From positions 186,001 through 250,000 of the forward strand of contig NZ_RCZB01000001.1 of NCBI RefSeq assembly GCF_006438785.1: a stretch of 64,000 bases of DNA. Direction: 5' to 3'. Positions within the stretch are counted from its first letter, which is position 1, and each line of letters begins with the position of its first letter. This DNA is from Rhodanobacter glycinis. GTDB taxonomy: Bacteria; Pseudomonadota; Gammaproteobacteria; Xanthomonadales; Rhodanobacteraceae. The translations under genes and the position numbers were made by a program. The notes beneath the pieces are model-generated. The model was not told the DNA's origin and did no database searches. It worked only from the letters and a program-made list of their open reading frames with translations. This document shows positions 1 to 64,000 of the stretch, in pieces.

Positions 1-551
1 AGCAGCACGATGCGGTCTGCTGGTTCACTGCCGGTCAGCGACTTGATGCTGATCGTCACGGCGCCGGTGAGTCCCGCTGCCATCAGGGCAACCAGGCTGC
101 CGGCGGTGAAGCTGTCGCTGCCTGGACGCACGATGACCAGCACGCCGATGAAACCGGCGACCACGGCGCTCCATCGACGCATGCGCACGACCTCGCCGAG
201 AAACAGCACGGCGCCGATGGTGACGAACAACGGCGAGGAGTACGACAGCGCCACCGCCTCGGCCAGTGGCAGGTTCACGATCGCCCAGAAGCCGGCCAGC
301 ATCCCGCCCATGCCGAGTACGCAGCGCATCACGTAGAAACCGAAACGCGGCGTGCGCAGAAGTTGCCAGCCGTGCATGTAGAGAAGCGGCAGCGCGAACA
401 GCGCACCGAAGCTGCTGCGGAAGAAGGTGATCTGGAACGGATGCAGCTGCGCGGATGCGAGCCGAATCACCACCGCCATCAATGCGAACAGGCTGGCGCT
501 GGCCATCATCAGCCATACGGCGCGCAGGGGCAGCGCCGTCGCAGTTGGCAT
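1..551 (-). CDS. EamA/DMT-family transporter (partial, C-terminus off window)
   Basis: Reading the minus strand from an ATG at 551 gives an uninterrupted 183-codon frame that runs off the left edge. It begins MPTATALPLRAVWLMMASAS and continues as alternating hydrophobic helices. Segments such as LAEAVALSYSSPLFVTIGAV and VVAGFIGVLVIVRPGSD are typical of the EamA repeat of drug/metabolite exporters: the end of helix 3, helix 4, then the GxxGVxxxxRP turn. The family exports small metabolites across the inner membrane, and the substrate cannot be read from sequence. Only the first half, about one EamA repeat plus the start of the second, is present. Confidence 0.85.
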   Translation of the reverse strand, partial: MPTATALPLRAVWLMMASASLFALMAVVIRLASAQLHPFQITFFRSSFGALFALPLLYMHGWQLLRTPRFGFYVMRCVLGMGGMLAGFWAIVNLPLAEAVALSYSSPLFVTIGAVLFLGEVVRMRRWSAVVAGFIGVLVIVRPGSDSFTAGSLVALMAAGLTGAVTISIKSLTGSEPADRIVL

Positions 552-654
552 CGGTGCGAGAGTCGAATCCAGAGCCGTGATGCAGGTGGCGGGCAGGCGC
601 TCATGGTATCCCAACCGGGCTTGGCCCTCACACGTCAACCAGCCTCCATCGGGC

Positions 655-1206
655 TCAGCGCGCGGGCAGTGGGGTATTGCCGGATGCGCCTGTCGACCAT
701 GCAGCCAACCGTTCGCGCACGGCCGGTTGCAGGCTCTTAAGTCCCCAGCGCCGACCCTCGGTAAGCGCAGCCTCGGTGGACTCGCCGTAGATGAGCGCAG
801 CGCGCAGGGCGATCATGGCGCCGACACGATTGCTGCTGGCGCAATGCACGAGGGTGGATTCGGTGCCGGCATCGAGTAGCAGCCGGTTGAACTGCCCGAC
901 GTTGGTACGGGTCAAGTCCTGTGCGCCGCGAATGGGCAGGTTGTGATACTCGATGCCGGCAGCGTGCATGGCGGCAGCTTCGTCGAAGTCCGGGGTTTCG
1001 TTATCGACACTGAGATCGATCACGTTGCGAATGCCGGCGTGCTTCAGCGCCGCCATGTCACCCGGCTGCAGGCGACCGGACGCGATCCGATGCGATGCGG
1101 GGAATGCGACGTTGAACAGCCGGCTCAAACCATCCTGCGCAGGTGAGGTCGCCATGGCGGCAACACTGGCTACACCAAATGCGATCGACAGCAGCAGACG
1201 GATCAT
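655..1206 (-). CDS. Secreted DUF442 / dual-specificity-like phosphatase
   Basis: This is a 183-aa protein. The open frame extends further upstream, but the ATG at 1206 has an AAAGG ribosome site and is followed directly by a signal peptide (MIRLLLSIAFGVASVAAMA). The rest resembles the DUF442/beta-lactamase-hydrolase-like phosphatase fold: a substrate region (RIASGRLQPGDMAALKHAG), a strand-turn (VIDLSVDNE), then the P-loop HCASSNRVGA with C122-x4-R127, the short CX4R form of that family rather than the CX5R of classical tyrosine phosphatases. It is probably a periplasmic phosphatase or persulfide-type hydrolase of unknown substrate. It is divergent from the chitinase gene, and the two palindromes in between could serve both. 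Confidence 0.75.
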   Translation of the reverse strand: MIRLLLSIAFGVASVAAMATSPAQDGLSRLFNVAFPASHRIASGRLQPGDMAALKHAGIRNVIDLSVDNETPDFDEAAAMHAAGIEYHNLPIRGAQDLTRTNVGQFNRLLLDAGTESTLVHCASSNRVGAMIALRAALIYGESTEAALTEGRRWGLKSLQPAVRERLAAWSTGASGNTPLPAR

Positions 1207-1288
1207 CTCGGGCACCTTTCGCTGGGGTGCGCACAAGATAACCGGACGGGGCTCGACGACGCACTGGATGGTACGAGCAAGTAGCAAA

Positions 1289-1300
1289 GACAACGTTGTC
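1289..1300. promoter_or_regulatory. Palindromic operator, copy 1 (GACAACGTTGTC)
   Basis: A perfect 12-bp palindrome with a CG centre, as in LacI/GalR-family operators. It sits 83 bases before the phosphatase start and 340 bases before the chitinase start. The 15-base string AGACAACGTTGTCAT is repeated exactly at copy 2. The regulator is not in this window. Confidence 0.6.
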
Positions 1301-1466
1301 ATCATAAAACGATCCCGGTCACCAAAAGACTTGATCGCGGTTCGAGCCGATACCCATTCAATGGATTGAATGCCGCGACAAAGCACCATGCATCGTTTGT
1401 AGTGCAGGCATTCATGCGAATACGCAGGTTTCGCGAAAACCGTCACAGTTGGGAAAAAGGCTTTTA

Positions 1467-1478
1467 GACAACGTTGTC
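1467..1478. promoter_or_regulatory. Palindromic operator, copy 2 (GACAACGTTGTC)
   Basis: Second exact copy of the palindrome, with the same flanks (A before, AT after). Its centre is 178 bp from copy 1, close to 17 helical turns, a spacing that would allow looping by a tetrameric repressor. It lies 161 bases upstream of the chitinase ATG, next to an AT-rich stretch (CATATAGAG) that could be part of a promoter. Confidence 0.62.
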
Positions 1479-1639
1479 ATATAGAGCCTAAGACGAGACA
1501 GTTCCATGCACAACAAGCGGTAGCGAGCAGGGAAGCTGCAAGGTGATCGGGTCCCCACCCAGACGGCTGATCGGAGCGCGGCCATGCACTCGCCTTGGTA
1601 ACTCACCCGTAGCGATGCAATTCCATCAGGAGACATCTC

Positions 1640-3166
1640 ATGTTTGTGAAACGATCGGCTGTGTGGTCAGGCCTGACCCTGAGTGTGTTGAGCAGTGCGG
1701 TGGGAGCCGGCTTGTCGGTGACCCTGCTGGCGGCAATACCGGTGCAGGTGGTGTACGCGCAATCCAGCCCCGCCTGTGTCGCCGCGTGGAGTGCGACAAC
1801 GGCGTACAGCGGTGGCAATGTCGCCAGTGAGAACGGCACGAACTACGTGGCGAACTGGTGGACCCAGGGCAATGACCCGGCCACCAGCAGTGGCGCCATC
1901 GGGTCGGGTCAGCCGTGGACGTCGCAAGGCGCCTGTGGCGGATCGACTCCGCCCACCGATCCGCCACCGACGGAGCCGCCGGGGTCGGGTGGCTGCGTCG
2001 CGGCGTGGACTGCGTCGACAGACTATGGCAGCGGCGGTATCGCCAGCGAGAACGGCGTGAACTACAAGGCGAACTGGTGGACGCAGGGCGATGATCCGGC
2101 AAGCCACAACGGCGCCGTGGGCACCGGTCAGCCGTGGACTTCGCAGGGCGCCTGCGACGGGACGGATCCCGGCGATCCGGGCGATCCTGGCAATCCACCC
2201 ACCAATCCGCCCGCGCAGGGTTTCCTGTTCAGTCCGTACAAGGACGTCACCATCAATCTGGACTGGAACACCGATGTGATGCGCACCGCCGTCACCGGCA
2301 CGCCGATTCCCGTCGTGGGTAGCGGCAGCCTGGTCGCCACCACCGTGCCGAACCTTGGCGCGCTTACCCTCGCATTCGCCTCGGGCGAATGCGGCAGCGA
2401 GAGCTGGGGTGGTATTCCGGCGGCCAGTTTTGCCAGCGCGAACATCCAGCGGCTGGTCAGTGCCGGGGTGAGTTATGTGGTTTCCACCGGCGGCCAGGCC
2501 GGCAGCTTCACCTGCTCGACGCCCTCGGGCATGGCGCAGTTCCTGTCGCGTTATGCATCGCCGTATCTGGTCGGCGTGGATTTCGACATCGAGGGCGGTC
2601 AGACCCCGGCGCAGATCAACAACCTGATCGCCAACGCCGGGTACGCGCACACCTTGTATCCGAACCTGCGCTTCTCGTTCACGCTGGCCACGCTGGCAGC
2701 ATCGGACGGTAGTTACGGCGGCCTCAACGGCGTGGGTGACATGGTGGTGCGCGCGGTCAAGGCCGCCAACCTGCCGAACTACACGATCAACCTGATGGTG
2801 ATGGATTTCGGTTCGGCCAGTCCGGGCGTCTGCGTGGTGTCGAACGGGCAGTGCAACATGGGCCAGTCCGCGATCCAGGCGGCGCTGAATCTGGAGCATA
2901 CCTACGGCATCCCGGCCAGCCGGATCGAACTGACTCCGATGATCGGCATGAACGACGTCAGCAGTGAAGTGTTCACCGTCACCGATGCCGATACAGTCAT
3001 CAGCTACGCGGTGGCCCAGGGCATGGCGGGGGCGCATTTCTGGTCGCTCGATCGCGACACGCCGTGTCAGGGCGGCAGCGGATCCGCCTCGCCGATCTGC
3101 AACTCGGTCGGTGGCAGCTCGCCACTGCAGTACACCAAGCGTTTCCTGCACGATCTGGGTCGCTGA
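1640..3166 (+). CDS. Secreted GH18 chitinase with two CBM5/12 domains
   Basis: A 508-aa endochitinase-type enzyme. The ATG follows a CAGGAGA ribosome site. Residues 1-40 form a signal peptide ending VVYA. Two chitin-binding CBM5/12 modules follow (about 44-99 and 118-172), each with the aromatic motif Y-x-ANWWTQG-x-DP, separated by Pro/Asp-rich linkers (TPPTDPPPTEPP, then GDPGDPGNPPTNPP). The GH18 barrel covers about 195-508 and carries the catalytic DxxDxDxE-type strand as VGVDFDIEGG, with E318 as general acid. The architecture points to hydrolysis of insoluble chitin outside the cell. The paired LacI-type palindromes upstream suggest induction by chitin breakdown products, but this is inference. 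Confidence 0.93.
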   Translation: MFVKRSAVWSGLTLSVLSSAVGAGLSVTLLAAIPVQVVYAQSSPACVAAWSATTAYSGGNVASENGTNYVANWWTQGNDPATSSGAIGSGQPWTSQGACGGSTPPTDPPPTEPPGSGGCVAAWTASTDYGSGGIASENGVNYKANWWTQGDDPASHNGAVGTGQPWTSQGACDGTDPGDPGDPGNPPTNPPAQGFLFSPYKDVTINLDWNTDVMRTAVTGTPIPVVGSGSLVATTVPNLGALTLAFASGECGSESWGGIPAASFASANIQRLVSAGVSYVVSTGGQAGSFTCSTPSGMAQFLSRYASPYLVGVDFDIEGGQTPAQINNLIANAGYAHTLYPNLRFSFTLATLAASDGSYGGLNGVGDMVVRAVKAANLPNYTINLMVMDFGSASPGVCVVSNGQCNMGQSAIQAALNLEHTYGIPASRIELTPMIGMNDVSSEVFTVTDADTVISYAVAQGMAGAHFWSLDRDTPCQGGSGSASPICNSVGGSSPLQYTKRFLHDLGR

Positions 3167-3181
3167 AGGCGGCAGGCAGGC

Positions 3182-3208
3182 GACGGGTCGGCATCGCGCC
3201 GACCCGTC
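3182..3208 (+). terminator. Hairpin after chitinase gene
   Basis: GACGGGTCGGC and GCCGACCCGTC form an 11-bp perfect stem with a 5-base loop, 15 bases after the chitinase stop. There is no T-run on either strand, so it may be a weak or bidirectional terminator between convergent genes. Confidence 0.45.
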
Positions 3209-3230
3209 TGGCGAACAGCACGGCGACGGC

Positions 3231-3593
3231 TCAGCCGGCGATTGACTCGACGAAAGTCACCAGGTTGCCGTCCGGGTCGCTGACCGGAGCAAAGCGCACG
3301 AAGTGCGTCGCCGCCTGCGGTGCCACGTCGATCTGGCGACCTTGCAGTTCGACCAGCACCTCGTCGAGATCCGCGACCATGATACCGAGCGAAGCACAGC
3401 CAGCTCGGCTCAGTTGATCGACGAGGTCGTTCCTCGGCAGCACCTGGATCCGCGTGCATTTGGCGATCTGCCATTCAACGCAGGATGCGTTCGGGCTGTG
3501 GTCGGGCGCACGTCCGAACAGGCGGGCATACCAGGCGCTGGACGCAGCGAAATCGCTCACGGCCACAGTGGCGAGAACCTGGTGTGCATTCAT
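3231..3593 (-). CDS. VOC-family (glyoxalase/bleomycin-resistance-like) protein
   Basis: A 120-aa protein from the ATG at 3593, preceded by GGAGAC. The open frame continues upstream, but no ribosome site supports a longer product. It has one betaalphabetabetabeta pair as in vicinal-oxygen-chelate proteins: N-terminal HQVLATVAVSDFAASSAWYARLFGR, a middle strand SLGIMVADLDEVLVEL, and the C-terminal FAPVSDPDGNLVTFVES, the typical DPDGN turn ending in the metal or substrate Glu. These proteins are usually dimeric cytosolic enzymes or binding proteins. The substrate cannot be called. Confidence 0.8.
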   Translation of the reverse strand: MNAHQVLATVAVSDFAASSAWYARLFGRAPDHSPNASCVEWQIAKCTRIQVLPRNDLVDQLSRAGCASLGIMVADLDEVLVELQGRQIDVAPQAATHFVRFAPVSDPDGNLVTFVESIAG

Positions 3594-3768
3594 GACGAGT
3601 CTCCGCGGCGGTCGCACACATATAACCCGATGCGGATGTCGGGCGCGTGAAGGGTGGGGATGTCGTGCCTGCCTGACGCGGACCCGCTTGGCGCATCCCT
3701 TGTCAGGATAGGCGCATGCCGGCACGTATACTTGCGGCCTGATTGAATCAACTGCCCCAGGATCGACC

Positions 3769-4110
3769 GTGCCCGAAACTCTTGCCTGCCCGCTCTGCGC
3801 GATGGAGAACATCTACCCGGATGGCGGCAATCATGTCTGTGCCGATTGCGGTCATGAATGGCCGATTGCGACAGGCGTGGATGCAGGCGACGCGATGATG
3901 GTGCGGGACGTCAACGGCAATGTCCTCAACAGCGGCGACACGGTGACGGTGATCAAGGACCTGAAGGTGAAAGGCTCGTCGATTCCGCTGAAGCAGGGCA
4001 GCGTGATCCGCAACATCCGTCTCGTCGATGGCGATCCCGATCACATCGAAGGCCATTCGGACAAGATCAAGGGTCTGGTGCTGAAGACGTGCTATCTCAG
4101 GAAAGCCTGA
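3769..4110 (+). CDS. yjdM: Zinc-ribbon alkylphosphonate-utilisation-type protein YjdM/PhnA
   Basis: A 113-aa protein with a GTG start after AGGA. The N-terminal zinc ribbon has C7-x2-C10 and C24-x2-C27 (CPLC, CADC). The body matches the YjdM (old name PhnA) domain: VRDVNGNVLNSGDTVTVIKDLKVKGSS followed by IRNIRLVDGDPDHIEGHSD and the end KGLVLKTCYLRKA. Despite the old name, the family is not the phosphonoacetate hydrolase and its biochemical role is unclear. It stands alone between convergent genes. Confidence 0.88.
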   Translation: MPETLACPLCAMENIYPDGGNHVCADCGHEWPIATGVDAGDAMMVRDVNGNVLNSGDTVTVIKDLKVKGSSIPLKQGSVIRNIRLVDGDPDHIEGHSDKIKGLVLKTCYLRKA

Positions 4111-4166
4111 CGCTTGTGTACTGGCTTGTGGAAAAGGCGAGCTATCCCGTCGCTGCCCCCTTCGAT

Positions 4167-4219
4167 AAAAAAACCAGACATCCGCGTCGGAACAAGGGGA
4201 GGGATGCGCGGATGTCTGG
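4167..4219 (-). terminator. Rho-independent terminator of the TonB receptor gene
   Basis: On the minus strand CCAGACATCCGCG pairs perfectly with CGCGGATGTCTGG (13 bp, 20-base loop) and is followed by seven Ts (seven As on the plus strand at 4167-4173). It begins 10 bases after the receptor stop codon. Confidence 0.88.
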
Positions 4220-4228
4220 CAGGGAAAC

Positions 4229-7200
4229 TCAATAGTCGTAACTGACGCTCAGACGGAAATACCGCGGGTCTTCGCGATAGAGCGCCGTGCCGTACAGCGG
4301 GTTGGGTGTGTAGGCCTGCTGTTCGGAGTTGGGTTGCAGGAAGGTCGGGCGCTGCTCGTTGAACACGTTGAACACGTTGGCACTGAAGCCGAGCTTGTGT
4401 GCCGCGAACGCCGGGCGATAAGTCACGCCCAGATCGAGCCGATACGTCCACGGCAACCGACCGTGGCTGCCAGGCGGTGATGGCAGTCCGTCACACCAGT
4501 GGTACGCATTGCCGTAGTTCACCGGGTTGGTGTGGTCCGGGCCGTAGTAACCCAGGCAGATGCGCGGGTTGCCCGATTGCACGCTGAGGTTGGCGGAGGC
4601 CAGCCATTGCGGATTGAACTGGTAGTAGCCGAACGCCCTGACTTGATGGGTATGGTCGTTGTTCTGCGGGCCGTTGGTGTTCTCCATGATCACCGAGTTG
4701 TCCCAGTCTTCGCTGGCCGACGCGCCACTCTGCAGCAGATCGGAGCGCAACTGGCCCTCGGTATTGCCGTAGCTGCGCGAGAACGTGTAGTTGATGCGGC
4801 CATACCAGGTACCGTCGAACGGATGCTCGAGGAAGGTCTCCAGTGCGTAGTAGCGACGCTTGAGTTGCGGGAACCCCAGCTCCTGGTTGCTCAGCGTCAC
4901 GCTGAATGGATTGCCGGTGGGGTCGAGCAGGTTGAACGTGTTCTCACGTCCGGGATTGATGAGGTAGCAGCTATTGCTTGAGCCCACGTCGTAGCCAAGC
5001 GCGGCGGCTTTGGCGGTCACCCGGTCGATGTCGCAGAAGTCGTCGATGGCATTGCGCAGGATGCGCTGGGTCAGCTTGGCGCCATACAGCCAGTGGGTGC
5101 CGGCGGTCTTGGTGAAGCCCAGGATGAACTCGTCCTGGTATTCGGCCTTGATGTTCTTCGCGGTCACCGTGTTCGGATCGGGCGGATTGCCGAAGGAATT
5201 GTTGGCCGAGACCGGATTGGACATCACGGTCAGGCCGGTCGGCGTGCCGTCGGCGGCAATCCCGCTGTAGGTGTAGTACTGCTGGGTTGAAACGTAACCG
5301 GAGGCGGCACCGGTCGCGGGGTTGAGCGGCAGGCCGAGGTAGTAACGGCCGGCGTTGCCGAACACCTTGAAGCTCGAGTCGCCGTTGACGTCCCAGCTGA
5401 AGCCCAGCCGCGGTGCCCACTGCGGACGGGTCTGCGTGATGAACGGCTGGCCGCTGGAGTTGTAGTCGGTGAACTGGTCGTTGCGCAGACCCAGCGACAG
5501 CAGCCAGCGATCGCTCACCTGCCACTTGTCCTCAATGTACTGGGCGCGCTGCTGCGAGCGCACGCTCACCGCGTTGTTGTCGATGTTCTTCTGCACGAAG
5601 TAGCCGTCCTGGCCGTTGGCAAAGTCGCCCGGCGCTGGCACGCCGTTGGCGCCGGTCACCAGCGGCTGGTCGGGATGGTCGGTGTGCCCGTAGACCCAGG
5701 CATAGCCCGGTCCGGTGTTGCGCGTACCCTGGTGCAGCGCTTCGGCTTTCTGGTTGTCGATACCCAGGCTGATGGTGTGATCGCCCAGGTGATAGCTGAC
5801 ATCAAGGCGGGTGTTGGTGGTCTTGTTGCCGCGCGCGGGATCGGCGAGCGACGAAATCTGCGTATTGCCGCGCGGCACGCCACCGATCAGGGCCGGGTTC
5901 TGATTGGTGACGCCGCCGACGTAGGTCAGGCTGTCGTCGTAGTTGCCCGGTCCGTCGTAGTCGTGTGTTTTCATCTCGCCGTACATCGCGCTCACCGTCA
6001 GGTTGTCGGTGAGGTAGCCGGTGTACTTGGCCAGGTACAGGTCGCCGCCTTTCTTGGTGTTGTCGAGCGGACGGGTGTACTGGCCGCGGCTGCGCGCGGT
6101 GTAGTCGTAGTTGTAGACCGAGCCGGCGCCGATGCGCTTGTCGGAGGCGCCGGTCAGTTCGAGGATATTGCTGTCGTTGATGTTCCAGTCCAACTTGCCG
6201 TACCAGCGTGGGTCGTCGTAGTGATATTGCTGGTAGGGCGTCGAGGTGTTGTCGACAGCATTGACACTCTTGCCTTGTTCGCGCTCGAACTCGCCAGCCA
6301 GGAAGAAGAACAGCTTGTCCTTGATCAACGGGCCGCCCGCGTAGGCGCTGACGGTCGTGCTCGACAATTCGTTCTTGCTCTTGGGGTTGTACAGGTTCCC
6401 GGCCACCGGTGTCTTCGGGTTGCCGTTGGCGTAATAGATATCGGTGTAATCGCTGCGCGCGAACGAAGGCTCCCACAGTACCTGCGCACCGAAGTGCCAG
6501 TCGTTGCTGCCGCGCTTGCCGACCTGGTTGATGACACCGCCGTCCGAGCGGCCGTATTGGGCGCTGTAGCCACCGGTGTAGACCTCCTGCTGGTCGATTG
6601 CGCCGTAAGGCAGGGTCAGACCACCGGCGGCGTTGAGCGGGTCGGTGGTGTTGAAACCATTGATGTAGTACGCGTTCTCGCTGGCGGCCGAACCACCGAA
6701 ACTGACCAGGGCCTGCCCGGTGGCGCTGGTGAAGTTGGCGGTATTCCGGTTGACGCCCGGCGCCAGTTGCGCAATCGCCTCGGCGGATCGACCCAGCGGC
6801 AGCTTCGCCAGTTGATCGGCGGTCACCACCGTACGCGAGTCGACGCTGGTCACGTCGATGGCAGGCAGGGCGCTGCTGGTGACGTTCACCGCGCTGAGAA
6901 CGGCTGCGTTGCCGGCGGTAGCCCCCGGTGGAGCAGAAAACGACACGTTGGTCGCTGCACCGACATGCAGGGTGACGTTCTCGCGTGAGTCGACCGTTTT
7001 GCCATCCTGCTGCAGCGATACCGTGTAGGCACCCAGCGGCAGTTGCGCGGCAACGTAGCGACCACGCGCATCGACCGGCACCTGGCGAACAAGACCATTG
7101 CTGCTCTGAATCAGCACGGTATTGCCGGCGTGATCGGCAACCTGACCTACCAGCGTGCCGGTGGTGGACTGGGCCGAGGCCAGGCTGATGACGCCGAGCC

Positions 7201-7273
7201 CTGCGCCGAGGGCGATAGCCTGGGCAAGGGGCCGGGTCAAAATATGTCTGCGCGGTGAAATCGTATTGTTCAT
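4229..7273 (-). CDS. TonB-dependent receptor, Oar-like, with N-terminal carboxypeptidase-regulatory domain
   Basis: A 1014-aa outer-membrane receptor. The ATG follows GAGGGAG. The signal peptide ends at ASA34. A carboxypeptidase-regulatory-like (CnaB-type) domain covers about 38-113, the plug about 135-250 (with LGRSAEAIAQLAPGV and the YNGF/YSAQYGRSDGGVIN region) and the barrel follows, ending in alternating aromatic strands RYFRLSVSYDY. This type imports oligosaccharides or peptides too large for porins, energised by TonB. Two related palindromes upstream and the ruined GH43 gene on the other side of them suggest it once served a plant-polysaccharide locus. A strong terminator follows directly, so it is transcribed alone. 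Confidence 0.92.
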   Translation of the reverse strand: MNNTISPRRHILTRPLAQAIALGAGLGVISLASAQSTTGTLVGQVADHAGNTVLIQSSNGLVRQVPVDARGRYVAAQLPLGAYTVSLQQDGKTVDSRENVTLHVGAATNVSFSAPPGATAGNAAVLSAVNVTSSALPAIDVTSVDSRTVVTADQLAKLPLGRSAEAIAQLAPGVNRNTANFTSATGQALVSFGGSAASENAYYINGFNTTDPLNAAGGLTLPYGAIDQQEVYTGGYSAQYGRSDGGVINQVGKRGSNDWHFGAQVLWEPSFARSDYTDIYYANGNPKTPVAGNLYNPKSKNELSSTTVSAYAGGPLIKDKLFFFLAGEFEREQGKSVNAVDNTSTPYQQYHYDDPRWYGKLDWNINDSNILELTGASDKRIGAGSVYNYDYTARSRGQYTRPLDNTKKGGDLYLAKYTGYLTDNLTVSAMYGEMKTHDYDGPGNYDDSLTYVGGVTNQNPALIGGVPRGNTQISSLADPARGNKTTNTRLDVSYHLGDHTISLGIDNQKAEALHQGTRNTGPGYAWVYGHTDHPDQPLVTGANGVPAPGDFANGQDGYFVQKNIDNNAVSVRSQQRAQYIEDKWQVSDRWLLSLGLRNDQFTDYNSSGQPFITQTRPQWAPRLGFSWDVNGDSSFKVFGNAGRYYLGLPLNPATGAASGYVSTQQYYTYSGIAADGTPTGLTVMSNPVSANNSFGNPPDPNTVTAKNIKAEYQDEFILGFTKTAGTHWLYGAKLTQRILRNAIDDFCDIDRVTAKAAALGYDVGSSNSCYLINPGRENTFNLLDPTGNPFSVTLSNQELGFPQLKRRYYALETFLEHPFDGTWYGRINYTFSRSYGNTEGQLRSDLLQSGASASEDWDNSVIMENTNGPQNNDHTHQVRAFGYYQFNPQWLASANLSVQSGNPRICLGYYGPDHTNPVNYGNAYHWCDGLPSPPGSHGRLPWTYRLDLGVTYRPAFAAHKLGFSANVFNVFNEQRPTFLQPNSEQQAYTPNPLYGTALYREDPRYFRLSVSYDY

Positions 7274-7356
7274 GTGCTCCCTCGTCGAAGCCGGTGGCGG
7301 CGGGGCGCCTGCAACAGTGGGAACTGTTGCGAAACGCCGGACAGTGGTGACTTTGA

Positions 7357-7374
7357 ATTTAGAACGATCTAAAT
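7357..7374. promoter_or_regulatory. Palindromic operator upstream of TonB receptor, copy 1
   Basis: ATTTAGAACGATCTAAAT has 7-bp perfect arms (ATTTAGA/TCTAAAT) around a 4-base centre. It lies 83 bases before the receptor ATG in an otherwise GC-rich region. Confidence 0.55.
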
Positions 7375-7442
7375 CGTAGGCCGCGGCAGATGGCAGAATC
7401 GGATGATCCGAGAAATTTCTACCGTTATGGGGTTGTGAAGCA

Positions 7443-7460
7443 ATTTGTCTCGATCTAAAT
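7443..7460. promoter_or_regulatory. Palindromic operator, copy 2 (degenerate)
   Basis: ATTTGTCTCGATCTAAAT matches copy 1 at ATTT and at the ten bases CGATCTAAAT, with one arm degenerate. It is 86 bp from copy 1, on the side of the GH43 remnant, as expected for an operator of the divergent gene that has decayed. Confidence 0.45.
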
Positions 7461-7737
7461 TCGATTTACCCCACGAACTTGGCGTTGTCGAGGGCGAATG
7501 TCACAAAACTGTCGACTCGGTCATGAAAAAGAAATCTGGCTCGGATCTTTTTGCATCAGCACGATTGGAATCGGGTCTTGGCACGCGGACGAAATCATTG
7601 CCCGGCCTGCACTGCAGGTGGCGGGACCGAACCGTCCACGCTGGCCCGTCTCCGCAGAAAGCGGCTCCCCTGTCTGGAGCAAATGCATCGGACTGTTTGA
7701 ACTGCTGGGTGCCGGAAGGAGACTCCCCCCGGGAGTG

Positions 7738-8014
7738 CTGCTGGTCGCGGTGCTGGAAGGCCAGTACTGGACCTATCCGGCATCGTCGGCGAGTTGTGGC
7801 CGACAACTCTCTTTCGATGCTTTCCTCACCCGACCTGATGCACTGGACGAAGCTGCCGCGGGTACAGGAAGCCGCAACAGTGAAATGGGCGAAGAAAGCC
7901 ATGTGGCCACCGGCGATCGTGACCAGATGCGGCAAGTCCTATGTCTTTTTCTCGGCCAACGACATCTGCAGCGACGAGGAAATTGGCAGCATCGGGGTGG
8001 CCGTGGTCGGGCCA
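7738..8014 (+). pseudogene. GH43 glycoside hydrolase remnant (frameshifted, truncated)
   Basis: Two adjacent frames carry consecutive parts of a family 43 five-bladed-propeller glycosidase (arabinanase/xylosidase type). One frame (about 7738-7825) gives EGQYWTYPASSA then QLSFDAF. The next (about 7820-8014) gives SSPDLMHWTKLPRV, VKWAKKAMWPPAIV and VFFSANDICSDEEIGSIGVAV. Intact enzymes read FFDAFSSPDLVHW without a break. Here the bases TTCGATGCTTTCCTCACCC lack two nucleotides at the FDAF/SSPD joint. After 8014 the match fades and all frames contain stops, so most of the protein, including the later catalytic Glu, is gone. No credible start codon remains. It is divergent from the TonB receptor. 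Confidence 0.82.
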
Positions 8015-8119
8015 TTGCACCGAGGCGATGGAAGGGCCGCCCGGGTGTTGCCGGGATCCGTGATTGAGCGCATCAGCGCACGGTCAGACATGGTGCGCCC
8101 GACCTGTTCTGGTGGAATG

Positions 8120-9538
8120 TCACGATTGCAGTGAAATCTGGGGCGACTCCTGTGGCAACGGCTCGGCGGTCATCAGCCAGCGGTTGCCGCCTTGTCGCTT
8201 GGCGTTGTACATCGCATCGTCGGCATGGCGCATGAGCTGCTTTTCCTCGCTGCCGTGAGCGGGATGCATGGCGATGCCGATACTCGACGACACCTGCAGG
8301 CGATGACCTGCGAGCTCGAACGGCGAGTCGAACGCGGCGCGGATTTTCTCGGCGATCGCCATGGCGTGTTCCGGCAGGTCGATGCCGTTGATCAACACCA
8401 CGAATTCATCGCCGCCGATACGGCCGACGGTGTCCGACACGCGCACGCAACGGCTGATGCGCTCGGCCACCTGGCACAACAGCAGGTCGCCGATGTCGTG
8501 GCCGAAGCTGTCGTTCACCAGCTTGAAGCGATCCAGGTCGATGTACAGCACGGACAGTCGCTGATCGCTCTGCCTGGCGTTGACCAGGGCAGTATGCAGG
8601 CGCTCATGAAACAGTTCGCGATTGGGCAGGGAAGTGAGCTGGTCATGCCGCGCGACATACTGCAGCCAGGTTTCGGTCTGCTTGCGCTCGATCGCCGCCG
8701 CCACCTGGGTGGAAACGAACTGCAGCAGTGCCATGTCCTTTTCGGTGTAGCGAACGTCGCCGGAATAGCTCTGCACCACCAGGGCGCCGATGATGCCTCT
8801 TTGCGTCCCCAGTGGTACGCCGAGCCAGTCGAGCGAATCACGACCGATGATGGGCCCGACCTGTTCGGGCAGTACCACCTGGGTGCCGGGAGTGATCAGC
8901 AGCGCTTGGCCGCTGCGGATGACCTCGGCACTGAGCGTGCCGGAGTCCAGCTTGCTTGGGGAGGGCGCCACGTCGTGTTCGTCGACGAAGTAGGGAAAAC
9001 TCAGTTCGTCCTTCTTCCCGTCGTACAGCGCCACAAAGAAATTTCGGGCAGGCAGAAGCTTGCCGATGATCAGGTGAATATGCCGGAACAGCGCCAACAG
9101 GTCTTCGGCCGAATGGGCGGCTTCGGAGATCGCGTGCAGCGCCACCTGCATAAGTTCGGCGCGCTTGAGTTCGGTAATGTCGCGCGCCACTGCGATCCGC
9201 ATCCCGTCGGCTTCCGACCACGTAGCCGACCACATGATGTGGACGATCCGCCCGTCCTTGCGCGCGTAACGATTCTGGAAGTGCGGTTTGGGCTGGCCGG
9301 CCATGATCTCGTTGGCCGCCCGCAGGGTCCTCTCGCGATCGTCGGGATGCACCAGTTCGATCATCGACCTGCCGATGATCTCCTCCGGTGTATAGCCAAA
9401 GATGTGCTCGAACGCTGCACTGACGAAAACGTAGCGGCCATGGGCATCCACCACGCAGATGGCGTCGAGCAGCAGGTCAATGACCTTGCCGAGCGTGATG
9501 CCGGCCTTTGGGTCGAGGGCGGAAGGCAGCTGGTTCAT
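8120..9538 (-). CDS. PAS-GAF-GGDEF diguanylate cyclase
   Basis: A 472-aa soluble protein with no membrane segment. The PAS domain covers about 15-125 (ICVVDAHGRYVFVSAAFEHIFGY, PAC end VARDITELKRAE). The GAF domain covers about 130-290 (ARNFFVALYDGKKDELSFPYF, WLGVPLGTQRGIIGALVVQ). The GGDEF domain covers about 290-460 with DQLTSLPNRELF, YIDLDRFKLVNDSFGHDIGD and an intact active-site loop GGDEF (375-379). The inhibitory I-site RVSD (366-369) lies five residues before the loop. It should therefore make cyclic di-GMP under feedback control in response to a cytosolic cue. There is no EAL domain. Confidence 0.93.
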   Translation of the reverse strand: MNQLPSALDPKAGITLGKVIDLLLDAICVVDAHGRYVFVSAAFEHIFGYTPEEIIGRSMIELVHPDDRERTLRAANEIMAGQPKPHFQNRYARKDGRIVHIMWSATWSEADGMRIAVARDITELKRAELMQVALHAISEAAHSAEDLLALFRHIHLIIGKLLPARNFFVALYDGKKDELSFPYFVDEHDVAPSPSKLDSGTLSAEVIRSGQALLITPGTQVVLPEQVGPIIGRDSLDWLGVPLGTQRGIIGALVVQSYSGDVRYTEKDMALLQFVSTQVAAAIERKQTETWLQYVARHDQLTSLPNRELFHERLHTALVNARQSDQRLSVLYIDLDRFKLVNDSFGHDIGDLLLCQVAERISRCVRVSDTVGRIGGDEFVVLINGIDLPEHAMAIAEKIRAAFDSPFELAGHRLQVSSSIGIAMHPAHGSEEKQLMRHADDAMYNAKRQGGNRWLMTAEPLPQESPQISLQS

Positions 9539-9892
9539 GAATAACGGTGAAAAAGACCTGGTCTGGCTGGGTGGCGCTGATGGCTCGAAGCCTATCCCGA
9601 ATCTGTCCGTGTGATGTTCAGCGGTGTTTCCGATGAGGATGCCACGGCTTGGCGCCGGTCACCGTTTCAGCGGCTTGCCGGCCGCGATATCTGATGCTCA
9701 TCTTGCGCCTATCGGGCAGGCCTGAGCATGGCAAGAATCGACGTACAACAGCGATCAGTTGGCTGGGCGGTTGGCTGACGCAATGGCCCGACTCCACGCC
9801 GGGGAGGATGCTGCACGATTTTGCGCTGATGTTGGCGTAGCGCAGAGGCACAGCTACAGTGCTCCGGCCTTCCCTGACTGCGCCTAGGTTCC
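9539..9892. other. Intergenic region, no gene seen
   Basis: The 354 bases between the divergent cyclase and PepSY genes contain only short open frames on both strands without a ribosome site or a recognisable domain. It presumably holds the two promoters. I could not assign -35/-10 boxes with confidence. Confidence 0.5.
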
Positions 9893-10402
9893 ATGTCACT
9901 GACCCATAGTTTCCTCAAGACCGCCCGCACGATCCATCTCTATCTGGGCGTGTTCACCGCGCCGATGCTGCTGTTCTTCGCGATCACCGGCGGCCTGCAG
10001 AGCTTCAGCTTGCATGAGACCACGCGCGGCAGCAGTTACACGCCACCGGCGTGGCTGGCGAGCGCGGCGCAGTTTCACAAGAAGCAGACCACGGTGATGC
10101 CGGTGCGGCGGCAACCGCCTGAAGTGGTTGCCGCCGGCGGGCGCCCCGACGCTGTGGCAACGGGGCCGTCGCAGACAAACATTCCAGCCCCGGCGGCGGA
10201 TCGGGAGGCCGGGCGCACCGGGGCGCAGGCGAAAAGCAACCTGCAGCCGATGAAGGCTTTCTTTGCCCTGGTGGCGCTGAGTCTTTTTATTTCGGTGCTG
10301 AGCGGCGTCTATATGGCTTGGCGCTACAGCCGCAAGCCCAGGCTCTTCGGCACGATCCTGCTTGCCGGTTTTGCCGTGCCACTGCTGCTCATGCTTTTCT
10401 GA
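9893..10402 (+). CDS. PepSY-domain-type membrane protein
   Basis: A 169-aa inner-membrane protein. It starts MSLTHSFLKTARTIHLYLGV, the usual opening of PepSY-associated transmembrane proteins, with helix 1 at about 15-36 (LGVFTAPMLLFFAITGGLQSF). A periplasmic Pro/Ala-rich stretch (about 45-120) follows, then helix 2 (about 122-142, FFALVALSLFISVLSGVYMAW) and helix 3 at the C-terminus (LFGTILLAGFAVPLLLMLF). The periplasmic PepSY fold itself is not clear, so this is a short form. Related proteins occur in iron or copper uptake and flavin reduction, but no partner is adjacent. Confidence 0.68.
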   Translation: MSLTHSFLKTARTIHLYLGVFTAPMLLFFAITGGLQSFSLHETTRGSSYTPPAWLASAAQFHKKQTTVMPVRRQPPEVVAAGGRPDAVATGPSQTNIPAPAADREAGRTGAQAKSNLQPMKAFFALVALSLFISVLSGVYMAWRYSRKPRLFGTILLAGFAVPLLLMLF

Positions 10403-10424
10403 GGCGACCGCGAACTGACATGAA

Positions 10425-10458
10425 GACGGCGGCCTCTTGTGGCTGCCGTCCTCAATTT
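10425..10458 (+). terminator. Probable terminator after PepSY gene
   Basis: GACGGCGGCC and GGCTGCCGTC form a 10-bp stem with one G-U pair and a 6-base loop, followed by CTCAATTTT. It starts 22 bases after the stop codon. Confidence 0.55.
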
Positions 10459-10493
10459 TGCCGCGATGGCGTTCAGGGGAGAATGCCGGTAGC

Positions 10494-10919
10494 TCAGACG
10501 ATTGTCAGCGTGACGTCGATGTTGTTGCGGGTGGCGTTGGAGTAAGGGCACACGATGTGCGCCTTCTGTACCAGCGCCTCGGCGTCGGCGCGGGGCAGGC
10601 CGGGGATCGAGATGGTCAGTTCGACCTCGATGCCGAAGCCGGTGGGAATCTGGCCGATGCCAACCTGGCCGGTCACTTGGGTGTCCGCCGGCAACTGCAG
10701 TTTCTGCTGGGCCGCCACGAACTTCATCGCGCCAAGAAAGCAGGCCGAATAGCCGGCGGCAAACAACTGCTCCGGATTGGTGCCGTTACCGCCCGCGCCG
10801 CCGAGTTCCTTCGGCGTGGTCAGGCTGATGTCCAGCACATTGTCGGATGAAGTGGCGCGACCATCACGACCGCCGGTCGCGATGGCCTTGGAGCGGTACA
10901 GAACTTTTTCGATGGACAT
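10494..10919 (-). CDS. ohr: Organic hydroperoxide resistance protein Ohr
   Basis: A 141-aa OsmC/Ohr-family thiol peroxidase, the usual length. Catalytic C60 lies in AAGYSACF and resolving C124 in HIVCPYS. The conserved Arg of the N-terminal loop (RDGRATSSD) and [13 protein letters not shown] are present. It reduces fatty-acid and other organic hydroperoxides, with lipoylated proteins as electron donors in the studied enzymes. The MarR-type repressor gene ohrR lies just upstream on the same strand. Two palindromes of the type ATAGC-NN-GCTAT in the 89-base gap indicate OhrR control. Confidence 0.95.
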
Positions 10920-10956
10920 GGGTGTCTCCTGCGGGTGGGGTGGGTTGTTGCAATTT

Positions 10957-10968
10957 ATAGCTAGCTAT
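10957..10968. promoter_or_regulatory. Candidate OhrR operator 1 before ohr (ATAGCTAGCTAT)
   Basis: A perfect 12-bp palindrome 38 bases upstream of the ohr start. It shares the form ATAGC-NN-GCTAT with two other sites, at 10972-10983 and 11492-11503. Confidence 0.6.
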
Positions 10969-10970
10969 TC

Positions 10971-10984
10971 AATAGCACGCTATT
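10971..10984. promoter_or_regulatory. Candidate OhrR operator 2 before ohr (AATAGCACGCTATT)
   Basis: 6-bp perfect arms AATAGC/GCTATT around AC. It is centred 15 bp from operator 1, so two repressor dimers could bind side by side. Confidence 0.6.
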
Positions 10985-11008
10985 TTATGGATGAAAAAAA
11001 TGGACTGA

Positions 11009-11476
11009 TCAAACTCTGTCGAACAACTTGCCGCGCAGATCCTGCAATTCGCTTTTCAGGTGCTTCAGCTCGCTGGGCGTGCATTGGGTGGCGCAGAACA
11101 CCGATTCCTGCACCTTGCCGGCTCTGGCCTGCAATGCCTTGCCGCGGGCAGTCAGCGTGATGACTACGTGCCGCTCGTCCTCGCGCGAGCGGAGACGGGC
11201 CACTAGCCCGGCGGACTCCAGACGCTTGAGCAACGGCGTCAGCGTGGCCGAATCCAGAAACAGCCGCGCGCCGATCTCCGACACGCTCTGGCTCTCGTCC
11301 TGCCACAACACCATCATCACCAGGTACTGCGGATAGGTGAGCCCCAACGGCTTGAGCAATTTGCGATACACCTTGTTCATCGCCAGCCCGGCCGAGTACA
11401 GCGCAAAGCACAACTGCGCATCCAGCCGAGGTGTGGACGCCGTGGCAGTCGATGGCGATGGACGGGAAGTGCTCAT
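11009..11476 (-). CDS. ohrR: MarR-family organic-peroxide-sensing repressor OhrR
   Basis: A 155-aa protein from the ATG at 11476. The open frame reaches further upstream, but [10 protein letters not shown] fits the family length. The peroxide-sensing Cys is C23 in [12 protein letters not shown], and C128 and C132 near the end (VFCATQC) supply the resolving thiol of the 2-Cys class. The winged helix spans about 50-110 ([35 protein letters not shown], the wing [12 protein letters not shown]). Oxidation releases DNA and induces ohr. Gene order on the minus strand is ohrR then ohr. A matching palindrome lies 16 bases upstream of its own start, consistent with autorepression. Confidence 0.94.
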
Positions 11477-11491
11477 GGCTGCGCATATTAC

Positions 11492-11503
11492 ATAGCGCGC
11501 TAC
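11492..11503. promoter_or_regulatory. Candidate OhrR operator before ohrR (ATAGCGCGCTAC)
   Basis: Third copy of the ATAGC-NN-GCTAT form, with one mismatch in the last base. It lies immediately upstream of the ohrR start. Confidence 0.5.
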
Positions 11504-11690
11504 ATGATTGCAAGCTACTTGTATCCCTGCACCATTTTTTCCTGCCATCGAATGGATACATCGCATTTGGCAATGGGCTCCCATACCGAACCCAGCTTTC
11601 TCCAGCATCGCCGGAATCGCCATTTCGCCGGCCATCGCCTATTTCGCAAGTACCTGCGCTAGGATCGGCAGCACTATCCGGGGGGATTCG

Positions 11691-12089
11691 ATGATGAGAT
11701 TTCTGGCTGCCAGTCTGCTGATTGGGTGCGTTGCTGTACCCACGCTCGGCGTTGCACAAACGGTGCTGCCGGAGCGCTTTGGCGTCTGCTGGGTGACCAG
11801 CGTACCGCTGCGCGAGCATTGGGTTTCGCCGATGTTCGAGCACGAGATGCGGTACGGCGAGTTGTTCGCCGAAACCGAACGCGTAAGCCGGGAGTTCCGC
11901 GACGTGGTGCGGGCGAGCGCGCCGGGATTGGCAGCCGATGAACATGCTCTTTGCACGTTCAAGACTACGGCGGCTGAAGGCGAAGCGGAGCACAAGCGTA
12001 TGCGCAAGTTGTTCCGCTTCAGCGGAGTCGATATCCACGACGTGCCGTGGGCACCCTCGGCAGCACCGCGCTTGTACCCGCGCCGGTAG
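11691..12089 (+). CDS. Secreted protein of unknown function, N-terminal part (gene probably frameshifted)
   Basis: The ATG at 11691 follows GGGGGATT and opens a 132-codon frame. It has a signal peptide (MMRFLAASLLIGCVAVPTLGVAQ), then a small domain with VCWVTSVPLREHWVSPMFEHE and LCTFKTTAAEGEAEHKRMRKLF, ending VDIHDVPWAPSAAP. Similar secreted domains in this order end with a W-x-P motif and run on into a Pro/Ala linker. Here the frame stops after PRLYPRR, while the +1 neighbour frame continues with exactly such a linker (ALVPAPVVASVVALVAAPAS). I read the two as one broken gene. Function unknown. Confidence 0.6.
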   Translation: MMRFLAASLLIGCVAVPTLGVAQTVLPERFGVCWVTSVPLREHWVSPMFEHEMRYGELFAETERVSREFRDVVRASAPGLAADEHALCTFKTTAAEGEAEHKRMRKLFRFSGVDIHDVPWAPSAAPRLYPRR

Positions 12090-13006
12090 TCGCATCGGTA
12101 GTCGCACTGGTTGCAGCGCCAGCGTCAGCCGTAGCCGTTGCGCGGGTGCAACCTGCAGCCATGCAGCAGGACACCGGCGATATCGAGGGTGACTACTGGA
12201 GCCGTATCGTCGACAGCAAGGTGGCCGATGACTTCGACGATTACCTTAAGGCTTTTCCGAAAGGCCGCCATGCACCGCTGGCGCGGCTGGAAGCCAAACG
12301 CTTGCGCCGCGGCGATCGGGCTGGAGCGGTGGTGCCTGCCACGCCGATCGCCGCGTCGTCATTCACACCACAGGTGGATCCGACCCTGCCGATCGACGAC
12401 GCGGTACGCGCCACGCTCACCGATGCGTCGTTCCAGGTTCCTGACGGCCATGGCATGGCGCTGGAACATGCCGGCAGGCGCGTCAGCACGGTAGGCACGG
12501 TCAAGGTGCCGATAGCAATGATCAACAAGATGCATCGCGAGGTGGGTAACCTGTGCCGGCTCGAACAGCAGGTCACCGCCGGCGACACCGAACCGTTCGT
12601 GACGACCGGCCACGGGCTGACCTGGGCCGGGTTGCTGCCGTTGAGCATTACCAGTCGCATGGCGAGCAAGTACGCCATCGTCAACAGCAGCTACCACACC
12701 ACCGCGCTCAGCCATCAGGGCGGGCCGCTGTTTCCCCTGGTGGAAGGCGCCGCGCATGCATTCAGCCTGGACGCGTTGAGCGTCGACTCCAAGAATGTGG
12801 CAACCGTGGTGAAGCTTGAGCTCAGCTGTCGTGTCGGTGCCTCTGGCCTGGCATCGGCGATCATCGCCGGCACCGCGGGCGAGCAGACCGAACTGCAATG
12901 CCGCATGACCTATCCCACCTATCCGACGCTGCCACCGCAGGATCAGGTATATCACTGGTTCAGCGAGGCGGGTTGCTTCGTGCAGGACCCGTCCCGGCCC
13001 CTCTGA
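12047..13006 (+). CDS. Secreted protein of unknown function, C-terminal part (gene probably frameshifted)
   Basis: A 319-codon frame, nominally from a GTG at 12047 without a good ribosome site, overlapping the previous frame by 43 bases. After an Ala/Pro/Val linker it has a motif common in bacterial repeat proteins, WSRIVDSKVADDFDDYLKAF then PKGRHAPLARLEAKRLRR. A C-terminal domain of about 230 residues follows, with four cysteines, which I do not recognise. Fusion with the preceding frame would give a protein of about 437 aa. Whether the break is a mutation or a sequencing error cannot be told from this window. Confidence 0.6.
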   Translation: MGTLGSTALVPAPVVASVVALVAAPASAVAVARVQPAAMQQDTGDIEGDYWSRIVDSKVADDFDDYLKAFPKGRHAPLARLEAKRLRRGDRAGAVVPATPIAASSFTPQVDPTLPIDDAVRATLTDASFQVPDGHGMALEHAGRRVSTVGTVKVPIAMINKMHREVGNLCRLEQQVTAGDTEPFVTTGHGLTWAGLLPLSITSRMASKYAIVNSSYHTTALSHQGGPLFPLVEGAAHAFSLDALSVDSKNVATVVKLELSCRVGASGLASAIIAGTAGEQTELQCRMTYPTYPTLPPQDQVYHWFSEAGCFVQDPSRPL

Positions 13007-13081
13007 TCAGCATGGTCGCAAGCAGCCGATCAGGCTGGTGTTGCCAAGGTCGTCGTGACGATCGACGCGGGGTCGACTCGA

Positions 13082-13456
13082 TCAGTGCGTGTCGCTGGCC
13101 ATTCGCGCCTCGTACCCGGCAAGCTTGCCGTGCAGGAACGTGGCTGAATCGATGATGTGCCCATCCTGAAACCGGATCGTGTACTTGATCCCGGACATCG
13201 ACGAGCCGGTGCCGCAGTACGTGATGAAGTCCTCGGCCGTCTTCACGCGGCTGCCCGCAAAACGCAGTTTAAGGCGCATGTGGTCGGCGGCGCGTTTGGC
13301 ATCGTACTCGGTGCCGTTGCGGATGAAGGTCGCTCCCTGCAGCGTGGCCACTGACTCGATCAGGTAGGCGATCTTCTGTTGCTCGACATCTTGCTGAGCG
13401 AACGCCGGTAGCGCCAGCAGGGTAAAAAGTATCAGTGTCGCGATCATCCTGTGCAT
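13082..13456 (-). CDS. DUF5329 (YfeK-like) periplasmic protein
   Basis: A 124-aa protein with a signal peptide (MHRMIATLILFTLLALPAFAQ). The mature part fits DUF5329: KIAYLIESVATLQGATFIRNGTEY, DAKRAADHMRLKLRFAG, TAEDFITYCGTGSSMSGIKY and YTIRFQDGHIIDSATFL. The conserved Cys lies in the YCGTGSS motif. No function is established for the family. It follows the PLD-lipoprotein gene on the same strand, with a hairpin in between. Confidence 0.8.
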   Translation of the reverse strand: MHRMIATLILFTLLALPAFAQQDVEQQKIAYLIESVATLQGATFIRNGTEYDAKRAADHMRLKLRFAGSRVKTAEDFITYCGTGSSMSGIKYTIRFQDGHIIDSATFLHGKLAGYEARMASDTH

Positions 13457-13470
13457 GGATTCACTCTGCT

Positions 13471-13493
13471 GCCGGCGGTGGAGTGCCGCCGGC
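13471..13493 (-). terminator. Hairpin between PLD-family gene and DUF5329 gene
   Basis: GCCGGCGG and CCGCCGGC form an 8-bp stem with a 7-base loop in the 67-base gap. No T-run follows, so its strength is uncertain. Confidence 0.35.
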
Positions 13494-13523
13494 GTTATGT
13501 TGCATGATAGACGGGTGCGCCGA

Positions 13524-15101
13524 TCAGAGCATGCCCTCGATAGGCATGAACCTGAGCAGGTCCACTTCCAGTCGGCGCTTCGTGCTGGCCTCGGGGTCGC
13601 GGTGGTAGATCACCAGCTTGCCATTCTTGCTGGCCTGCCATTGCATCCGCCCGCCATGCGGCGCGGTCAGCGTCACGTGGTAGGCGCTGGTAGGCTGGAT
13701 GGCGGTGTCGAAGAAATTCGTCACCGCTAAAGCCAGGGCCGGGCAGTCGACGATGATGCCCATCTCGGTGTTGAGCAGTTTCGAGCGCGGGTCCATGTTC
13801 ATCGAGCCGATGAACACCTGCTGCCCGTCGACCACGATCGCCTTCGCATGCAGGCTGACGCCGGAGGAGGTGCCTTTCGCGGTAGCCGGCTGTTCCACGC
13901 CGGAGGCCGGGCGCAATTCGTACAGCTGCACGCCTCCTTCAAGCAGCGCGCGACGGTAACGCGAGTAGCCCGCATGCACAGCAGCCTCATCGGTGGATGC
14001 GAGCGAATTGGTCAGCACCTCGACCGCCACACCGCGCGTGGCCAGGCCAGTGAGATAGCGCGTGCCGTTATCGCCGGGGATGAAGTAGGGCGAGATCACC
14101 AGGACGTCCTGCTGCGCCTGGTCGGTCATTGCCTTGATCTGCGGACCGATGCGCAGTGCACGCGTTCCCGCCTCGTTGGCGTCGATCTTCTCGGGCTGGT
14201 CGGCAACCAGCACCGCAGGACCCCAGAACCACGCGCCGGGGCGGTCACCGGAGGGGCCGTTGGGCAGCTTGTCCAGGATCGCCTGCGCATAGTCGGTCTG
14301 CGCGAACGCCCGGGCGTCGCGATGCAGGTCCACACGCAGCTGCACCAGGTCGTAGTGGCTGGCGTGCTTGCCGCGGAAGGCTTCCACTGGATAGGCCGCG
14401 TCGCAGTTCCAGTATTCGTCGAACGCGTGGGAGGCGTCCTTTACCACCGGGCCGATCGCGATCAGGTCGAGGTCACGGAAATTGGTGTCACTGCCGGCAT
14501 CGAAGTAGGCGTCGCCGATGTTCCGTCCGCCGACGATCGCCACGTTGCCGTCCACGATGTACGACTTGTTGTGCATGCGGCGATTGAGCCGGTGCGCATC
14601 GAGCAGGAACTGCGTGGTCTTGGACAGAAACGACGGCTTGCGTGTGTGGAACGGGTTGAACAGGCGTACTTCGATGTTCGGGTGCGCATCCAGCGCGTCC
14701 AGCATGTCGATCGCACTCGTCGCGCTGATGTCGTCGAGCAGAAGGCGCACGCGAACACCGCGATCCGCCGCCGCCAGCAGACGCTGCGCCACCAGCCGGC
14801 CGGTCGCGTCATTGTTGAAGATGTAGTACTGCAGGTCGATCGAATGCTGCGCGTGGTCGGCCAGCACGACGCGGCTCATCAGCGCGTTGTTGCTGAGCGT
14901 CAGCAGGCGGAAACCGGACTCGTCGATATGCTGTTTCACGGCGGCGCGTATGTAGCGCCCGCTCGGTGTGGCAGTGGCCGGCGGCAGCGCCTTCGAGGGT
15001 TGCTTGACGTAGTCGGCGCGCAATGTGGAGCAGGCGCCCAGAAGCAGCCCGATCATCATCAGGATGGCTGCAGCGCCCATACGTCGTGGTATCGCTCTCA
15101 C
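13524..15101 (-). CDS. Phospholipase D-like / cardiolipin-synthase-family lipoprotein
   Basis: A 525-aa protein with lipobox LLLGAC (C24), so it is probably membrane-anchored outside the cytoplasm. Two HKD motifs are intact: H177-N-K179-x4-D184 (RMHNKSYIVDG) and H418-A-K420-x4-D425 (SLHAKAIVVDG). The second is followed by GSMNMDPRS, typical of the ClsC/YmdC group. These enzymes transfer phosphatidyl groups, for example cardiolipin from PG plus PE in ClsC. Size and motif spacing match that group better than the smaller endonuclease members. The specific substrate is inferred. No macrodomain partner such as YmdB is adjacent. Confidence 0.88.
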   Translation of the reverse strand: MRAIPRRMGAAAILMMIGLLLGACSTLRADYVKQPSKALPPATATPSGRYIRAAVKQHIDESGFRLLTLSNNALMSRVVLADHAQHSIDLQYYIFNNDATGRLVAQRLLAAADRGVRVRLLLDDISATSAIDMLDALDAHPNIEVRLFNPFHTRKPSFLSKTTQFLLDAHRLNRRMHNKSYIVDGNVAIVGGRNIGDAYFDAGSDTNFRDLDLIAIGPVVKDASHAFDEYWNCDAAYPVEAFRGKHASHYDLVQLRVDLHRDARAFAQTDYAQAILDKLPNGPSGDRPGAWFWGPAVLVADQPEKIDANEAGTRALRIGPQIKAMTDQAQQDVLVISPYFIPGDNGTRYLTGLATRGVAVEVLTNSLASTDEAAVHAGYSRYRRALLEGGVQLYELRPASGVEQPATAKGTSSGVSLHAKAIVVDGQQVFIGSMNMDPRSKLLNTEMGIIVDCPALALAVTNFFDTAIQPTSAYHVTLTAPHGGRMQWQASKNGKLVIYHRDPEASTKRRLEVDLLRFMPIEGML

Positions 15102-15189
15102 GTCTGCCGCCTTCTCGCTCGAACCGGGATCCAGAAGGCCACTGCATCATGCGTGCGTCGACTACTGAAACGCATACGCCATTACGCGG

Positions 15190-15701
15190 GCCCGATGACT
15201 GGATCCGGATTCGGGCACGCCAACACAGTGCCTCCGGCGCCGTGAACGTGGCGCGAGAGAATGGTGTTGCAGATGGCGCGCCAAGCAGATAGAACGCTAG
15301 CGCGCCGATGTCCTCCGGCGTGCCGACACGTCCGACCGGATGCTGTGCGTGATCCATCCTGAGTTTCGGTGCCCGTCGTGTGGCGGGCCTGCGCCAGGCA
15401 TCGGTGGCAATCCATCCGGGCAGGGTCGCATTGACCGCACGTTCGGGCCGGTGCCGATTGCCATGGCATGGGTCAGCGCCGGCAGTCCACCCTGGCTGGC
15501 GGCGCAGGCCCCGCTGTCGGGTTCGGGTTGCAGCGCGCAGGTGGAAGCGGTGTTGACGATCGATCCATGCGCTTTCGCCAGCGCCGAGCACCGCCTGCGC
15601 AAAATTTCGCGTCCGATGCCTTGCGCGCCACCGGTGATCGGCACCACGCGATCGCACAGCGGCTCGGGGTCGTGGTTGGTAATGGCGGGTGTCAGTGGCA
15701 T
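15190..15701 (-). pseudogene. Short-chain dehydrogenase/reductase remnant (deleted and frameshifted)
   Basis: From the ATG at 15701 one frame has the SDR cofactor loop (VVPITGGAQGIGREI). It then jumps straight to the region before the active site (HGSIVNTAS), and the residues that normally follow as YxASKGG read CAASQGG. Some 70-80 residues in between are missing. At about 15436 a single-base loss shifts the frame. GPNVR is continued in another frame by VNATLPGWIATDAW, HPVGRVGTPEDIGALAFYLL and PSATPFSRATFTA, the normal SDR C-terminal half in degraded form (usually VNxxxPG, RxGxPEDIA, xxTGQxxxVDGG). It cannot give a functional enzyme. Confidence 0.83.
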
Positions 15702-15740
15702 GGGGCATTCTCGAAACAGGGGCGCATGCCTCATTCGAAT

Positions 15741-16961
15741 TCAGTCGTTCCGATCCAGCCGTCCAAATGAAAACAGTTGGGCCAGCGGATGCTTGCGCCG
15801 CTCGATCAGGGCGCGTATCAACGGCGCACCCGCCGCGCTGTAGCTGATGCCGTTGCCGCCATAGGCCATGGCGAACTGCACGCGCGAACCGTATTGCGGA
15901 TGGGGGCCGAAGAACGGCAGGCCGTCGTCGGTTTCGGCAAAGGTACCGGCCCATGCGAACGCGGGCGTCAGTACCAGGTCAGGTATGGCCTTGGCGACCT
16001 TCTTCACCAGCTTGCGCGCCTTGCGATCGACGCGCGCATCGCGGCGCGCGGGAATGTCGATGGCATCGTCTTCGCCACCGACCAGCAGGCGGCCGTCGCC
16101 GGTGGTGCGCAGGTACAGATACGGCCGTGCCGATTCCCACGCCATGGTGTCGGCCAGCCCATGCAGTCGGGCTGGATCGAGCGGGTCGGTGATGAAGGCG
16201 TAGCTGCTGCGGTTGTATGCCACGCGCTGGTCGAGCCATTGCTGGCTGGCATAGCCGGCAGCGAATACGGCGTGCGCCGCACGCAGCCGCACACCGTTGG
16301 CGGTATGCAGGGTGACACCGCGCGAGGTGGCGTCGATGCGCATGACAGCACTGCGGTCGAACACGCCGGTGCCACTTTTTTGCAGCCGCGCGAACAGGCG
16401 GTAAGCCGTGCGGTAGGGATCGATCCGGGCGGCGAGCTGGCTGAGGATCGCGCCGGGTGCGTCGATGCCGTACGCCTCGCGCAGCGCTTCGGTCGCCAGC
16501 CAGCTGACCTCGAAGCCATGCTTGTGGCGCATTGCCAGTTCCGCCTGCAGCACCGGCACGTGGCGGCGTCGGCTGGCGTAATACAGGCTGTGCATGTGGC
16601 GGAAGTCGACATTACGCACACTGGCGGCCAACTCCTGCAGCAACGGGATCGCCTCGGCGCAGGCGCGGTAGGCGAGCACGGCGTTGTCCTCGCCGTAGCG
16701 CCTGGCCAGGTCGATCATGTGAGTGTCGATCTCGTATTGCAGCAGCGCGGTGCTGGCTGCGGAACTGCCCCAGCCGATATCGCGCTGCTCCACCACGACG
16801 ACCTCGTGGCCGTGTTCGGCCAGTTCGCTGGCGATCAGCGCACCGCTGATGCCGCCGCCGATCACGGCCACGTCGCAACGGGCGTCTTGCTGCAGTTGCG
16901 GGAACGCATGCATCAGGCCGTTCTTGATCGCCCAGAACGGGTAACCGCTTTTCAGATCCAT
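15741..16961 (-). CDS. FAD-dependent amino-acid/amine oxidoreductase (DAO family)
   Basis: A 406-aa cytosolic flavoenzyme. The FAD-binding Rossmann motif is at about 30-58 (CDVAVIGGGISGALIASELA then VVVVEQRDIGWGSS). The middle belongs to the DAO fold and the C-terminal flavin contact is FAMAYGGNGISYSAAGAPLI. The opening DLKSGYPFWAIKNGL and the GLPFFGPHP segment resemble the gamma-glutamylputrescine oxidase/DadA-like group, which oxidises amino acids or amines. There is no Rieske domain, and the substrate is not determinable. The next gene on the strand is the SDR remnant. Confidence 0.85.
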   Translation of the reverse strand: MDLKSGYPFWAIKNGLMHAFPQLQQDARCDVAVIGGGISGALIASELAEHGHEVVVVEQRDIGWGSSAASTALLQYEIDTHMIDLARRYGEDNAVLAYRACAEAIPLLQELAASVRNVDFRHMHSLYYASRRRHVPVLQAELAMRHKHGFEVSWLATEALREAYGIDAPGAILSQLAARIDPYRTAYRLFARLQKSGTGVFDRSAVMRIDATSRGVTLHTANGVRLRAAHAVFAAGYASQQWLDQRVAYNRSSYAFITDPLDPARLHGLADTMAWESARPYLYLRTTGDGRLLVGGEDDAIDIPARRDARVDRKARKLVKKVAKAIPDLVLTPAFAWAGTFAETDDGLPFFGPHPQYGSRVQFAMAYGGNGISYSAAGAPLIRALIERRKHPLAQLFSFGRLDRND

Positions 16962-17093
16962 GCCGATCTCACGGGTTTCAGGCGCGCAAGAGGCGCACCA
17001 TCAGGCTCGGATGTCGCATGTCGCGGTACCGTGAGCGCTGCCGCCGATACCTCCGTTCGACACCGGCATTCTGCGACGCACCAGCGCGTTGGG

Positions 17094-17627
17094 TCAGTTC
17101 ACCGGCGCCATGAGCAGCAGGTCTTCCACGGCGTAGCCGCGCTGGCGGGCGCGGTGTTTGATGTCTTCGAACAGCGCGCGAGGCATGTCGGGACGGCGCG
17201 CGAGTATCCACAGGTATTTGTGGCTGGGGCTGCCAACCACGGCCCACTGGTAGTCGGGGTCCACCTCGATCACCCAGTAGTCAGCCCATGCCCGCGGCAA
17301 CCAGCCCAGCCAGGCGGGTGCGAAGCGCACCTTGAACGCGGCGGGTTGGCCATCCTCGATTTTCGCCACGCCTTCCACGGTCTGCTGGCCATCCGCGGTC
17401 TGACAAGCATTGCGTACATGGATCGTTCCGTCCGGCATGGGCGTGTAGGTGGCGGTGACCGCGCCCAGGCATTTGCGCTGGAAGAACATCGGCAGGTGCG
17501 CGATCTCGTGCCACTGCCCCGCATAGCGGGCGAGATCGAGCGTGGGCACAGGCTGGTTGGGCAGCGCCGGGGGAGCGATGGGCGTGGTGCCAGCCATCAT
17601 CAGGGTCATGAGCATGACGTGGAGCAT
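17094..17627 (-). CDS. blc: Bacterial lipocalin (Blc-like)
   Basis: A 177-aa protein from the ATG at 17627 after AAGGAA. It has a short N-terminal signal sequence (MLHVMLMTLMMAG) without a clear lipobox Cys, unlike E. coli Blc. The lipocalin motif 1 is LDLARYAGQWHEIAHLPMFF (G-x-W), followed by CLGAVTATYT. The C-terminal part has DYWVIEVDPDYQWAVVGSPS and LWILARRPDMP, the conserved strand and R-P motif of bacterial lipocalins. It probably binds lysophospholipid or other lipids in the periplasm during envelope stress, as known for the family. Its neighbours on both sides are unrelated. Confidence 0.9.
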   Translation of the reverse strand: MLHVMLMTLMMAGTTPIAPPALPNQPVPTLDLARYAGQWHEIAHLPMFFQRKCLGAVTATYTPMPDGTIHVRNACQTADGQQTVEGVAKIEDGQPAAFKVRFAPAWLGWLPRAWADYWVIEVDPDYQWAVVGSPSHKYLWILARRPDMPRALFEDIKHRARQRGYAVEDLLLMAPVN

Positions 17628-17859
17628 GCGCGGTTCCTTGGCGGGTGGGCCGGAGCAGTTGATGCCAACAGTATGGCAGTGCCTTGGGGCTGGCAATGAT
17701 GAGCACCGGTGAGGGGCGCCCGTGACATGTCGATGACGTTGATGAACGCCGCCAGTTGGGCAACGTCATGCCAACACCACGGTCACGAGCCGCCGACTCG
17801 CACAACTCTATAAATGCCCTCGTCTGCAATGTCGCAGGCTTTATTACCGGAGATGGTGC

Positions 17860-18048
17860 GTGGACAAGAATCGCGTTGAGGGTACCAAACACGAGATCAA
17901 GGGTGCAGTGAAGGAAGTGGCTGGCAAGGTCACCGGCAACAAGATGAAGGAGGCAGTCGGAAACCTGGAGAAGAATGCCGGCAAGTTGCAGAAGGAAATC
18001 GGCAAGGCCGCCGACGAGCAACGCGACGCGGACAAGCGTCGTCACTGA
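17860..18048 (+). CDS. CsbD-family stress protein
   Basis: A 62-aa, highly charged, Lys/Glu-rich protein with a GTG start after GGAG. The family signature is MDKNRVEGTKHEIKGAVKEV followed by AGKVTGNKMKEAVGNLEKNAGK. CsbD-like proteins are abundant, probably disordered general-stress proteins of unknown mechanism. A TATAAAT box at 17809-17815, about 45 bases upstream, may be its -10 element. A terminator follows, so it is a single-gene unit. Confidence 0.9.
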   Translation: MDKNRVEGTKHEIKGAVKEVAGKVTGNKMKEAVGNLEKNAGKLQKEIGKAADEQRDADKRRH

Positions 18049-18071
18049 TCGACCCCGGCCAGATCGACCAA

Positions 18072-18107
18072 AAGGGTGGCGCAGTAAACGCTGCGTCACC
18101 CTTGTTT
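18072..18107 (+). terminator. Terminator after CsbD gene
   Basis: AAGGGTGGCGCAG and CTGCGTCACCCTT form a 13-bp stem with one G-U pair and a 6-base loop, followed by GTTT. It is 23 bases after the stop codon. Confidence 0.72.
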
Positions 18108-18293
18108 CCCGGCCTCGCCACGGTTTTCCCGCTTTCTGATAAAGCTTCTGGCATAGAAACTGCGGCGATGGGTCTTGCCCAGGCACGTATCCGGTAGAGC
18201 AGCTCATTCTTGAGGGACTTTCGGGTATGACATGTTTCCCGGCGAGGCATCGCAGCGTGCATGTGACGCGTGCCCACGCGAAGTGAAGCCGAT

Positions 18294-19100
18294 TCAGTTC
18301 TGCTGCGTGGCGCGTACGCGATCCCGCACCGTCAATGCATTGCCCACGGCATGCCCGAGCGCGGTGTTGTCGAAAATGCACCAGCGCTGCGTAGTGCATT
18401 GGCTGGGGCGCTGCAGCCAGTGCGAGATGCGTTGCAGCAGGGCGTCGGGGTAGGCGTCGTGGTAGATCCGCGGCGAGCCGTGCAGGCGCAGGTATTGCAA
18501 CGACTGATCGCCACCCGGCACGGCGGCGCGCAAGAGGCGGGCAGGATCGGCGGCAACGCGCGCGATGCCGTGCTCGCGCAGCGCGCGGTTCATGGCGGGA
18601 CGAAACCACGTGACGTGGCGTGGCTCGCACGCCACCGGGCCGGCATGCAGGCGCCGCAGCAGGCCGAGGAACGGCAATGCGATCGACGGCTCCCACGCCA
18701 GACTGGGCGGCAGCTGCAACAGCAGGCAGCCAAGCTTGTTTTCCAGTGGGCCGATTTCGTCCAGAAAGGTTTCCAGCAGTGTCTGGCAATCCCGCAGCCT
18801 GGCCAGGTGGCTTATCGTGCGCGGCATCTTGACTGCGAAGCGGAATGATTCGGGTACCGACGCGGCCCAGCGACGGTAGGTTGCGGGCCGGTGCGGGCGA
18901 TAGAACGAGGAGTTGATCTCGACACTGTTGAGCACGGTGGCGTAGCGCTCCAGCTGGCTGTCGCCAGCAGCGAACGCCGCGGCGTGCGTCGAGGAAATCG
19001 ACCAGCCGGCGCAGCCCACATACACCATCGGCACGGCGCGGTCGCCGGGCTGGTTATCGGCTGATGGTTCGTCTGGTGGGGCAGTGGACATGAGTGACAT
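18294..19100 (-). CDS. DUF72 (YecE-like) protein
   Basis: A 268-aa protein. ATGs at 19100 and 19091 are both possible and neither has a strong ribosome site. The DUF72 TIM-barrel signature is clear: [11 protein letters not shown] near the start, then [54 protein letters not shown] and the C-terminal [18 protein letters not shown]. The family is widespread and without an assigned reaction. The gene is divergent from the ABC exporter. Confidence 0.9.
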
Positions 19101-19259
19101 CGACGGTCGGCTCGGGGACTTGCTGCGTTCAGTCTGTCGATGGTCGTGTCAGCCAGCGGTGAACTGCACGGCGCGCACGGGGCTGGCGGCGAGACGCTAG
19201 CAGCGATGCCGGTCTGGGCATACCATCGGCCCTCCCCGCACCCCATCCAAGGAGATCGC

Positions 19260-20186
19260 GTGCCGCCGATCATTTCCGTCAACCAGCTCAGCAAGACCTA
19301 CGCCTCGGGATTCCAGGCGCTCAAGCAGATCGACCTGGATATCCGCCAGGGCGAAATCTTCGCCCTGCTGGGGCCGAACGGTGCCGGCAAGACCACGTTG
19401 ATCAGCATCATCTGCGGCATCGTCAATCCCAGTAAGGGCACGGTGCTGGCCGATGGCCATGACGTGGTACGCGACTATCGCGCGGCGCGTGCCAAGATCG
19501 GCCTGGTGCCACAGGAGTTGACCACCGATGCGTTCGAGACGGTGTGGAACACAGTCAGCTTCAGTCGCGGCCTGTTCGGCAGGAGCGCGAATCCAGCGCA
19601 TATCGAGAAGGTGTTGAGGGACCTGTCGCTGTGGAGCAAGAAGGACAGCAGGTTGATGACCCTGTCCGGCGGCATGAAGCGGCGCGTGATGATCGCCAAG
19701 GCGCTGTCGCACGAGCCGCAGATTCTGTTCCTGGATGAGCCGACCGCCGGCGTCGACGTGGAGCTTCGCCGCGACATGTGGGCGATGGTGCGTGCGCTTC
19801 GCGCCACCGGCGTCACCATCATCCTGACCACCCATTACATCGACGAGGCCGAGGAGATGGCCGATCGCATCGGCGTGATCAACAAGGGCGAACTCATTCT
19901 GGTCGAGGACAAGGCCGAGCTGATGAACAAACTCGGCCGCAAGCAGCTGACCCTGCAGCTGCAAAACCGGCTGGAGAACATTCCGCAGGCGCTGTCCGGT
20001 TACCCGCTGGAATTGTCGGCCGACGGTCAGCAGCTGGTTTACACGTTCGACGCCCAGAGCGAGCACACCGGCATCGATGTGTTGTTGCGGCAGCTTGGCG
20101 AAGCAGGCATCGACTTCAAGGATCTCAGGACCAGCCAGAGTTCGCTGGAGGATATTTTCGTGAATCTGGTGAGGGAACGCGCATGA
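19260..20186 (+). CDS. yadG: ABC-2 exporter, ATP-binding subunit (YadG-like)
   Basis: A 308-aa protein. The GTG at 19260 sits six bases after AAGGAG and is preferred over the longer open frame. Walker A is [11 protein letters not shown] (about 37-47), the signature LSGGMKRR, Walker [13 protein letters not shown] and the switch His [15 protein letters not shown]-terminal extension of about 80 residues is typical of NodI/YadG ATPases. The stop overlaps the permease start as ATGA, so the two are translationally coupled. The substrate of YadGH-type exporters is not known. Confidence 0.93.
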
Positions 20187-20944
20187 ACATCCACGCGATA
20201 CGCGCGATCTACGGATTCGAAATGGCGCGCACCTGGCGCACGCTGCTGCAGAGCATCGTGTCGCCGGTGATCTCCACCTCGCTGTACTTCGTGGTGTTCG
20301 GCGCAGCGATCGGCGCGCACATGACCGCGATCGACGGCGTCAGCTACGGCGCCTTCATCGTGCCAGGACTGGTCATGTTGTCGCTGCTCACGCAGAGCAT
20401 CTCCAACGCCTCGTTCGGCATCTATTTTCCGAAGTTCGTGGGCACCATCTACGAGATCCTTTCGGCGCCGGTGTCGCCGTTCGAGATCGTGGCCGGCTAT
20501 GTGGGTGCGGCAGCGAGCAAGTCGATCATCCTGGGGCTGATCATCCTGGTCACCGCACGGCTGTTCGTGCCGTTCCACATTGAGCATCCGTTGTGGATGC
20601 TGGCGTTCCTGCTGCTTACCGCGCTGACCTTCAGCCTGTTCGGTTTCATCATCGGCATCTGGGCGGACAATTTCGAGAAGCTGCAGCTGGTGCCGTTGTT
20701 GATCGTGACGCCACTGGCCTTCCTCGGCGGCAGCTTCTACTCGACCCACATGCTGCCGCCGTTCTGGCAGAAGGTCACCCTGTTCAATCCGGTGGTGTAC
20801 CTGATCAGCGGGTTTCGCTGGAGCTTCTACGGCGTTTCCGACGTCAGCCTGGGCGTCAGCGTGGGGATGACGCTGGTATTTCTCGCCGCCTGTCTCGCGC
20901 TGGTGTGGTGGATATTCCGCAGCGGCTATCGGCTGAAGGCGTGA
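20183..20944 (+). CDS. yadH: ABC-2 exporter, permease subunit (YadH-like)
   Basis: A 253-aa inner-membrane protein. The start overlaps the ATPase stop by four bases. It opens [20 protein letters not shown], the coupling helix before TM1, and has six hydrophobic helices with the ABC-2 motif region [23 protein letters not shown] followed by [14 protein letters not shown]. Length and motif match the YadH/NodJ permeases. It forms the exporter with the preceding ATPase. Confidence 0.92.
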
Positions 20945-20955
20945 GACGAGCCGGT

Positions 20956-21453
20956 TCAGGTCAGCGCGGTATACGCGTGGAACGGCAGCTGCGTGGCGCC
21001 GGTGCGCGCGACTGCGGGCTCGGCCAGCGCGAGCTGTTCCTTGTTGGCGTCGATCACCACCAGGATGCGGCCGGCGGCGATCTCGTCCTTGAATTTGCGG
21101 CTGACCACATCGGGTACCTCGAAGCCGACCAGCTCGCCGATCCAGCTGCCGAACACGGCACCCACCACGGTCATCGCCGCTGCGCCGGCGAAGGTCACAC
21201 CCAGCGGCGGCACGGCCACGGCGATGAGTCCCAGCAGCAGTCCGGTACCGCCGCCGCAGGCGCCGCCACGAAGCGCGGCGGGATAGAAATCGTTGCGCCC
21301 CTGCATCAGGTGATCGGGGATTCTTTCCAGCTCGATGTCCTCGCGGGCGACCAGCGAGATGTCGCGATCATCAATCCCGGCTTCCTGTGCCGCGGCCATG
21401 GCGGTTCGCGCAGCGGCCAGGTCGAACGTACTGAAGACGCATCGGGTTTTCAT
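20956..21453 (-). CDS. Glycine-zipper-containing stress-type protein of unknown function
   Basis: A 165-aa protein from the ATG at 21453 after GGAGGGAG. The N-terminal part (KTRCVFSTFDLAAARTAMAA, then DISLVARED) has the small alpha/beta fold of heat-induced YflT/DUF1269-type proteins. The centre is a Gly/Ala-rich double hydrophobic segment (GGACGGGTGLLLGLIAVAVP and AAAMTVVGAVFGSWIG) like a glycine zipper. The C-terminal FKDEIAAGRILVVIDANKEQ completes the fold. It probably sits at the membrane. I do not assign a function. It converges with the ABC exporter operon. Confidence 0.65.
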   Translation of the reverse strand: MKTRCVFSTFDLAAARTAMAAAQEAGIDDRDISLVAREDIELERIPDHLMQGRNDFYPAALRGGACGGGTGLLLGLIAVAVPPLGVTFAGAAAMTVVGAVFGSWIGELVGFEVPDVVSRKFKDEIAAGRILVVIDANKEQLALAEPAVARTGATQLPFHAYTALT

Positions 21454-21626
21454 GGGCGCTCCCTCCGTGTTCCGGCCTGGCATCAGTCGCGCGGGGCGGT
21501 GTCGGTTCGGGCGTGCCGCGCGGGCACCGGCCGGTAATGTCCGATTTTTGTCGGAGCCGCGTCACCGGCATGTGACCGTGTTGTTATCGAAGGGTACCTG
21601 CCGGACCGGCGACGGCCCGTTGTCGA

Positions 21627-22316
21627 TCAGTGAGCGTGCGTCGGCACGCCATTTGCCAATACATCGCCGCGCCGGTAGCTCAGCAGGCGGCCACGAAACG
21701 GGGCGACATCGGCGGCATCGAAGCGACTGCGCAACTCGGTGACGGTGAAGCCCTGTTCGACAAGCGCACGGGTGAACGGTGCGCTGTTGCCGCGCCCGGG
21801 GTCGGTGATCAGTACCTCGGCGTCGGGCAGCGCGTGGCGCAACACCATTGCCGCCAGCAGGTCGGCATGGCCGCTCTCGTACAGGATGTCGCTGCCGATG
21901 ATCAGGTCGAAGCGTCCCAGCGTGACGTCAGGCACCTCCCAGCGGAGGTCGCAATAGACGATCGCCAGCAACTGGTTCTGCGCCGCGTTGTGGCGCAGGA
22001 ACGACTCGGCCAGCGGGTGATGGTCGCTGGCGGTGATGTCGGCATCGCGCTGCTGCAGCACCAGGCTGGATAACCCGAGTCCGCAGCCGAGTTCGAGGAT
22101 GCGCTTGCCGACGATGTCATGCGTGGCCATCGCCTCGGCCAGCACGCGCCCGGCCGGCCATACCTGGCCGAACAAGCTCCACAGCGCCGAGGAGATGCCG
22201 ATACGGTCGGCCAGCCGATGCGGATCGGCAAACTGCTGCAGATCGCTCAGCGCACGGATGCGGTAGTCGTGGCCGCCGAGGCAGACGCTGAGTTCCCGGG
22301 TGGCGTAGCCTGGCAT
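21627..22316 (-). CDS. Class I SAM-dependent methyltransferase (lysine-methyltransferase-like)
   Basis: A 229-aa protein with a good ribosome site (GGGAGC). The SAM motif I is ILELGCGLGLSSLV and the acidic loop ITASDHHPLAESFLRHNAAQN. The D/NxxY-like motif GSDILYESGH is characteristic of the METTL/ETFB-KMT group. LWSLFGQVWPAGRVLAEAM before motif I is also typical of that group. It probably methylates a protein side chain, with the target unknown. It lies alone in the minus direction. Confidence 0.83.
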   Translation of the reverse strand: MPGYATRELSVCLGGHDYRIRALSDLQQFADPHRLADRIGISSALWSLFGQVWPAGRVLAEAMATHDIVGKRILELGCGLGLSSLVLQQRDADITASDHHPLAESFLRHNAAQNQLLAIVYCDLRWEVPDVTLGRFDLIIGSDILYESGHADLLAAMVLRHALPDAEVLITDPGRGNSAPFTRALVEQGFTVTELRSRFDAADVAPFRGRLLSYRRGDVLANGVPTHAH

Positions 22317-22528
22317 GAGAGCTCCCGTGGAGGTGTCGTCACGGTCGGTACAACTCCTCAGGCGGCAGGGAAATGCCTGGAGTCACCGGACAGGATGGGC
22401 AGGAGAAGGGAGCGGGACGGCGATCGTCGTCAAGGCGCTGAAGAGGAACGGAAGCAAGCCCATCCTATCTGCAATGGGGTTAGGTTCGGGTCAATTCGCG
22501 CGGAGCGGTGTGACGGTCATGCGCAGGC

Positions 22529-22840
22529 TCACTCGTCATCCCATTGCACTTCGACCGCATCCGCATCGAACACTCCCCACCAGTAGCTACCCAGTCGCAG
22601 CCACCCGCTGCGGATGCGATGCGTGGCGTCGTCGTACACCTTCACATGCATGACGACCTGTGACTTGCTGGTGGTCAGCCACATCCGCCACGGCGGAAAG
22701 TAGCTGCGTTTCGCTTCGAGGATCCTGAAGCCGCAGGACGCCGCCCATGCGGCCAGCATGGATTTCGTGCGCGCCAGGTACCAGAAGATGTAGGGCGGGA
22801 TCAGTGCCAGCAGAAGGATTGGCAGGAGCAGATGGCTCAT
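22529..22840 (-). CDS. Small membrane-anchored protein of unknown function
   Basis: A 103-aa protein with one N-terminal transmembrane helix (LLLPILLLALIPPYIFWYLA) and a cytosolic or periplasmic domain of about 75 residues rich in Trp (WRMWLTTSKSQVVMHVKVYD, WLRLGSYWWGVFDADAVEV). I recognise no family. The codon pattern is like its neighbours and there is no overlapping better candidate. The ribosome site is weak. Confidence 0.65.
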   Translation of the reverse strand: MSHLLLPILLLALIPPYIFWYLARTKSMLAAWAASCGFRILEAKRSYFPPWRMWLTTSKSQVVMHVKVYDDATHRIRSGWLRLGSYWWGVFDADAVEVQWDDE

Positions 22841-22970
22841 GGGGCGATGGCTGCGAAGGTCGGAGGGCGGTTGCCGCGGCCATGATAATCGGCGTGGTGA
22901 ACCTCAGGCGATGAACAAATGGCGCTGGTGCAAGTCCAATACTCCGATGAAACGGAAAACGGGAAGAGTC

Positions 22971-23819
22971 ATGCGTAGAGAGTCGTCGGTGGCAAGCTGG
23001 ATCGGAGCGGTGTTGGTCGTACTGGGCGTCGTCGTGGCAGGTGTGTATCTGGCGCGCACGGCGAGGCAGGCTGAAGCGCCGTCCACGATTGCGCCAGCCA
23101 GCTCGTCGTCGATGGTCTCCAGCGCGTCACCCGCATCGATCCAGCATCCGATCACCCAGGCCGACGCTGGGCCGGCCGCGGCCTCGACCGCCGCGCTGCC
23201 GGCACTTGATGACAGCGATGCCAGTGTTGCCGCGGCGCTGGCGGCGCTGGCGAAGGGCAGCGAGTTGCCATCGTTGCTAGTGCGGCAGCAGATCATCGCG
23301 CGCATCGTGGCGACCATCGACGCGTTGCCGCGGCGTGGTCTGGCCAGTTTCATGTCGCCGCTGCATGCGCCGAAGGGCAACTTCGTCGTGGACGAAGCCG
23401 AGGGCACGATCGTTATCGGCGCGCAGAACAGCGCGCGTTATGCACCGTACATGCGGGTCGTCGATGTCGCCGATCCGCAGGCGCTGGTAGCGTGGTACGC
23501 GCATGCCTATCCGCTGTTCCAGCAGGCCTATCAGCAACTGGGCTATCCGAAGGGCTATTTCAACGATCGCCTGATCGTTGTCATCGACAACCTGCTGGCG
23601 GCGCCGGAACCGGGCCGGTCACCCGCGGTGATCCTGTCGAAGGGGTTCTACGTCTATGCCGACCCCGCGCTCGAATCGCTGTCGGCCGGGCAGAAGTTGC
23701 TGCTGCGCGCCGGCCCCGCCAGTGAGGCGAAGATCAAGGCGAAGCTGCGTGCGATCCGCTCCGCCCTGATCGGCCAAACCCTGCCTCCCGCGCCGGCTGC
23801 CGCGAGTAGCTCTGGTTAA
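22971..23819 (+). CDS. DUF3014-domain protein, single membrane anchor
   Basis: A 282-aa protein. Of several in-frame ATGs the one at 22971 has the best ribosome site (GGAAGAG). One transmembrane helix at about 10-30 (IGAVLVVLGVVVAGVYLARTA) is followed by a Ser/Ala/Pro-rich linker. The DUF3014 domain covers about 80-270: LPSLLVRQQIIARIVATID, LPRRGLASFMSPLHAPKGNF, RYAPYMRVVDVADPQALVAW and LYPLFQQAYQQLGYP-type segments. It is probably periplasmic and has no known function. Confidence 0.85.
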   Translation: MRRESSVASWIGAVLVVLGVVVAGVYLARTARQAEAPSTIAPASSSSMVSSASPASIQHPITQADAGPAAASTAALPALDDSDASVAAALAALAKGSELPSLLVRQQIIARIVATIDALPRRGLASFMSPLHAPKGNFVVDEAEGTIVIGAQNSARYAPYMRVVDVADPQALVAWYAHAYPLFQQAYQQLGYPKGYFNDRLIVVIDNLLAAPEPGRSPAVILSKGFYVYADPALESLSAGQKLLLRAGPASEAKIKAKLRAIRSALIGQTLPPAPAAASSSG

Positions 23820-23831
23820 TCGTGTCCTGTC

Positions 23832-23860
23832 GCGCCTGCGCCTTGGGCCCGCGCAGGTGC
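23832..23860 (+). terminator. Hairpin after DUF3014 gene
   Basis: GCGCCTGCGC and GCGCAGGTGC pair over 10 bp with one G-U and a 9-base loop, 12 bases after the stop. There is no T-run. Confidence 0.4.
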
Positions 23861-23861
23861 C

Positions 23862-24098
23862 GCCCATGACAGCCTCGCATGGGCGATGAACATCGGCATG
23901 TTCGAACTGCAGCAGCTGCAGGCACTGGAACGTCCGCTCGTGGACGCGCAGCAGGAAGCGATACGAAACCATTGCGAGCGCAGCGCCGCCATGTTGCGTG
24001 AGCACGGGATGAGCAGCGAGCCGTGGCTTGATATCGTGCAGGATCATCACGAGCGCCCGGACGACAGCGGTTATCCGGCCCATATGCCGTCGCGGTGA
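23862..24098 (+). pseudogene. HD-GYP phosphodiesterase fragment
   Basis: The frame through the ATG at 23886 reads SLAWAMNIGMFELQQLQALE, then HCERSAAMLREHGM, and WLDIVQDHHERPDDSGYPAHM before a stop. This is the heart of an HD-GYP domain: the MNIGMLELQ helix, the H-x-x-R-S turn and HHERxDGSGYP, with Gly replaced by Asp in HHERPDDSGYP. The upstream HD dyad and everything after GYP are missing. A free-standing 70-residue peptide of this kind cannot form the metal centre that hydrolyses cyclic di-GMP. I call it a remnant. Confidence 0.75.
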
Positions 24099-24682
24099 TG
24101 TGTCAGTCCATGCGGTAAGCGAGGTGGTCGGCCTCGACATCCTGCAGTTGACGGTAAGTATGGAGGCGTCGTGGGGAACCGATGCTACTTCGTGAAGCTG
24201 CTTTGATACGGCTGGCGGCGGCCCAGGAATCGTGCGATACCGCACGCCCCAGCCCTGGGCGATCAACGCTGTGCTGTGCTTAGGCCGACCACAGGCAGCA
24301 AGTGGCAATCCCGCGCGCATTAGTAACTTGCGCAGATGGGCATGCTCCGCCTTTGGCGCCAACGCGCATCTCTACGGCAATCACGTGACGCTGCTGTGGG
24401 ACGTGGCCGAAGCCGTCGTTGTTTCCGTAGCAGGTTGCACTTGTTGCCCTTCGAATGGGTGCTGGCGGGCCGCTGCCAGCCAGGAATTGACTTGAAGTGC
24501 TTCAACGGTAGCTGTAAAGCCATTCGTTTCCATTATCCTGACCCGGCGGTCCGGCACTTACAAGGCGACGTTCCCTTGGCAAGTCAGCCACGGTCGCCGT
24601 TATTGTCATGAGATACAGTCATGCCGCGGGGAGTATCGCCTAATTCGTTCGAGGCGCTTTCATTCAATTGGGGATCACTATC
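24099..24682. other. Intergenic region of about 580 bases, no gene supported
   Basis: Several short open frames occur on both strands (for example 24232-24495 plus and 24320-24523 minus). None has a ribosome site, a family motif or the codon-position GC bias of the surrounding genes. Composition shifts gradually to lower GC toward the EF-hand gene. It may contain further debris of the HD-GYP gene, but I could not recognise any. Confidence 0.45.
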
Positions 24683-25102
24683 ATGGAAATTACGAGATTT
24701 GAGGGACTTCGCATTGCATTGGCGATCACTGGATTATCACTAGCTCTTGCTGTAATGGCGCAAAGTGTCACAAAGGACAATGTTGCAAATTCTCCGCTCT
24801 ACTTTCCCCATATTGACAAGAATCATGACAATTACCTCAGCCGTTCCGAGATACCGACGGAGCTGCATGATTTGCGCACGCACTTTGACCAGTACGATCA
24901 AAATCATGATCATCGGCTTTCGGCGGCAGAGTACAGCAGCTACCTGACTGCCCTTGTTGCTGGAGCTTGCAATAGCAATCTGCAAAGTGCGAAGAATCCC
25001 AATTGCAATGGAAGCCCTGGCGCCATCGGTTCACTGCCGGGCAACAATTTCGGGCAACCCATCAGAGGGGCGGTATCTCCCCCGCCGCCACCATCGCACT
25101 GA
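24683..25102 (+). CDS. Secreted two-EF-hand calcium-binding protein
   Basis: A 139-aa protein from the ATG at 24683 (GGGG upstream). The signal peptide is at about 8-27 (GLRIALAITGLSLALAVMAQ). Two canonical 12-residue EF-hand loops have all calcium ligands: D45-K-N47-H-D49...E56 (DKNHDNYLSRSE) and D72-Q-N74-H-D76...E83 (DQNHDHRLSAAE). A Cys pair and a Pro tail (SPPPPPSH) follow. It should bind two calcium ions in the periplasm or outside. The gene is visibly richer in A/T than everything around it, which suggests transfer or relaxed selection. Confidence 0.82.
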   Translation: MEITRFEGLRIALAITGLSLALAVMAQSVTKDNVANSPLYFPHIDKNHDNYLSRSEIPTELHDLRTHFDQYDQNHDHRLSAAEYSSYLTALVAGACNSNLQSAKNPNCNGSPGAIGSLPGNNFGQPIRGAVSPPPPPSH

Positions 25103-25112
25103 GAGTGGCTGC

Positions 25113-25601
25113 TCAGGGATAACTCGTTCCATCCTTATGCGAGTAGTCAGCAGGCTCCGGCTCCAGGTGCAGGTCGATATCGGAATAGTTGCAGGTGTCG
25201 TCAGCGTGGCGGGTGCCGATGTCGAGATAGACGGCCGTCTCTTCAGCACGGTTGATCATGTGGTGACCATCGGGCACGTTCCTGGGGAAGGCTGCACAAT
25301 CACCGGCGCGCAGCAACTGCTCGCCGGCATTGGTCAGCAGGGTCAGTTCGCCGGCCAGCACGTAGACGAACTCCTCCTCGCGGGTATGCCAGTGGCGCTG
25401 GCTTGACCATGAGCCCGGCGGCAGGTGCACCAGGTTGACGCCGACATCGGTCAGGCCGCCAGCGTGCCCCAGTGCCTGCCGGACACGAGCATTGACGGGT
25501 TCCGCATAGGGGGCGGGATAGTCCGAACCCCGGCGTTCGGGCACTTTGGCGATATCGATTTTCGGCATGGCTTGATCCATATAAGGCAGGGATGCATCCA
25601 T
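25113..25601 (-). CDS. Cupin-domain protein
   Basis: A 162-aa protein. The ATG at 25601 is preferred because AGAGG lies six bases upstream. Later ATGs at 25580 and 25568 have none. The cupin motif 1 is HLPPGSWSSQRHWHTREEEFVYVLAGE, split as G-x5-HxH-x4-E. Motif 2 is LRAGDCAAFPRNVPDGHHMIN (G-D-x-x-x-x-P-x-x-x-x-H). Metal ligands therefore are two His plus Glu from motif 1 and one His from motif 2. This fits small auxin-binding-like or sugar-binding cupins. The substrate is unknown. Confidence 0.87.
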   Translation of the reverse strand: MDASLPYMDQAMPKIDIAKVPERRGSDYPAPYAEPVNARVRQALGHAGGLTDVGVNLVHLPPGSWSSQRHWHTREEEFVYVLAGELTLLTNAGEQLLRAGDCAAFPRNVPDGHHMINRAEETAVYLDIGTRHADDTCNYSDIDLHLEPEPADYSHKDGTSYP

Positions 25602-25710
25602 TGTGCCTCTGCGGCGAGTTGCTGTGCCGCGTGGGCGAACGATCGGTTTCTGAACATTGGCCGCGTTACAGTGGCGACATCGCCGCTGATGTCTTGTGGG
25701 GGTCGGTGTG

Positions 25711-27093
25711 ATGCGTTGGCTACGGCTGCTCTGGATGGCAGTTTTTTTCGCGATGCCGGTGCCGCTTGCATTCGCGGCCGGGCCAGTTGTCCCCGCGCGC
25801 GCGACAAACGCTGGCATGGTGGCGCAGATTGCGCTGGATGGCCCGATCGGCCCGGCCGCGGCAGAGTATTTCGATGATGCCTCGCAGCGTGCCGTGGCCG
25901 ATGGCGCGGTAGCGATCGTGCTGCGGCTGGACACGCCCGGCGGCCTGGCCGACTCGATGCGGCAGATCATCGCCAGCATGCTGGCGTGCAAGCTGCCGGT
26001 GCTGGTGTACGTCGCTCCGGGCGGTGCGCGGGCGGCTTCGGCGGGCACGTACATCCTGTATGCCGGGCAGATTGCCGCGATGGCACCGGCCACGCACGTT
26101 GGCGCGGCGACACCGGTGCCGCTTGGCGGTGCCACGCCGATGCAGGATGCCAACGACAAGCCAGCGGCGACGGGCTCGTCTGCAAAGGACAAACCAGCCG
26201 ATGGCGAGGATGCCGAGTCGCACAAGGTACTGAACGATTCCGTTGCCTACATGCGTTCGCTGGCGCAATTGCGCGGGCGCAACGTGCAATGGGCCGTACA
26301 GGCAGTGCGCGGCGCGGCCACGCTGACCGCCAGCGAAGCGGCGCAACAACACGCGATTGATTTCGTGGCGACGGACGTTGCTGATCTGCTGGCCAGGGCA
26401 GACGGTCGCAACGTGCAGGTGGGTGACCGCAGCGTCACGCTGCAGCTCAAGGGAGCATCCGTGCGTGACTACTCGCCGGGCGCACGCACGCGTTTCCTGG
26501 CAGTCATCACCAATCCCACCATCGCCTACCTTCTGCTGTTGGGTGGCATCTTCGGGTTGCTGCTGGAAGCGTTGCATCCCGGCGCGATGTTGCCGGGCAT
26601 CGTGGGCGGCATCTGTCTGCTGGTCGGCCTGTATGCCCTGCAACTGCTGCCGGTGAATTACGCCGGGCTGGCATTGATGGCGCTGGGGATCGGCCTGCTG
26701 GTAGCCGAAGCGGTCATTCCCAGCGTGGGCGCGTTTGGTGCTGGCGGACTGGTCGCGTTCGTGATCGGCTCGGTGATGCTGATGAAGACCGGGGTGCCGG
26801 GCTACGGCGTCAACCTCGGCGTCATCGGCGGCCTTGCCACCGGAGCTGCCGCCTTGCTGGCGCTGGTCGTCTGGCTGGTCTTCCGTTCGCGGCGCGCCCA
26901 TCAGGTCAACGGCGACGTCGCGATACTCACCGAGTTCGGCGAACTGCTGGAGCCGGTGAGTACTGGCGGCGAAGCCTGGGCGATGCTGCGCGGCGAGCGC
27001 TGGCGCGTGCGCTGCGACAGCGCATTGCCGGCCGGTGCGCGGGTGCGCGTGGTGCGACGGCAGGGACTGCTGCTGTGGGTTGAGCCAGTGTGA
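25711..27093 (+). CDS. nfeD: NfeD-family membrane serine protease (STOPP partner)
   Basis: A 460-aa protein from the ATG at 25711. The signal peptide is at 1-23. A ClpP-like Ser-Lys protease domain covers about 32-240, with the nucleophile S110 in GGARAASAGTYI and the probable general base K172 in HKVLNDSVAY. LDTPGGLADSMRQII is the usual helix. Four to five transmembrane helices (about 262-400) and a C-terminal OB-fold NfeD domain (about 400-460) follow. Long NfeD proteins work with an SPFH/stomatin partner, cutting its C-terminus in archaeal examples. The slipin gene follows 136 bases downstream, with a REP element in between. Confidence 0.92.
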   Translation: MRWLRLLWMAVFFAMPVPLAFAAGPVVPARATNAGMVAQIALDGPIGPAAAEYFDDASQRAVADGAVAIVLRLDTPGGLADSMRQIIASMLACKLPVLVYVAPGGARAASAGTYILYAGQIAAMAPATHVGAATPVPLGGATPMQDANDKPAATGSSAKDKPADGEDAESHKVLNDSVAYMRSLAQLRGRNVQWAVQAVRGAATLTASEAAQQHAIDFVATDVADLLARADGRNVQVGDRSVTLQLKGASVRDYSPGARTRFLAVITNPTIAYLLLLGGIFGLLLEALHPGAMLPGIVGGICLLVGLYALQLLPVNYAGLALMALGIGLLVAEAVIPSVGAFGAGGLVAFVIGSVMLMKTGVPGYGVNLGVIGGLATGAAALLALVVWLVFRSRRAHQVNGDVAILTEFGELLEPVSTGGEAWAMLRGERWRVRCDSALPAGARVRVVRRQGLLLWVEPV

Positions 27094-27111
27094 TTCATGC
27101 GCGGAATCTGT

Positions 27112-27186
27112 TTGTGGGAGTGACTTCAGTCGAGATGCTCCTGCTCCGCGGACAATCCTCGATCGCGGCTGAAGTCGCTCCCACAA
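27112..27186. repeat. REP-type inverted repeat (REPIN-like), 75 bp, copy 1
   Basis: TTGTGGGAGTGACTTCAGTC at the left end is the reverse complement, with two differences, of the right end. The element is 75 bp and closely matches another at 51891-51965. It lies between nfeD and the slipin gene. Confidence 0.8.
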
Positions 27187-27229
27187 GCGAATGGTTTGGC
27201 AATCTCACCGATTTACAGGAGATAGCGTC

Positions 27230-28006
27230 ATGTTCGGATTTTTCGGAATACTGGTAATCCTTGGTGTGTTGCTGCTGTTCTCCGCGGTGAAGATCCTGCC
27301 GGAGTACCAGCGCGGGGTGGTCCTGACCCTGGGCCGCTACACCGGGACCAAGGGCCCCGGGCTGGTGCTGCTGGTGCCGGCCGTACAGCGGATGATCCGG
27401 GTCGACCTGCGGGTGACCGTGATGGACGTGCCGCCGCAGGATGTGATCTCGCGCGACAACGTCTCGGTGCGCGTGAATGCGGTGGTCTATTTCCGTGTGG
27501 TGGAACCCGACAAATCCGTACTGCAGGTGGAGAACTTCCTGCAGGCCACCAGCCAACTGGCACAAACGCGTTTGCGCTCGGTGCTGGGCCAGCACGAGCT
27601 GGACGAGATCCTGTCGCAGCGCGATTCGATCAACCACACCTTGCAGACGATTCTCGACGAGGCCACCGACCCGTGGGGCATCAAGGTCGCCAACGTGGAG
27701 ATCAAGGACGTCGACCTCAACGAGACCATGGTGCGCGCGATCGCTCGCCAGGCCGAGGCCGAGCGCGAACGCCGCGCCAAGGTGATCCACGCCGAGGGCG
27801 AGATGCAGGCCGCCGAGAAATTGCGCGACGCCGCTGCAATGCTGTCGCAGCAGCCGCAGGCGCTGCAGCTGCGCTACCTGCAGACGCTGGCCGACATGTC
27901 CAACAACGGCAAATCCTCGACCATCGTGTTTCCGCTGCCGCTGGACCTGATCCGGCCATTGATGGAGGCGTTTCCGGCAAAGTCCGATCCGGCCTCGAAC
28001 CGCTGA
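27230..28006 (+). CDS. Slipin / stomatin-like SPFH protein
   Basis: A 258-aa protein from the ATG at 27230, preceded by CAGGAG. An N-terminal hairpin or transmembrane segment ([20 protein letters not shown]) is followed by the SPFH/band-7 domain: [40 protein letters not shown] strand, [15 protein letters not shown] and the helix [20 protein letters not shown] coiled coil rich in [17 protein letters not shown] and a C-terminal [10 protein letters not shown] follow. It is the membrane-microdomain scaffold that pairs with NfeD. It ends 65 bases before the borosin-type methyltransferase. Confidence 0.93.
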
Positions 28007-28071
28007 ACTGGCGCAGCCGTTCAAAGCGGGTGAATAATGCCGTTCACCTCCTGCCAAGACGAGCGATCACC

Positions 28072-28893
28072 ATGGATGCAGCACGTTCACCCGGAAGCCT
28101 GGTCTGCGTGGGCCTCGGCATGACCCTGGGCTCGCACCTCGGTCCGCTGGCGCGCAGCCATATCGAACAGGCGGACGTGGTGTTCGCCGGGCTCTCCGAC
28201 GGCATCGTCGAGATGTGGCTGAACCAGATGCACGCGGACGTGCGCAGCCTGCAGCCGTATTACCAGGAGGGCAAATCGCGGATGCAGACTTACCGGCAGA
28301 TGGTGGAAGCCATCCTGACCGAGGTACGCGCGGGCAAGCGGGTATGCGGCGTTTTCTATGGACACCCCGGCGTGTTCGCCTGGGCCCCGCACAAGTCGAT
28401 CGAGGTCGCCCGCAGCGAGGGTTATCCCGCACACATGGAGCCGGGCATTTCCGCCGAGGATTGCCTCTATGCGGACCTCGGCATCGACCCGGGCCGCTTC
28501 GGCTGCCAGCACTTCGAGGCCAGCCAGCTGCTGTTCTACCAGCGCCGGATCGATCCGACCGCCTACCTGGTGCTGTGGCAGGTGGGCCTGGTGGGCGACC
28601 AGTCGCTGGCCCGCTTCTCGACCGGCCCGGCCTACAAGCAGGTGCTGGTCGACGTGCTGGCGCGCGATTATCCGCTGGATCACGAGATCACCATCTACCG
28701 CAGCGCCACCTTGCCGATCCAGCAGGCACGGATCGAACGGGTGAAACTCGGCGACCTGCCGCAGGCGAAGGTCGAGATGGAGGATACGGTAGTGGTGCCT
28801 CCCGCTGCCCCGCTGCAGCCGAATGCGGAAATTCGCGCGCGGCTGGCCGAACTGGACCGGGCGGAGGGTGCAACTCCGGTGGGTATTCTGTGA
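28072..28893 (+). CDS. Borosin-type peptide alpha-N-methyltransferase (tetrapyrrole-methylase fold)
   Basis: A 273-aa protein. The N-terminal GSLVCVGLGMTLG is the SAM-binding glycine loop of the tetrapyrrole (corrin/porphyrin) methylase fold. It is closest in motif to the borosin enzymes (OphMA of fungi, SonM of Shewanella), not to CobA/CbiF. Matching signatures are YYQEGKSRMQTYRQM (63-77), GVFYGHPGVF (93-102), HMEPGISAEDCLYADL and the FEASQLL/LVLWQVGLVG region. R70 and Y74, and Y64 before them, align with the catalytic Tyr/Arg/Tyr set of OphMA, while the outer Tyr is Gln here. Unlike OphMA it has no fused clasp or core peptide. Two separate precursor-like genes follow. Predicted reaction: SAM-dependent methylation of backbone amides. 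The ribosome site is weak, so it may depend on upstream translation. Confidence 0.86.
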   Translation: MDAARSPGSLVCVGLGMTLGSHLGPLARSHIEQADVVFAGLSDGIVEMWLNQMHADVRSLQPYYQEGKSRMQTYRQMVEAILTEVRAGKRVCGVFYGHPGVFAWAPHKSIEVARSEGYPAHMEPGISAEDCLYADLGIDPGRFGCQHFEASQLLFYQRRIDPTAYLVLWQVGLVGDQSLARFSTGPAYKQVLVDVLARDYPLDHEITIYRSATLPIQQARIERVKLGDLPQAKVEMEDTVVVPPAAPLQPNAEIRARLAELDRAEGATPVGIL

Positions 28894-29035
28894 GCAGGTA
28901 GACAAGTTGGTGTTGGCGGCGTCTCTACGATGGTTTGGCGCAGGTTTGCGGTTGCCGGTGGCTCTTGGTGGTTCTTGCCGTCTGGCAGCCGAGCGACCTG
29001 CGCAATTCCCAACTCATCACTATCTGGAGAGCGCC

Positions 29036-29302
29036 ATGTCGAACATCATTGATTTCCTTGAAACCATCGGGCAAAACGCCAGCCTGCGCTATGCTTCGTC
29101 GGAGAAAATGCAGCATATGCTGGCCGACAGCCAGGTGGATAACGAGCTGCAGGAGGCTGTGCTGGCCGGGGATCAACAGCGGCTGTCGGAGTTGCTGAGG
29201 GCGAAGAATACCTGTTGCATGCTGATGCCGGGCCGAGTCAGCTGCCTGCTGATGTCCGGCATGAATGACGAAGATGAGATCCTTGGCGAACGGTGTGCCT
29301 GA
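29036..29302 (+). CDS. Putative split-borosin precursor peptide 1
   Basis: An 88-aa peptide from an ATG after GGAGA. The leader (1-56) opens MSNIIDFLETIGQNASLR and contains GDQQRLSELL, the D-F-L-x-x-x-G-Q-x-A-x-L ... G-D-x-x-x-L pattern that the separate precursor SonA of the Shewanella borosin system also shows (from memory). The C-terminal part has CCMLMPG (60-66) and an echo SCLLMSG (69-75), then an acidic stretch NDEDE and a tail ending ERCA. It aligns without gaps to precursor 2 over residues 1-66, with 30 identities. It lies 142 bases downstream of the methyltransferase. Product and methylation sites are unknown. Confidence 0.78.
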   Translation: MSNIIDFLETIGQNASLRYASSEKMQHMLADSQVDNELQEAVLAGDQQRLSELLRAKNTCCMLMPGRVSCLLMSGMNDEDEILGERCA

Positions 29303-29551
29303 GGTATTGACGGAGCATTGACCAGTGCCCAGGCTCGTTTGGGCGATGACCAACATGCCGTTGGGTGTCCATTGCAAAGGCAATCGTTTGGCGGATCGCT
29401 GATTCAATCCCAGCGCAGGGCTTGTGCCTTGCGCTGGGAGCAACGGAGGAAAGTGGTTTTTGTAAAATGCGCCTGACCGATATTTCGGTTATTGCGACAA
29501 GCAGCCGACACGATCAATAGCGAGACAGCCAATTATCAAGGGGGAGGGGAA
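29303..29551. other. Region between the two precursor genes, with hairpin and small palindrome
   Basis: The 249 bases hold no gene. CCCAGCGCAGG pairs with CCTTGCGCTGGG at 29409-29438 (one bulge), a possible attenuator. ACCGATATTTCGGT at 29476-29489 is a short palindrome with 5-bp arms before precursor 2. GC content is lower than in the genes. A second promoter here is possible. Confidence 0.4.
29409..29438 (+). terminator. Hairpin between precursor genes
   Basis: An 11-bp GC-rich stem with one bulged base and a 7-base loop. The nearest T-run (TTTTT) is about 20 bases further on, so it is more likely a partial attenuator than a full terminator. Confidence 0.4.
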
Positions 29552-29854
29552 ATGCCGAACGTCATCGATTTTCTTGAACGAGCGGGACAGGACGCGCTGT
29601 TGAGACGTGCATCGCACGTTGAAGTGGAGCTTGCGTTGGCAAATGCGCAGATCGAGCCGGAGCTGCGGTCGGCAATTCTCGACCGCGATATTTCGCGGCT
29701 GGAAGCATTGCTGGGGCGTGGGCAGCTACTGTGCATGCAGTTCCCCGGCAAGGAGGACGAAGAAGAGGGGGAGGAGGACGATACTGAGGAAAGCCCGTCA
29801 CGGGAAGGCGAGGAAATGGCTTTAAAGCCACGTTCTGCAGCACAGCTTCGGTAG
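29552..29854 (+). CDS. Putative split-borosin precursor peptide 2
   Basis: A 100-aa peptide with a strong ribosome site (GGGGGAGGGGA). The leader MPNVIDFLERAGQDALLRRA and the helix LEALLG match precursor 1. The common core position reads LCMQFPG (60-66), so C61, M62, P65 and G66 are shared. After it comes a very acidic run (KEDEEEGEEDDTEE) and a tail ending SAAQLR. There is no second core repeat. The GGDEF gene starts 8 bases after the stop, suggesting co-transcription. Confidence 0.76.
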   Translation: MPNVIDFLERAGQDALLRRASHVEVELALANAQIEPELRSAILDRDISRLEALLGRGQLLCMQFPGKEDEEEGEEDDTEESPSREGEEMALKPRSAAQLR

Positions 29855-29862
29855 TCTGACCG

Positions 29863-31668
29863 ATGCTTGGATCGGGCAGGTTGCGCGTGGTGTTCTTCGC
29901 CATTTCGATCCTGCTCGCTTCCTTGCTGGCAGGCACGCTCTCTGCGGCTGTGCCTGCAACTGTAGACCCGGAGCAATTGCTCAGGCGAGCAGACACCATC
30001 AAGACATCGAACCATGCGGAGTTCGCGGAACTCCTGAAGCAGCTTGATGGTGAGACGATAAAACTGTCCGCGGAGCAGCAGTGGTACCTGCGTTTTCTCG
30101 ATGCCTGGGAAGCCGCCTACAGTGGCGATTACAAGACCGCGACAACGTCGCTGAACGCCATAATGGATCAATCGCCCAGCACCACCCTGCGATTTCGCGC
30201 GGGTGCCACCTTGGTCAACATGCTCGGCATCGGACATCGCTACGAAGAAGCGTTCGCAAGACTGAGCCAGCTTCTCGATCAACTGCCGGAGGTTGACGAC
30301 AAGGAGGCGCGCTTCCAGGGGTTGGGCGAAGCTGCGCAGTTGTACATTGAAGCGGGCCAGTACGACCTTGCCTTGAATTACGCGAATCAGCTGCTCGCTG
30401 AAAACTCGACGGGAGAATATGCCTGCAAAGGCAGGTATCTGGTGCTCGATGCGCGTTATCGCAGCGGCAAGCTGCAGGATATCGCCCGGCAATTCCAGGA
30501 AGGCATCGATGTCTGCGTCGATGTCGGTGGAACCCTTTTCGCCAACGGGATTCGCGCGGACATGGCGAGGTTCGAGATCCAGCAGGGGCGCGCGGCAGCA
30601 GCCATCAACCTCTTGCAAAGGAACTATGCCGAGGTCTTGGGCGCCAAGTACCAGAGTTTGATTTCACAGTTCGACGCACTGCTGGCAATGGCGTACTGGA
30701 AAGACGGTCAGGTTGCTCTGGCGGAGCAATTCGCTCACGACGCGATCAACAGCAGCATCAGGGACGAATACACCGAATCCCTGACCACGGCCTACGAGCT
30801 GCTTTACCGGATCAAGCTGCAGCAACGTGCTTTTGCTGCCGCGCTTTCCTGGCACGAGAAGTACATGGCGGCCGACAAGGCCTACTTGAACGACGTCGGT
30901 ACGAAGGCGCTGGCGTACCAGGTTGTCAAGCAGCAGGTGCAGGCGAAAAAGCTCGAAGTCGAAACGCTGGGCAAGCAGAACCAGATACTGCAGCTGCAGC
31001 AGGCGCTGGACAGGAAAGCTTCCGAGACGAGTCGGTTGTATATCGCGTTGCTGCTCAGCGTGCTGGTCTTCATCGCGCTATGGGCTTACCGGATAAAACT
31101 TTCCCAACTGCGTTTCATGCGGTTGGCGCGTCGTGACGGACTTACGGATATCTTCAACCGGCAGCATTTTCTCAACGAGGCCGAGCTGCAGTTGCAGTAT
31201 TGCCGCCGGGCCTCGCGCGATGCCTGTCTGGTGCTGATCGACCTCGATCATTTCAAGGCCATCAACGACACTCACGGCCATGCCGTGGGTGATCGTGTGC
31301 TGCAGCGCGCTGTCGGTGCCTGCAAGGCGCATCTGCGCTCGACCGACGTCTTTGGCCGCCTCGGCGGCGAGGAGTTCGGCATCCTGCTGCCCGAGTGCTC
31401 GCTGGAGCAGGTGCTGGCACGCGCCGACCAGCTTCGCGCGGCGGTCGCCTCGGCAGCGTCCGATGGAGACGATCTGGGCATCCAGATTTCCGCCAGCTTT
31501 GGCGTTGCCTGCTCGATCCGTTCAGGCTACGAGTTGCACTTGCTGCTGGTGCATGCCGACGAAGCGCTGTATCGGGCCAAGCGCGAAGGCCGCAACCGGG
31601 TCAGGGTCAGCGACGATGGTGCGGAAGCGTGCCACGGCGCCGAGGTGGTCTCCATCGAGAGGGTCTGA
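29863..31668 (+). CDS. Periplasmic-sensor GGDEF diguanylate cyclase with TPR-like domain
   Basis: A 601-aa protein. A signal anchor at about 8-29 is followed by an all-helical TPR-like sensor domain (about 35-350), a coiled coil (about 352-388), a transmembrane helix at about 391-409 and a cytosolic GGDEF domain (about 420-590). The active-site loop is GGEEF (501-505) and the I-site RSTD lies five residues before it. LVLIDLDHFKAINDTHGHAVGD is the usual metal/GTP region. It should make cyclic di-GMP in response to a periplasmic cue. Its start lies 8 bases after precursor 2. Confidence 0.93.
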   Translation: MLGSGRLRVVFFAISILLASLLAGTLSAAVPATVDPEQLLRRADTIKTSNHAEFAELLKQLDGETIKLSAEQQWYLRFLDAWEAAYSGDYKTATTSLNAIMDQSPSTTLRFRAGATLVNMLGIGHRYEEAFARLSQLLDQLPEVDDKEARFQGLGEAAQLYIEAGQYDLALNYANQLLAENSTGEYACKGRYLVLDARYRSGKLQDIARQFQEGIDVCVDVGGTLFANGIRADMARFEIQQGRAAAAINLLQRNYAEVLGAKYQSLISQFDALLAMAYWKDGQVALAEQFAHDAINSSIRDEYTESLTTAYELLYRIKLQQRAFAAALSWHEKYMAADKAYLNDVGTKALAYQVVKQQVQAKKLEVETLGKQNQILQLQQALDRKASETSRLYIALLLSVLVFIALWAYRIKLSQLRFMRLARRDGLTDIFNRQHFLNEAELQLQYCRRASRDACLVLIDLDHFKAINDTHGHAVGDRVLQRAVGACKAHLRSTDVFGRLGGEEFGILLPECSLEQVLARADQLRAAVASAASDGDDLGIQISASFGVACSIRSGYELHLLLVHADEALYRAKREGRNRVRVSDDGAEACHGAEVVSIERV

Positions 31669-31693
31669 TGAGTCCTGGCAGGCCGGCCATGCA

Positions 31694-34453
31694 TCATGGG
31701 GAGTCCTTGACCGTGGCCTTGGCCGGTGGCATGTCCAGCTTGTCGAAGTTGACGATGGCGTTGAACACCAGCGGGTAACTGCCGATGGTTTCGCCGCGCC
31801 AGATCGGGTTGCTGGCGAACAGCAGCACGTGGCCCTTGCCGTAGCGGGCGTCCACCACGGCGGCGCGTTCGGCCATCTCGTCGCCGCTGTCGAGCAGGCC
31901 GGAGATCAACAGGTTCTTGGCATCGGCGTAGCGCAGGATCACCTGCGGGCGCTGCCCGACCGGAATGGCCCACGGGTTGTTGCGCATCTGTTCGGCATTC
32001 AGCGGCAACGCCTGCCACGGCTTGACGTCGGGCAGGGCCGGTGCCTCGATGGATGCGCGTCCTTCGGGTGTATCCGTGTCATGCGGGCCGCCACGGCCAG
32101 TCGGACGCTGGAAGTCCTTCGCGTTCGGCAGGCCGTGGTCGCCAGTGATCTGGTTGGACACGGTGAACGACTGGCCGGCGGCGCTGTACAGGGCCAGCTC
32201 GTCGCGGGTGTAGGTGGCGGCGATCGGGCTGCGGCGATCGACGAACTTCGCCTGCAGCACGCTGCCGACGACCTTGAGCTTGCTGCTTGGCGTGATGAAC
32301 ACGCCCGGTGCCATGCCGACGTCGATGGCGAAGCTCGCGGTATCCTCGGCGGTGATCAGCAGGCCGCCGGTTTGCACGAACCGCTTGAGACTGGCGACGC
32401 CGCTGGCGCCGAGGCCGGGACGGATGTCGTCGGTCGAGTCGATGTGACCGAGGTTGGGTGTCAGCGCCGTGGTTTTCCATGGCATCGGATTGCCCCACAT
32501 CGGCAGGCCGTCGACGATCTGCTGTGTGCTGGTGCCACCGATCGGGCCGAACAGGATCACGTCGTACTTCGCGCGCAGGTTGCCGGCCTTCGCCACGTCC
32601 TGGGTGCTGATGTAGTCGTACGGCACCTGCAGCTTGTCCAGCGCCATTCGCCACCAACCTTCGGTCTGGGTACCCAGCCAGGTGTGCATCATCGCGATGC
32701 GCGGCAGCTTCGCGCGTGGCATGTCCAGCGCGGCAAGGCCCTGCGGCACGGTGATGGACTCAAGCACGCTCATCGGCGCCTTGAGGATCGCGTTGTCGGT
32801 GACGCGCACGACCTCCACGTCGAACAGGTCGCCCATCGACCAGCCGGTGTCGTCGTAGGGATGCTGCTGCGGATCTTTCGGCGACCAGTACTGGCGATCA
32901 AGCAAGGTGTCGACGATGCGCGAATACGGCTGGTCCATGCGCACCACGTAGCTACCGGCGGCGAAGGTCCGCGTTTTGGCCTTCTTGTCGTCGTCCTGCT
33001 TCGGCAACGTCACCGTGACCGGCGCGCTGCTGCGGCTGACCTCGGCATGCTGCAACTGCAGGATCCGCAGCAGCTGGGCGCGCGAGCCGCTGCGCTTGTC
33101 GTCGACCGGAAACACGTAGGCGGCCGGGCCGGCCTGCTGCGGCTTCTCGATCGAGCGCTTGCTCTTGAGGTAGAAGTTCTTCAGGAACTGCTGACCGTTG
33201 CCGGAGAAATAATTCAGCGCGGTGAGCAGGCCGGTCTGCTGGTAGTTGTTGTTGTTGCGCTGCGACCACAGCACGGTCGGCAGGGGCGGGTTGGGCTTGT
33301 ACCAGGTGCGCTGGTACTCGGCGGGTTCGAGAATGCGCTGCACGGTGTCGGCGCCGTCGTTGCCGAAGGTTTCGTACAGCCGGCTGATGCCGTTGTGCAT
33401 GGCGGCGATGAACATCAGGTAGCCCGGGCTCCACGTATCGAAGTCGCCATGGGTGAACACGCCGGGCATGCCGAGCGTGGTCATCTGCTGCACGTTGTCC
33501 CAGCCGAGCTGCTGCCACTCGCCAGTGAGGATCGGGTCGATCCACGCGTTGTACGGGCCATCGCCCACGGTGTTGTCGTACAGGAACGGCACCGATTCAT
33601 GCAGGTCGTGCAGCACCTGCGCGTGCCAGCCGACGAAGGTGTCGGCCACGTTGCGGGTGAGGTTGAGCGTCATCCCCATCGCATCGCGGTTGTTGTCGTG
33701 CGCCACGTAGTGGCCCCAGTACAGCAGCGGCGGATAGCTCTGACCCGGGTGCGCCAGGTGCCAGTTGTACAGGTCGACCATGCGGTCACGACCATCGACC
33801 TCGACGATTGGCGTGATCAGCGTGACCACGTGAGAGCGGATGTGCTGGATGTACGGCGCATCGTCCACGGCCAGACGATAGGCCAGCTCCATCAACGCGG
33901 TGGGCGAGCCGGTTTCGGTGGAGTGGATGGTGCCGGTGATGTAGTAGACCGGCGTGGATTGCGCGATCAGCTGGTCGGCCGTGGCGTCGTCCATCTTGAT
34001 GCTGCGCGGATCGCCCAGCTTGGCCAGACGCGCCTTGTTCGCGTCGATATCGGCCAGCACGCTTTCGTCGGCGATCGCCACCGCGATCATCTCGCGGCCT
34101 TCCTCGCTCTTGCCGATCGAGAACACCTTCACCCGCGGACTGGCTGCGGCCAGCGCACGGAAGTAGCGGTAGACGTCGGCCGAGTAGGGCAGGTAGTTCG
34201 GCGCGCCGGAAATGTGCCCGAGTACTTTCTCCGGCGTCGGCACGCTGGCGGAGGCGGGCAGGTAGTCGGTCAGCGGCGAGTTGAACGAGGGATCGGTGGT
34301 GAACTTCAGGATCTGCGCGGTATAGACCTGGTCGATCGGCTGGCCCGGCGCGCGGGCGTAATCCGTGGGTCCACCGGTAGCGGTCGCCGCATGAGTGCCG
34401 AGGGTGCCCAGCGCCAGCAGGGCGCTCAAGGAAATCCGGATGGACATGTGCAT
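31694..34453 (-). CDS. Secreted M14-family metallocarboxypeptidase
   Basis: A 919-aa protein from the ATG at 34453 after GGGGAAGG. The open frame extends upstream without support. The signal peptide is at about 3-22. The M14 domain covers about 70-400, with the zinc motif H177-x2-E180 in ITGTIHSTETGSPTAL and IGKSEEGREMIAVAIAD before it. A long C-terminal part (about 520-919) resembles a glutamine-amidotransferase-like/beta domain seen in large bacterial M14 proteins. It probably trims peptides or amidated substrates outside the cytoplasm. It converges with the GGDEF gene. Confidence 0.88.
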   Translation of the reverse strand: MHMSIRISLSALLALGTLGTHAATATGGPTDYARAPGQPIDQVYTAQILKFTTDPSFNSPLTDYLPASASVPTPEKVLGHISGAPNYLPYSADVYRYFRALAAASPRVKVFSIGKSEEGREMIAVAIADESVLADIDANKARLAKLGDPRSIKMDDATADQLIAQSTPVYYITGTIHSTETGSPTALMELAYRLAVDDAPYIQHIRSHVVTLITPIVEVDGRDRMVDLYNWHLAHPGQSYPPLLYWGHYVAHDNNRDAMGMTLNLTRNVADTFVGWHAQVLHDLHESVPFLYDNTVGDGPYNAWIDPILTGEWQQLGWDNVQQMTTLGMPGVFTHGDFDTWSPGYLMFIAAMHNGISRLYETFGNDGADTVQRILEPAEYQRTWYKPNPPLPTVLWSQRNNNNYQQTGLLTALNYFSGNGQQFLKNFYLKSKRSIEKPQQAGPAAYVFPVDDKRSGSRAQLLRILQLQHAEVSRSSAPVTVTLPKQDDDKKAKTRTFAAGSYVVRMDQPYSRIVDTLLDRQYWSPKDPQQHPYDDTGWSMGDLFDVEVVRVTDNAILKAPMSVLESITVPQGLAALDMPRAKLPRIAMMHTWLGTQTEGWWRMALDKLQVPYDYISTQDVAKAGNLRAKYDVILFGPIGGTSTQQIVDGLPMWGNPMPWKTTALTPNLGHIDSTDDIRPGLGASGVASLKRFVQTGGLLITAEDTASFAIDVGMAPGVFITPSSKLKVVGSVLQAKFVDRRSPIAATYTRDELALYSAAGQSFTVSNQITGDHGLPNAKDFQRPTGRGGPHDTDTPEGRASIEAPALPDVKPWQALPLNAEQMRNNPWAIPVGQRPQVILRYADAKNLLISGLLDSGDEMAERAAVVDARYGKGHVLLFASNPIWRGETIGSYPLVFNAIVNFDKLDMPPAKATVKDSP

Positions 34454-34685
34454 GGTGAGCCTTCCCCAGTGGCCGACGACAGCCGATCGCTGCACTTTGC
34501 CAGAGCCCGGGGGATCGTGTGTAGCCCATCGGTTGGGTAGGGAACCCGATAAGCCTGCCGCGCATTCCAGTCGACCGGGCGGAATGACGAGTGGCAGCTG
34601 GCCGCCCGTGCCAAGCGGCACAGGTTCGGCGTCGCCGTTCGGGAGCACAATCGGCGCTACCTTGCCCCCACTGCGGAGATACGTC

Positions 34686-35459
34686 ATGCGCCAGACTGTG
34701 CTTTCTGTGTTGTTGGCCCTCGCGCTGCCTACGGTTGCGCTGGCCCAGGCCTCGAATCTGCATAGCGGCGCGATCACCGCCGTAGTGCAGAAAGCGGTCG
34801 ACGATCCGGCCCGTCAGGCCGACAAGGCCGACGATGCCCGCCGCAAGGCGGCCCTGGTGATGACCTTTGCCGAGGTCAAGCCGGGTCAGAAGGTGCTGGA
34901 ACTGATTCCCGGCGGCGGCTATTTCACCCGCGTGTTCAGCGCGATCGTGGGGTCGCAAGGCCATGTCTACACGGTGTGGCCGGACGAGTATGCGAAGGAG
35001 GCCGAATCGGATGTGACCGCGATGCGCAAGCTCGCGGCGCAGCCGCATTACGCCAACATCAGCCTGCTTACCCAGCCGGCGAATCAGCTGAGTTCGCCGG
35101 TGCCGGTGGATCTGGTGTTCACCTCGCAGAACTATCACGACTATCCCGACAAGTTCATGGGCAAGGTCGATCCCGCCGTGCTCAACAAGCAGGTGTTCGA
35201 TGCGCTCAAGCCCGGCGGCCTGTGGGTGATCATCGACCACGTGGCGCCGGCGGGCTCCGGCATGGCCGATACCGAGACGCTGCACCGGATCGATCCGGCC
35301 ATCGTGAAAAAACAGGCGGAAGCGGCTGGTTTCGCGTTCGACGGCGAGAGCAACGCCCTGCGCAACCCGAATGATCCGCACACCATCAAGGTGTTCGACA
35401 AGTCGATACGCGGCCACACCGACCAGTTCATCTACCGCTTCCGCAAGCCGGCAAAATAA
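34686..35459 (+). CDS. Exported class I methyltransferase-like protein
   Basis: A 257-aa protein from the ATG at 34686 after GGAG. It has a clear signal peptide MRQTVLSVLLALALPTVALAQA, unusual for a SAM enzyme. The fold motifs are AEVKPGQKVLELIPGGGYFT (motif I), HVYTVWPDEYAKEAES, VDLVFTSQNYHDYPDK and LKPGGLWVIIDHVAPAG (post-motif III). Proteins of this kind are frequent in xanthomonads and alphaproteobacteria. Whether SAM is available to them in the periplasm is not known. A perfect 13-bp hairpin follows. Confidence 0.85.
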   Translation: MRQTVLSVLLALALPTVALAQASNLHSGAITAVVQKAVDDPARQADKADDARRKAALVMTFAEVKPGQKVLELIPGGGYFTRVFSAIVGSQGHVYTVWPDEYAKEAESDVTAMRKLAAQPHYANISLLTQPANQLSSPVPVDLVFTSQNYHDYPDKFMGKVDPAVLNKQVFDALKPGGLWVIIDHVAPAGSGMADTETLHRIDPAIVKKQAEAAGFAFDGESNALRNPNDPHTIKVFDKSIRGHTDQFIYRFRKPAK

Positions 35460-35470
35460 CCTGTGCCAAG

Positions 35471-35507
35471 CAAGCCAGCCGCGTCCCGAAGGCGCGCGGC
35501 TGGCTTG
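35471..35507 (+). terminator. Hairpin after methyltransferase-like gene
   Basis: CAAGCCAGCCGCG and CGCGGCTGGCTTG form a perfect 13-bp stem with an 11-base loop, 11 bases after the stop. No T-run follows. Confidence 0.6.
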
Positions 35508-35586
35508 AGCTGCACCGGCCATTCGCTGCATCATCCGGGCATCGCGGCGGAGTTTCCGCCGAATGCGCGATGCCGACAGGAACGCC

Positions 35587-35775
35587 GTGAGTCCCACTGA
35601 CCCCGCCTCGCCGGTGCACAATCCGGCCGATGATCCACCACCGCGACACCCGGCCGAGCCAGGCGCCGCCGATTGCTGTGGCGAAGGTTGCGTGCGTTGC
35701 GTGTACGACCTCTACGAGGACGCGCTCGAACGCTACCAGGCCGAGCTGGCTGCCTGGCGTGCACGTCACCCCTGA
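35587..35775 (+). CDS. Small Cys-rich oxidoreductase-like-domain protein
   Basis: A 62-aa protein from a GTG after AGGAA. An upstream ATG at 35563 would add eight residues. It has a Pro-rich N-terminus, then CCGEGCVRCVYDLYEDALER, the oxidoreductase-like N-terminal motif (PF09791 type) with four cysteines arranged CC-x3-C-x2-C. Eukaryotic proteins with this motif are mitochondrial. In bacteria it occurs as short stand-alone proteins with no known role. The cysteines may bind a metal or cluster. The DDAH-type gene follows 23 bases later. Confidence 0.78.
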   Translation: MSPTDPASPVHNPADDPPPRHPAEPGAADCCGEGCVRCVYDLYEDALERYQAELAAWRARHP

Positions 35776-35798
35776 GTTGCACGCTCCCAGGAAGTTCC

Positions 35799-36569
35799 AT
35801 GTGGATTGCCATCACCCGTGAAGTCAGCCCTGTTCTCGGCGACTGCGAACTGTCGTACGTCCCGCGCGAAGCGATCGACGTGGCCCGTGCCCGTACGCAG
35901 CATCGCGATTACCAGCGCACACTGGAAACGCTGGGCTGCCGTCTGCTGACCCTGCCGGCGGAAGCAGGCTTGCCCGATTCGGTCTTCGTCGAGGACGTGG
36001 CGATCGTGCTGGACGAGGTCGCGGTGCTGACCCGTCCCGGCGCATCGTCCCGTCGTGCCGAAGTGGCCAGCGTGGCCGAGGTGCTGCGTCGTTATCGGCC
36101 GGTACTGGCGATCGATGCACCGGGCACGCTCGATGGCGGTGACGTGCTGCGCGTCGGTCGCACCCTGTACGTCGGCGAATCGGCGCGCAGCAATGCAGAA
36201 GGCATCGCGCAGTTGCGCGAGCTGCTGGCCGGCCATGGCTACACGGTGCTGGGCGTGCCGACCCGCGGCTGCCTGCACCTGAAATCCGCGGTGACCCAGC
36301 TCGACAATGGCACCGTGCTGCTGCAGCCGGCGCGGGTGGATCGCGCGCGGTTCGCCGGCTTCCGCGTGATTGAGGTCGACCCCGCCGAACTGCACGCCGC
36401 CAATGTGCTGCGCATCGGCGACGCACTGGTGATGCCGGCCAACTTTCCGCGTACGCGGCAGCGGCTTGTCGACGCCGGCCTTGACGTGACTACCGTCGAC
36501 GTTTCCGAATTGCAGAAGGCCGAAGGCGCAGTGACCTGCTGCAGCCTGGTGTTTCGCGTGGAGGCTTGA
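35799..36569 (+). CDS. Dimethylarginine dimethylaminohydrolase (DDAH)-type amidinotransfer enzyme
   Basis: A 256-aa pentein-fold enzyme from the ATG at 35799 (AGGAAG upstream). The Cys nucleophile is C247 in GAVTCCSLVF, His is H160 in GCLHLKSAVTQ and the acidic residues are in SVFVEDVAIV and TLDGGDVLRVG. These and the length match DDAH, which hydrolyses N-methylated arginine to citrulline and methylamines. The alternative is a related guanidino hydrolase such as the OTC-linked enzymes. A GNAT gene starts four bases downstream. Confidence 0.88.
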   Translation: MWIAITREVSPVLGDCELSYVPREAIDVARARTQHRDYQRTLETLGCRLLTLPAEAGLPDSVFVEDVAIVLDEVAVLTRPGASSRRAEVASVAEVLRRYRPVLAIDAPGTLDGGDVLRVGRTLYVGESARSNAEGIAQLRELLAGHGYTVLGVPTRGCLHLKSAVTQLDNGTVLLQPARVDRARFAGFRVIEVDPAELHAANVLRIGDALVMPANFPRTRQRLVDAGLDVTTVDVSELQKAEGAVTCCSLVFRVEA

Positions 36570-36573
36570 GCCG

Positions 36574-37044
36574 ATGGATATCCGCTATCGCCTCGGCCGA
36601 ACGCAGGATGCGGTTGCCATCGGCGTGCTGGCGCGCCGCGTGACCCAGCGCTGGATCCTGCCGGAACAGCCTGCCAGCGCGGCCGGCCCGCTGCTCTACG
36701 GCATGAGCGCGAAGTCGATCCGGCAGAAGATGCAGGACGGCCAGCGCTTTCATCTCGCCTGGCAGGATGACGGGCGCCTGGCTGGAGTGGCGGCGATGCG
36801 CGGCGACTCCCACCTGTTCCAGTTCTTCGTGAGTACGCGCCTGCATGGCCAGGGTATTGCGCGTCAGCTGTGGCAGCGCACGATGCGCGATGCGATACGC
36901 CGCGCCGGCACGCGCCATTTCACCTTGAAGGCCTCCGCGATGGCGCTGCCGGTCTACCTGCACTTCGGTTTCGTGCCAAGTGGGCCGTTGCTGGTCAGCG
37001 ATACCGGTCTGGCCACCCAGCCGATGCACCTCGACCTGCCATGA
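36574..37044 (+). CDS. GNAT-family N-acetyltransferase
   Basis: A 156-aa protein starting four bases after the DDAH stop, so surely in the same operon. The acetyl-CoA-binding motif is FFVSTRLHGQGIARQLWQR (R/Q-x-x-G-x-G/A), followed by HFTLKASAMALPVYLHFGFV, the usual N-x-x-A-x-x-x-Y-x-x-x-G-F helix and strand. The substrate is not known. Linkage to DDAH hints at an amino-acid or guanidino compound. Confidence 0.88.
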   Translation: MDIRYRLGRTQDAVAIGVLARRVTQRWILPEQPASAAGPLLYGMSAKSIRQKMQDGQRFHLAWQDDGRLAGVAAMRGDSHLFQFFVSTRLHGQGIARQLWQRTMRDAIRRAGTRHFTLKASAMALPVYLHFGFVPSGPLLVSDTGLATQPMHLDLP

Positions 37045-37189
37045 GCGGGTCGGCAGCCGGGTGCGGAAGGCTCCGCGCTGACTTCGACGTGTTTTGTCGT
37101 CGCTGACGCGATTTCATCGCGACAGCGGGGATTTCCGGGAATGCGTTCACTATGCTCGACCGCAACCCCAGATATCCGGAACCACCGAC

Positions 37190-38437
37190 GTGATCAGAAG
37201 CTTTCTTTTCTACGCCCGCCTCGTCATCGCGTGGTACCTGCTGTTCCTGGTGCTGTTCATTGCGGCGGACTGGATCTGGGCGCCGTTGGGCAACGCCATG
37301 GCACTGGTGGGGCTGGTGACGGTGATCTTCGTGATCATCCGCGCCCATTCGCACCTGCGCCGGGTGCGCATGCTCAACGGCGGCAAGCTGGATGCCACGG
37401 CGCTGGCCAGCCGGCAGCACCGGCAGATCGAGATGCCGTTCGAGGCGGATGAGGCGTTCGACCTGCTGGAAGCGGCGATCCGCAAGCTGCCAGGCATCGA
37501 GCACATCGACAGCGTGCGAAACCGCCTGGAGGTACGCGCGGTGGTGACGTATTCCGACCCCTACGGCATCAAGCTGCTGGGGCGTTACGACCCGATGGGC
37601 TGGATCGTCAGCCAGCGCAACCGCGTACTGGCCACGGTGACCCGCGGCGACGGCAACAGCAGCCTGACGCTGATCTTCGAGCCGGCATCCGCGCCCTGGA
37701 GCGACTGGCTGCAGGTCGACGACGGCATCAATCTGGAGCACGCCAAGGCGGTCACCCACGCGATCACGCTGGCGATGGCCGAACACCGGCGCGGCGAGCA
37801 GGCGGCGGCAGCGCAGACCATCACCGAGAAGGAACTGGCCATCGCGAAACTCAGCCTGCTGCAGGCGCAGGTGGAACCGCATTTCCTCTACAACACGTTG
37901 GCCAACGCGCAATACCTGGTGCGCAGCGATGCGGCGGCGGCGGACGAGATGCTCGGCCACCTGATCCAGTATTTGCGCCATTCGCTGCCGCGCACCGACC
38001 ACGCGCTGTCCACCCTGGGCGACGAGCTGGAGCGCTCGCGCGCGTATCTGGAAATCCTGAAGATCCGCATGGGCCCGCGCCTGACCCTGCAGATCGACGT
38101 GCCCGACGAACTGCTGGCAACGCCGATGCCACCAATGATGCTGCAGACCCTGGTCGAGAACGCGATCAAGCACGGACTGGAGCCGCGGCCCGGTGAAGGC
38201 ACGGTGTGGATCTTCGCGCGCCGCCACGCTGCGCTGGTGGCGGTGACCGTGGCCGACGACGGGCTAGGGTTCAACACGCAAGCCAGCAGCGGCATCGGCC
38301 TGAAGAATGTGCGCGAACGCCTGCAGCTGATCTACGGTGCCGCGGGCACGCTGGTCATCGCCGCCAATTTCCCGCAAGGTGTCGCCGCCACGATCAGCGT
38401 TCCCGCCGACGTGGCCGGAGGTCAGCATCATGGCTAA
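37190..38437 (+). CDS. LytS-type sensor histidine kinase
   Basis: A 415-aa protein with a GTG start at 37190, the first start after an upstream stretch with no ribosome site. Two transmembrane helices (about 3-23 and 30-50) are followed by a cytosolic domain, then the His_kinase domain with the phospho-acceptor in QVEPHFLYNTLANAQYLV (His about 230). The ATPase N-box is TLVENAIKHGLEPR and the G-box region DDGLGFNTQASSGIGLKNV. It overlaps the response-regulator start. Such pairs sense envelope or peptide signals. Confidence 0.9.
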   Translation: MIRSFLFYARLVIAWYLLFLVLFIAADWIWAPLGNAMALVGLVTVIFVIIRAHSHLRRVRMLNGGKLDATALASRQHRQIEMPFEADEAFDLLEAAIRKLPGIEHIDSVRNRLEVRAVVTYSDPYGIKLLGRYDPMGWIVSQRNRVLATVTRGDGNSSLTLIFEPASAPWSDWLQVDDGINLEHAKAVTHAITLAMAEHRRGEQAAAAQTITEKELAIAKLSLLQAQVEPHFLYNTLANAQYLVRSDAAAADEMLGHLIQYLRHSLPRTDHALSTLGDELERSRAYLEILKIRMGPRLTLQIDVPDELLATPMPPMMLQTLVENAIKHGLEPRPGEGTVWIFARRHAALVAVTVADDGLGFNTQASSGIGLKNVRERLQLIYGAAGTLVIAANFPQGVAATISVPADVAGGQHHG

Positions 38438-39200
38438 GGCCGTTGTCGCCGAGGACGAAGCGTTGTTGCGTCAGGCCTTGCTGGCCGCGCTTGGCGAGGC
38501 CTGGCCGCAGCTGGAAATCGTTGCGGAATGCGAGGACGGCGCCAGTGCGCTGGAAGCGATCGCCGAGCATCGTCCCGATGTCGCCTTCCTGGATATCCGC
38601 ATGCCCGGCCTGACCGGACTGGAAGTGGCGACGGCCAGCGCCGAAGCCAGCCCTGCCACCCAGATCGTGTTCGTCACCGCCTACGACCAGTACGCCATCG
38701 GCGCGTTCGAGCGCGGTGCGATCGACTATCTGCTCAAACCCATTGCCGCCGACCGCCTCGCCGCCACCGTGCAGCGCGTGCAGGCGCGAGCCGCCGCCGG
38801 ACATAACGATGCCGCGGCACTGGCGGCATTGATCAGACAGCTCGGCGCGCGCGCGCCGGAAGCCAGAGCCGAACCGCCGTTGAGCTGGATCACCGCCAGC
38901 ACCGGCCGCGAAACACGGCTGATCCTGCTCGACGACGTCGTCTACTTCCGCGCCGACAACAAGTACACGACGGTGATGACCGCCGACGGCGAGGCGCTGC
39001 TGCGCAAGCCGATCCGCGAGCTGCTTGACGTGCTCGATCCGGCCGTGTTCAAGCAGATCCACCGCTCGACCATCGTCAACATGAAAGCCGTCGCCTCGAT
39101 CGTGCGCGACGACACCGGCAAGGGCATCGTGCGGCTGCGCCAGCGATTGGAAACACTGACGGTGAGCCAACCGTTCATGGTGCTGTTCCGGAATATGTAG
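38430..39200 (+). CDS. LytTR-family response regulator
   Basis: A 256-aa protein whose ATG at 38430 overlaps the kinase stop by eight bases and has GGAGG upstream. The receiver is at 1-120 with AEDE (acidic pocket), the phospho-acceptor D55 in AFLDIRMPG, the switch Thr in FVTAYDQYAIGAFE and the Lys in YLLKPI. The LytTR DNA-binding domain covers about 155-256 (LLDDVVYFRADNKYTTVMT, HRSTIVNMKAV). It probably controls the adjacent ABC genes, by analogy with other LytTR/ABC loci. Confidence 0.92.
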   Translation: MAKAVVAEDEALLRQALLAALGEAWPQLEIVAECEDGASALEAIAEHRPDVAFLDIRMPGLTGLEVATASAEASPATQIVFVTAYDQYAIGAFERGAIDYLLKPIAADRLAATVQRVQARAAAGHNDAAALAALIRQLGARAPEARAEPPLSWITASTGRETRLILLDDVVYFRADNKYTTVMTADGEALLRKPIRELLDVLDPAVFKQIHRSTIVNMKAVASIVRDDTGKGIVRLRQRLETLTVSQPFMVLFRNM

Positions 39201-39568
39201 CGGGTCGCTTTCCGCGAGTATCCGCCAGTGTTCCGTCATTCCCGCGAAGACGGGAATCGCATTTTTCCTTTGGCTTCGATTGCCAAACTGCATGAGCGCG
39301 TCGCCGTCGTGGTGCGATTCCCGCCTTCGCGGGAATAACGAGATGTGGGGATGAGGTTGTCGGTAGTTGCATGGACGTCTTGAAAACCATGTCGCCCGCA
39401 CATCGCACGAATCCTTCCACACCGCAGACACTACGCTTCGTCGCCGCGAATCGTGCTTCGTCGCAACAGCGGGGATTTCCACGCCGGCGCTGACTAGTCT
39501 AGTTGTCACTCCCGGACCGGTCGAAACCTCCGCCGAATCCGGGAAGTCATTCCACGACAGGGGATCCC
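39201..39568. other. Intergenic region with REP-type repeat before ABC genes
   Basis: A 368-base gap between the LytTR regulator and the ABC ATPase. It contains the inverted repeat listed separately at 39234-39340. From 39350 on it holds no further structure except the presumed promoter of the ABC operon. A direct repeat usable by a LytTR dimer was not evident. Confidence 0.5.
39234..39340. repeat. REP-type inverted repeat of the TCATTCCCGCGAAGRCGGGAAT class
   Basis: CGTCATTCCCGCGAAGACGG at the left and its near reverse complement CCGCCTTCGCGGGAATAACG at the right flank a 50-base spacer. Each arm is itself a small hairpin (TTCCCGCGAAG/ACGGGAA). This class is common in proteobacteria. Confidence 0.8.
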
Positions 39569-40462
39569 ATGCTCACCATCCGCCATCTCGGCAAGACCTA
39601 CGCCAACGGCGTGCGCGCGCTCGACGACGTCAGTCTCGACATTCCGCGCGGCATGTTCGGGCTGCTCGGCCCCAACGGTGCCGGCAAGTCATCGCTGATG
39701 CGCACGCTGGCCACGCTGCAGGAGGCCGATCGTGGCAGCGCGACGCTGGAAACCGCAGGCGGAAAATCCATCGACGTGTTGCGCGAGACCGGCCTGCTGC
39801 GCCGCCAGCTCGGTTATCTGCCGCAGGATTTCGGGGTGTATCCGAAGGTCAGCGCACGCGACCTGCTGAATCACTTTGCCGTGCTCAAGGGCATCACCGC
39901 GCGCGGGCAGCGCCGCGAGGTCGTCGATGCGTTGCTTCAGCAGGTCAATCTGTGGGACGTGCGCAAGCGCAAGCTGGGCACGTTTTCCGGCGGCATGCGC
40001 CAGCGCTTCGGGATTGCGCAGGCGCTGCTCGGCGACCCACGATTGGTCATCGTCGACGAGCCCACCGCGGGACTGGATCCGGAAGAGCGCAATCGTTTCC
40101 TCAATCTGCTTGCCGAGATCGGCGAGAACGTGGCGGTGATCCTCTCGACCCATATCGTCGAGGACGTCACCGACCTGTGTTCGAGCATGGCGATCATGAA
40201 CAAGGGGCAGGTGCTGCTGACCGGCAAACCTGTCGATGCGATCGCGGCGCTGGTGCAGCAGGTGTGGCGCAAGCGCATCGACAAGAGTGCGCTGGCGGAT
40301 TACGAATTGCGTCACACGGTGCTGTCGACGCGGCTGGTGGCGGGCAGTCCGGTGATTCATGTGTTCAGTGGCGAACGTCCGGAGGCGGGCTTCGAGCCCG
40401 TCGCGCCTGCTCTGGAGGACGTGTATTTCCAGCGCCTTCGTCTGCACGCCCAAGCTGCCTGA
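39569..40462 (+). CDS. ABC exporter ATP-binding protein
   Basis: A 297-aa protein from the ATG at 39569 after AGGGGA. Walker A is [20 protein letters not shown], the Q-loop GYLPQDFGVYPKVSARDLL, the signature TFSGGMRQRFGIAQALLG, Walker B RLVIVDEPTAGLDPEER and the switch His ILSTHIVEDV. It is the ATPase of the permease-peptidase fusion 12 bases downstream. The LytTR system lies just upstream. Confidence 0.92.
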   Translation: MLTIRHLGKTYANGVRALDDVSLDIPRGMFGLLGPNGAGKSSLMRTLATLQEADRGSATLETAGGKSIDVLRETGLLRRQLGYLPQDFGVYPKVSARDLLNHFAVLKGITARGQRREVVDALLQQVNLWDVRKRKLGTFSGGMRQRFGIAQALLGDPRLVIVDEPTAGLDPEERNRFLNLLAEIGENVAVILSTHIVEDVTDLCSSMAIMNKGQVLLTGKPVDAIAALVQQVWRKRIDKSALADYELRHTVLSTRLVAGSPVIHVFSGERPEAGFEPVAPALEDVYFQRLRLHAQAA

Positions 40463-40474
40463 GCGGAGCCCGAC

Positions 40475-43400
40475 ATGACTTTCGAGTTCCTCCGTTTCGA
40501 ACTGCGCGGGCAGCTGCGTTCGCCGCTGCTGTGGCTGCTGGCCGCGTTGTTCGGTGCGCTGGCGCTCGGCGCCGGTTCCACCGATGCGATGCAGATGGCG
40601 GGTGGCGTCGGCAATGTGCTGCGCAATGCGCCCACGGTGACCGCGACGCTGCTGGTGTTCTTCACCTTGCCCGGCATGCTGGTGATCACTGCCTTCATCG
40701 CCAGTGCGTTGCTGCGCGATTTCGAGCAGGGCACGGCCGAGCTGATCTTCTCCAGCCCGGTGCGCAAGCGTGATTACCTGGCGGGCCGACTGGGTGCGGC
40801 GCTGCTGGCGAGCCTCGGTGTCTACCTGGTCGCTGCGCTGGGGTTGTTTGCCGCGCCGTTCATGCCGTGGGTCGAGGCGCAGCTGTTCGGGCCGGTGTCG
40901 CTGGCGCCGTACCTGTGGTCGTTCGCGGTGATGGTGCTGCCGAACCTGCTGGTCACCGGCGCACTGCTGGCCTTGCTGGCTGCACTTACGCGCAGCGTGT
41001 TGTGGGTCTACATCGGGGTGCTCGGTTTGCTGGTGATGTACGGGGTCAGCGCGATGTTGCTCCGGGACGTCGAAAACGCCGGCATCGCCACGCTGATCGA
41101 ACCGCTGGGCATCCGCGCATTGTCGCGCGCGCTGCGTTACTGGTCGTCAGCGGAACGCAACACGGAGCTCCCCGCGGTTGCCGGCTACCTGCTGGCGAAC
41201 CGCGCACTGTGGCTGACCGGTGCGCTGGTGCTGCTGGTCGCGACTTTCGCACTGTTCAGGACCGAACGCAGCGGCACCTCACGTCGTCGCTGGGGACGCA
41301 ACACGTCAGTCGTCGCGACGAATGGAACGCGTCGTTCTCACCCCGCATCGGCAACCGTCATACGCGTGACGCCGACATTCACCGCAGCCACCCCATGGCG
41401 GCAGTTCGTGCAGCAGGTCCGCTTCGACACGCTGGGTGTGTTCAACAGCGTGACGTTCCTGCTGATGCTGGTTGCCGGACTGGCGAGCTTCGTTCCCGCC
41501 GCGTTGATGCGCGAGAGCATGTACGGCACCGGCATCCATCCGCTCACCTCGCAGATGCTGTCGGCGCTGGAGAACAGCTACAGCTTTCTGCTGGTCGTGG
41601 TGGTGCTGTTCCATGCCGGCGAACTGGTGTGGAAGGAGCGCGGCGCGAAGATCAACGAAGTCACCGATGCCATGCCGCTGCCGAACGCGGTGCCGTTGCT
41701 GGCAAAGTTCATCGCGTTGGTGGCGGTGATCGCGAGCTTCCAGGCGGTCGGCGCGCTCGCATCGATGCTGATCCAGCTGGACAAGGGATACACGCGGCTC
41801 GAGCCGACGCTGTATGTGGAACGACTCGCGCTCGACTCGGTGCTCTACGTGCTGATGGGTGGGTTGGCGCTGGTATTTCAGGTGTTCGCGAACAACAAGT
41901 TCGTCGGCTATGCGCTGCTGTTGCTGGTGATGATCGGGCAGGGCATGCTCGGCTCGCTCGACCTCACCAGCAACCTGTACAACTTCGGCAGCTGGGCGAA
42001 CGCGCCGTACTCGGACATGAACGGCTACGGCCACTTCCTGCCGGGGCAGCTGTGGTTCCAGGCGTATTGGGGCTGGTTCCTGGCGGCCTTGATGTCGCTC
42101 GCCTGCGCGTTCTGGGTACGCGGCGTGGCGATCGGCCGCCGTCGGCGCTGGTCGCTCGCCACCCAGCGATTGCGCGGTCGGTCCGGCGCGCTTCTGGCAG
42201 TTGGCGTGATCGGTTTCGCGGCCGTTGGCGGGTTCCTGTTCTGGAACACCAACATTCGCAACACGTTTCTCTCGCCGGAGCAGCAGCTCGACCTGCAGGC
42301 TCGCTACGAGCGCGACTACAAGCGCTACGAGAACCTGCCGCAGCCGAAGATCGTGGCGGCCTCGATCGACGTCGACCTGCATTCGGAAACCCAGTCGATG
42401 CGCGTCGATGGCCGTTATCGCGTGCGCAACAACGGGACACAGCCGATCCGCGACGTGCACATCGACATGGGCGATCAGGATGTTGCACTGACCCGCATGG
42501 ACTTCGGCGGAGCCGAGCTGGTCACCCATGACAAGCCGCTCGGCTACCGCATCTATCGGCTGCAACAACCGCTGCAACCGGGCGCCGAGCGCGAGATCGC
42601 GTTCACGCTCGACTATCACCCGAACGGCATCACCGCCGATCAGGCGCAGACGGCGCTGGTCGCCAACGGCAGTTTCTTCAACAACCGGATGCTTCCGCGC
42701 TTCGGTTACCGGGAACGGATGCAGCTCACCGACCGCAACGAGCGGCGCAAGCGCGGGCTCGGCGAACCCAGCCGCATGCACAAGCTGGAAGATCAGGCCG
42801 CGCGCGCCGGCAGCTATCTCACCGACGATGCCGACTGGCTCGATTTCAGCACCACCATCTGCACCGCGCCGGATCAGATCGCGCTGGCGCCTGGCGTCTT
42901 GCAGAAAACCTTCATCCGCGATGGCCGCCGCTGCTTCAGCTACGCGACGGAGCGACCGATGGAGAATTTCTACGCCTACCTGTCGGCGCGCTGGCTGGTG
43001 AAGAAGGGCGAATACATGAGCGTCTCCGGCCGAAAGGTTCCGATCGAGGTTTACTACGACCCGAAGCATCCGTGGAACGTCGACCGCATGATCCAGGCGG
43101 CGCGGACCGCGCTGGCGTACTACGAGACCAACTTCAGTCCGTATCCGTTCCGACAGCTGCGCATCCTGGAATTTCCCGATTACGCGCGGTTCGCGCAGAG
43201 CTTCGCCGGCACCATCCCGTATTCGGAGTCGCTGGGCTTCATCACCGACCTGCGCGACAGTGACGCGATCGACTACGTGTCCTATGTCACCGCGCATGAA
43301 GTCGCTCATCAGTGGTGGGGGCACCAGGTGATCGGCGCCAACGTGCAGGGCGCGACAGTGCTGTCCGAATCGCTGGCGCAGTACTCCGCGCTGATGGTGA

Positions 43401-44104
43401 TGGAGCATATCTACGGCCGCGACAAGATGCGTCGTTTCCTCCGCTACGAACTGGACGAGTACCTCGCCGGCCGTGGCCGCGAAGCGCTGGACGAAATGCC
43501 GCTGTACCGGGTCGAGAACCAGCCGTACATCCACTACAACAAGGCCTCGCTGGTGTTCTACCGGCTGCGCGAGGAACTGGGCGAGGATGTGCTCAACCGC
43601 GCCTTGCGCAAGTTCGTCGCGGCGAAGGCCTATCAGAGGCCGCCGTATACGACGTCGCTGGAACTGCTCGATTTCATCCGTGCCGAGGCGAAGCCGGAAC
43701 AACAGGCGCTGATCACCGACCTGTTCGAGAAGATCTGCTTCTACGACGATCGCGTCGTCGACGCCACGGCGATGAAGCGCAGCGATGGCAGGTACGACGT
43801 CATCCTCCGGCTGCATGCCGCCAAGCGCTATGCCGACGGCAAAGGCAACGAGACTGCCGGCACGCCGGACGACTGGATGGACATCGGCGTATTCGCGCGG
43901 GGGCCGTCGGGCAAGGAAAGCGGCGAGAAGGTGCTGTACCTGCAGCGCCATCGCATCACCAAGGAGAATCAGAGCATCAACGTGGTCGTCGATCAGGCGC
44001 CGTACGAGGCCGGTATCGATCCGTACAATAAGCTGATCGACCGCGTGCCATCGGATAACCGCATGCGTGTCTCGTTGCAGGGCTCGGGGTCGGGCGATTA
44101 CTGA
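40475..44104 (+). CDS. ABC-2 permease fused to an M1-family aminopeptidase
   Basis: A 1209-aa protein with GGAG before the ATG. The N-terminal half (about 1-590) is a double ABC-2 permease: helices from residue 15 on, LIFSSPVRKRDYLAGRLGAA as coupling region, a second set from about 310, and a last helix at about 575-590. The C-terminal half (about 620-1209) is an M1 metallopeptidase with HEVAHQWWGH (H941, E942, H945) and E965 in VLSESLAQYSALM. The zinc spacing counts to HExxH-x19-E, one longer than the usual x18. No exopeptidase GAMEN motif is apparent. It forms a complex with the ATPase before it. Substrate unknown. Confidence 0.9.
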   Translation: MTFEFLRFELRGQLRSPLLWLLAALFGALALGAGSTDAMQMAGGVGNVLRNAPTVTATLLVFFTLPGMLVITAFIASALLRDFEQGTAELIFSSPVRKRDYLAGRLGAALLASLGVYLVAALGLFAAPFMPWVEAQLFGPVSLAPYLWSFAVMVLPNLLVTGALLALLAALTRSVLWVYIGVLGLLVMYGVSAMLLRDVENAGIATLIEPLGIRALSRALRYWSSAERNTELPAVAGYLLANRALWLTGALVLLVATFALFRTERSGTSRRRWGRNTSVVATNGTRRSHPASATVIRVTPTFTAATPWRQFVQQVRFDTLGVFNSVTFLLMLVAGLASFVPAALMRESMYGTGIHPLTSQMLSALENSYSFLLVVVVLFHAGELVWKERGAKINEVTDAMPLPNAVPLLAKFIALVAVIASFQAVGALASMLIQLDKGYTRLEPTLYVERLALDSVLYVLMGGLALVFQVFANNKFVGYALLLLVMIGQGMLGSLDLTSNLYNFGSWANAPYSDMNGYGHFLPGQLWFQAYWGWFLAALMSLACAFWVRGVAIGRRRRWSLATQRLRGRSGALLAVGVIGFAAVGGFLFWNTNIRNTFLSPEQQLDLQARYERDYKRYENLPQPKIVAASIDVDLHSETQSMRVDGRYRVRNNGTQPIRDVHIDMGDQDVALTRMDFGGAELVTHDKPLGYRIYRLQQPLQPGAEREIAFTLDYHPNGITADQAQTALVANGSFFNNRMLPRFGYRERMQLTDRNERRKRGLGEPSRMHKLEDQAARAGSYLTDDADWLDFSTTICTAPDQIALAPGVLQKTFIRDGRRCFSYATERPMENFYAYLSARWLVKKGEYMSVSGRKVPIEVYYDPKHPWNVDRMIQAARTALAYYETNFSPYPFRQLRILEFPDYARFAQSFAGTIPYSESLGFITDLRDSDAIDYVSYVTAHEVAHQWWGHQVIGANVQGATVLSESLAQYSALMVMEHIYGRDKMRRFLRYELDEYLAGRGREALDEMPLYRVENQPYIHYNKASLVFYRLREELGEDVLNRALRKFVAAKAYQRPPYTTSLELLDFIRAEAKPEQQALITDLFEKICFYDDRVVDATAMKRSDGRYDVILRLHAAKRYADGKGNETAGTPDDWMDIGVFARGPSGKESGEKVLYLQRHRITKENQSINVVVDQAPYEAGIDPYNKLIDRVPSDNRMRVSLQGSGSGDY

Positions 44105-44237
44105 CGGTCACCGTTCGACGCCGGTGTGACGCATTCGACACTGCCACGGCATCTACGAATTTTGGTCATACCCCTGCAAGCATTCGTCGCCTATAAACAC
44201 GCCGGGGGAATCCTTGCCAACGCGTAGGGATCTAGCG

Positions 44238-46961
44238 ATGCAATTGAAAACAATGATCGCCCGCAGCCTCGTGCTTGCGGGTCTGGTGTTCTGTTTGCCG
44301 ACGCTGGCTGCGCCGGTGTTGCCGGATCACCAGGAGTTCGACGCTGCCTTGCAGGTGCCGTTCCGGGCCAGCGCGGAACGCTCCATCGTGATGCACTTCG
44401 AATACCCCGGCGCCACCGCGGGTACGCCGGTGGCGTGGCAGATCGCGCTGCTCGACCACAGCGGAAACGTGCTGCGGGAGTGGAACGGCAACTCCGTGCT
44501 GCATACGCGCACGGCTCGGGCCAGCGTCAGCTGGGATGGTTTCGACAGCCGGCACCATGCGTTGCCGGCGGGTTATTACACCGTGCGCCTGCGCGCGATT
44601 GCGCTGGACGACGACAACGCACGTCGCATCGGCACCGGCATCGCGACGAACGCGCTGGCGTTGGCCACGCGGCTTGCACCGACCCGTATCACCGAGCAGC
44701 GTTACGACATTCAGGTTGGCCAGGTCGCGGCTGCCGCCATGCCTGGCTTCAGTGGACTGCCGCAGCACGGCGGTGCGCATGCCATGTCGGTCGGCGCGAG
44801 CGGACTGCCGTACACGATCTGGTACGGCAACCTGCACAGCCAGACCAACCACAGCGACGGCGGCGGCGACCTCGCCACCTGCCATGGCGAGCAGAGCCCG
44901 CAGAGCAGCGCGTATGGTCCGGCTGACGCCTATCAGTATGCGATGAACCGTGGCCTGGACATGCTGATGACGTCCGAGCACAACCACATGTTCGACGGTT
45001 CCACCGGCACCAATGCGTCGGCCAACCCGGCCACCGCGCACAACCTGTTCGCCTCGGGCCTGCAGGCCGCGGCCACATTCCGGGCCGCGCACCCGAATTT
45101 CCTGTCGATCTACGGTCAGGAATGGGGCGTGATCAGCAACGGCGGCCACATGAACATCTTCAACGCCGATGGCCTGATCGAGTGGGAGAAAAACAGTGCC
45201 GGCCAGCTGATCGGCGATTACGAGATCGCCAAGGGCGACTACGGTTCGCTGTACACGCTGATGAAGAGCAAGGGCTGGATCGGCCAGTTCAACCACCCGG
45301 CGCAGAGCGGCCAGTTCAATGTCGGCGGCACCGACTTCGGCTACGCCGCCGACGGGGATCAGGTGATGGTGCTGGCCGAGGTGCTGAACAGTTCGGCGTT
45401 CTCGGTCAACACCACCGAATCGGAAACCAGCCGGCCCAATTACGAGGCAGCGTTCAACACCATCCTCGAACGCGGCTACCACGTGGCGCCCAGTTCGGAT
45501 CAGGACAACCACTGCGCCAACTGGGGCGCCAGCTTCACCAACCGCACCGGCGTGCTGATTCCGACTGGCGCCGCGTTGAGTCTGGACAGTTTCCTTGATG
45601 CCCTGCGCGCGCGCCGTGTGTTCGCCACCGAGGACAAGACCGCGCAGATCGTGTTGACGGCGAACGGTCACGTGATGGGCGAGCGCTTCAGCAACAGCGG
45701 CCCGCTGACGCTAATCGTCAACTACGCCAGTTCATCCGGCCAGACCGCACAACGCGTGCAACTGTTCGAGGGTGTGCCGGGCAGCAATGGCACCGTGAGC
45801 AGTCCGTCGGAGACCTCGACAACCACGGTTACGCCAACGGCCGGCGACCACTTCTACTACGCCAAGATCACCCAGGCCAACGGCCTGCGGCTGTGGTCGG
45901 CGCCGGTGTGGGTGACCGAGGGCTCCGGTGGCGGTGGTGGCGACACCACGGCGCCCACGGCAACTGCCAGCGAAAGTGGCAGCAGCGGCACCATCACGTT
46001 CAACGCCACGGCGAGCGACAACGTCGGCGTGATCCGGGTGGAGTTCTATGTCGACGGTGCGCTCAAGGCCACCGACAGCAGCTCGCCGTACAGCACTACG
46101 CTGGACTCGACGACGCTGGGCGATGGCACGCATGCGCTGGTCGCCAAGGCGTACGACGCGGCTGGCAACGTGGGCAGCAGTGGTTCGGTCAGCTTCAGCG
46201 TGTCCAACAGCAGCGGTGGTGGCGACACCACGGCGCCCACGGCAACTGCCAGCGAAAGCGGTAGCAGCGGCACCATCACGTTCAATGCCACGGCGAGCGA
46301 CAACGTCGGCGTGACCCGCGTGGAGTTTTATGTCGACGGTGCGCTCAAGGCCACCGACAGCAGCTCGCCGTACAGCGCTATGTTGGATTCGACCACCCTT
46401 GCCGATGGCACGCATGCGCTGGTCGCCAAGGCGTATGACGCAGCCGGCAATATCGGCACCAGCACTTCGGTCGGTTTCAGCGTCTCCAACGGTGGTGGCA
46501 CGACCCAGCCGATTGGCAATGGCGGCTTCGAGAGCGGCTCTACCGACTGGACGCAGACCAGTGGTGTGATCACCAGCGACAGCGGTGAGCCGGCCCATGC
46601 GGGGAGCTGGAAGGCCTGGCTCGATGGTTACGGTGCAACGCATACCGACTACGTGCGTCAGCAGATCAGCATCCCCGCCGGTGCGTCCAGCGCAACCCTG
46701 GACTTCTTCATGCACGTGGACACGGCGGAGCCGAAGACCACCGCCTACGACAATCTGCAAGTGCAGGTGATCACCTCCACCGGCAAGGTCCTCACGCTGG
46801 CCACCTTCTCCAACAAGGATGCGGCCAACGGCTATCAGGAGCATACGATCAGCTTGAACGCCTACAAGGGACAGACTCTGCGGATCAGTTTCAACGGCGT
46901 GGAAGACAGCACCAAGCAGACCTCGTTCGTGATCGACGACGTCAGCGTCAAGGTGCAATGA
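44238..46961 (+). CDS. Secreted CehA/McbA-like PHP-type metallohydrolase with two Ig-like domains and C-terminal binding module
   Basis: A 907-aa protein from the ATG at 44238 (AGGGA upstream, the preceding TTG unsupported). The signal peptide is at about 5-25. A beta domain follows, with FlgD-like phrase HHALPAGYYTVRLRA. The PHP-type metal centre begins NLHSQTNHSDGGGD (about 198-211), continues TSEHNHMFDG and IGQFNHPAQSG, and has DQDNHC later. Two nearly identical 94-residue Ig-like domains follow (about 569-756). A C-terminal jelly-roll of the carbohydrate-binding or proprotein-P type (GNGGFESGSTDWTQTSG) closes it. Predicted as an extracellular phosphoesterase-type enzyme. Specificity is unknown. 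Confidence 0.85.
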   Translation: MQLKTMIARSLVLAGLVFCLPTLAAPVLPDHQEFDAALQVPFRASAERSIVMHFEYPGATAGTPVAWQIALLDHSGNVLREWNGNSVLHTRTARASVSWDGFDSRHHALPAGYYTVRLRAIALDDDNARRIGTGIATNALALATRLAPTRITEQRYDIQVGQVAAAAMPGFSGLPQHGGAHAMSVGASGLPYTIWYGNLHSQTNHSDGGGDLATCHGEQSPQSSAYGPADAYQYAMNRGLDMLMTSEHNHMFDGSTGTNASANPATAHNLFASGLQAAATFRAAHPNFLSIYGQEWGVISNGGHMNIFNADGLIEWEKNSAGQLIGDYEIAKGDYGSLYTLMKSKGWIGQFNHPAQSGQFNVGGTDFGYAADGDQVMVLAEVLNSSAFSVNTTESETSRPNYEAAFNTILERGYHVAPSSDQDNHCANWGASFTNRTGVLIPTGAALSLDSFLDALRARRVFATEDKTAQIVLTANGHVMGERFSNSGPLTLIVNYASSSGQTAQRVQLFEGVPGSNGTVSSPSETSTTTVTPTAGDHFYYAKITQANGLRLWSAPVWVTEGSGGGGGDTTAPTATASESGSSGTITFNATASDNVGVIRVEFYVDGALKATDSSSPYSTTLDSTTLGDGTHALVAKAYDAAGNVGSSGSVSFSVSNSSGGGDTTAPTATASESGSSGTITFNATASDNVGVTRVEFYVDGALKATDSSSPYSAMLDSTTLADGTHALVAKAYDAAGNIGTSTSVGFSVSNGGGTTQPIGNGGFESGSTDWTQTSGVITSDSGEPAHAGSWKAWLDGYGATHTDYVRQQISIPAGASSATLDFFMHVDTAEPKTTAYDNLQVQVITSTGKVLTLATFSNKDAANGYQEHTISLNAYKGQTLRISFNGVEDSTKQTSFVIDDVSVKVQ
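45942..46505 (+). repeat. Tandem duplication of a 282-bp Ig-domain coding unit
   Basis: GACACCACGGCGCCCACGGC begins both units (45942 and 46224). The two 282-bp units differ at only a small number of positions, giving 94-residue domains such as FYVDGALKATDSSSPYS in both. The high nucleotide similarity indicates a recent duplication or conversion inside the gene. Confidence 0.9.
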
Positions 46962-46968
46962 GCCGGCG

Positions 46969-46996
46969 GACGGGAGGCGCACAGGCGCCTCCCGTC
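46969..46996 (+). terminator. Hairpin after metallohydrolase gene
   Basis: GACGGGAGGCGC and GCGCCTCCCGTC form a perfect 12-bp stem with the 4-base loop ACAG, eight bases after the stop codon. No T-run follows. Confidence 0.65.
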
Positions 46997-47082
46997 ATGC
47001 GATGCCGCATGGCGGGTAGTGCGGCCGGCCTCGACGGGCAACGGGCTACACTGCGTGGATTACCCAACGCAAGGAACTGTTC

Positions 47083-47592
47083 GTGACCGATGCCATGTAC
47101 ACCAGCTCCATTCCCGTTTTCAGGCAGATGCTCGGTGGCCTCGCCGCGATCCTGGCCAAGGCCGAGGCGCATGCAACCGAAAAGAACATCGAGCCGGCAG
47201 CATTGATCCAGGCGCGGCTGTTTCCGGACATGTTCCCGCTGGCGAGGCAGGTGCAGATTGCCTGCGATTTCGCGCGGGGCGTGTCGGCGCGGCTGGCTGG
47301 CGCCGAGGTGCCGAAGTTCGACGACGACGAGCAGACCTTCGCGCAGCTGCGCGACCTGATAGCCCGCACGATCGCGTTCATCGACGGCTTTGCACCGGCA
47401 CGGTTCGAAGGTGGCGCGCAGCGCGAGATCGTGATCCGGCCGGGCACGCCAAAGGAACGCCATTTCACCGGCCAGGCGTATCTGCTCAGTTACGGGTTGC
47501 CGCAGTTCTTCTTCCACGTCACCACGGCTTATGCACTGTTGCGGCACAACGGTGTCGAGATCGGCAAGCGCGACTACATGGGCCAGTACTGA
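47083..47592 (+). CDS. DUF1993 protein
   Basis: A 169-aa protein with a GTG start seven bases after AAGGAA. The DUF1993 pattern is complete: SSIPVFRQMLGGLAAILAKAE, ARLFPDMFPLARQVQIACDF, LRDLIARTIAFIDG and GLPQFFFHVTTAYALLRHNG, then a closing GKRDYMG. The domain is a helical bundle related to DinB and is usually cytosolic. The biochemical role is not known. Confidence 0.92.
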   Translation: MTDAMYTSSIPVFRQMLGGLAAILAKAEAHATEKNIEPAALIQARLFPDMFPLARQVQIACDFARGVSARLAGAEVPKFDDDEQTFAQLRDLIARTIAFIDGFAPARFEGGAQREIVIRPGTPKERHFTGQAYLLSYGLPQFFFHVTTAYALLRHNGVEIGKRDYMGQY

Positions 47593-47651
47593 GCCGGGTG
47601 AAGCGTGGCGTGAGTGACGATTCGGGTTGGCACAGGCGGGGAGCCGCCAAC

Positions 47652-48707
47652 TCAGATGCGCTTCGGCTCGACCGGAAACTGCCGCCGAAGATCCTGCTGG
47701 CAGCGCGCCAGCAAGGACGGCGCCAGGATATCCGGCCAGCTGTGACTGAGGTCGAGATCGGCCGCGAGTCGGTCGTGCTCGCCCAGCAATTGGGCGATGG
47801 CCAAGGTGTCGGCGACTGCGAGCGTCCTGCCCAAGGCAGAGCCCGCCGGGGTTGCCGGGTTCTGGCATTCGGTCATCGCCTCGATCACCCGCGCCGGCAA
47901 CTCCCAATGCTGGCTGGCCTGCAGCGACAGCCGGGCGGCGAGTTGCGAGCAGGCGCTGAGGAAACCGGAGGAAAGTGGCGCGGCTTCCGTTTCGGCATCG
48001 GCGGGCATCAGCTGATCCAGCAGGCGCACCACGGCGCCGGTGCCGGTATGGCAAATGATTCCCGCCAGATAGGCCTCGAACGCGTCGCAGCCGCTGCTGC
48101 GGCCCAGCCAGGCGCAGGCATGCGCGCAGCGTTCGGCGTGATCCCACAGGCGCTCGCCCGCGGCATGTCCCAGCGCGCCCGCGTTGGCCTGCAGGATCGG
48201 TTTCATCACATGCTGGGTGAGTACCCGGCGCAGTCCGTCCTGACCAAGCAACACCACCGCCTGCTGCAAGCTGGTGATCGGCTGTGCCGAGCGGTAGAAG
48301 ACGCTGCTGGTGACCCGCATGACCTCGCCGACCATCAGCGGATCGCGGCCCACCAGCTTGGCCAGCTCGGCGCCGGCGGCATTGTCGTTCTTCAGGGTGC
48401 GCAGCAGCTGCGGCAACACGGTCGGCAAACGCGGCAGGCTGCGCATGTCGAAGCGCGTACTGAGCAGCTCCAGCCGCTTCAGCGTGGCCAGCTCGGCAGC
48501 ACTCGGTTCGCTGCTTTCCGCCGCGGGCAGGCCAAGCACGAAGCGGTGAAAGCGATCGCCGATCTCGATCAGCGACAGCACCGGCGGCGCGGAGTCGGAA
48601 TCCGGTGCCGGGACGCGCGCACCCGGCCGCGTGGCAACGAGGGGGCGTGCGCGGCTGATCGTTGCCTTGCGATTGCTGAAAAGGCGCCGCCACATGTTCA
48701 CCACCAT
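47652..48707 (-). CDS. HDOD-domain signalling protein
   Basis: A 351-aa protein (AAAGGA before the ATG). The HDOD domain covers about 85-280: LPRLPTVLPQLLRTLKND, LAKLVGRDPLMVGEVMRVTS, ITSLQQAVVLLGQDGLRRVL and AHACAWLGR, with GIICHTGTGAVVRLLDQ. The catalytic HD pair of true phosphohydrolases is absent, as expected for HDOD. Such proteins are regulatory, often linked to cyclic di-GMP or motility. An N-terminal basic stretch (1-45) is probably disordered. Confidence 0.85.
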   Translation of the reverse strand: MVVNMWRRLFSNRKATISRARPLVATRPGARVPAPDSDSAPPVLSLIEIGDRFHRFVLGLPAAESSEPSAAELATLKRLELLSTRFDMRSLPRLPTVLPQLLRTLKNDNAAGAELAKLVGRDPLMVGEVMRVTSSVFYRSAQPITSLQQAVVLLGQDGLRRVLTQHVMKPILQANAGALGHAAGERLWDHAERCAHACAWLGRSSGCDAFEAYLAGIICHTGTGAVVRLLDQLMPADAETEAAPLSSGFLSACSQLAARLSLQASQHWELPARVIEAMTECQNPATPAGSALGRTLAVADTLAIAQLLGEHDRLAADLDLSHSWPDILAPSLLARCQQDLRRQFPVEPKRI

Positions 48708-48889
48708 ACGGTGTCCTTTCTTGCTGCGCGCCGATTCCGCCCGTTCGACTCTCTACATCGGCCGCGAGTGGCAGAAATTGAGCCGTCCGCAATGGCTGCG
48801 AGCGGCTCCGTTGATATCCGGTTGACTGCCGTGGACAAGCAGGGTGCAGCGACAGGCGGCATCCCGCTGGATCGGGCGCGGAAAGCCGA

Positions 48890-48991
48890 CTACTTGTTCT
48901 TCTTTTTTTCCTGCTTGGCGGCCTTCTTTTCCTTCATCGTCTTGGCCGGCTTTTTCTTTTCGCTCTTCTTTGAATCAAGACCCTTGCTCAT
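48890..48991 (-). CDS. Very small Lys-rich protein (33 aa)
   Basis: Minus-strand ATG at 48991 with GGAGAG upstream and TAG at 48890-48892. The peptide begins MSKGLDSKKSEKKKPAKTMK and is about half lysine with a few Glu/Ala, no hydrophobic core and no signal. Similar MSKGxDxKK...KKPAKT peptides occur in many proteobacteria as hypothetical proteins, possibly nucleic-acid or ribosome associated. That is recollection, not a search. The ribosome site and intact frame support it as a gene despite its size. Confidence 0.7.
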   Translation of the reverse strand: MSKGLDSKKSEKKKPAKTMKEKKAAKQEKKKNK

Positions 48992-49097
48992 GCTGCTCTC
49001 CGTGAATGTGGGTAGATGACTGCGACATGTGACGCACAGGCAAGTCTAAGCTGTTCCGATGGCGGTTGGGCGGAATCGGTCGATGAACGAAATATCC

Positions 49098-49820
49098 TCA
49101 GATGCGTTCGCCGGGAGCCAGGTAACGCCATTGTCCCGGCGGAAGTTTAGCCAGCGGAATGCGGCCCACGCGCAGGCGCTTCATCACCAGCACCTTGAGG
49201 CCGACCGCATGGCACATCGGTTCGATCTGGGTCGGCTGCAGGACCTTGAACGCGAAGCGCAGCCGCTGTTCGCTCTGCCAGCTGACCTTGATCGGCGGCA
49301 TCGCGTAGTTGTTGAAGCGCAGGCCATGGTTGAGCAGGGCCAGTCCGTTCGGGATCAGCGTGCCCTCGACATCGACGACGAATTCCTGCTCGATCCGCTC
49401 GATGTCCTCGGTCAGCTTGCGCGTGACGCGCCAATCCTGGGTGAAGATCAGCAGGCCGCTGGCGCTGGTCGGCATCGATAACGGTATGGTCAGCCGCTGC
49501 AGGTGCCGCTTCAGCGGGCGCACGCCGGAGGCATCGTCGGGTGATCGCGTTTCCGGCGTGACCAGTGCGCTGGCCGGGTTCGGGCCGTTGCCGGCGTCAT
49601 AGCCGACCGGCTTGTGCAGTACCAGGGTGGCCGGTTCGGTGGCAATCAGTTTGGCGCCGGGATCGAGCTCGACAGTTTGCGTGTCGACCATGAACTGCGG
49701 CTCTTCCACCACGATGCCGTCGACGCGCACCCAGCCGCCCTCGATGTACTGCTCGGCCTCGCGCCGCGAGCACTGGGTCAGCGCGACGACACGTTTGGCG
49801 AGGCGAACCGGTTCTGTCAT
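49098..49820 (-). CDS. RsuA/RluF-like S4-domain protein, catalytic Asp apparently missing
   Basis: A 240-aa protein. The S4 RNA-binding domain is at about 4-50 (RLAKRVVALTQCSRREAEQY, GGWVRVDGIVV). The pseudouridine-synthase domain starts with LVLHKPVGYDAG. Where family members have GRLDxxTxGL, this one reads PLSMPTSASGL (113-123), with P117 at the catalytic Asp position and A120 at the Thr. The rest (TQDWRVTRKLTEDIERIEQEFVVDVEG, a C-terminal KVLVMKRLRVGRI) is well conserved. It may bind RNA without isomerising uridine, or use a different residue. Compare the intact paralogue at 61849-62556. Confidence 0.83.
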   Translation of the reverse strand: MTEPVRLAKRVVALTQCSRREAEQYIEGGWVRVDGIVVEEPQFMVDTQTVELDPGAKLIATEPATLVLHKPVGYDAGNGPNPASALVTPETRSPDDASGVRPLKRHLQRLTIPLSMPTSASGLLIFTQDWRVTRKLTEDIERIEQEFVVDVEGTLIPNGLALLNHGLRFNNYAMPPIKVSWQSEQRLRFAFKVLQPTQIEPMCHAVGLKVLVMKRLRVGRIPLAKLPPGQWRYLAPGERI

Positions 49821-49935
49821 CGGGATGCCGTGAAGTGAGAAGCGGCCATTGTATGCGCCACCGGCCGGTGGGAACCGGTGGCAATCGGCGCGACAGCCCC
49901 CAGATCAGTGGCTTCCGTTATGGCGAGAGTGCGAC

Positions 49936-50934
49936 ATGATTCCGTTTTCGATCCTCGACCTGGCGCCGGTCACCGCAGGCAGCGATGCCGCACAGGCGTT
50001 CCGCAACACGCTGGATCTGGCCCAGTTGGGCGAGCGGCTGGGCTACCGGCGCTACTGGCTGGCCGAGCATCACAACATGCCCGGTATCGCCAGTGCGGCA
50101 ACCGCCGTGCTGATCGGCCATGTAGCCGGCGGCACCTCGACCATCCGCGTCGGTGCCGGCGGCATCATGCTGCCGAACCATGCGCCGCTGCAGGTGGCCG
50201 AGGCATTCGGTACGCTGGCGTCGTTGTATCCGGGGCGGATCGACCTGGGCCTGGGCCGCGCGCCGGGTACCGACCAGCCCACCGCGAAAGCATTGCGCCG
50301 CTATTTCGACAGCGCCGACGCGTTTCCCCAGGACGTGTTGGAACTGCTCGCCTATTTCGAGCCGGCCGTGCCCGGCCAACTGGTGCGTGCCGTGCCAGGC
50401 GCCGGGATCGAGGTGCCGGTATGGCTGCTCGGCTCCAGCCTGTTCAGTGCCAAGCTGTCGGCGCAGCTCGGCCTGCCGTTCGCGTTCGCCTCGCACTTCG
50501 CACCGGATGCGATGGACGAGGCGCTGGCGCTGTATCGGCGCGACTTCCAGCCGTCGGCACGCCTGCGGCAGCCATACGCGATGTTGGGCCTCAACGTGGT
50601 CGCCGCCGACAGCGATGCCGAGGCACGCCGGCTGTTCACTACCCAGCAGCAGAGTTTCATCAACCTGCGTCGCGGCCGGCCCGGGCTGATCCCGCCGCCG
50701 ATCGACGATATCGAGTCGTACTGGACGCCGCCGGAGAAACTGATGGTCGAACGTGCGCTGGCCTGCGCGGTGATTGGCGCTGCCGACACCGTCAAGGACG
50801 GCATCGAGGCCTTCATCGCCCGGCACCAGCCCGACGAACTGCTGATCACCGCCAACGTGTTCGAGCACGCGGCGCGGCGGCATTCGTTCGAGATCGCTGC
50901 GGCCGTGCGGGATCGATTGATGGCTGAGAACTGA
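49936..50934 (+). CDS. Luciferase-like (LLM class) flavin-dependent monooxygenase
   Basis: A 332-aa protein from the ATG at 49936. It opens [20 protein letters not shown] as in the YhbW-type group. Conserved segments are [55 protein letters not shown] and the C-terminal [15 protein letters not shown]. The single domain is a TIM barrel that uses FMNH2 supplied by a separate reductase. The substrate is unknown. It is divergent from the S4 protein. Confidence 0.92.
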
Positions 50935-51018
50935 CCGGCGCGGCCTGGAAAGAACGGGCAGGGCCGCCGATCGGCCATAATGGGCGTTATTCCACGAATT
51001 GCTGAAGCTTTCCCACGC

Positions 51019-51876
51019 ATGAAAACACCCAAGGGCCTGCAGGCACTGATCGAAGAGGGCGTGATCGATCAGGTGCTTCGGCCGCTGAAGAGCGGCAAGG
51101 AAGCCTCCGTCTACGTCGTCCGTTCGGGCGAGGATATCCGTTGCGCCAAGGTCTACAAGGACATGGCGCAGCGCAGTTTCCAGGCGCGCGTGCAATACCA
51201 GGAAGGTCGCAAGGTGCGCGGCAGCCGGCAGATGCGCGCGATGGGCAAGGCGACCAAGTTCGGCCGCAAGGAGGCCGAGGCCGCCTGGAAGAATGCCGAG
51301 GTCGACGCGCTGTACCAGCTCACCGCCGCCGGCGTGCGGGTGCCGAAGCCCTATGGCTACTTCAACGGCGTGCTGGTGATGGAGCTGGTCACCGACGCGG
51401 ACGGCTATTCCGCACCGCGACTCGGTGAGGTGGAACTGTCAGCGGACACTGCCCGCGAGTACCACCGCTTCCTGATGCAGCAGGTGGCGCGGATGCTTTG
51501 CGTCGGATTGATCCACGGCGACCTGTCCGAGTACAACGTGCTGGTGGGACCGGAGGGGCCGGTGATCATCGATCTGCCGCAGGCGGTCAGCGCGTCGGGC
51601 AACAATTCGGCGCGCACCATGCTGCGCCGTGACGTGGGCAACATCACCATCAGCCTGTCGCGCTTCGCGCCGGAGCTGCTCGACACCCATTACGGCGAGG
51701 AGATGTGGGCGCTGTACGAGCTGGGCGAGCTGCATCCGGACAGCGAGCTCACCGGCCATTTCGAGTTCGACGAGAGCATCGCCGATGTCGACAGCGTGAT
51801 GCAGTCGATCATCGACGCGCGGGAAGAGGCGATCATCCGCCAGCAAGGCCGCGAGGCGGCCGCGCAGGAAGATTGA
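51019..51876 (+). CDS. RIO-family serine protein kinase
   Basis: A 285-aa protein. The ATG at 51019 (MKTPKGLQALIEEGVIDQVL) fits the family start, and the ribosome site is weak. The RIO-kinase elements are complete: SGKEASVYVV (25-34), ATP Lys in RCAKVYKD (K44), catalytic loop LIHGDLSEYN (164-173) with D168, and the metal Asp in IIDLPQAV (D185). RIO kinases are best known for ribosome maturation in archaea and eukaryotes, and bacterial members are uncharacterised or few. The short acidic C-terminus ends AAQED. Confidence 0.92.
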   Translation: MKTPKGLQALIEEGVIDQVLRPLKSGKEASVYVVRSGEDIRCAKVYKDMAQRSFQARVQYQEGRKVRGSRQMRAMGKATKFGRKEAEAAWKNAEVDALYQLTAAGVRVPKPYGYFNGVLVMELVTDADGYSAPRLGEVELSADTAREYHRFLMQQVARMLCVGLIHGDLSEYNVLVGPEGPVIIDLPQAVSASGNNSARTMLRRDVGNITISLSRFAPELLDTHYGEEMWALYELGELHPDSELTGHFEFDESIADVDSVMQSIIDAREEAIIRQQGREAAAQED

Positions 51877-51890
51877 TCGTATTCCGGCTG

Positions 51891-51965
51891 TTGTAGGAGC
51901 GACTTCAGTCGCGATTGCTCTTCGCGCTACATGCCAAGGCATCGCGACTGAAGTCGCTCCCACAA
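51891..51965. repeat. REP-type inverted repeat (REPIN-like), 75 bp, copy 2
   Basis: TTGTAGGAGCGACTTCAGTC at the left and GACTGAAGTCGCTCCCACAA at the right form 25-bp arms with one mismatch around a 25-base spacer. The length equals copy 1 at 27112-27186. It begins 14 bases after the RIO kinase stop and ends five bases from the FKBP stop, so it may also act as the terminator of both convergent genes. Confidence 0.85.
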
Positions 51966-51969
51966 CTGG

Positions 51970-52401
51970 TCAGTTGCCGACTTTCAGCAACTCCACCTCG
52001 AACACCAGCGAAGCGTTCGGCGGGATGTCGTCGCCGGCGCCACGGGCGCCATAGCCAAGTGCCGCGGGAATCAGCAGGATGCGCTTGCCGCCTTCGCGCA
52101 TGCCGGCCACGCCCTGGTCCCAGCCGGCGATCACGCTGCCTTGGCCGAGCATGAAGGAGAACGGTTCGCCATGATCGCGCGAGCTGTCGAACTTCGCGCC
52201 GTGCTTGTCCTTGGCGCTGTCGTCATACAGCCAGCCGGTGTAATGCACGGTCACCTGCATGCCGTCCTTGGCCTCGGCGCCGGTGCCGACTTTCTGGTCG
52301 ATGGTGGAGAGCTTGTCCACGGTGCCCGTGGCATGGGCCGGCGGGGCGGCGGTGCAGGCGGCGAGACCGCAGACGGCGAACAGGGACAGCAACCAGCGCA
52401 T
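51970..52401 (-). CDS. FKBP-type peptidyl-prolyl isomerase, lipoprotein
   Basis: A 143-aa protein from the ATG at 52401 (GGAG at -12 to -9). The lipobox is GLAAC (C16), so it is membrane-anchored in the periplasm. The FKBP domain (about 35-143) has VTVHYTGWLYDD, FSFMLGQGSVIAGWDQGVAG and LLIPAALGYGARG then IPPNASLVFEVELL, all active-site residues of the family (Y, D, F, I, W, Y). It assists folding of exported proteins. Confidence 0.93.
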   Translation of the reverse strand: MRWLLSLFAVCGLAACTAAPPAHATGTVDKLSTIDQKVGTGAEAKDGMQVTVHYTGWLYDDSAKDKHGAKFDSSRDHGEPFSFMLGQGSVIAGWDQGVAGMREGGKRILLIPAALGYGARGAGDDIPPNASLVFEVELLKVGN

Positions 52402-52475
52402 GGGTGACTCCATCGGAACGTGGACGAAGCGGCGATTATCCGGCAAACGGGGCGCGGCGTCGCGACCGGTATCGC

Positions 52476-53084
52476 TCAGGCGTGCAGATCGGCGGCCGCG
52501 TCCCGATGCTCGCCACGCGCCGCCTGCCAGACTTCGCGTGCCGCATCGGCGTTGATCAGCATGATGCCCGCGCCGACGACCATGTCGGGCCAGACCGCAC
52601 GCGTCATCGCGGTGGCCGCGCCGGCGATCACGATGGCGATGTTCGCGAAGACGTCGTTGCGCGCCGACAGAAACGCAGCCCGGGTCAGGCTGCCGCCGTG
52701 ATGGCGATAGCGCACCAGCAGCATCGCGCAGCCGAAGTTGACGAACATCGCGCCGAGGCCGGTGATGGTCAACGGCAGTGGTGCCGGTGGCGCGGGCAGC
52801 TGAAACTTGCTCCACAGTGCCCACAGCGTGGCGAGCGCGGGCACCAGCAGGATGCCAGCCAGCCCCATGCCCACGCGCGCTCGAGCCTTCAGGCTCCAGC
52901 CGAGCGCGAGCAGGATCAGCAGATTCACCGAAGCATCTTCCAGAAAATCGACGCTGTCGGCGAACAGCGAGACCGAACCGATCGCCAGCGCCACCGCGAA
53001 TTCGACGCCGAAGTAGCCCAGGTTGAGCAGCGCCACGATACCCACGACGCGGCGCAGCGCTGTGTCATTCGTGGTCGTCGGCAT
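52476..53084 (-). CDS. Cation-diffusion-facilitator-type membrane transporter
   Basis: A 202-aa membrane protein of six predicted helices, without the C-terminal cytosolic domain of full CDF proteins. The metal-site motifs are ADSVDFLEDASVNL (usually HxxxD, here D43-x3-D47-like in DSVDFLED) and SARNDVFANIAIVIAG (usually H-x3-D). It is probably a metal or cation exporter, with the metal unassigned. It starts six bases after the YaeQ stop on the same strand. Confidence 0.8.
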   Translation of the reverse strand: MPTTTNDTALRRVVGIVALLNLGYFGVEFAVALAIGSVSLFADSVDFLEDASVNLLILLALGWSLKARARVGMGLAGILLVPALATLWALWSKFQLPAPPAPLPLTITGLGAMFVNFGCAMLLVRYRHHGGSLTRAAFLSARNDVFANIAIVIAGAATAMTRAVWPDMVVGAGIMLINADAAREVWQAARGEHRDAAADLHA

Positions 53085-53090
53085 GCCTGC

Positions 53091-53648
53091 TCAGCTCACT
53101 GTTTCAGCGGGTGCCATGCGCCGCAGCGGGTCGATGGCCACTGCATCGGCATCGTTCATCAGCTGCAGCTGGCCGTCCTGGATCAGGCACTGCAGGCGCA
53201 TGCCACGCTGCAGCAGTTCGACCAGTTCGGCTACGGTGCCGGCGGGGATGTCGAGTACGGTGAGGTTCTTGTTGCGGCCGAGCGCTGCGCCGATCTTGTT
53301 CCACCAGATCTCCGCCGCGTTGCCGCCGTAGCTGATCACCACCACCTGGCGCGAACGGCCACAGGCCTTGCGGATGCGCGTCTCGTCCGGCTGGCCGACC
53401 TCGATCCACAGTTCGATCTCGTCGGTGTACGCCTTGCGCCAGAGCGCCGGTTCGTCCTCGTCGCTGATGCCCTTGCCGAACTCCAGCCGCTCGTCCGCAT
53501 ACAGCGCGAACGCGAGCAGCCGCACCATCAGGCGCTCCTCGGTTTCCGACGGGTGCCGCGCCAGGGTCAGCGCATGGGTGGCGTAGTAATGCCGATCCAT
53601 GTCGCTGATCTGCAGTTCGACCTTGTAGATGGTGGAGTTGAGTGCCAT
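53091..53648 (-). CDS. yaeQ: YaeQ-family protein
   Basis: A 185-aa protein from the ATG at 53648, the upstream TTG being unsupported. The family sequence is clear: MALNSTIYKVELQISDMDRH, YYATHALTLARHPSETEERL, DEDEPALWRKAYTDEIELWIEVGQP and ISYGGNAAEIWW. YaeQ has a PD-(D/E)xK nuclease-like fold with no confirmed activity. The transporter gene follows six bases later. Confidence 0.95.
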   Translation of the reverse strand: MALNSTIYKVELQISDMDRHYYATHALTLARHPSETEERLMVRLLAFALYADERLEFGKGISDEDEPALWRKAYTDEIELWIEVGQPDETRIRKACGRSRQVVVISYGGNAAEIWWNKIGAALGRNKNLTVLDIPAGTVAELVELLQRGMRLQCLIQDGQLQLMNDADAVAIDPLRRMAPAETVS

Positions 53649-53734
53649 GAGGGTGCCTAGGGACAACAGCCGGTCATTCTACGCGCTGCGCTGCCAAGCA
53701 GCCGGTCTGGCGTAGCGCATTAGACTGGCGACTC

Positions 53735-54628
53735 ATGAGTCCACCCGCCGCAGCCGTCGTTCGCGATCCCCACGCCAGTACCGTGCATCTGCCGCCCGGT
53801 GCCTGGGCGACCGTGCTCGATGGCCTGTGCGCGCAATTCACCACGGTCAGTCGCGCGCAGTGGCTGGACCGTATCGCGCGCGGGCGGGTGCTGGACGGGC
53901 AGGGCGGCGCGATCACGCCAGACACGCCGTACCGGGTGGGGCTGCGCATCCATTACTACCGCGAGGTGGTGGACGAGGCGCCGATCCCGTTCACCGAAAC
54001 CGTGCTGCATGCGGACGATCATCTGGTGGTGGCGGACAAGCCGCACTTCCTGCCGGTGACGCCGGCAGGCGGCTATGTCGAGCAGACCTTGCTGCGGCGG
54101 CTGATCCGCCGACTGGGCAATCCCGAGCTGGTGCCATTGCACCGGATCGACCGGCTGACCGCGGGGTTGGTGTTGTTCTCGACCAACCCGGCCAGCCGGG
54201 CAGCGTATCAGGCGTTGTTCCGCGAGCGCCGCATCGACAAGCGTTATCAGGCGTTGGCGCCCGGCTTGCCCGCGTTGTCGTTCCCGCTGCGGCGTTGCAC
54301 GCGGATCGTCGCGGGCGAGCCGTTCTTCCGGATGCGCGAGAGCGATGGCGAGCCGAACAGCGAGACGCAGATCGACGTGATCGAGCGCGGCGAGCACGAC
54401 TGGCGCTACGCGCTGCAGCCAGTCACCGGCAGGAAGCATCAGTTGCGCGTGCACATGGCCGCCCTGGGCGCACCGATCATGGGCGACACGCTGTATCCCG
54501 TGTTGGCCGAAAAGTCGGCGGACGATCACCGGCAACCACTGATGCTGCTGGCGCAGAGCCTGGCTTTTGTCGATCCGCTGTCCGGCGAGCGGCGGCGATT
54601 CGAAAGCCGGCTGAGCCTGCAGCGCTGA
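53735..54628 (+). CDS. RluA-family RNA pseudouridine synthase
   Basis: A 297-aa protein. The catalytic motif is complete: HRIDRLTAGLVLFSTNP with the nucleophilic Asp. VVADKPHFLPVTPAGGYVEQTLL precedes it and VTGRKHQLRVHMAALGAPIMGDTLYP (the RxHQLRVH strand) follows. There is no S4 domain. The N-terminal part (SRAQWLDRIARGRVLDGQG) replaces it. The family modifies U in rRNA or tRNA (RluA/TruC group). The exact target is not readable. Confidence 0.9.
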   Translation: MSPPAAAVVRDPHASTVHLPPGAWATVLDGLCAQFTTVSRAQWLDRIARGRVLDGQGGAITPDTPYRVGLRIHYYREVVDEAPIPFTETVLHADDHLVVADKPHFLPVTPAGGYVEQTLLRRLIRRLGNPELVPLHRIDRLTAGLVLFSTNPASRAAYQALFRERRIDKRYQALAPGLPALSFPLRRCTRIVAGEPFFRMRESDGEPNSETQIDVIERGEHDWRYALQPVTGRKHQLRVHMAALGAPIMGDTLYPVLAEKSADDHRQPLMLLAQSLAFVDPLSGERRRFESRLSLQR

Positions 54629-54735
54629 AAGGCACCGACCGGCCAGGGCGTCCGCGCCAGACCGGGCCGGGATAACCACGTGCGGCCATTCCACGCTATC
54701 TTCCACCGCAGCGTCCATACGGGGGAGAGTCATTT

Positions 54736-56736
54736 GTGAGTGCAAAGCCATTGTCCAGCGCGATACCGCGCACCGAGTTGACCGTACGCGGCCTGATCAT
54801 CGGCGTCGTGATCACGCTGGTGTTCACTGCTGCCAACGTGTTCTTCGGCCTCAAGGCCGGCCTGACCTTTGCCACGTCGATCCCGGCGGCGGTGATCTCG
54901 ATGGCGATCCTGCGCGGGTTCAAGAACTCCACCATGCAGGAGAACAACATCGTGCAGACGGTCGCCTCGGCGGCCGGCACGCTGTCGGCGATCATCTTCG
55001 TGTTGCCAGGCCTGGTGATGATCGGCTGGTGGACCGGCTTTCCGTTCTGGGTGACGTTCGGCATCTGCGCCACCGGCGGCATCCTCGGCGTGATGTACAC
55101 GATCCCGCTGCGCCGCGCGCTGGTGACCGACTCCGACCTGCCGTATCCGGAAGGCGTGGCCTGCGCGGAGGTGCTGAAGGTGGGCGGTGGTGACGACGCA
55201 GCCGCCGCTTCGGAAGAAAGCAGCAAGTCGGGCCTGCTCGCGGTGGCCGGGGGCACGATCGTCTCGGCCGTGTTCGCGATCGTGGTGGCTACCAAGGTGT
55301 TCGCCAGCGATGTGGCGCAATACTTCCATGTCGGCGATCGCGGCGGCGCCACCGGCTACGACTTCAACCTGTCGTTCGCGCTGCTGGCCGTAGGGCATCT
55401 ATGCGGATTATGGGTCGGCCTGGCCATGCTGCTGGGTGCGCTGATCGCGTGGGGCTGGGCCGTGCCGCACTACACCATGCTGGCGGCGGCAACCGGCGCC
55501 GCGGCAGACATGGCGCAGACCGCGTGGAGCACCAAGGTGCGCTTCCTCGGCGCCGGCACCATCGGCGTAGCCGCGATCTGGACATTGGCCAAGCTGGTCA
55601 AGCCGGTGATCAGCGGGCTCAGCTCGGCGATGGCGTCCTCGCGGGCGCGCAAGGCCGGGCAGGGCGCCACGCTCGCGCGTACCGAGCATGACATGCCGAT
55701 CGGAATCGTCGGCCTCACCAGCCTGGCCTGCCTGATCCCGATCGGCTGGTTGCTGGGCAGTTTCAGCCTGACCACAGGGCTGGGCGATCACCTGTGGCTG
55801 CTGGTGATCGGCGGCCTGATTTTCGTGGTGATCATGGGCTTCCTCGTTTCCGCCGTGTGCGGCTACATGGCTGGCCTGATCGGCTCGTCCAACAGCCCGT
55901 TGTCCGGCGTCGGCATCCTGGTGGTGATCATCGCCGCGCTGCTGCTAGTGGTGACCGTGCAGTCGCAGTTGCCAATCAGCGCCGGCAAGGGGCTGGTGGC
56001 GTTCGCGCTGTTTGCCACCTCGGTGGTGTTTGCGGTGGCGACCATCGCCAACAACAACCTGCAGGACCTGAAGACCGGCCAGCTGGTCGACGCCACGCCG
56101 TGGAAGCAGCAGGTGGCGCTGGTGGTCGGCGTGCTGGTGGGCGCGGCGGTGATCCCGCCGGTGCTGGACCTGCTGAACAAGGCGTACGGTTTTGCCGGCA
56201 TGCCCGGGGTCGATCCCGCGCGCGCGCTGGCGGCGCCGCAGGCGGGGCTGATTTCGGCGCTGGCGCAGGGCGTGATCCAGGGCAACATCGACTGGAGCCT
56301 GATCATTCTTGGCGCGGCCATTGGCGTGGTTCTGATCGTGCTGGATGCAGTCCTTGGCCGCTCGACGAAATCGGCCGCGTTGCCGCCGCTGGCGGTGGGC
56401 CTGGGCATCTACCTGCCGACCTCCACCACCTTGATGATCGTGGTCGGTGCCGTCGTCGGCTGGTATTTCGACAGGCGCGCCGAGCGCGGCAGCAAGCCCG
56501 AGGAGACCAGGCAGCTGGGCGTGTTGCTGGCCTCGGGCATGATCGTGGGCGAGAGCATCATCGGCGTGCTGATCGCGGCGATCGTGGTGTTTTCCGGCAA
56601 GGCGGCGCCGCTGGCCCTGGTCGGGCCTGGCTTCGGTACCGCGGCGATCTGGATCGGCGGCATCGCGTTTGTCGCCGTCAATGTCGCGTTGTATCGATGG
56701 GTGGCCCGGCTGGGTCGGACATCGACGGCGGCGTGA
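54736..56736 (+). CDS. OPT-family oligopeptide transporter
   Basis: A 666-aa inner-membrane protein. The GTG at 54736 follows GGGGGAGAG. About 14-16 hydrophobic helices are visible, with the OPT signature regions ELTVRGLIIGVVITLVFTAA, FFGLKAGLTFATSIPAAVIS, QENNIVQTVASAAGTL, PYPEGVACAEVLKVGG and SSNSPLSGVGI. These are the prokaryotic group that is thought to carry peptides or metal chelates by proton symport. It is a single gene before mprF. Confidence 0.93.
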   Translation: MSAKPLSSAIPRTELTVRGLIIGVVITLVFTAANVFFGLKAGLTFATSIPAAVISMAILRGFKNSTMQENNIVQTVASAAGTLSAIIFVLPGLVMIGWWTGFPFWVTFGICATGGILGVMYTIPLRRALVTDSDLPYPEGVACAEVLKVGGGDDAAAASEESSKSGLLAVAGGTIVSAVFAIVVATKVFASDVAQYFHVGDRGGATGYDFNLSFALLAVGHLCGLWVGLAMLLGALIAWGWAVPHYTMLAAATGAAADMAQTAWSTKVRFLGAGTIGVAAIWTLAKLVKPVISGLSSAMASSRARKAGQGATLARTEHDMPIGIVGLTSLACLIPIGWLLGSFSLTTGLGDHLWLLVIGGLIFVVIMGFLVSAVCGYMAGLIGSSNSPLSGVGILVVIIAALLLVVTVQSQLPISAGKGLVAFALFATSVVFAVATIANNNLQDLKTGQLVDATPWKQQVALVVGVLVGAAVIPPVLDLLNKAYGFAGMPGVDPARALAAPQAGLISALAQGVIQGNIDWSLIILGAAIGVVLIVLDAVLGRSTKSAALPPLAVGLGIYLPTSTTLMIVVGAVVGWYFDRRAERGSKPEETRQLGVLLASGMIVGESIIGVLIAAIVVFSGKAAPLALVGPGFGTAAIWIGGIAFVAVNVALYRWVARLGRTSTAA

Positions 56737-56835
56737 CGGGCCGACCCTGCGCGACGATCCGGTATGGGGCTTCCTGCATTGCCTGCAATGGTTGAAGCCC
56801 TACACTAAGCAGTCCTCAGGGGAGTCGGTCGTCGC

Positions 56836-59445
56836 GTGGAGCAGCAGGAAAAGGTCGAGCAGGTTCCCGGCGCCGGGCCCGCATTGGCGCCACCGAGCCA
56901 GCGCATGATGTTGCTGCGCAGGCTCGCCGGGCCGCTGCTGTCGGTGGCCATGCTGTGCCTGGCGCTGTGGGCACTGCACCTGCTGGCCAGAGAGGTGAAC
57001 TATCACCAGGTGCGGCGGTACGTGCAGGGCATCTCGCACGGACGACTGCTGCTGGCCGTGCTGCTCACCACGCTGGGCTACGCGGTGATGACGCTGTACG
57101 ACCGCTTCGCGCTGGCCTCGATCGGCCGCCAGCTGCCGTGGCGCCGGGTCAGCCTGATTTCCTTCATCAGCTATGCCTTCAGCAATGCGGTGGGCATGTC
57201 GCTGCTGGTATCCGGCTCGATCCGCTATCGCTTCTATATCCAGAGCGGCCTGTCCACCACCGAGGTGGCACGTGTCGTGCTGTTCTGTACTCTCAGTTTC
57301 TGGCTGGGCCTGCTGGCGCTGACCGGCGTGACCCTGCTGCTCGTGCCGGTGCCGCCGGAGCTTCCGCTGGCCGCATTCGGCCTGCCGATGGGCATGCTGC
57401 TGACCTTGCTGCCGCTGGCGTGGCTGGCCGGTGGCCTGATCCGGCATCCGCTGCGGTTGTGGCGCTGGCGCGTGAGCCTGCCATCACCGGCGACGGGTTT
57501 GCGGCAGATCCTGGTCGGTGCGTTCGACTGGGGCCTGGCCGCGGCGGTGCTCTACGTGCTGATGCCGAACGAGCTGAACAACGGCTTCGGGCATTTCCTG
57601 GCGATCTTCGTGATCGCCCAGATGATCGGCCTGATCAGTCACGTGCCCGGCGGCCTGGGCGTATTCGAGGCGGTGATGCTGGCCGGCTTCGGTGCCACCG
57701 GCAACGAGGCGCTGGCGGCGCCGATCCTGGGTGCGCTGGCGGTGTTCCGCGTCATCTATTACCTGTTGCCGTTGTGTTCGGCCACCGTGCTGGTGCTGCA
57801 GCGCGAGGCGCGCGGGCTGCGCCGCAAGTCGCTGTGGGCGCCATGGTTCACCGGTCTGCTGCCGTCGTTCTTTGCCGGGCTGACACTGGTATCCGGCGCG
57901 GTGCTGCTGTTCTCCGGCGCGACCCGCGCCTTGCCCGAGCGCATGGCGATCCTGCGCGAGGTGTTGCCGCTGTCGGTACTCGAAGTCTCGCACCTGCTGG
58001 CCAGCGTGATCGGCATGCTGCTGCTGATCCTGGCCCGCGGCCTGCAACGACGGCTGGATGCGGCGTACGTGCTGACCCTGGTGTTGCTGGTGGCCGGCGC
58101 GGCGTTTTCGCTGCTCAAGGGCATCGATTACGAGGAGGCCACCCTGCTGACCCTGCTGGCGATGGCCCTGGCACCGGCGCATCGGCTGTTTCATCGGCGC
58201 GCGTCGCTATTCAGCACCACCTTCTCGATCGGCTGGATCGTGGCGATCGTGGCGGTGCTTGGCTGTGCCACCTGGCTGGTGATGTTCAGCTACAAGCATG
58301 TCGATTACAGCGCCGATTTGTGGTGGCAGTTCAGCTTCCATCAGGGCGGCGCGCCGCGCGCGTTGCGCGCACTGGTTGCCGCGGCGACAGCAGGCATGCT
58401 GTTTGCGCTGGCCAGCCTGATCCGCCCCGTGCGGCTGCGTCGCGAGCCACCGAGCGAGGCAGAGTTGGCCCGGGCGTTGCCGCTGATCAAGCAGTTTCCC
58501 TCCGCGCAGGCCCATCTGGCGCTGATGGGCGACAAGACACTGCTGTTCGACCCCACGCACAAGGCCTTCGTCATGTACGACATCGAAGGCCGCAGCTGGG
58601 TGACGATGGGAGATCCGGTCGGCGTCGACGAGGACGCGCGGCGCGAATTGGTCTGGACGTTTCTCGAACAGTGCGAGCGCGCCGGTGGCTGGCCGGTGTT
58701 CTACCAGGTAAGCCCGGCGGACCTGGACCTGTACCTGGAAGTGGGCATGAACCTGCTCAAGATCGGCGAAGAGGCGCGCGTGCGGCTGGAGACGTTCAAC
58801 CTGGACGGAAAATCCAGAAAGGTGCTGCGCAACACGGTGAACAAGTTGACCCGCGATGGCCTGCGCATGGAGATCGTATCCGCCGACGCGGTGGCGTCGC
58901 TGTTGCCGCACCTGCGGGAAGTTTCCGATGCCTGGTTGCGCGGAAAGCGCGTACGCGAAAAACGCTTCTCGCTGGGCGCGTTCGACCCGAGCTACCTGGT
59001 GCGCACACCGATGGCACTGGTGTGGCAGGGCGGTCAGCTGGTGGCGTTCGCGAATCTGTTTCTCAACGATACCCGCGAAGAAGCATCGGTGGACCTGATG
59101 CGACATCTGCCCGACGGTCCCAGCGGCATCATGGATTACCTGTTCGTGGAACTGATGCTGTGGGCCCGCGGCGAGGGTTACCAGTGGTTCAACCTGGGCA
59201 TGGCGCCGCTGGCCGGGCTGCAGAACCGGCGGCAGGCGCCGCTGTGGAACCGCTTCGGCGCGCTGGTGTTCGGCCGCGGCGAGCGCTTCTACAATTTTCG
59301 CGGGCTGCAGCACTACAAGAACAAATTCGATCCGGAATGGGAGCCGCGCTACATTGCGGTGCCCGGCGGCATCGCCTTGCCGATGATCCTGGCCAACGTG
59401 GCCAGCCTGATCGGCGGTGGACTCTCCGGCGTTGTGCGCCGATGA
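56836..59445 (+). CDS. mprF: Bifunctional lysylphosphatidylglycerol synthetase/flippase MprF
   Basis: An 869-aa protein from a GTG (AGGGGAG upstream, long spacing). The N-terminal membrane flippase domain (about 30-530) has the helices GRLLLAVLLTTLGYAVMTLY, SLISFISYAFSNAVGMSLLV and FVIAQMIGLISHVPGGLGVFE. The C-terminal cytosolic GNAT-like (DUF2156) aminoacyl transferase domain (about 545-865) has LPLIKQFPSAQAHLALMGDK, WVTMGDPVGVDED and YQWFNLGMAPLAG. It adds Lys (or Ala) from aminoacyl-tRNA to phosphatidylglycerol, reducing negative surface charge and sensitivity to cationic peptides. The downstream gene overlaps by four bases. Confidence 0.94.
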   Translation: MEQQEKVEQVPGAGPALAPPSQRMMLLRRLAGPLLSVAMLCLALWALHLLAREVNYHQVRRYVQGISHGRLLLAVLLTTLGYAVMTLYDRFALASIGRQLPWRRVSLISFISYAFSNAVGMSLLVSGSIRYRFYIQSGLSTTEVARVVLFCTLSFWLGLLALTGVTLLLVPVPPELPLAAFGLPMGMLLTLLPLAWLAGGLIRHPLRLWRWRVSLPSPATGLRQILVGAFDWGLAAAVLYVLMPNELNNGFGHFLAIFVIAQMIGLISHVPGGLGVFEAVMLAGFGATGNEALAAPILGALAVFRVIYYLLPLCSATVLVLQREARGLRRKSLWAPWFTGLLPSFFAGLTLVSGAVLLFSGATRALPERMAILREVLPLSVLEVSHLLASVIGMLLLILARGLQRRLDAAYVLTLVLLVAGAAFSLLKGIDYEEATLLTLLAMALAPAHRLFHRRASLFSTTFSIGWIVAIVAVLGCATWLVMFSYKHVDYSADLWWQFSFHQGGAPRALRALVAAATAGMLFALASLIRPVRLRREPPSEAELARALPLIKQFPSAQAHLALMGDKTLLFDPTHKAFVMYDIEGRSWVTMGDPVGVDEDARRELVWTFLEQCERAGGWPVFYQVSPADLDLYLEVGMNLLKIGEEARVRLETFNLDGKSRKVLRNTVNKLTRDGLRMEIVSADAVASLLPHLREVSDAWLRGKRVREKRFSLGAFDPSYLVRTPMALVWQGGQLVAFANLFLNDTREEASVDLMRHLPDGPSGIMDYLFVELMLWARGEGYQWFNLGMAPLAGLQNRRQAPLWNRFGALVFGRGERFYNFRGLQHYKNKFDPEWEPRYIAVPGGIALPMILANVASLIGGGLSGVVRR

Positions 59446-60251
59446 AACGCAGGAGCTGGATCATGCTGGCAGCGGCAGGCGCAGGCCTGATGGGTATCGC
59501 GCTGATCTGGAGTCCGTGGTCGCGGGTCAGCCTGGAGCAGGCCACCGTGGTGCTGCCCGTCGCGGGCATCAGCACACCAGCGCCGGCGGGCAAGGACGAC
59601 GTCATGGCAATCATCTATTCCGGTGACGGTGGCTGGGCCGACCTCGACCGGCGCCTGGGCATCGCGTTTATCGATCGGGGCATTCCGGTACTCGGCGTCA
59701 ACACGTTCAAGTACTACTGGCGCGAGCGCACGCCGGAAGAGTCGGCGCGACAGCTCGATGCGCTGATGACGAAATATGTCGCCGAGTGGGGCAAGCGGCG
59801 GATCTGGCTGGTGGGCTTTTCGTTCGGCGCCGATGTGTTGCCGACGATCATCGGCAAGCTCAGTCCGGTCAATCGCGCGCGGATCACCCAGCTGGTGCTG
59901 CTGTCGCCAAGCCGGGATACAACCTTCGAGATCGAACTCGAGGGCTACATGATCCGGCAGGGCTGGTTCAAGGAACACGTCAAGACGCTGCTGCAGCACC
60001 TCAATCCGATCCGGCATTACGATACCCTGCCGCCGCTGCAAGCGTTGCAGGGTCAGCCGCCCACGGTCTGCTACTACGGCCTGGACGACAGCGAAGACAG
60101 TATCTGCAGCGCACCGAACCTGCCGGCCTGGGTGACGGTTCACGCCAAGAAGGGCAGTCATCATTTCGACGGTGGTTACCAGCCGCTGGCCGCGCAGATG
60201 TTGCAGGAGTTGCCTGCTGCTGCTGCCGCGACGATCGGCAGCACGCGCTGA
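59442..60251 (+). CDS. AcvB/VirJ-like lysyl-phosphatidylglycerol hydrolase
   Basis: A 269-aa protein whose ATG overlaps the mprF stop (ATGA). One N-terminal signal anchor (MLAAAGAGLMGIALIWSPW) is followed by an alpha/beta-hydrolase domain: VMAIIYSGDGGWADLDR, the nucleophile elbow LVGFSFGADVLP, PVNRARITQLVLLSPSRDT and the C-terminal His in KKGSHHFDGGY. In Agrobacterium and Rhizobium the related AcvB/AtvA gene lies with lpiA (mprF), and the protein hydrolyses lysyl-PG in the periplasm. The same coupling here supports that function. Confidence 0.9.
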   Translation: MKRRSWIMLAAAGAGLMGIALIWSPWSRVSLEQATVVLPVAGISTPAPAGKDDVMAIIYSGDGGWADLDRRLGIAFIDRGIPVLGVNTFKYYWRERTPEESARQLDALMTKYVAEWGKRRIWLVGFSFGADVLPTIIGKLSPVNRARITQLVLLSPSRDTTFEIELEGYMIRQGWFKEHVKTLLQHLNPIRHYDTLPPLQALQGQPPTVCYYGLDDSEDSICSAPNLPAWVTVHAKKGSHHFDGGYQPLAAQMLQELPAAAAATIGSTR

Positions 60252-60341
60252 GTCGCTAGTGCGAATTTACTGACCCTGGCGCATCATCGGCAACCACGGC
60301 CGGGCGCGGTGTCTGGCCGCCACGTCAGCGAGGTGATTCCC

Positions 60342-60683
60342 ATGTTGGATTGGCTGGGTTACCGCAAGGAATTGATCGGACGCATCGGCGAGATCGGCAA
60401 GCTGAGCCCGGATACGTTGAAGGGTTATCAGACCCTCTCCGGTGCCGGCGAGAAGACCGGCCATCTGGATGCCAAGACGCGCGAACTGATCTCGCTGGCA
60501 GTGGCGGTCACCACCCGTTGCGATGGCTGCATCACCGTGCATACCGGCGAGGCGCTGAAGCACGGTGCCACCCGCGAGGAAATTGCCGAGGCACTCGGTG
60601 TGGCCGTGGCGATGAATGCCGGTGCCGCGATAGTGTTTTCGGCGCGCGTGATGGACGCGGTCAACGCACACAGCGGCAGCTGA
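60342..60683 (+). CDS. AhpD-like carboxymuconolactone-decarboxylase-family protein
   Basis: A 113-aa protein with GAGGTGA before the ATG. The redox motif is C60-D-G-C63 followed by H67 (VTTRCDGCITVHTGEAL), as in AhpD-like alkylhydroperoxidases. KTRELISLAVA before it and ATREEIAEALGVAVAMNAG after it complete the family signature. It probably reduces peroxides or acts as a disulfide relay, with partner unknown. Confidence 0.93.
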   Translation: MLDWLGYRKELIGRIGEIGKLSPDTLKGYQTLSGAGEKTGHLDAKTRELISLAVAVTTRCDGCITVHTGEALKHGATREEIAEALGVAVAMNAGAAIVFSARVMDAVNAHSGS

Positions 60684-60764
60684 ATCCGCAGATATACGCC
60701 ATCAGCCGGCGTGAGGGCGGCAGCCACGTACAATGCCCCTCCGTTTCACTGTTGAAGACATGAC

Positions 60765-61835
60765 GTGACTGCTGCCGGATTCTCCGCGGCCGCGCCGGAT
60801 GCGGCGCTGGCTGCCCTGTTCGTGCCCTTCGAGTCGTCGGAATTGCGCCTGCCGGCCGATGGCCGCGTGCTGTTCCTGAGTGCGCGTGCCGGTGTACGGC
60901 TGCGCGAGGTGGCGCAGCCCGGCTGGTTATGCGAGCAGGGCTTCATGCCGTTTGCCGACGAGCTGGCCCGCAACGGTCTGCGTGTGGGTGAGCCGGCGGC
61001 CGATGAAGTATTCCCGCTGGTACTGGTGCTGCCGCCGCGTCAACGCGACGAGGCGCGTGCGTTGTTTGCCCGTGCCTTGTTGCACACGGCCCCGGGCGGC
61101 ACCGTGCTGGCGGCGATGCCGAATGCCGAGGGCGCGAAGTCGGGCGAGGCGGATCTGGCGAGGCTGGCCGGTGCCGTGCAACATCAGTCCAAGCACAAGT
61201 GCCGGGTGTTCTGGAGCACGCCGAACACAGCCGAAATCGATCAAGCCGTGCTGGCCGAATGGCTGGCGCTGGATGCGCCGCGCGCGATCGTCGACGGTTA
61301 CGTCAGCCGTCCCGGCCTGTTTGCGTGGGATCGCATCGACCGAGCGTCAGCGCTGCTGGCGGCGCATCTGCCGGCCGATCTGCAAGGGCGGGTGGCAGAT
61401 CTCGGCGCCGGCTACGGCTACCTTGCCAGCCAGGTCGTCGCGCGTTGCCATGGTGTCAGCGCGATCGACCTGTACGAGGCCGAGGCGCGCGCGCTTGAAC
61501 CGGCGCGGATCAATCTGGCCAGGGCGCAGCGCGAGTGCGGCCGCGACGTGGCGGTGACCGTGCGCTGGCACGATGTCACGCGTGGCCTGTCGCAGCGCTA
61601 CGACGCCATCGTCAGCAATCCGCCATTTCACCAGGGCCGTGCCGATCTGCCGGAACTGGGCCGGGCGTTCATCACAACCGCGGCCGAAGCGCTGCAACCA
61701 AACGGCCGTCTATTCATCGTGGCAAACCGCCACCTGCCGTATGAGGCGATACTGACGGCGCGTTTTCGCGACGTGCGCACGCTGGTGACGCAAGAGGGAT
61801 TCAAGGTGATCGAAGCGGTTGGAGTGAAGCAATGA
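60765..61835 (+). CDS. rsmC: RsmC-type 16S rRNA guanine-N2-methyltransferase
   Basis: A 356-aa protein with a GTG start. It has the two-domain RsmC/RlmG arrangement: a degenerate N-terminal methylase domain (about 20-170, LPPRQRDEARALFARALLHT, HQSKHKCRVFWS) and an active C-terminal one with RVADLGAGYGYLASQVVAR (motif I), AIDLYEAEARALEPA and the catalytic IVSNPPFHQGRADL (NPPF). Length and the GYVSRPGLFAWDRID linker fit RsmC (G1207 of 16S rRNA in E. coli). The target in this organism is inferred. The RsuA-type gene begins 13 bases later. Confidence 0.86.
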   Translation: MTAAGFSAAAPDAALAALFVPFESSELRLPADGRVLFLSARAGVRLREVAQPGWLCEQGFMPFADELARNGLRVGEPAADEVFPLVLVLPPRQRDEARALFARALLHTAPGGTVLAAMPNAEGAKSGEADLARLAGAVQHQSKHKCRVFWSTPNTAEIDQAVLAEWLALDAPRAIVDGYVSRPGLFAWDRIDRASALLAAHLPADLQGRVADLGAGYGYLASQVVARCHGVSAIDLYEAEARALEPARINLARAQRECGRDVAVTVRWHDVTRGLSQRYDAIVSNPPFHQGRADLPELGRAFITTAAEALQPNGRLFIVANRHLPYEAILTARFRDVRTLVTQEGFKVIEAVGVKQ

Positions 61836-61848
61836 AACAGGTCAAACC

Positions 61849-62556
61849 ATGAAACTGGTCAAGCTCATTGCGAACCTGGGTTATGGCAGCCGCAAGGATG
61901 TGACGCAGCTGTTCCGCTCCGGCCGCATCACCGATGCCGATGGCGAGGTGCTCTACGCCGACGATGTGGTTCCGTACGAAACCATCCGCGTCGACGACGA
62001 GCCACTTGATCCGCCACCGGGTCTGGTGCTGATGATGAACAAGCCGCTCGGTGTCACTTGTTCACGCAAGGATCCCGGTCGGGTCGTCTACGACCTGCTG
62101 CCGCCGCGCTACAACGTGCGTTCGCCGGTGCTGTCCAGCGTGGGTCGGCTCGATCGCGATACCACGGGTCTGCTGCTGTTCACCGACGACGGTGCGCTAT
62201 TGCACCGGATCATCTCGCCGAAGGCGCAGGTGAGCAAGGTCTACGAGGCCACGCTGGCGCAGGATCTGCGCGGCGACGAAGCTGAGTTGTTCGCCAGCGG
62301 CACGCTGATGCTGGAGACGGAGAAGGAGCCGCTGGCCCCGGCCGTGCTCGACGTATTGGGACCACGGCATGCGCGGCTCACTGTTACCGAAGGCCGCTAT
62401 CACCAGGTGCGCCGCATGTTCGCCGCCGCCGGCAATCACGTCGAGACGCTGCGACGCATTTCGGTCGGCGGACTCACCCTGGGCGAGCTGCCGCTGGGCG
62501 AATGGCGCGCGATCGATGCTGATGAGGTCGCATTGATCTTCAGCGGCACCGCCTGA
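61849..62556 (+). CDS. RsuA/RluE-type rRNA pseudouridine synthase (intact catalytic site)
   Basis: A 235-aa protein. An S4 domain at about 1-50 (MKLVKLIANLGYGSRKDVTQ) is followed by LVLMMNKPLGVTCSRKDP, the catalytic motif SSVGRLDRDTTGLLLFTDDG with its Asp, and YHQVRRMFAAAGNHVETLRR near the end. It isomerises one uridine of rRNA (U516 of 16S rRNA for RsuA). It lies 13 bases after rsmC, so both rRNA-modifying genes form an operon. Confidence 0.92.
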   Translation: MKLVKLIANLGYGSRKDVTQLFRSGRITDADGEVLYADDVVPYETIRVDDEPLDPPPGLVLMMNKPLGVTCSRKDPGRVVYDLLPPRYNVRSPVLSSVGRLDRDTTGLLLFTDDGALLHRIISPKAQVSKVYEATLAQDLRGDEAELFASGTLMLETEKEPLAPAVLDVLGPRHARLTVTEGRYHQVRRMFAAAGNHVETLRRISVGGLTLGELPLGEWRAIDADEVALIFSGTA

Positions 62557-62571
62557 CTCGTCACGACTCAG

Positions 62572-62904
62572 TTACAGCATGTGCACCGCAGTGGGAATCG
62601 TCGCGCCGAACCACTTGTGCCGCTCGTCACGGCAGCTCGGGCTACCCATCGCATATTTGCGGCAGATGGTCGGGCGATCGTCGTAGATCGTGCAGCCGGA
62701 GGTTTTCGGATCGACGGCGACGCACCAGCCGTCCTCGCCCTTGGCCAGGGTTTCCATGCCATGGGTGTCGCGATCGACCAGCCACGCCGGCACATGATCT
62801 TCCGGCATCAGCACCACGGTGAGGCGGCAGCACACGGCTTCGCAGGTCGTGCATTGCACGCTGGGGTCGACGCTTTCCGCGTAGGGGTCGGGGAGATTGT
62901 TCAC
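62572..62904 (-). CDS. YkgJ-family Cys-cluster protein
   Basis: A 110-aa protein. The metal-binding pattern is CTTCEAVCCRLTVVLM near the N-terminus, then C in GWCVAVDPKTSGCTIYDDRPTICR and again PSCRDER, the CxxCxxxCC ... C ... C ... C arrangement of putative zinc/iron-chelating YkgJ proteins. No enzymatic role is established. It is convergent with the rsmC/rsuA operon. Confidence 0.9.
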   Translation of the reverse strand: MNNLPDPYAESVDPSVQCTTCEAVCCRLTVVLMPEDHVPAWLVDRDTHGMETLAKGEDGWCVAVDPKTSGCTIYDDRPTICRKYAMGSPSCRDERHKWFGATIPTAVHML

Positions 62905-62965
62905 TCGTCAGCATGACAGGGTCGGGGCTTGCACACATGAACCGACTGCCGTGAAGGCGGTGTGC

Positions 62966-63559
62966 TTACCTGTCGTCATCGCGCCACAGCGCCTGCCAGC
63001 CATCGGTGCCGAGGCGTTGCAGCGTCTCGATATTGCGCCGGTAGATGCTGTCGGTGTCGCTCATCGCATCCATCGCGTGTTCGATGCTCGATTCGCGCAG
63101 CAGATGAAGCGTGGGGTAGGGCGAGCGGTTGCTGAAATTCTCGATCGCACCCGGTGCGCTGTCGGCAAACTGGTAGTCGGGATGGAAGCTGGCTACCTGC
63201 CACTCGCCTTCCAGCCCCAGCGTCTGCACGGCGGCATCGGCGACATCGAGGAAGTCGTTGTAGTCGAGAAAGTCGGTCAGCACGAACGGATGGATCAGCA
63301 GGCCGGTTTCGCACTCGTCCGGCGCCAGCGCGTTGAGTGACTGCAGTTCACCGCACAGGTCGTCGAGCAGCGCGTCGGTGTCGCGCGCATGGCTCACCCG
63401 CAGGCGCAGCTTGCCCTGCACATGCGGCGCGCGGGCGAACGGACACAGGTTGAGGCCGATCACCGCGCGCTCCACCCAGCGGGTGGTGGCTACGATGTAA
63501 GGCGCATCCGCGGGCAGGGCATCAGCGTTGAGGCCAGAGGGCGGTGCTAAGTCGTTCAT
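62966..63559 (-). CDS. DUF1415 protein
   Basis: A 197-aa protein from the ATG at 63559 (GAGAAG upstream). The open frame extends upstream without a family match. The domain reads TTRWVERAVIGLNLCPFARA, ETGLLIHPFVLTDFLDYNDF and VASFHPDYQFADSAPGAIEN, then NRSPYPTLHLLRE, all strongly conserved in DUF1415. There is a single Cys in LNLCPFA. No function is known. Confidence 0.93.
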   Translation of the reverse strand: MNDLAPPSGLNADALPADAPYIVATTRWVERAVIGLNLCPFARAPHVQGKLRLRVSHARDTDALLDDLCGELQSLNALAPDECETGLLIHPFVLTDFLDYNDFLDVADAAVQTLGLEGEWQVASFHPDYQFADSAPGAIENFSNRSPYPTLHLLRESSIEHAMDAMSDTDSIYRRNIETLQRLGTDGWQALWRDDDR

Positions 63560-64000
63560 GCGCTTCTCGGAGGCAGGGTCGGTGCCGACTATAGCGGCAG
63601 CTGAACCGGCTCGTACCTGCTGCGCAATCTTCCGCGGGCCAGGCCTGCGGCCTGCTTCAGGGCGCTCGCAGGAACGTGCATGGCAAAACTGCTTTAATGG
63701 CGGCCCCGACGCGACCGTGGCGTCTGCCGCAGCAAGGCTTCTGACCAGGATGCACTCGTGGATGGTTTGATCCCAGCGACCGCAGAGGCTCTGCACGACG
63801 AGGGCCACGAGCACCCTCGTACCGGCGGCTTCCTGGTCACATCTCTCGTGGCGACCACGTCTCCCGAGTGCCAATTCGTTCGACCCAAGCGCGACCGCGT
63901 CCGACTTCGTTCGCCCTCGAACGCATGCCCCGAGACGGATGGGGGCAAGTCTTCGTTCGACGCTGCCATGGCTGCGCGAGGCGCTCGCGGGGAATCGGGG
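63560..64000. other. Terminal 440 bases, no gene supported
   Basis: Open frames here (for example 63694-63969 minus, 63528-63770 plus) are low-complexity Arg/Ser-rich translations of GC-rich DNA, without a ribosome site or domain. The promoter of the DUF1415 gene must lie at the left end. The right end may be upstream sequence of a gene beyond the window. Confidence 0.5.

Follow-up and report, generated by a model that had tools for sequence, protein, structure and literature searches.

We propose, with moderate confidence, that a locus of Rhodanobacter glycinis joins a split-borosin gene set to a TPR-GGDEF protein, and that the N-methylated core peptide is the likely ligand of the cognate periplasmic TPR sensor, thereby setting c-di-GMP output. 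The locus lies within a 64,000-nucleotide stretch of DNA that was analysed as a whole (the window, to which positions refer), and its gene order, the conserved pairing of its genes, their homology and the active-site motifs were directly observed or computed. The initial annotation had described a methyltransferase followed by two precursor peptides; all three open reading frames (ORFs) were found where it had placed them, on the forward strand (273, 88 and 100 aa), but it included neither the TPR-GGDEF gene that starts 8 nt past the end of the second precursor nor the tandem pair of cores in the first. Bacterial split borosins have a well-studied chemistry and, in the parts of the literature examined, no stated biological role, and the near-constant adjacency of precursor and TPR sensor, even where the methyltransferase lies elsewhere, offers a direct, testable hypothesis for such a role. 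If right, it would connect c-di-GMP lifestyle control in a widespread bacterial group with backbone N-methylation, a modification that increases the protease stability and membrane permeability of peptides.

The first gene (28072..28893, forward strand) encodes a 273-residue protein with the PF00590 fold by profile search, and its homology and active-site residues support its identification as a SonM-like split-borosin methyltransferase, with a predicted peptide backbone alpha-N-methyltransferase activity on the core. A search of the whole PDB by sequence gave 25 matches at E<=0.001, every one a borosin methyltransferase and none a cobalamin enzyme; SonM (4.2e-78) and its variants ranked first, followed by dbOphM, MroMA and OphMA. 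The enzyme and SonM are identical at 129 of 251 aligned residues, and 12 of 15 active-site and clamp positions of SonM are kept, including Y58, R67, Y71, Y93, F99, E146, W166 and L176 (Y58, R67, Y71, Y93, F99 and W166 align with Y64, R70, Y74, Y96, F102 and W169 of the enzyme), while R68, Q178 and L34 are changed to Met, Arg and Gly, respectively. The motifs quoted earlier for this enzyme (YYQEGKSRMQTY, GVFYGHPGVF and MEPGISAEDC) are all present in the translation. That the protein is a methylase of the cobalamin or siroheme pathway, with the small ORFs beside it incidental, is extremely improbable: it has the PF00590 fold in common with such enzymes and gives weak NCBIfam matches to YabN, cobJ, CysG and others, but no cobalamin or siroheme equivalog cut-off in NCBIfam was reached (41.8 bits against 525 for YabN, no match exceeding 42 bits; 25.5 against 246 for cobJ), the PDB matches are to borosin enzymes only, and precursor genes adjoin the enzyme at 76 of 77 loci. 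We rejected this identity on the NCBIfam and PDB results, and the earlier expectation that the enzyme would not group with cobalamin methylases is borne out by similarity (PDB, NCBIfam) rather than by a tree. The accompanying remark that no vitamin B12 or siroheme genes are nearby is correct for the flanking genes that were profiled (NfeD, SPFH/Band 7 and GGDEF).

Two precursor genes follow on the same strand. The first (pep1, 29036..29302; 88 aa) has a leader, residues 1-53 (29036..29194), that matches the precursor profile and is predicted to fold as a five-helix borosin binding domain, the structure having been predicted for this peptide only, and two tandem Cys/Met core repeats, CCMLMPG (residues 60-66; 29213..29233) and SCLLMSG (residues 69-75; 29240..29260). 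The second (pep2, 29552..29854; 100 aa), which is 43% identical to pep1 in alignment, as expected of the paralogues they had been taken for, has a leader of the same type, a single putative core, LLCMQFPG (residues 59-66; 29726..29749), whose extent we infer, and an acidic tail, with the GGDEF gene directly downstream. Both leaders had been likened to that of SonA, and the precursor profile indeed matches SonA at 3.8e-6; that profile was made from motif-picked ORFs of the very loci to which it was applied and is therefore tuned to them. The match is significant with the profile only and not with single peptides: pep1 alone gave weak PDB matches, with SonA at 0.37 alongside tankyrases, pep2 alone gave none, and a Foldseek search with the 88-residue pep1 model returned weak E-values (best 0.96). 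Over the whole genome the profile has three strong matches (1.6e-28 or better): the two peptides of this locus and the precursor that belongs to a second cluster, the next being at 0.195. Because the enzyme occurs in 128 of 197 family genomes (E<=1e-20), 31 proteins are related to pep1 at 8.1e-19 or better and the profile has these three strong matches in the genome, we do not regard the locus as a product of chance. Enzyme sequence, active-site residues, precursor profile and predicted pep1 leader fold thus agree with the split borosin assignment made at the outset, and four features that define type IV were found: a separate SonM homologue, its active-site residues, a short separate precursor and a hydrophobic core after the leader. 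Of 33 precursors, 26 carry Cys in each of their two repeats, and the 13 distinct pairs among these were used in a core-repeat test, the result of which is inflated by shared descent; P0025-P0031, with single, degenerate, Cys-less or cut cores, were left out.

The fourth gene (29863..31668, forward strand) encodes a 601-residue TPR-GGDEF protein, identified by profile match and a confident predicted model (mean pLDDT 89) that comprises a helical-repeat solenoid (residues 36-320; 29968..30822), a long helix (324-423) and a cyclase domain (423-579; 31129..31599). The GGDEF domain is intact by its sequence motifs and profile match, with GGEEF present and the RxxD inhibitory-site motif five residues ahead of it, and the protein, which has hydrophobic segments at residues 1-34 and 388-414, the second of them transmembrane-like, is predicted to be a membrane protein that makes c-di-GMP. 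Should the first segment serve to export or anchor the protein and the second cross the membrane, the solenoid, a putative peptide sensor, is predicted to lie outside the cytoplasm. Two of its cysteines, C188 and C218, are invariant across all 50 TPR-GGDEF proteins aligned and could form a disulfide if the solenoid is periplasmic. Among the Pfam TPR models, TPR_14 matches the largest number of these 50 sequences (24), and none reaches 0.001 in the window's own copy, for which TPR_19 scored 0.0011. In VIA-align, the predicted solenoid of the window copy aligns with Rap structures over about 300 residues, a match of fold only, and this TPR likeness is generic, APC/C subunits scoring above Rap (26.5 against 23.7), which counts against reading the pair as ligand and receptor. 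The TPR matches come from VIA-align; all 50 matches listed by Foldseek for the whole protein were GGDEF-type entries. The resemblance to Rap/Phr and related TPR pheromone receptors of Bacillus and phages therefore consists in the shared solenoid fold; Rap proteins work in the cytoplasm and are not known to involve a membrane cyclase, and Phr peptides are not known to be modified.

The association of these genes is conserved across the Rhodanobacteraceae. Enzyme, precursor or precursors, and TPR-GGDEF gene occur together at 76 of 77 assessable loci, these being the best 80 of 157 with L013, L016 and L070, which end before the precursor region, set aside. The one exception (L069, 1117-2122) has the enzyme and the TPR-GGDEF gene, with a precursor match of 14.8 bits just before the cyclase; here the precursor may have been lost or be very divergent. 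We then counted precursors over 106 full-length TPR-GGDEF proteins, drawn from the named family loci, the two clusters of the R. glycinis genome and 20 fetched TPR-GGDEF loci, with ORFs shorter than 480 aa dropped as incomplete. A precursor lies directly upstream of 100 of them, within 60 nt in 99 of the 100 pairs, and the six without one comprise four cyclases that come second, after another that is paired, and two proteins (L181, L191) with none. Twenty strong TPR-GGDEF matches away from the listed methyltransferase places were picked by hand, of which two (L192, L193) proved to have a methyltransferase; at the remaining 18, where the fetched stretch contains none, the precursor is kept in 16. 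At L181 and L191 the TPR-GGDEF gene has neither methyltransferase nor precursor by it, and these two loci count against a ligand-receptor relationship.

Over 197 family genomes, enzyme (threshold 1e-20) and sensor (1e-30) are both present in 122, the enzyme only in six, the sensor only in one and neither in 68, the two match lists having been compared by reading; the six genomes with an enzyme and no sensor at 1e-30 likewise count against the relationship. The R. glycinis genome itself has 32 GGDEF matches, only two of which carry the TPR sensor at 1e-30, and both adjoin a precursor and a methyltransferase. The second belongs to a paralogous cluster outside the window (G000:C1:140000-156000, L084), whose methyltransferase shares 78% identity with that of the window and is accompanied by a single precursor (MSDTIELL...) and a single TPR-GGDEF gene. 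At L011 and L058, five and seven precursor-like ORFs, respectively, stand behind one methyltransferase.

Since almost every family relative that was examined keeps precursor and sensor together, we take the methylated peptide to be the likely chemical signal that the sensor reads. One alternative, which we consider unlikely, is a purely regulatory pairing: the borosin would be secreted as a conventional product, such as a thiol or thioether metal binder or an antibiotic, and the TPR-GGDEF protein would respond to another cue and only set the timing of borosin production or of the matching lifestyle. The cores of pep1 and of many clade A relatives are indeed rich in Cys and Met, binding of ligand to sensor rests on indirect evidence, and no function of SonA is stated in the available part of PMC8429565. 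Yet the precursor still accompanies the sensor at 16 of 18 loci that lack a methyltransferase in the fetched stretch, the pair occurs twice behind a single enzyme at seven loci, and the sensor is retained while the output is exchanged (see below); moreover, since most clade B cores have no Cys, a shared metal role is unlikely.

If the core is instead the sensor's ligand, the leader would bind the methyltransferase dimer in the way that SonA binds SonM and feed the core into the SAM site, where the Cys/Met-rich core would be methylated from N to C. A protease would then release the core, which would travel to the periplasm and bind the TPR solenoid, and the signal would pass along the long helix through the membrane to the GGDEF domain, subject to RxxD feedback. 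Lying directly ahead of the sensor gene, pep2 would be the cognate ligand and pep1 a second ligand with two cores. Methylation, cleavage, export, binding and the direction of the response are steps that we infer.

Rather improbable, in our assessment, is a third arrangement in which the precursor stays in the cytoplasm, where the small acidic protein, modified or unmodified, would bind its cyclase partner directly and regulate it inside the cell, no free peptide being produced. No signal sequence was seen by eye in the precursors, and no dedicated protease or exporter was recognised beside the genes in a non-systematic inspection of the neighbours, two points that also count against the ligand-receptor reading. 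Most cores in the 100 precursor-sensor pairs are followed by an acidic tail; the genes nearly abut (a gap of 8 nt here, and of no more than 60 nt for 99 of the 100 pairs); and a precedent for control of a TPR-GGDEF protein by protein contact is offered by RcbA, which acts on RcbB in Vibrio vulnificus (PMC12282931, consulted in part). Against it, the TPR solenoid has a hydrophobic segment on either side and, in the predicted topology, would be non-cytoplasmic provided that these act as an export signal or anchor and a transmembrane segment. In the available text of that paper, the TPR part of RcbB represses the cyclase and its partner RcbA relieves the repression. The two systems are alike in being units in which a gene is coupled to a TPR-GGDEF cyclase gene, two genes in the case of RcbA/RcbB, but RcbA is itself a TPR protein, whereas the upstream gene here encodes a precursor with a borosin leader, and the same text mentions no methyltransferase.

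Over the 100 precursor-sensor pairs, the distances between cores and those between sensors are correlated (r 0.76). With leader and GGDEF distances removed, the partial r is 0.41 overall, 0.49 in clade A and 0.36 in clade B (partial Mantel, permutation p 0.001 each, phylogeny not removed). Core distance also follows GGDEF distance, the partial r values, leader and sensor removed, being 0.28 overall, 0.39 in clade A and 0.09 in clade B; the covariation is moreover confounded by shared descent, and both points count against a ligand-receptor interpretation. When equal numbers of columns were used, sensor and GGDEF domain gave 0.38 and 0.31 overall, 0.46 and 0.40 in clade A, and 0.34 and 0.13 in clade B, which is the sole clear separation. 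The covariation of core and sensor sequences agrees with ligand-receptor change, short of proof.

Outside the family the picture is more mixed. A class-wide draw found the enzyme in 9 of 369 genomes at 1e-20, and of the seven enzyme loci outside the family two have precursor and sensor and five are without, which counts against a ligand-receptor relationship. Two other orders of the class carry the enzyme in 70 of 295 and 4 of 19 genomes at 1e-30, and from these we selected 40 loci by hand, non-randomly, for best scores and spread of families (37 from the former order, three from the latter). A precursor was recognised at 31 of the 40, a cyclase or kinase at 37 and both at 29; the 11 without a precursor (by profile), an output domain or both again count against. 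The eight loci whose enzymes are 66.5-81% identical to SonM (among L093-L173) each have a precursor followed by a GGDEF ORF. At L156 the cyclase is split over two ORFs. The TPR sensor is borne by kinases at L170, L171 and L172, and L093 has two sensors, the first with a hybrid histidine kinase as output and the other with a cyclase; the sensor regions of the two types match each other, so that a sensor kept while its output is exchanged fits the prediction from a shared ligand. At L172 (5643-6194) an ORF with a borosin leader reads in frame into response-regulator-like sequence, through a fusion or an overlapping start. An ORF at L167 (8351-10204) has a sensor region that matches those of the cyclases and no GGDEF or kinase domain found within it, possibly a third output. 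Two distant methyltransferase loci without a TPR sensor (L097, L098) have a downstream gene that resembles an MFS transporter by sequence inspection, and their borosins are perhaps exported products.

A plausible though tentative generalisation is that gammaproteobacterial split borosins form a peptide-pheromone system, a mobile cassette of N-methylated peptide and periplasmic TPR receptor with a cyclase or hybrid histidine kinase as output and one enzyme acting in trans. If true, SonA-type borosins would gain a function, and the system would stand as a Gram-negative equivalent of Rap/Phr signalling that works through a second messenger.

As a class, split borosins are well established (PMC8429565, PMC11285071, each consulted in part), and the enzyme and precursors described here are a new member of it. 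The initial suggestion of an undescribed system is therefore apt only in part; what is unusual is the sensor pairing, which lay beyond the coordinates then considered. Compared with SonM/SonA of Shewanella oneidensis (type IV; PMC8429565, as far as its available text goes), the locus is alike in its separate SAM methyltransferase of similar length, five-helix precursor leader and active-site residues, and differs in cores that end in P-G with acidic tails, in having two precursors, one with two tandem cores, and in a second paralogous cluster in the genome. Unlike the fused fungal borosins OphMA and dbOphMA, enzyme and substrate are separate genes. An association of GGDEF with borosins is not wholly new, since the Figure 1 legend of PMC11395268 lists a GGDEF-containing domain among borosin architectures; in the accessible portion of that paper the borosin type is not stated and no receptor is proposed. 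Among the matches listed in our literature search, no title or abstract opening proposed a borosin receptor, and no paper in the literature searched mentioned both borosin and diguanylate cyclase, the primary survey papers (Imani 2022, Cho 2022, Lee 2024) being outside the scope of that search. A precursor-sensor cassette independent of the methyltransferase, the swap of outputs and the two-core precursor are absent from the parts of the literature examined.

Directly upstream of the methyltransferase lie NfeD and SPFH/Band 7 genes (25696-28006), which adjoin it in several Rhodanobacter loci only; because they are not by the enzyme in most loci, we rejected them as cluster members and treat them as neighbours. 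No c-di-GMP riboswitch or other known RNA in the window matched Rfam at gathering score, and scans of 27900-31900 for sigma-70 promoters and intrinsic terminators found nothing. The gap between pep1 and pep2 contains a 14-bp inverted repeat, 93% complementary (29408..29439, given on the forward strand; RNA hairpin z -4.7), that was not picked by the terminator scan. Elsewhere in the window, a REP-like 20-mer of the TGTGGGAGYGACTTCAGTCG type forms two inverted pairs with equal spacing (27113-27185 and 51892-51964), where none would be expected by chance.
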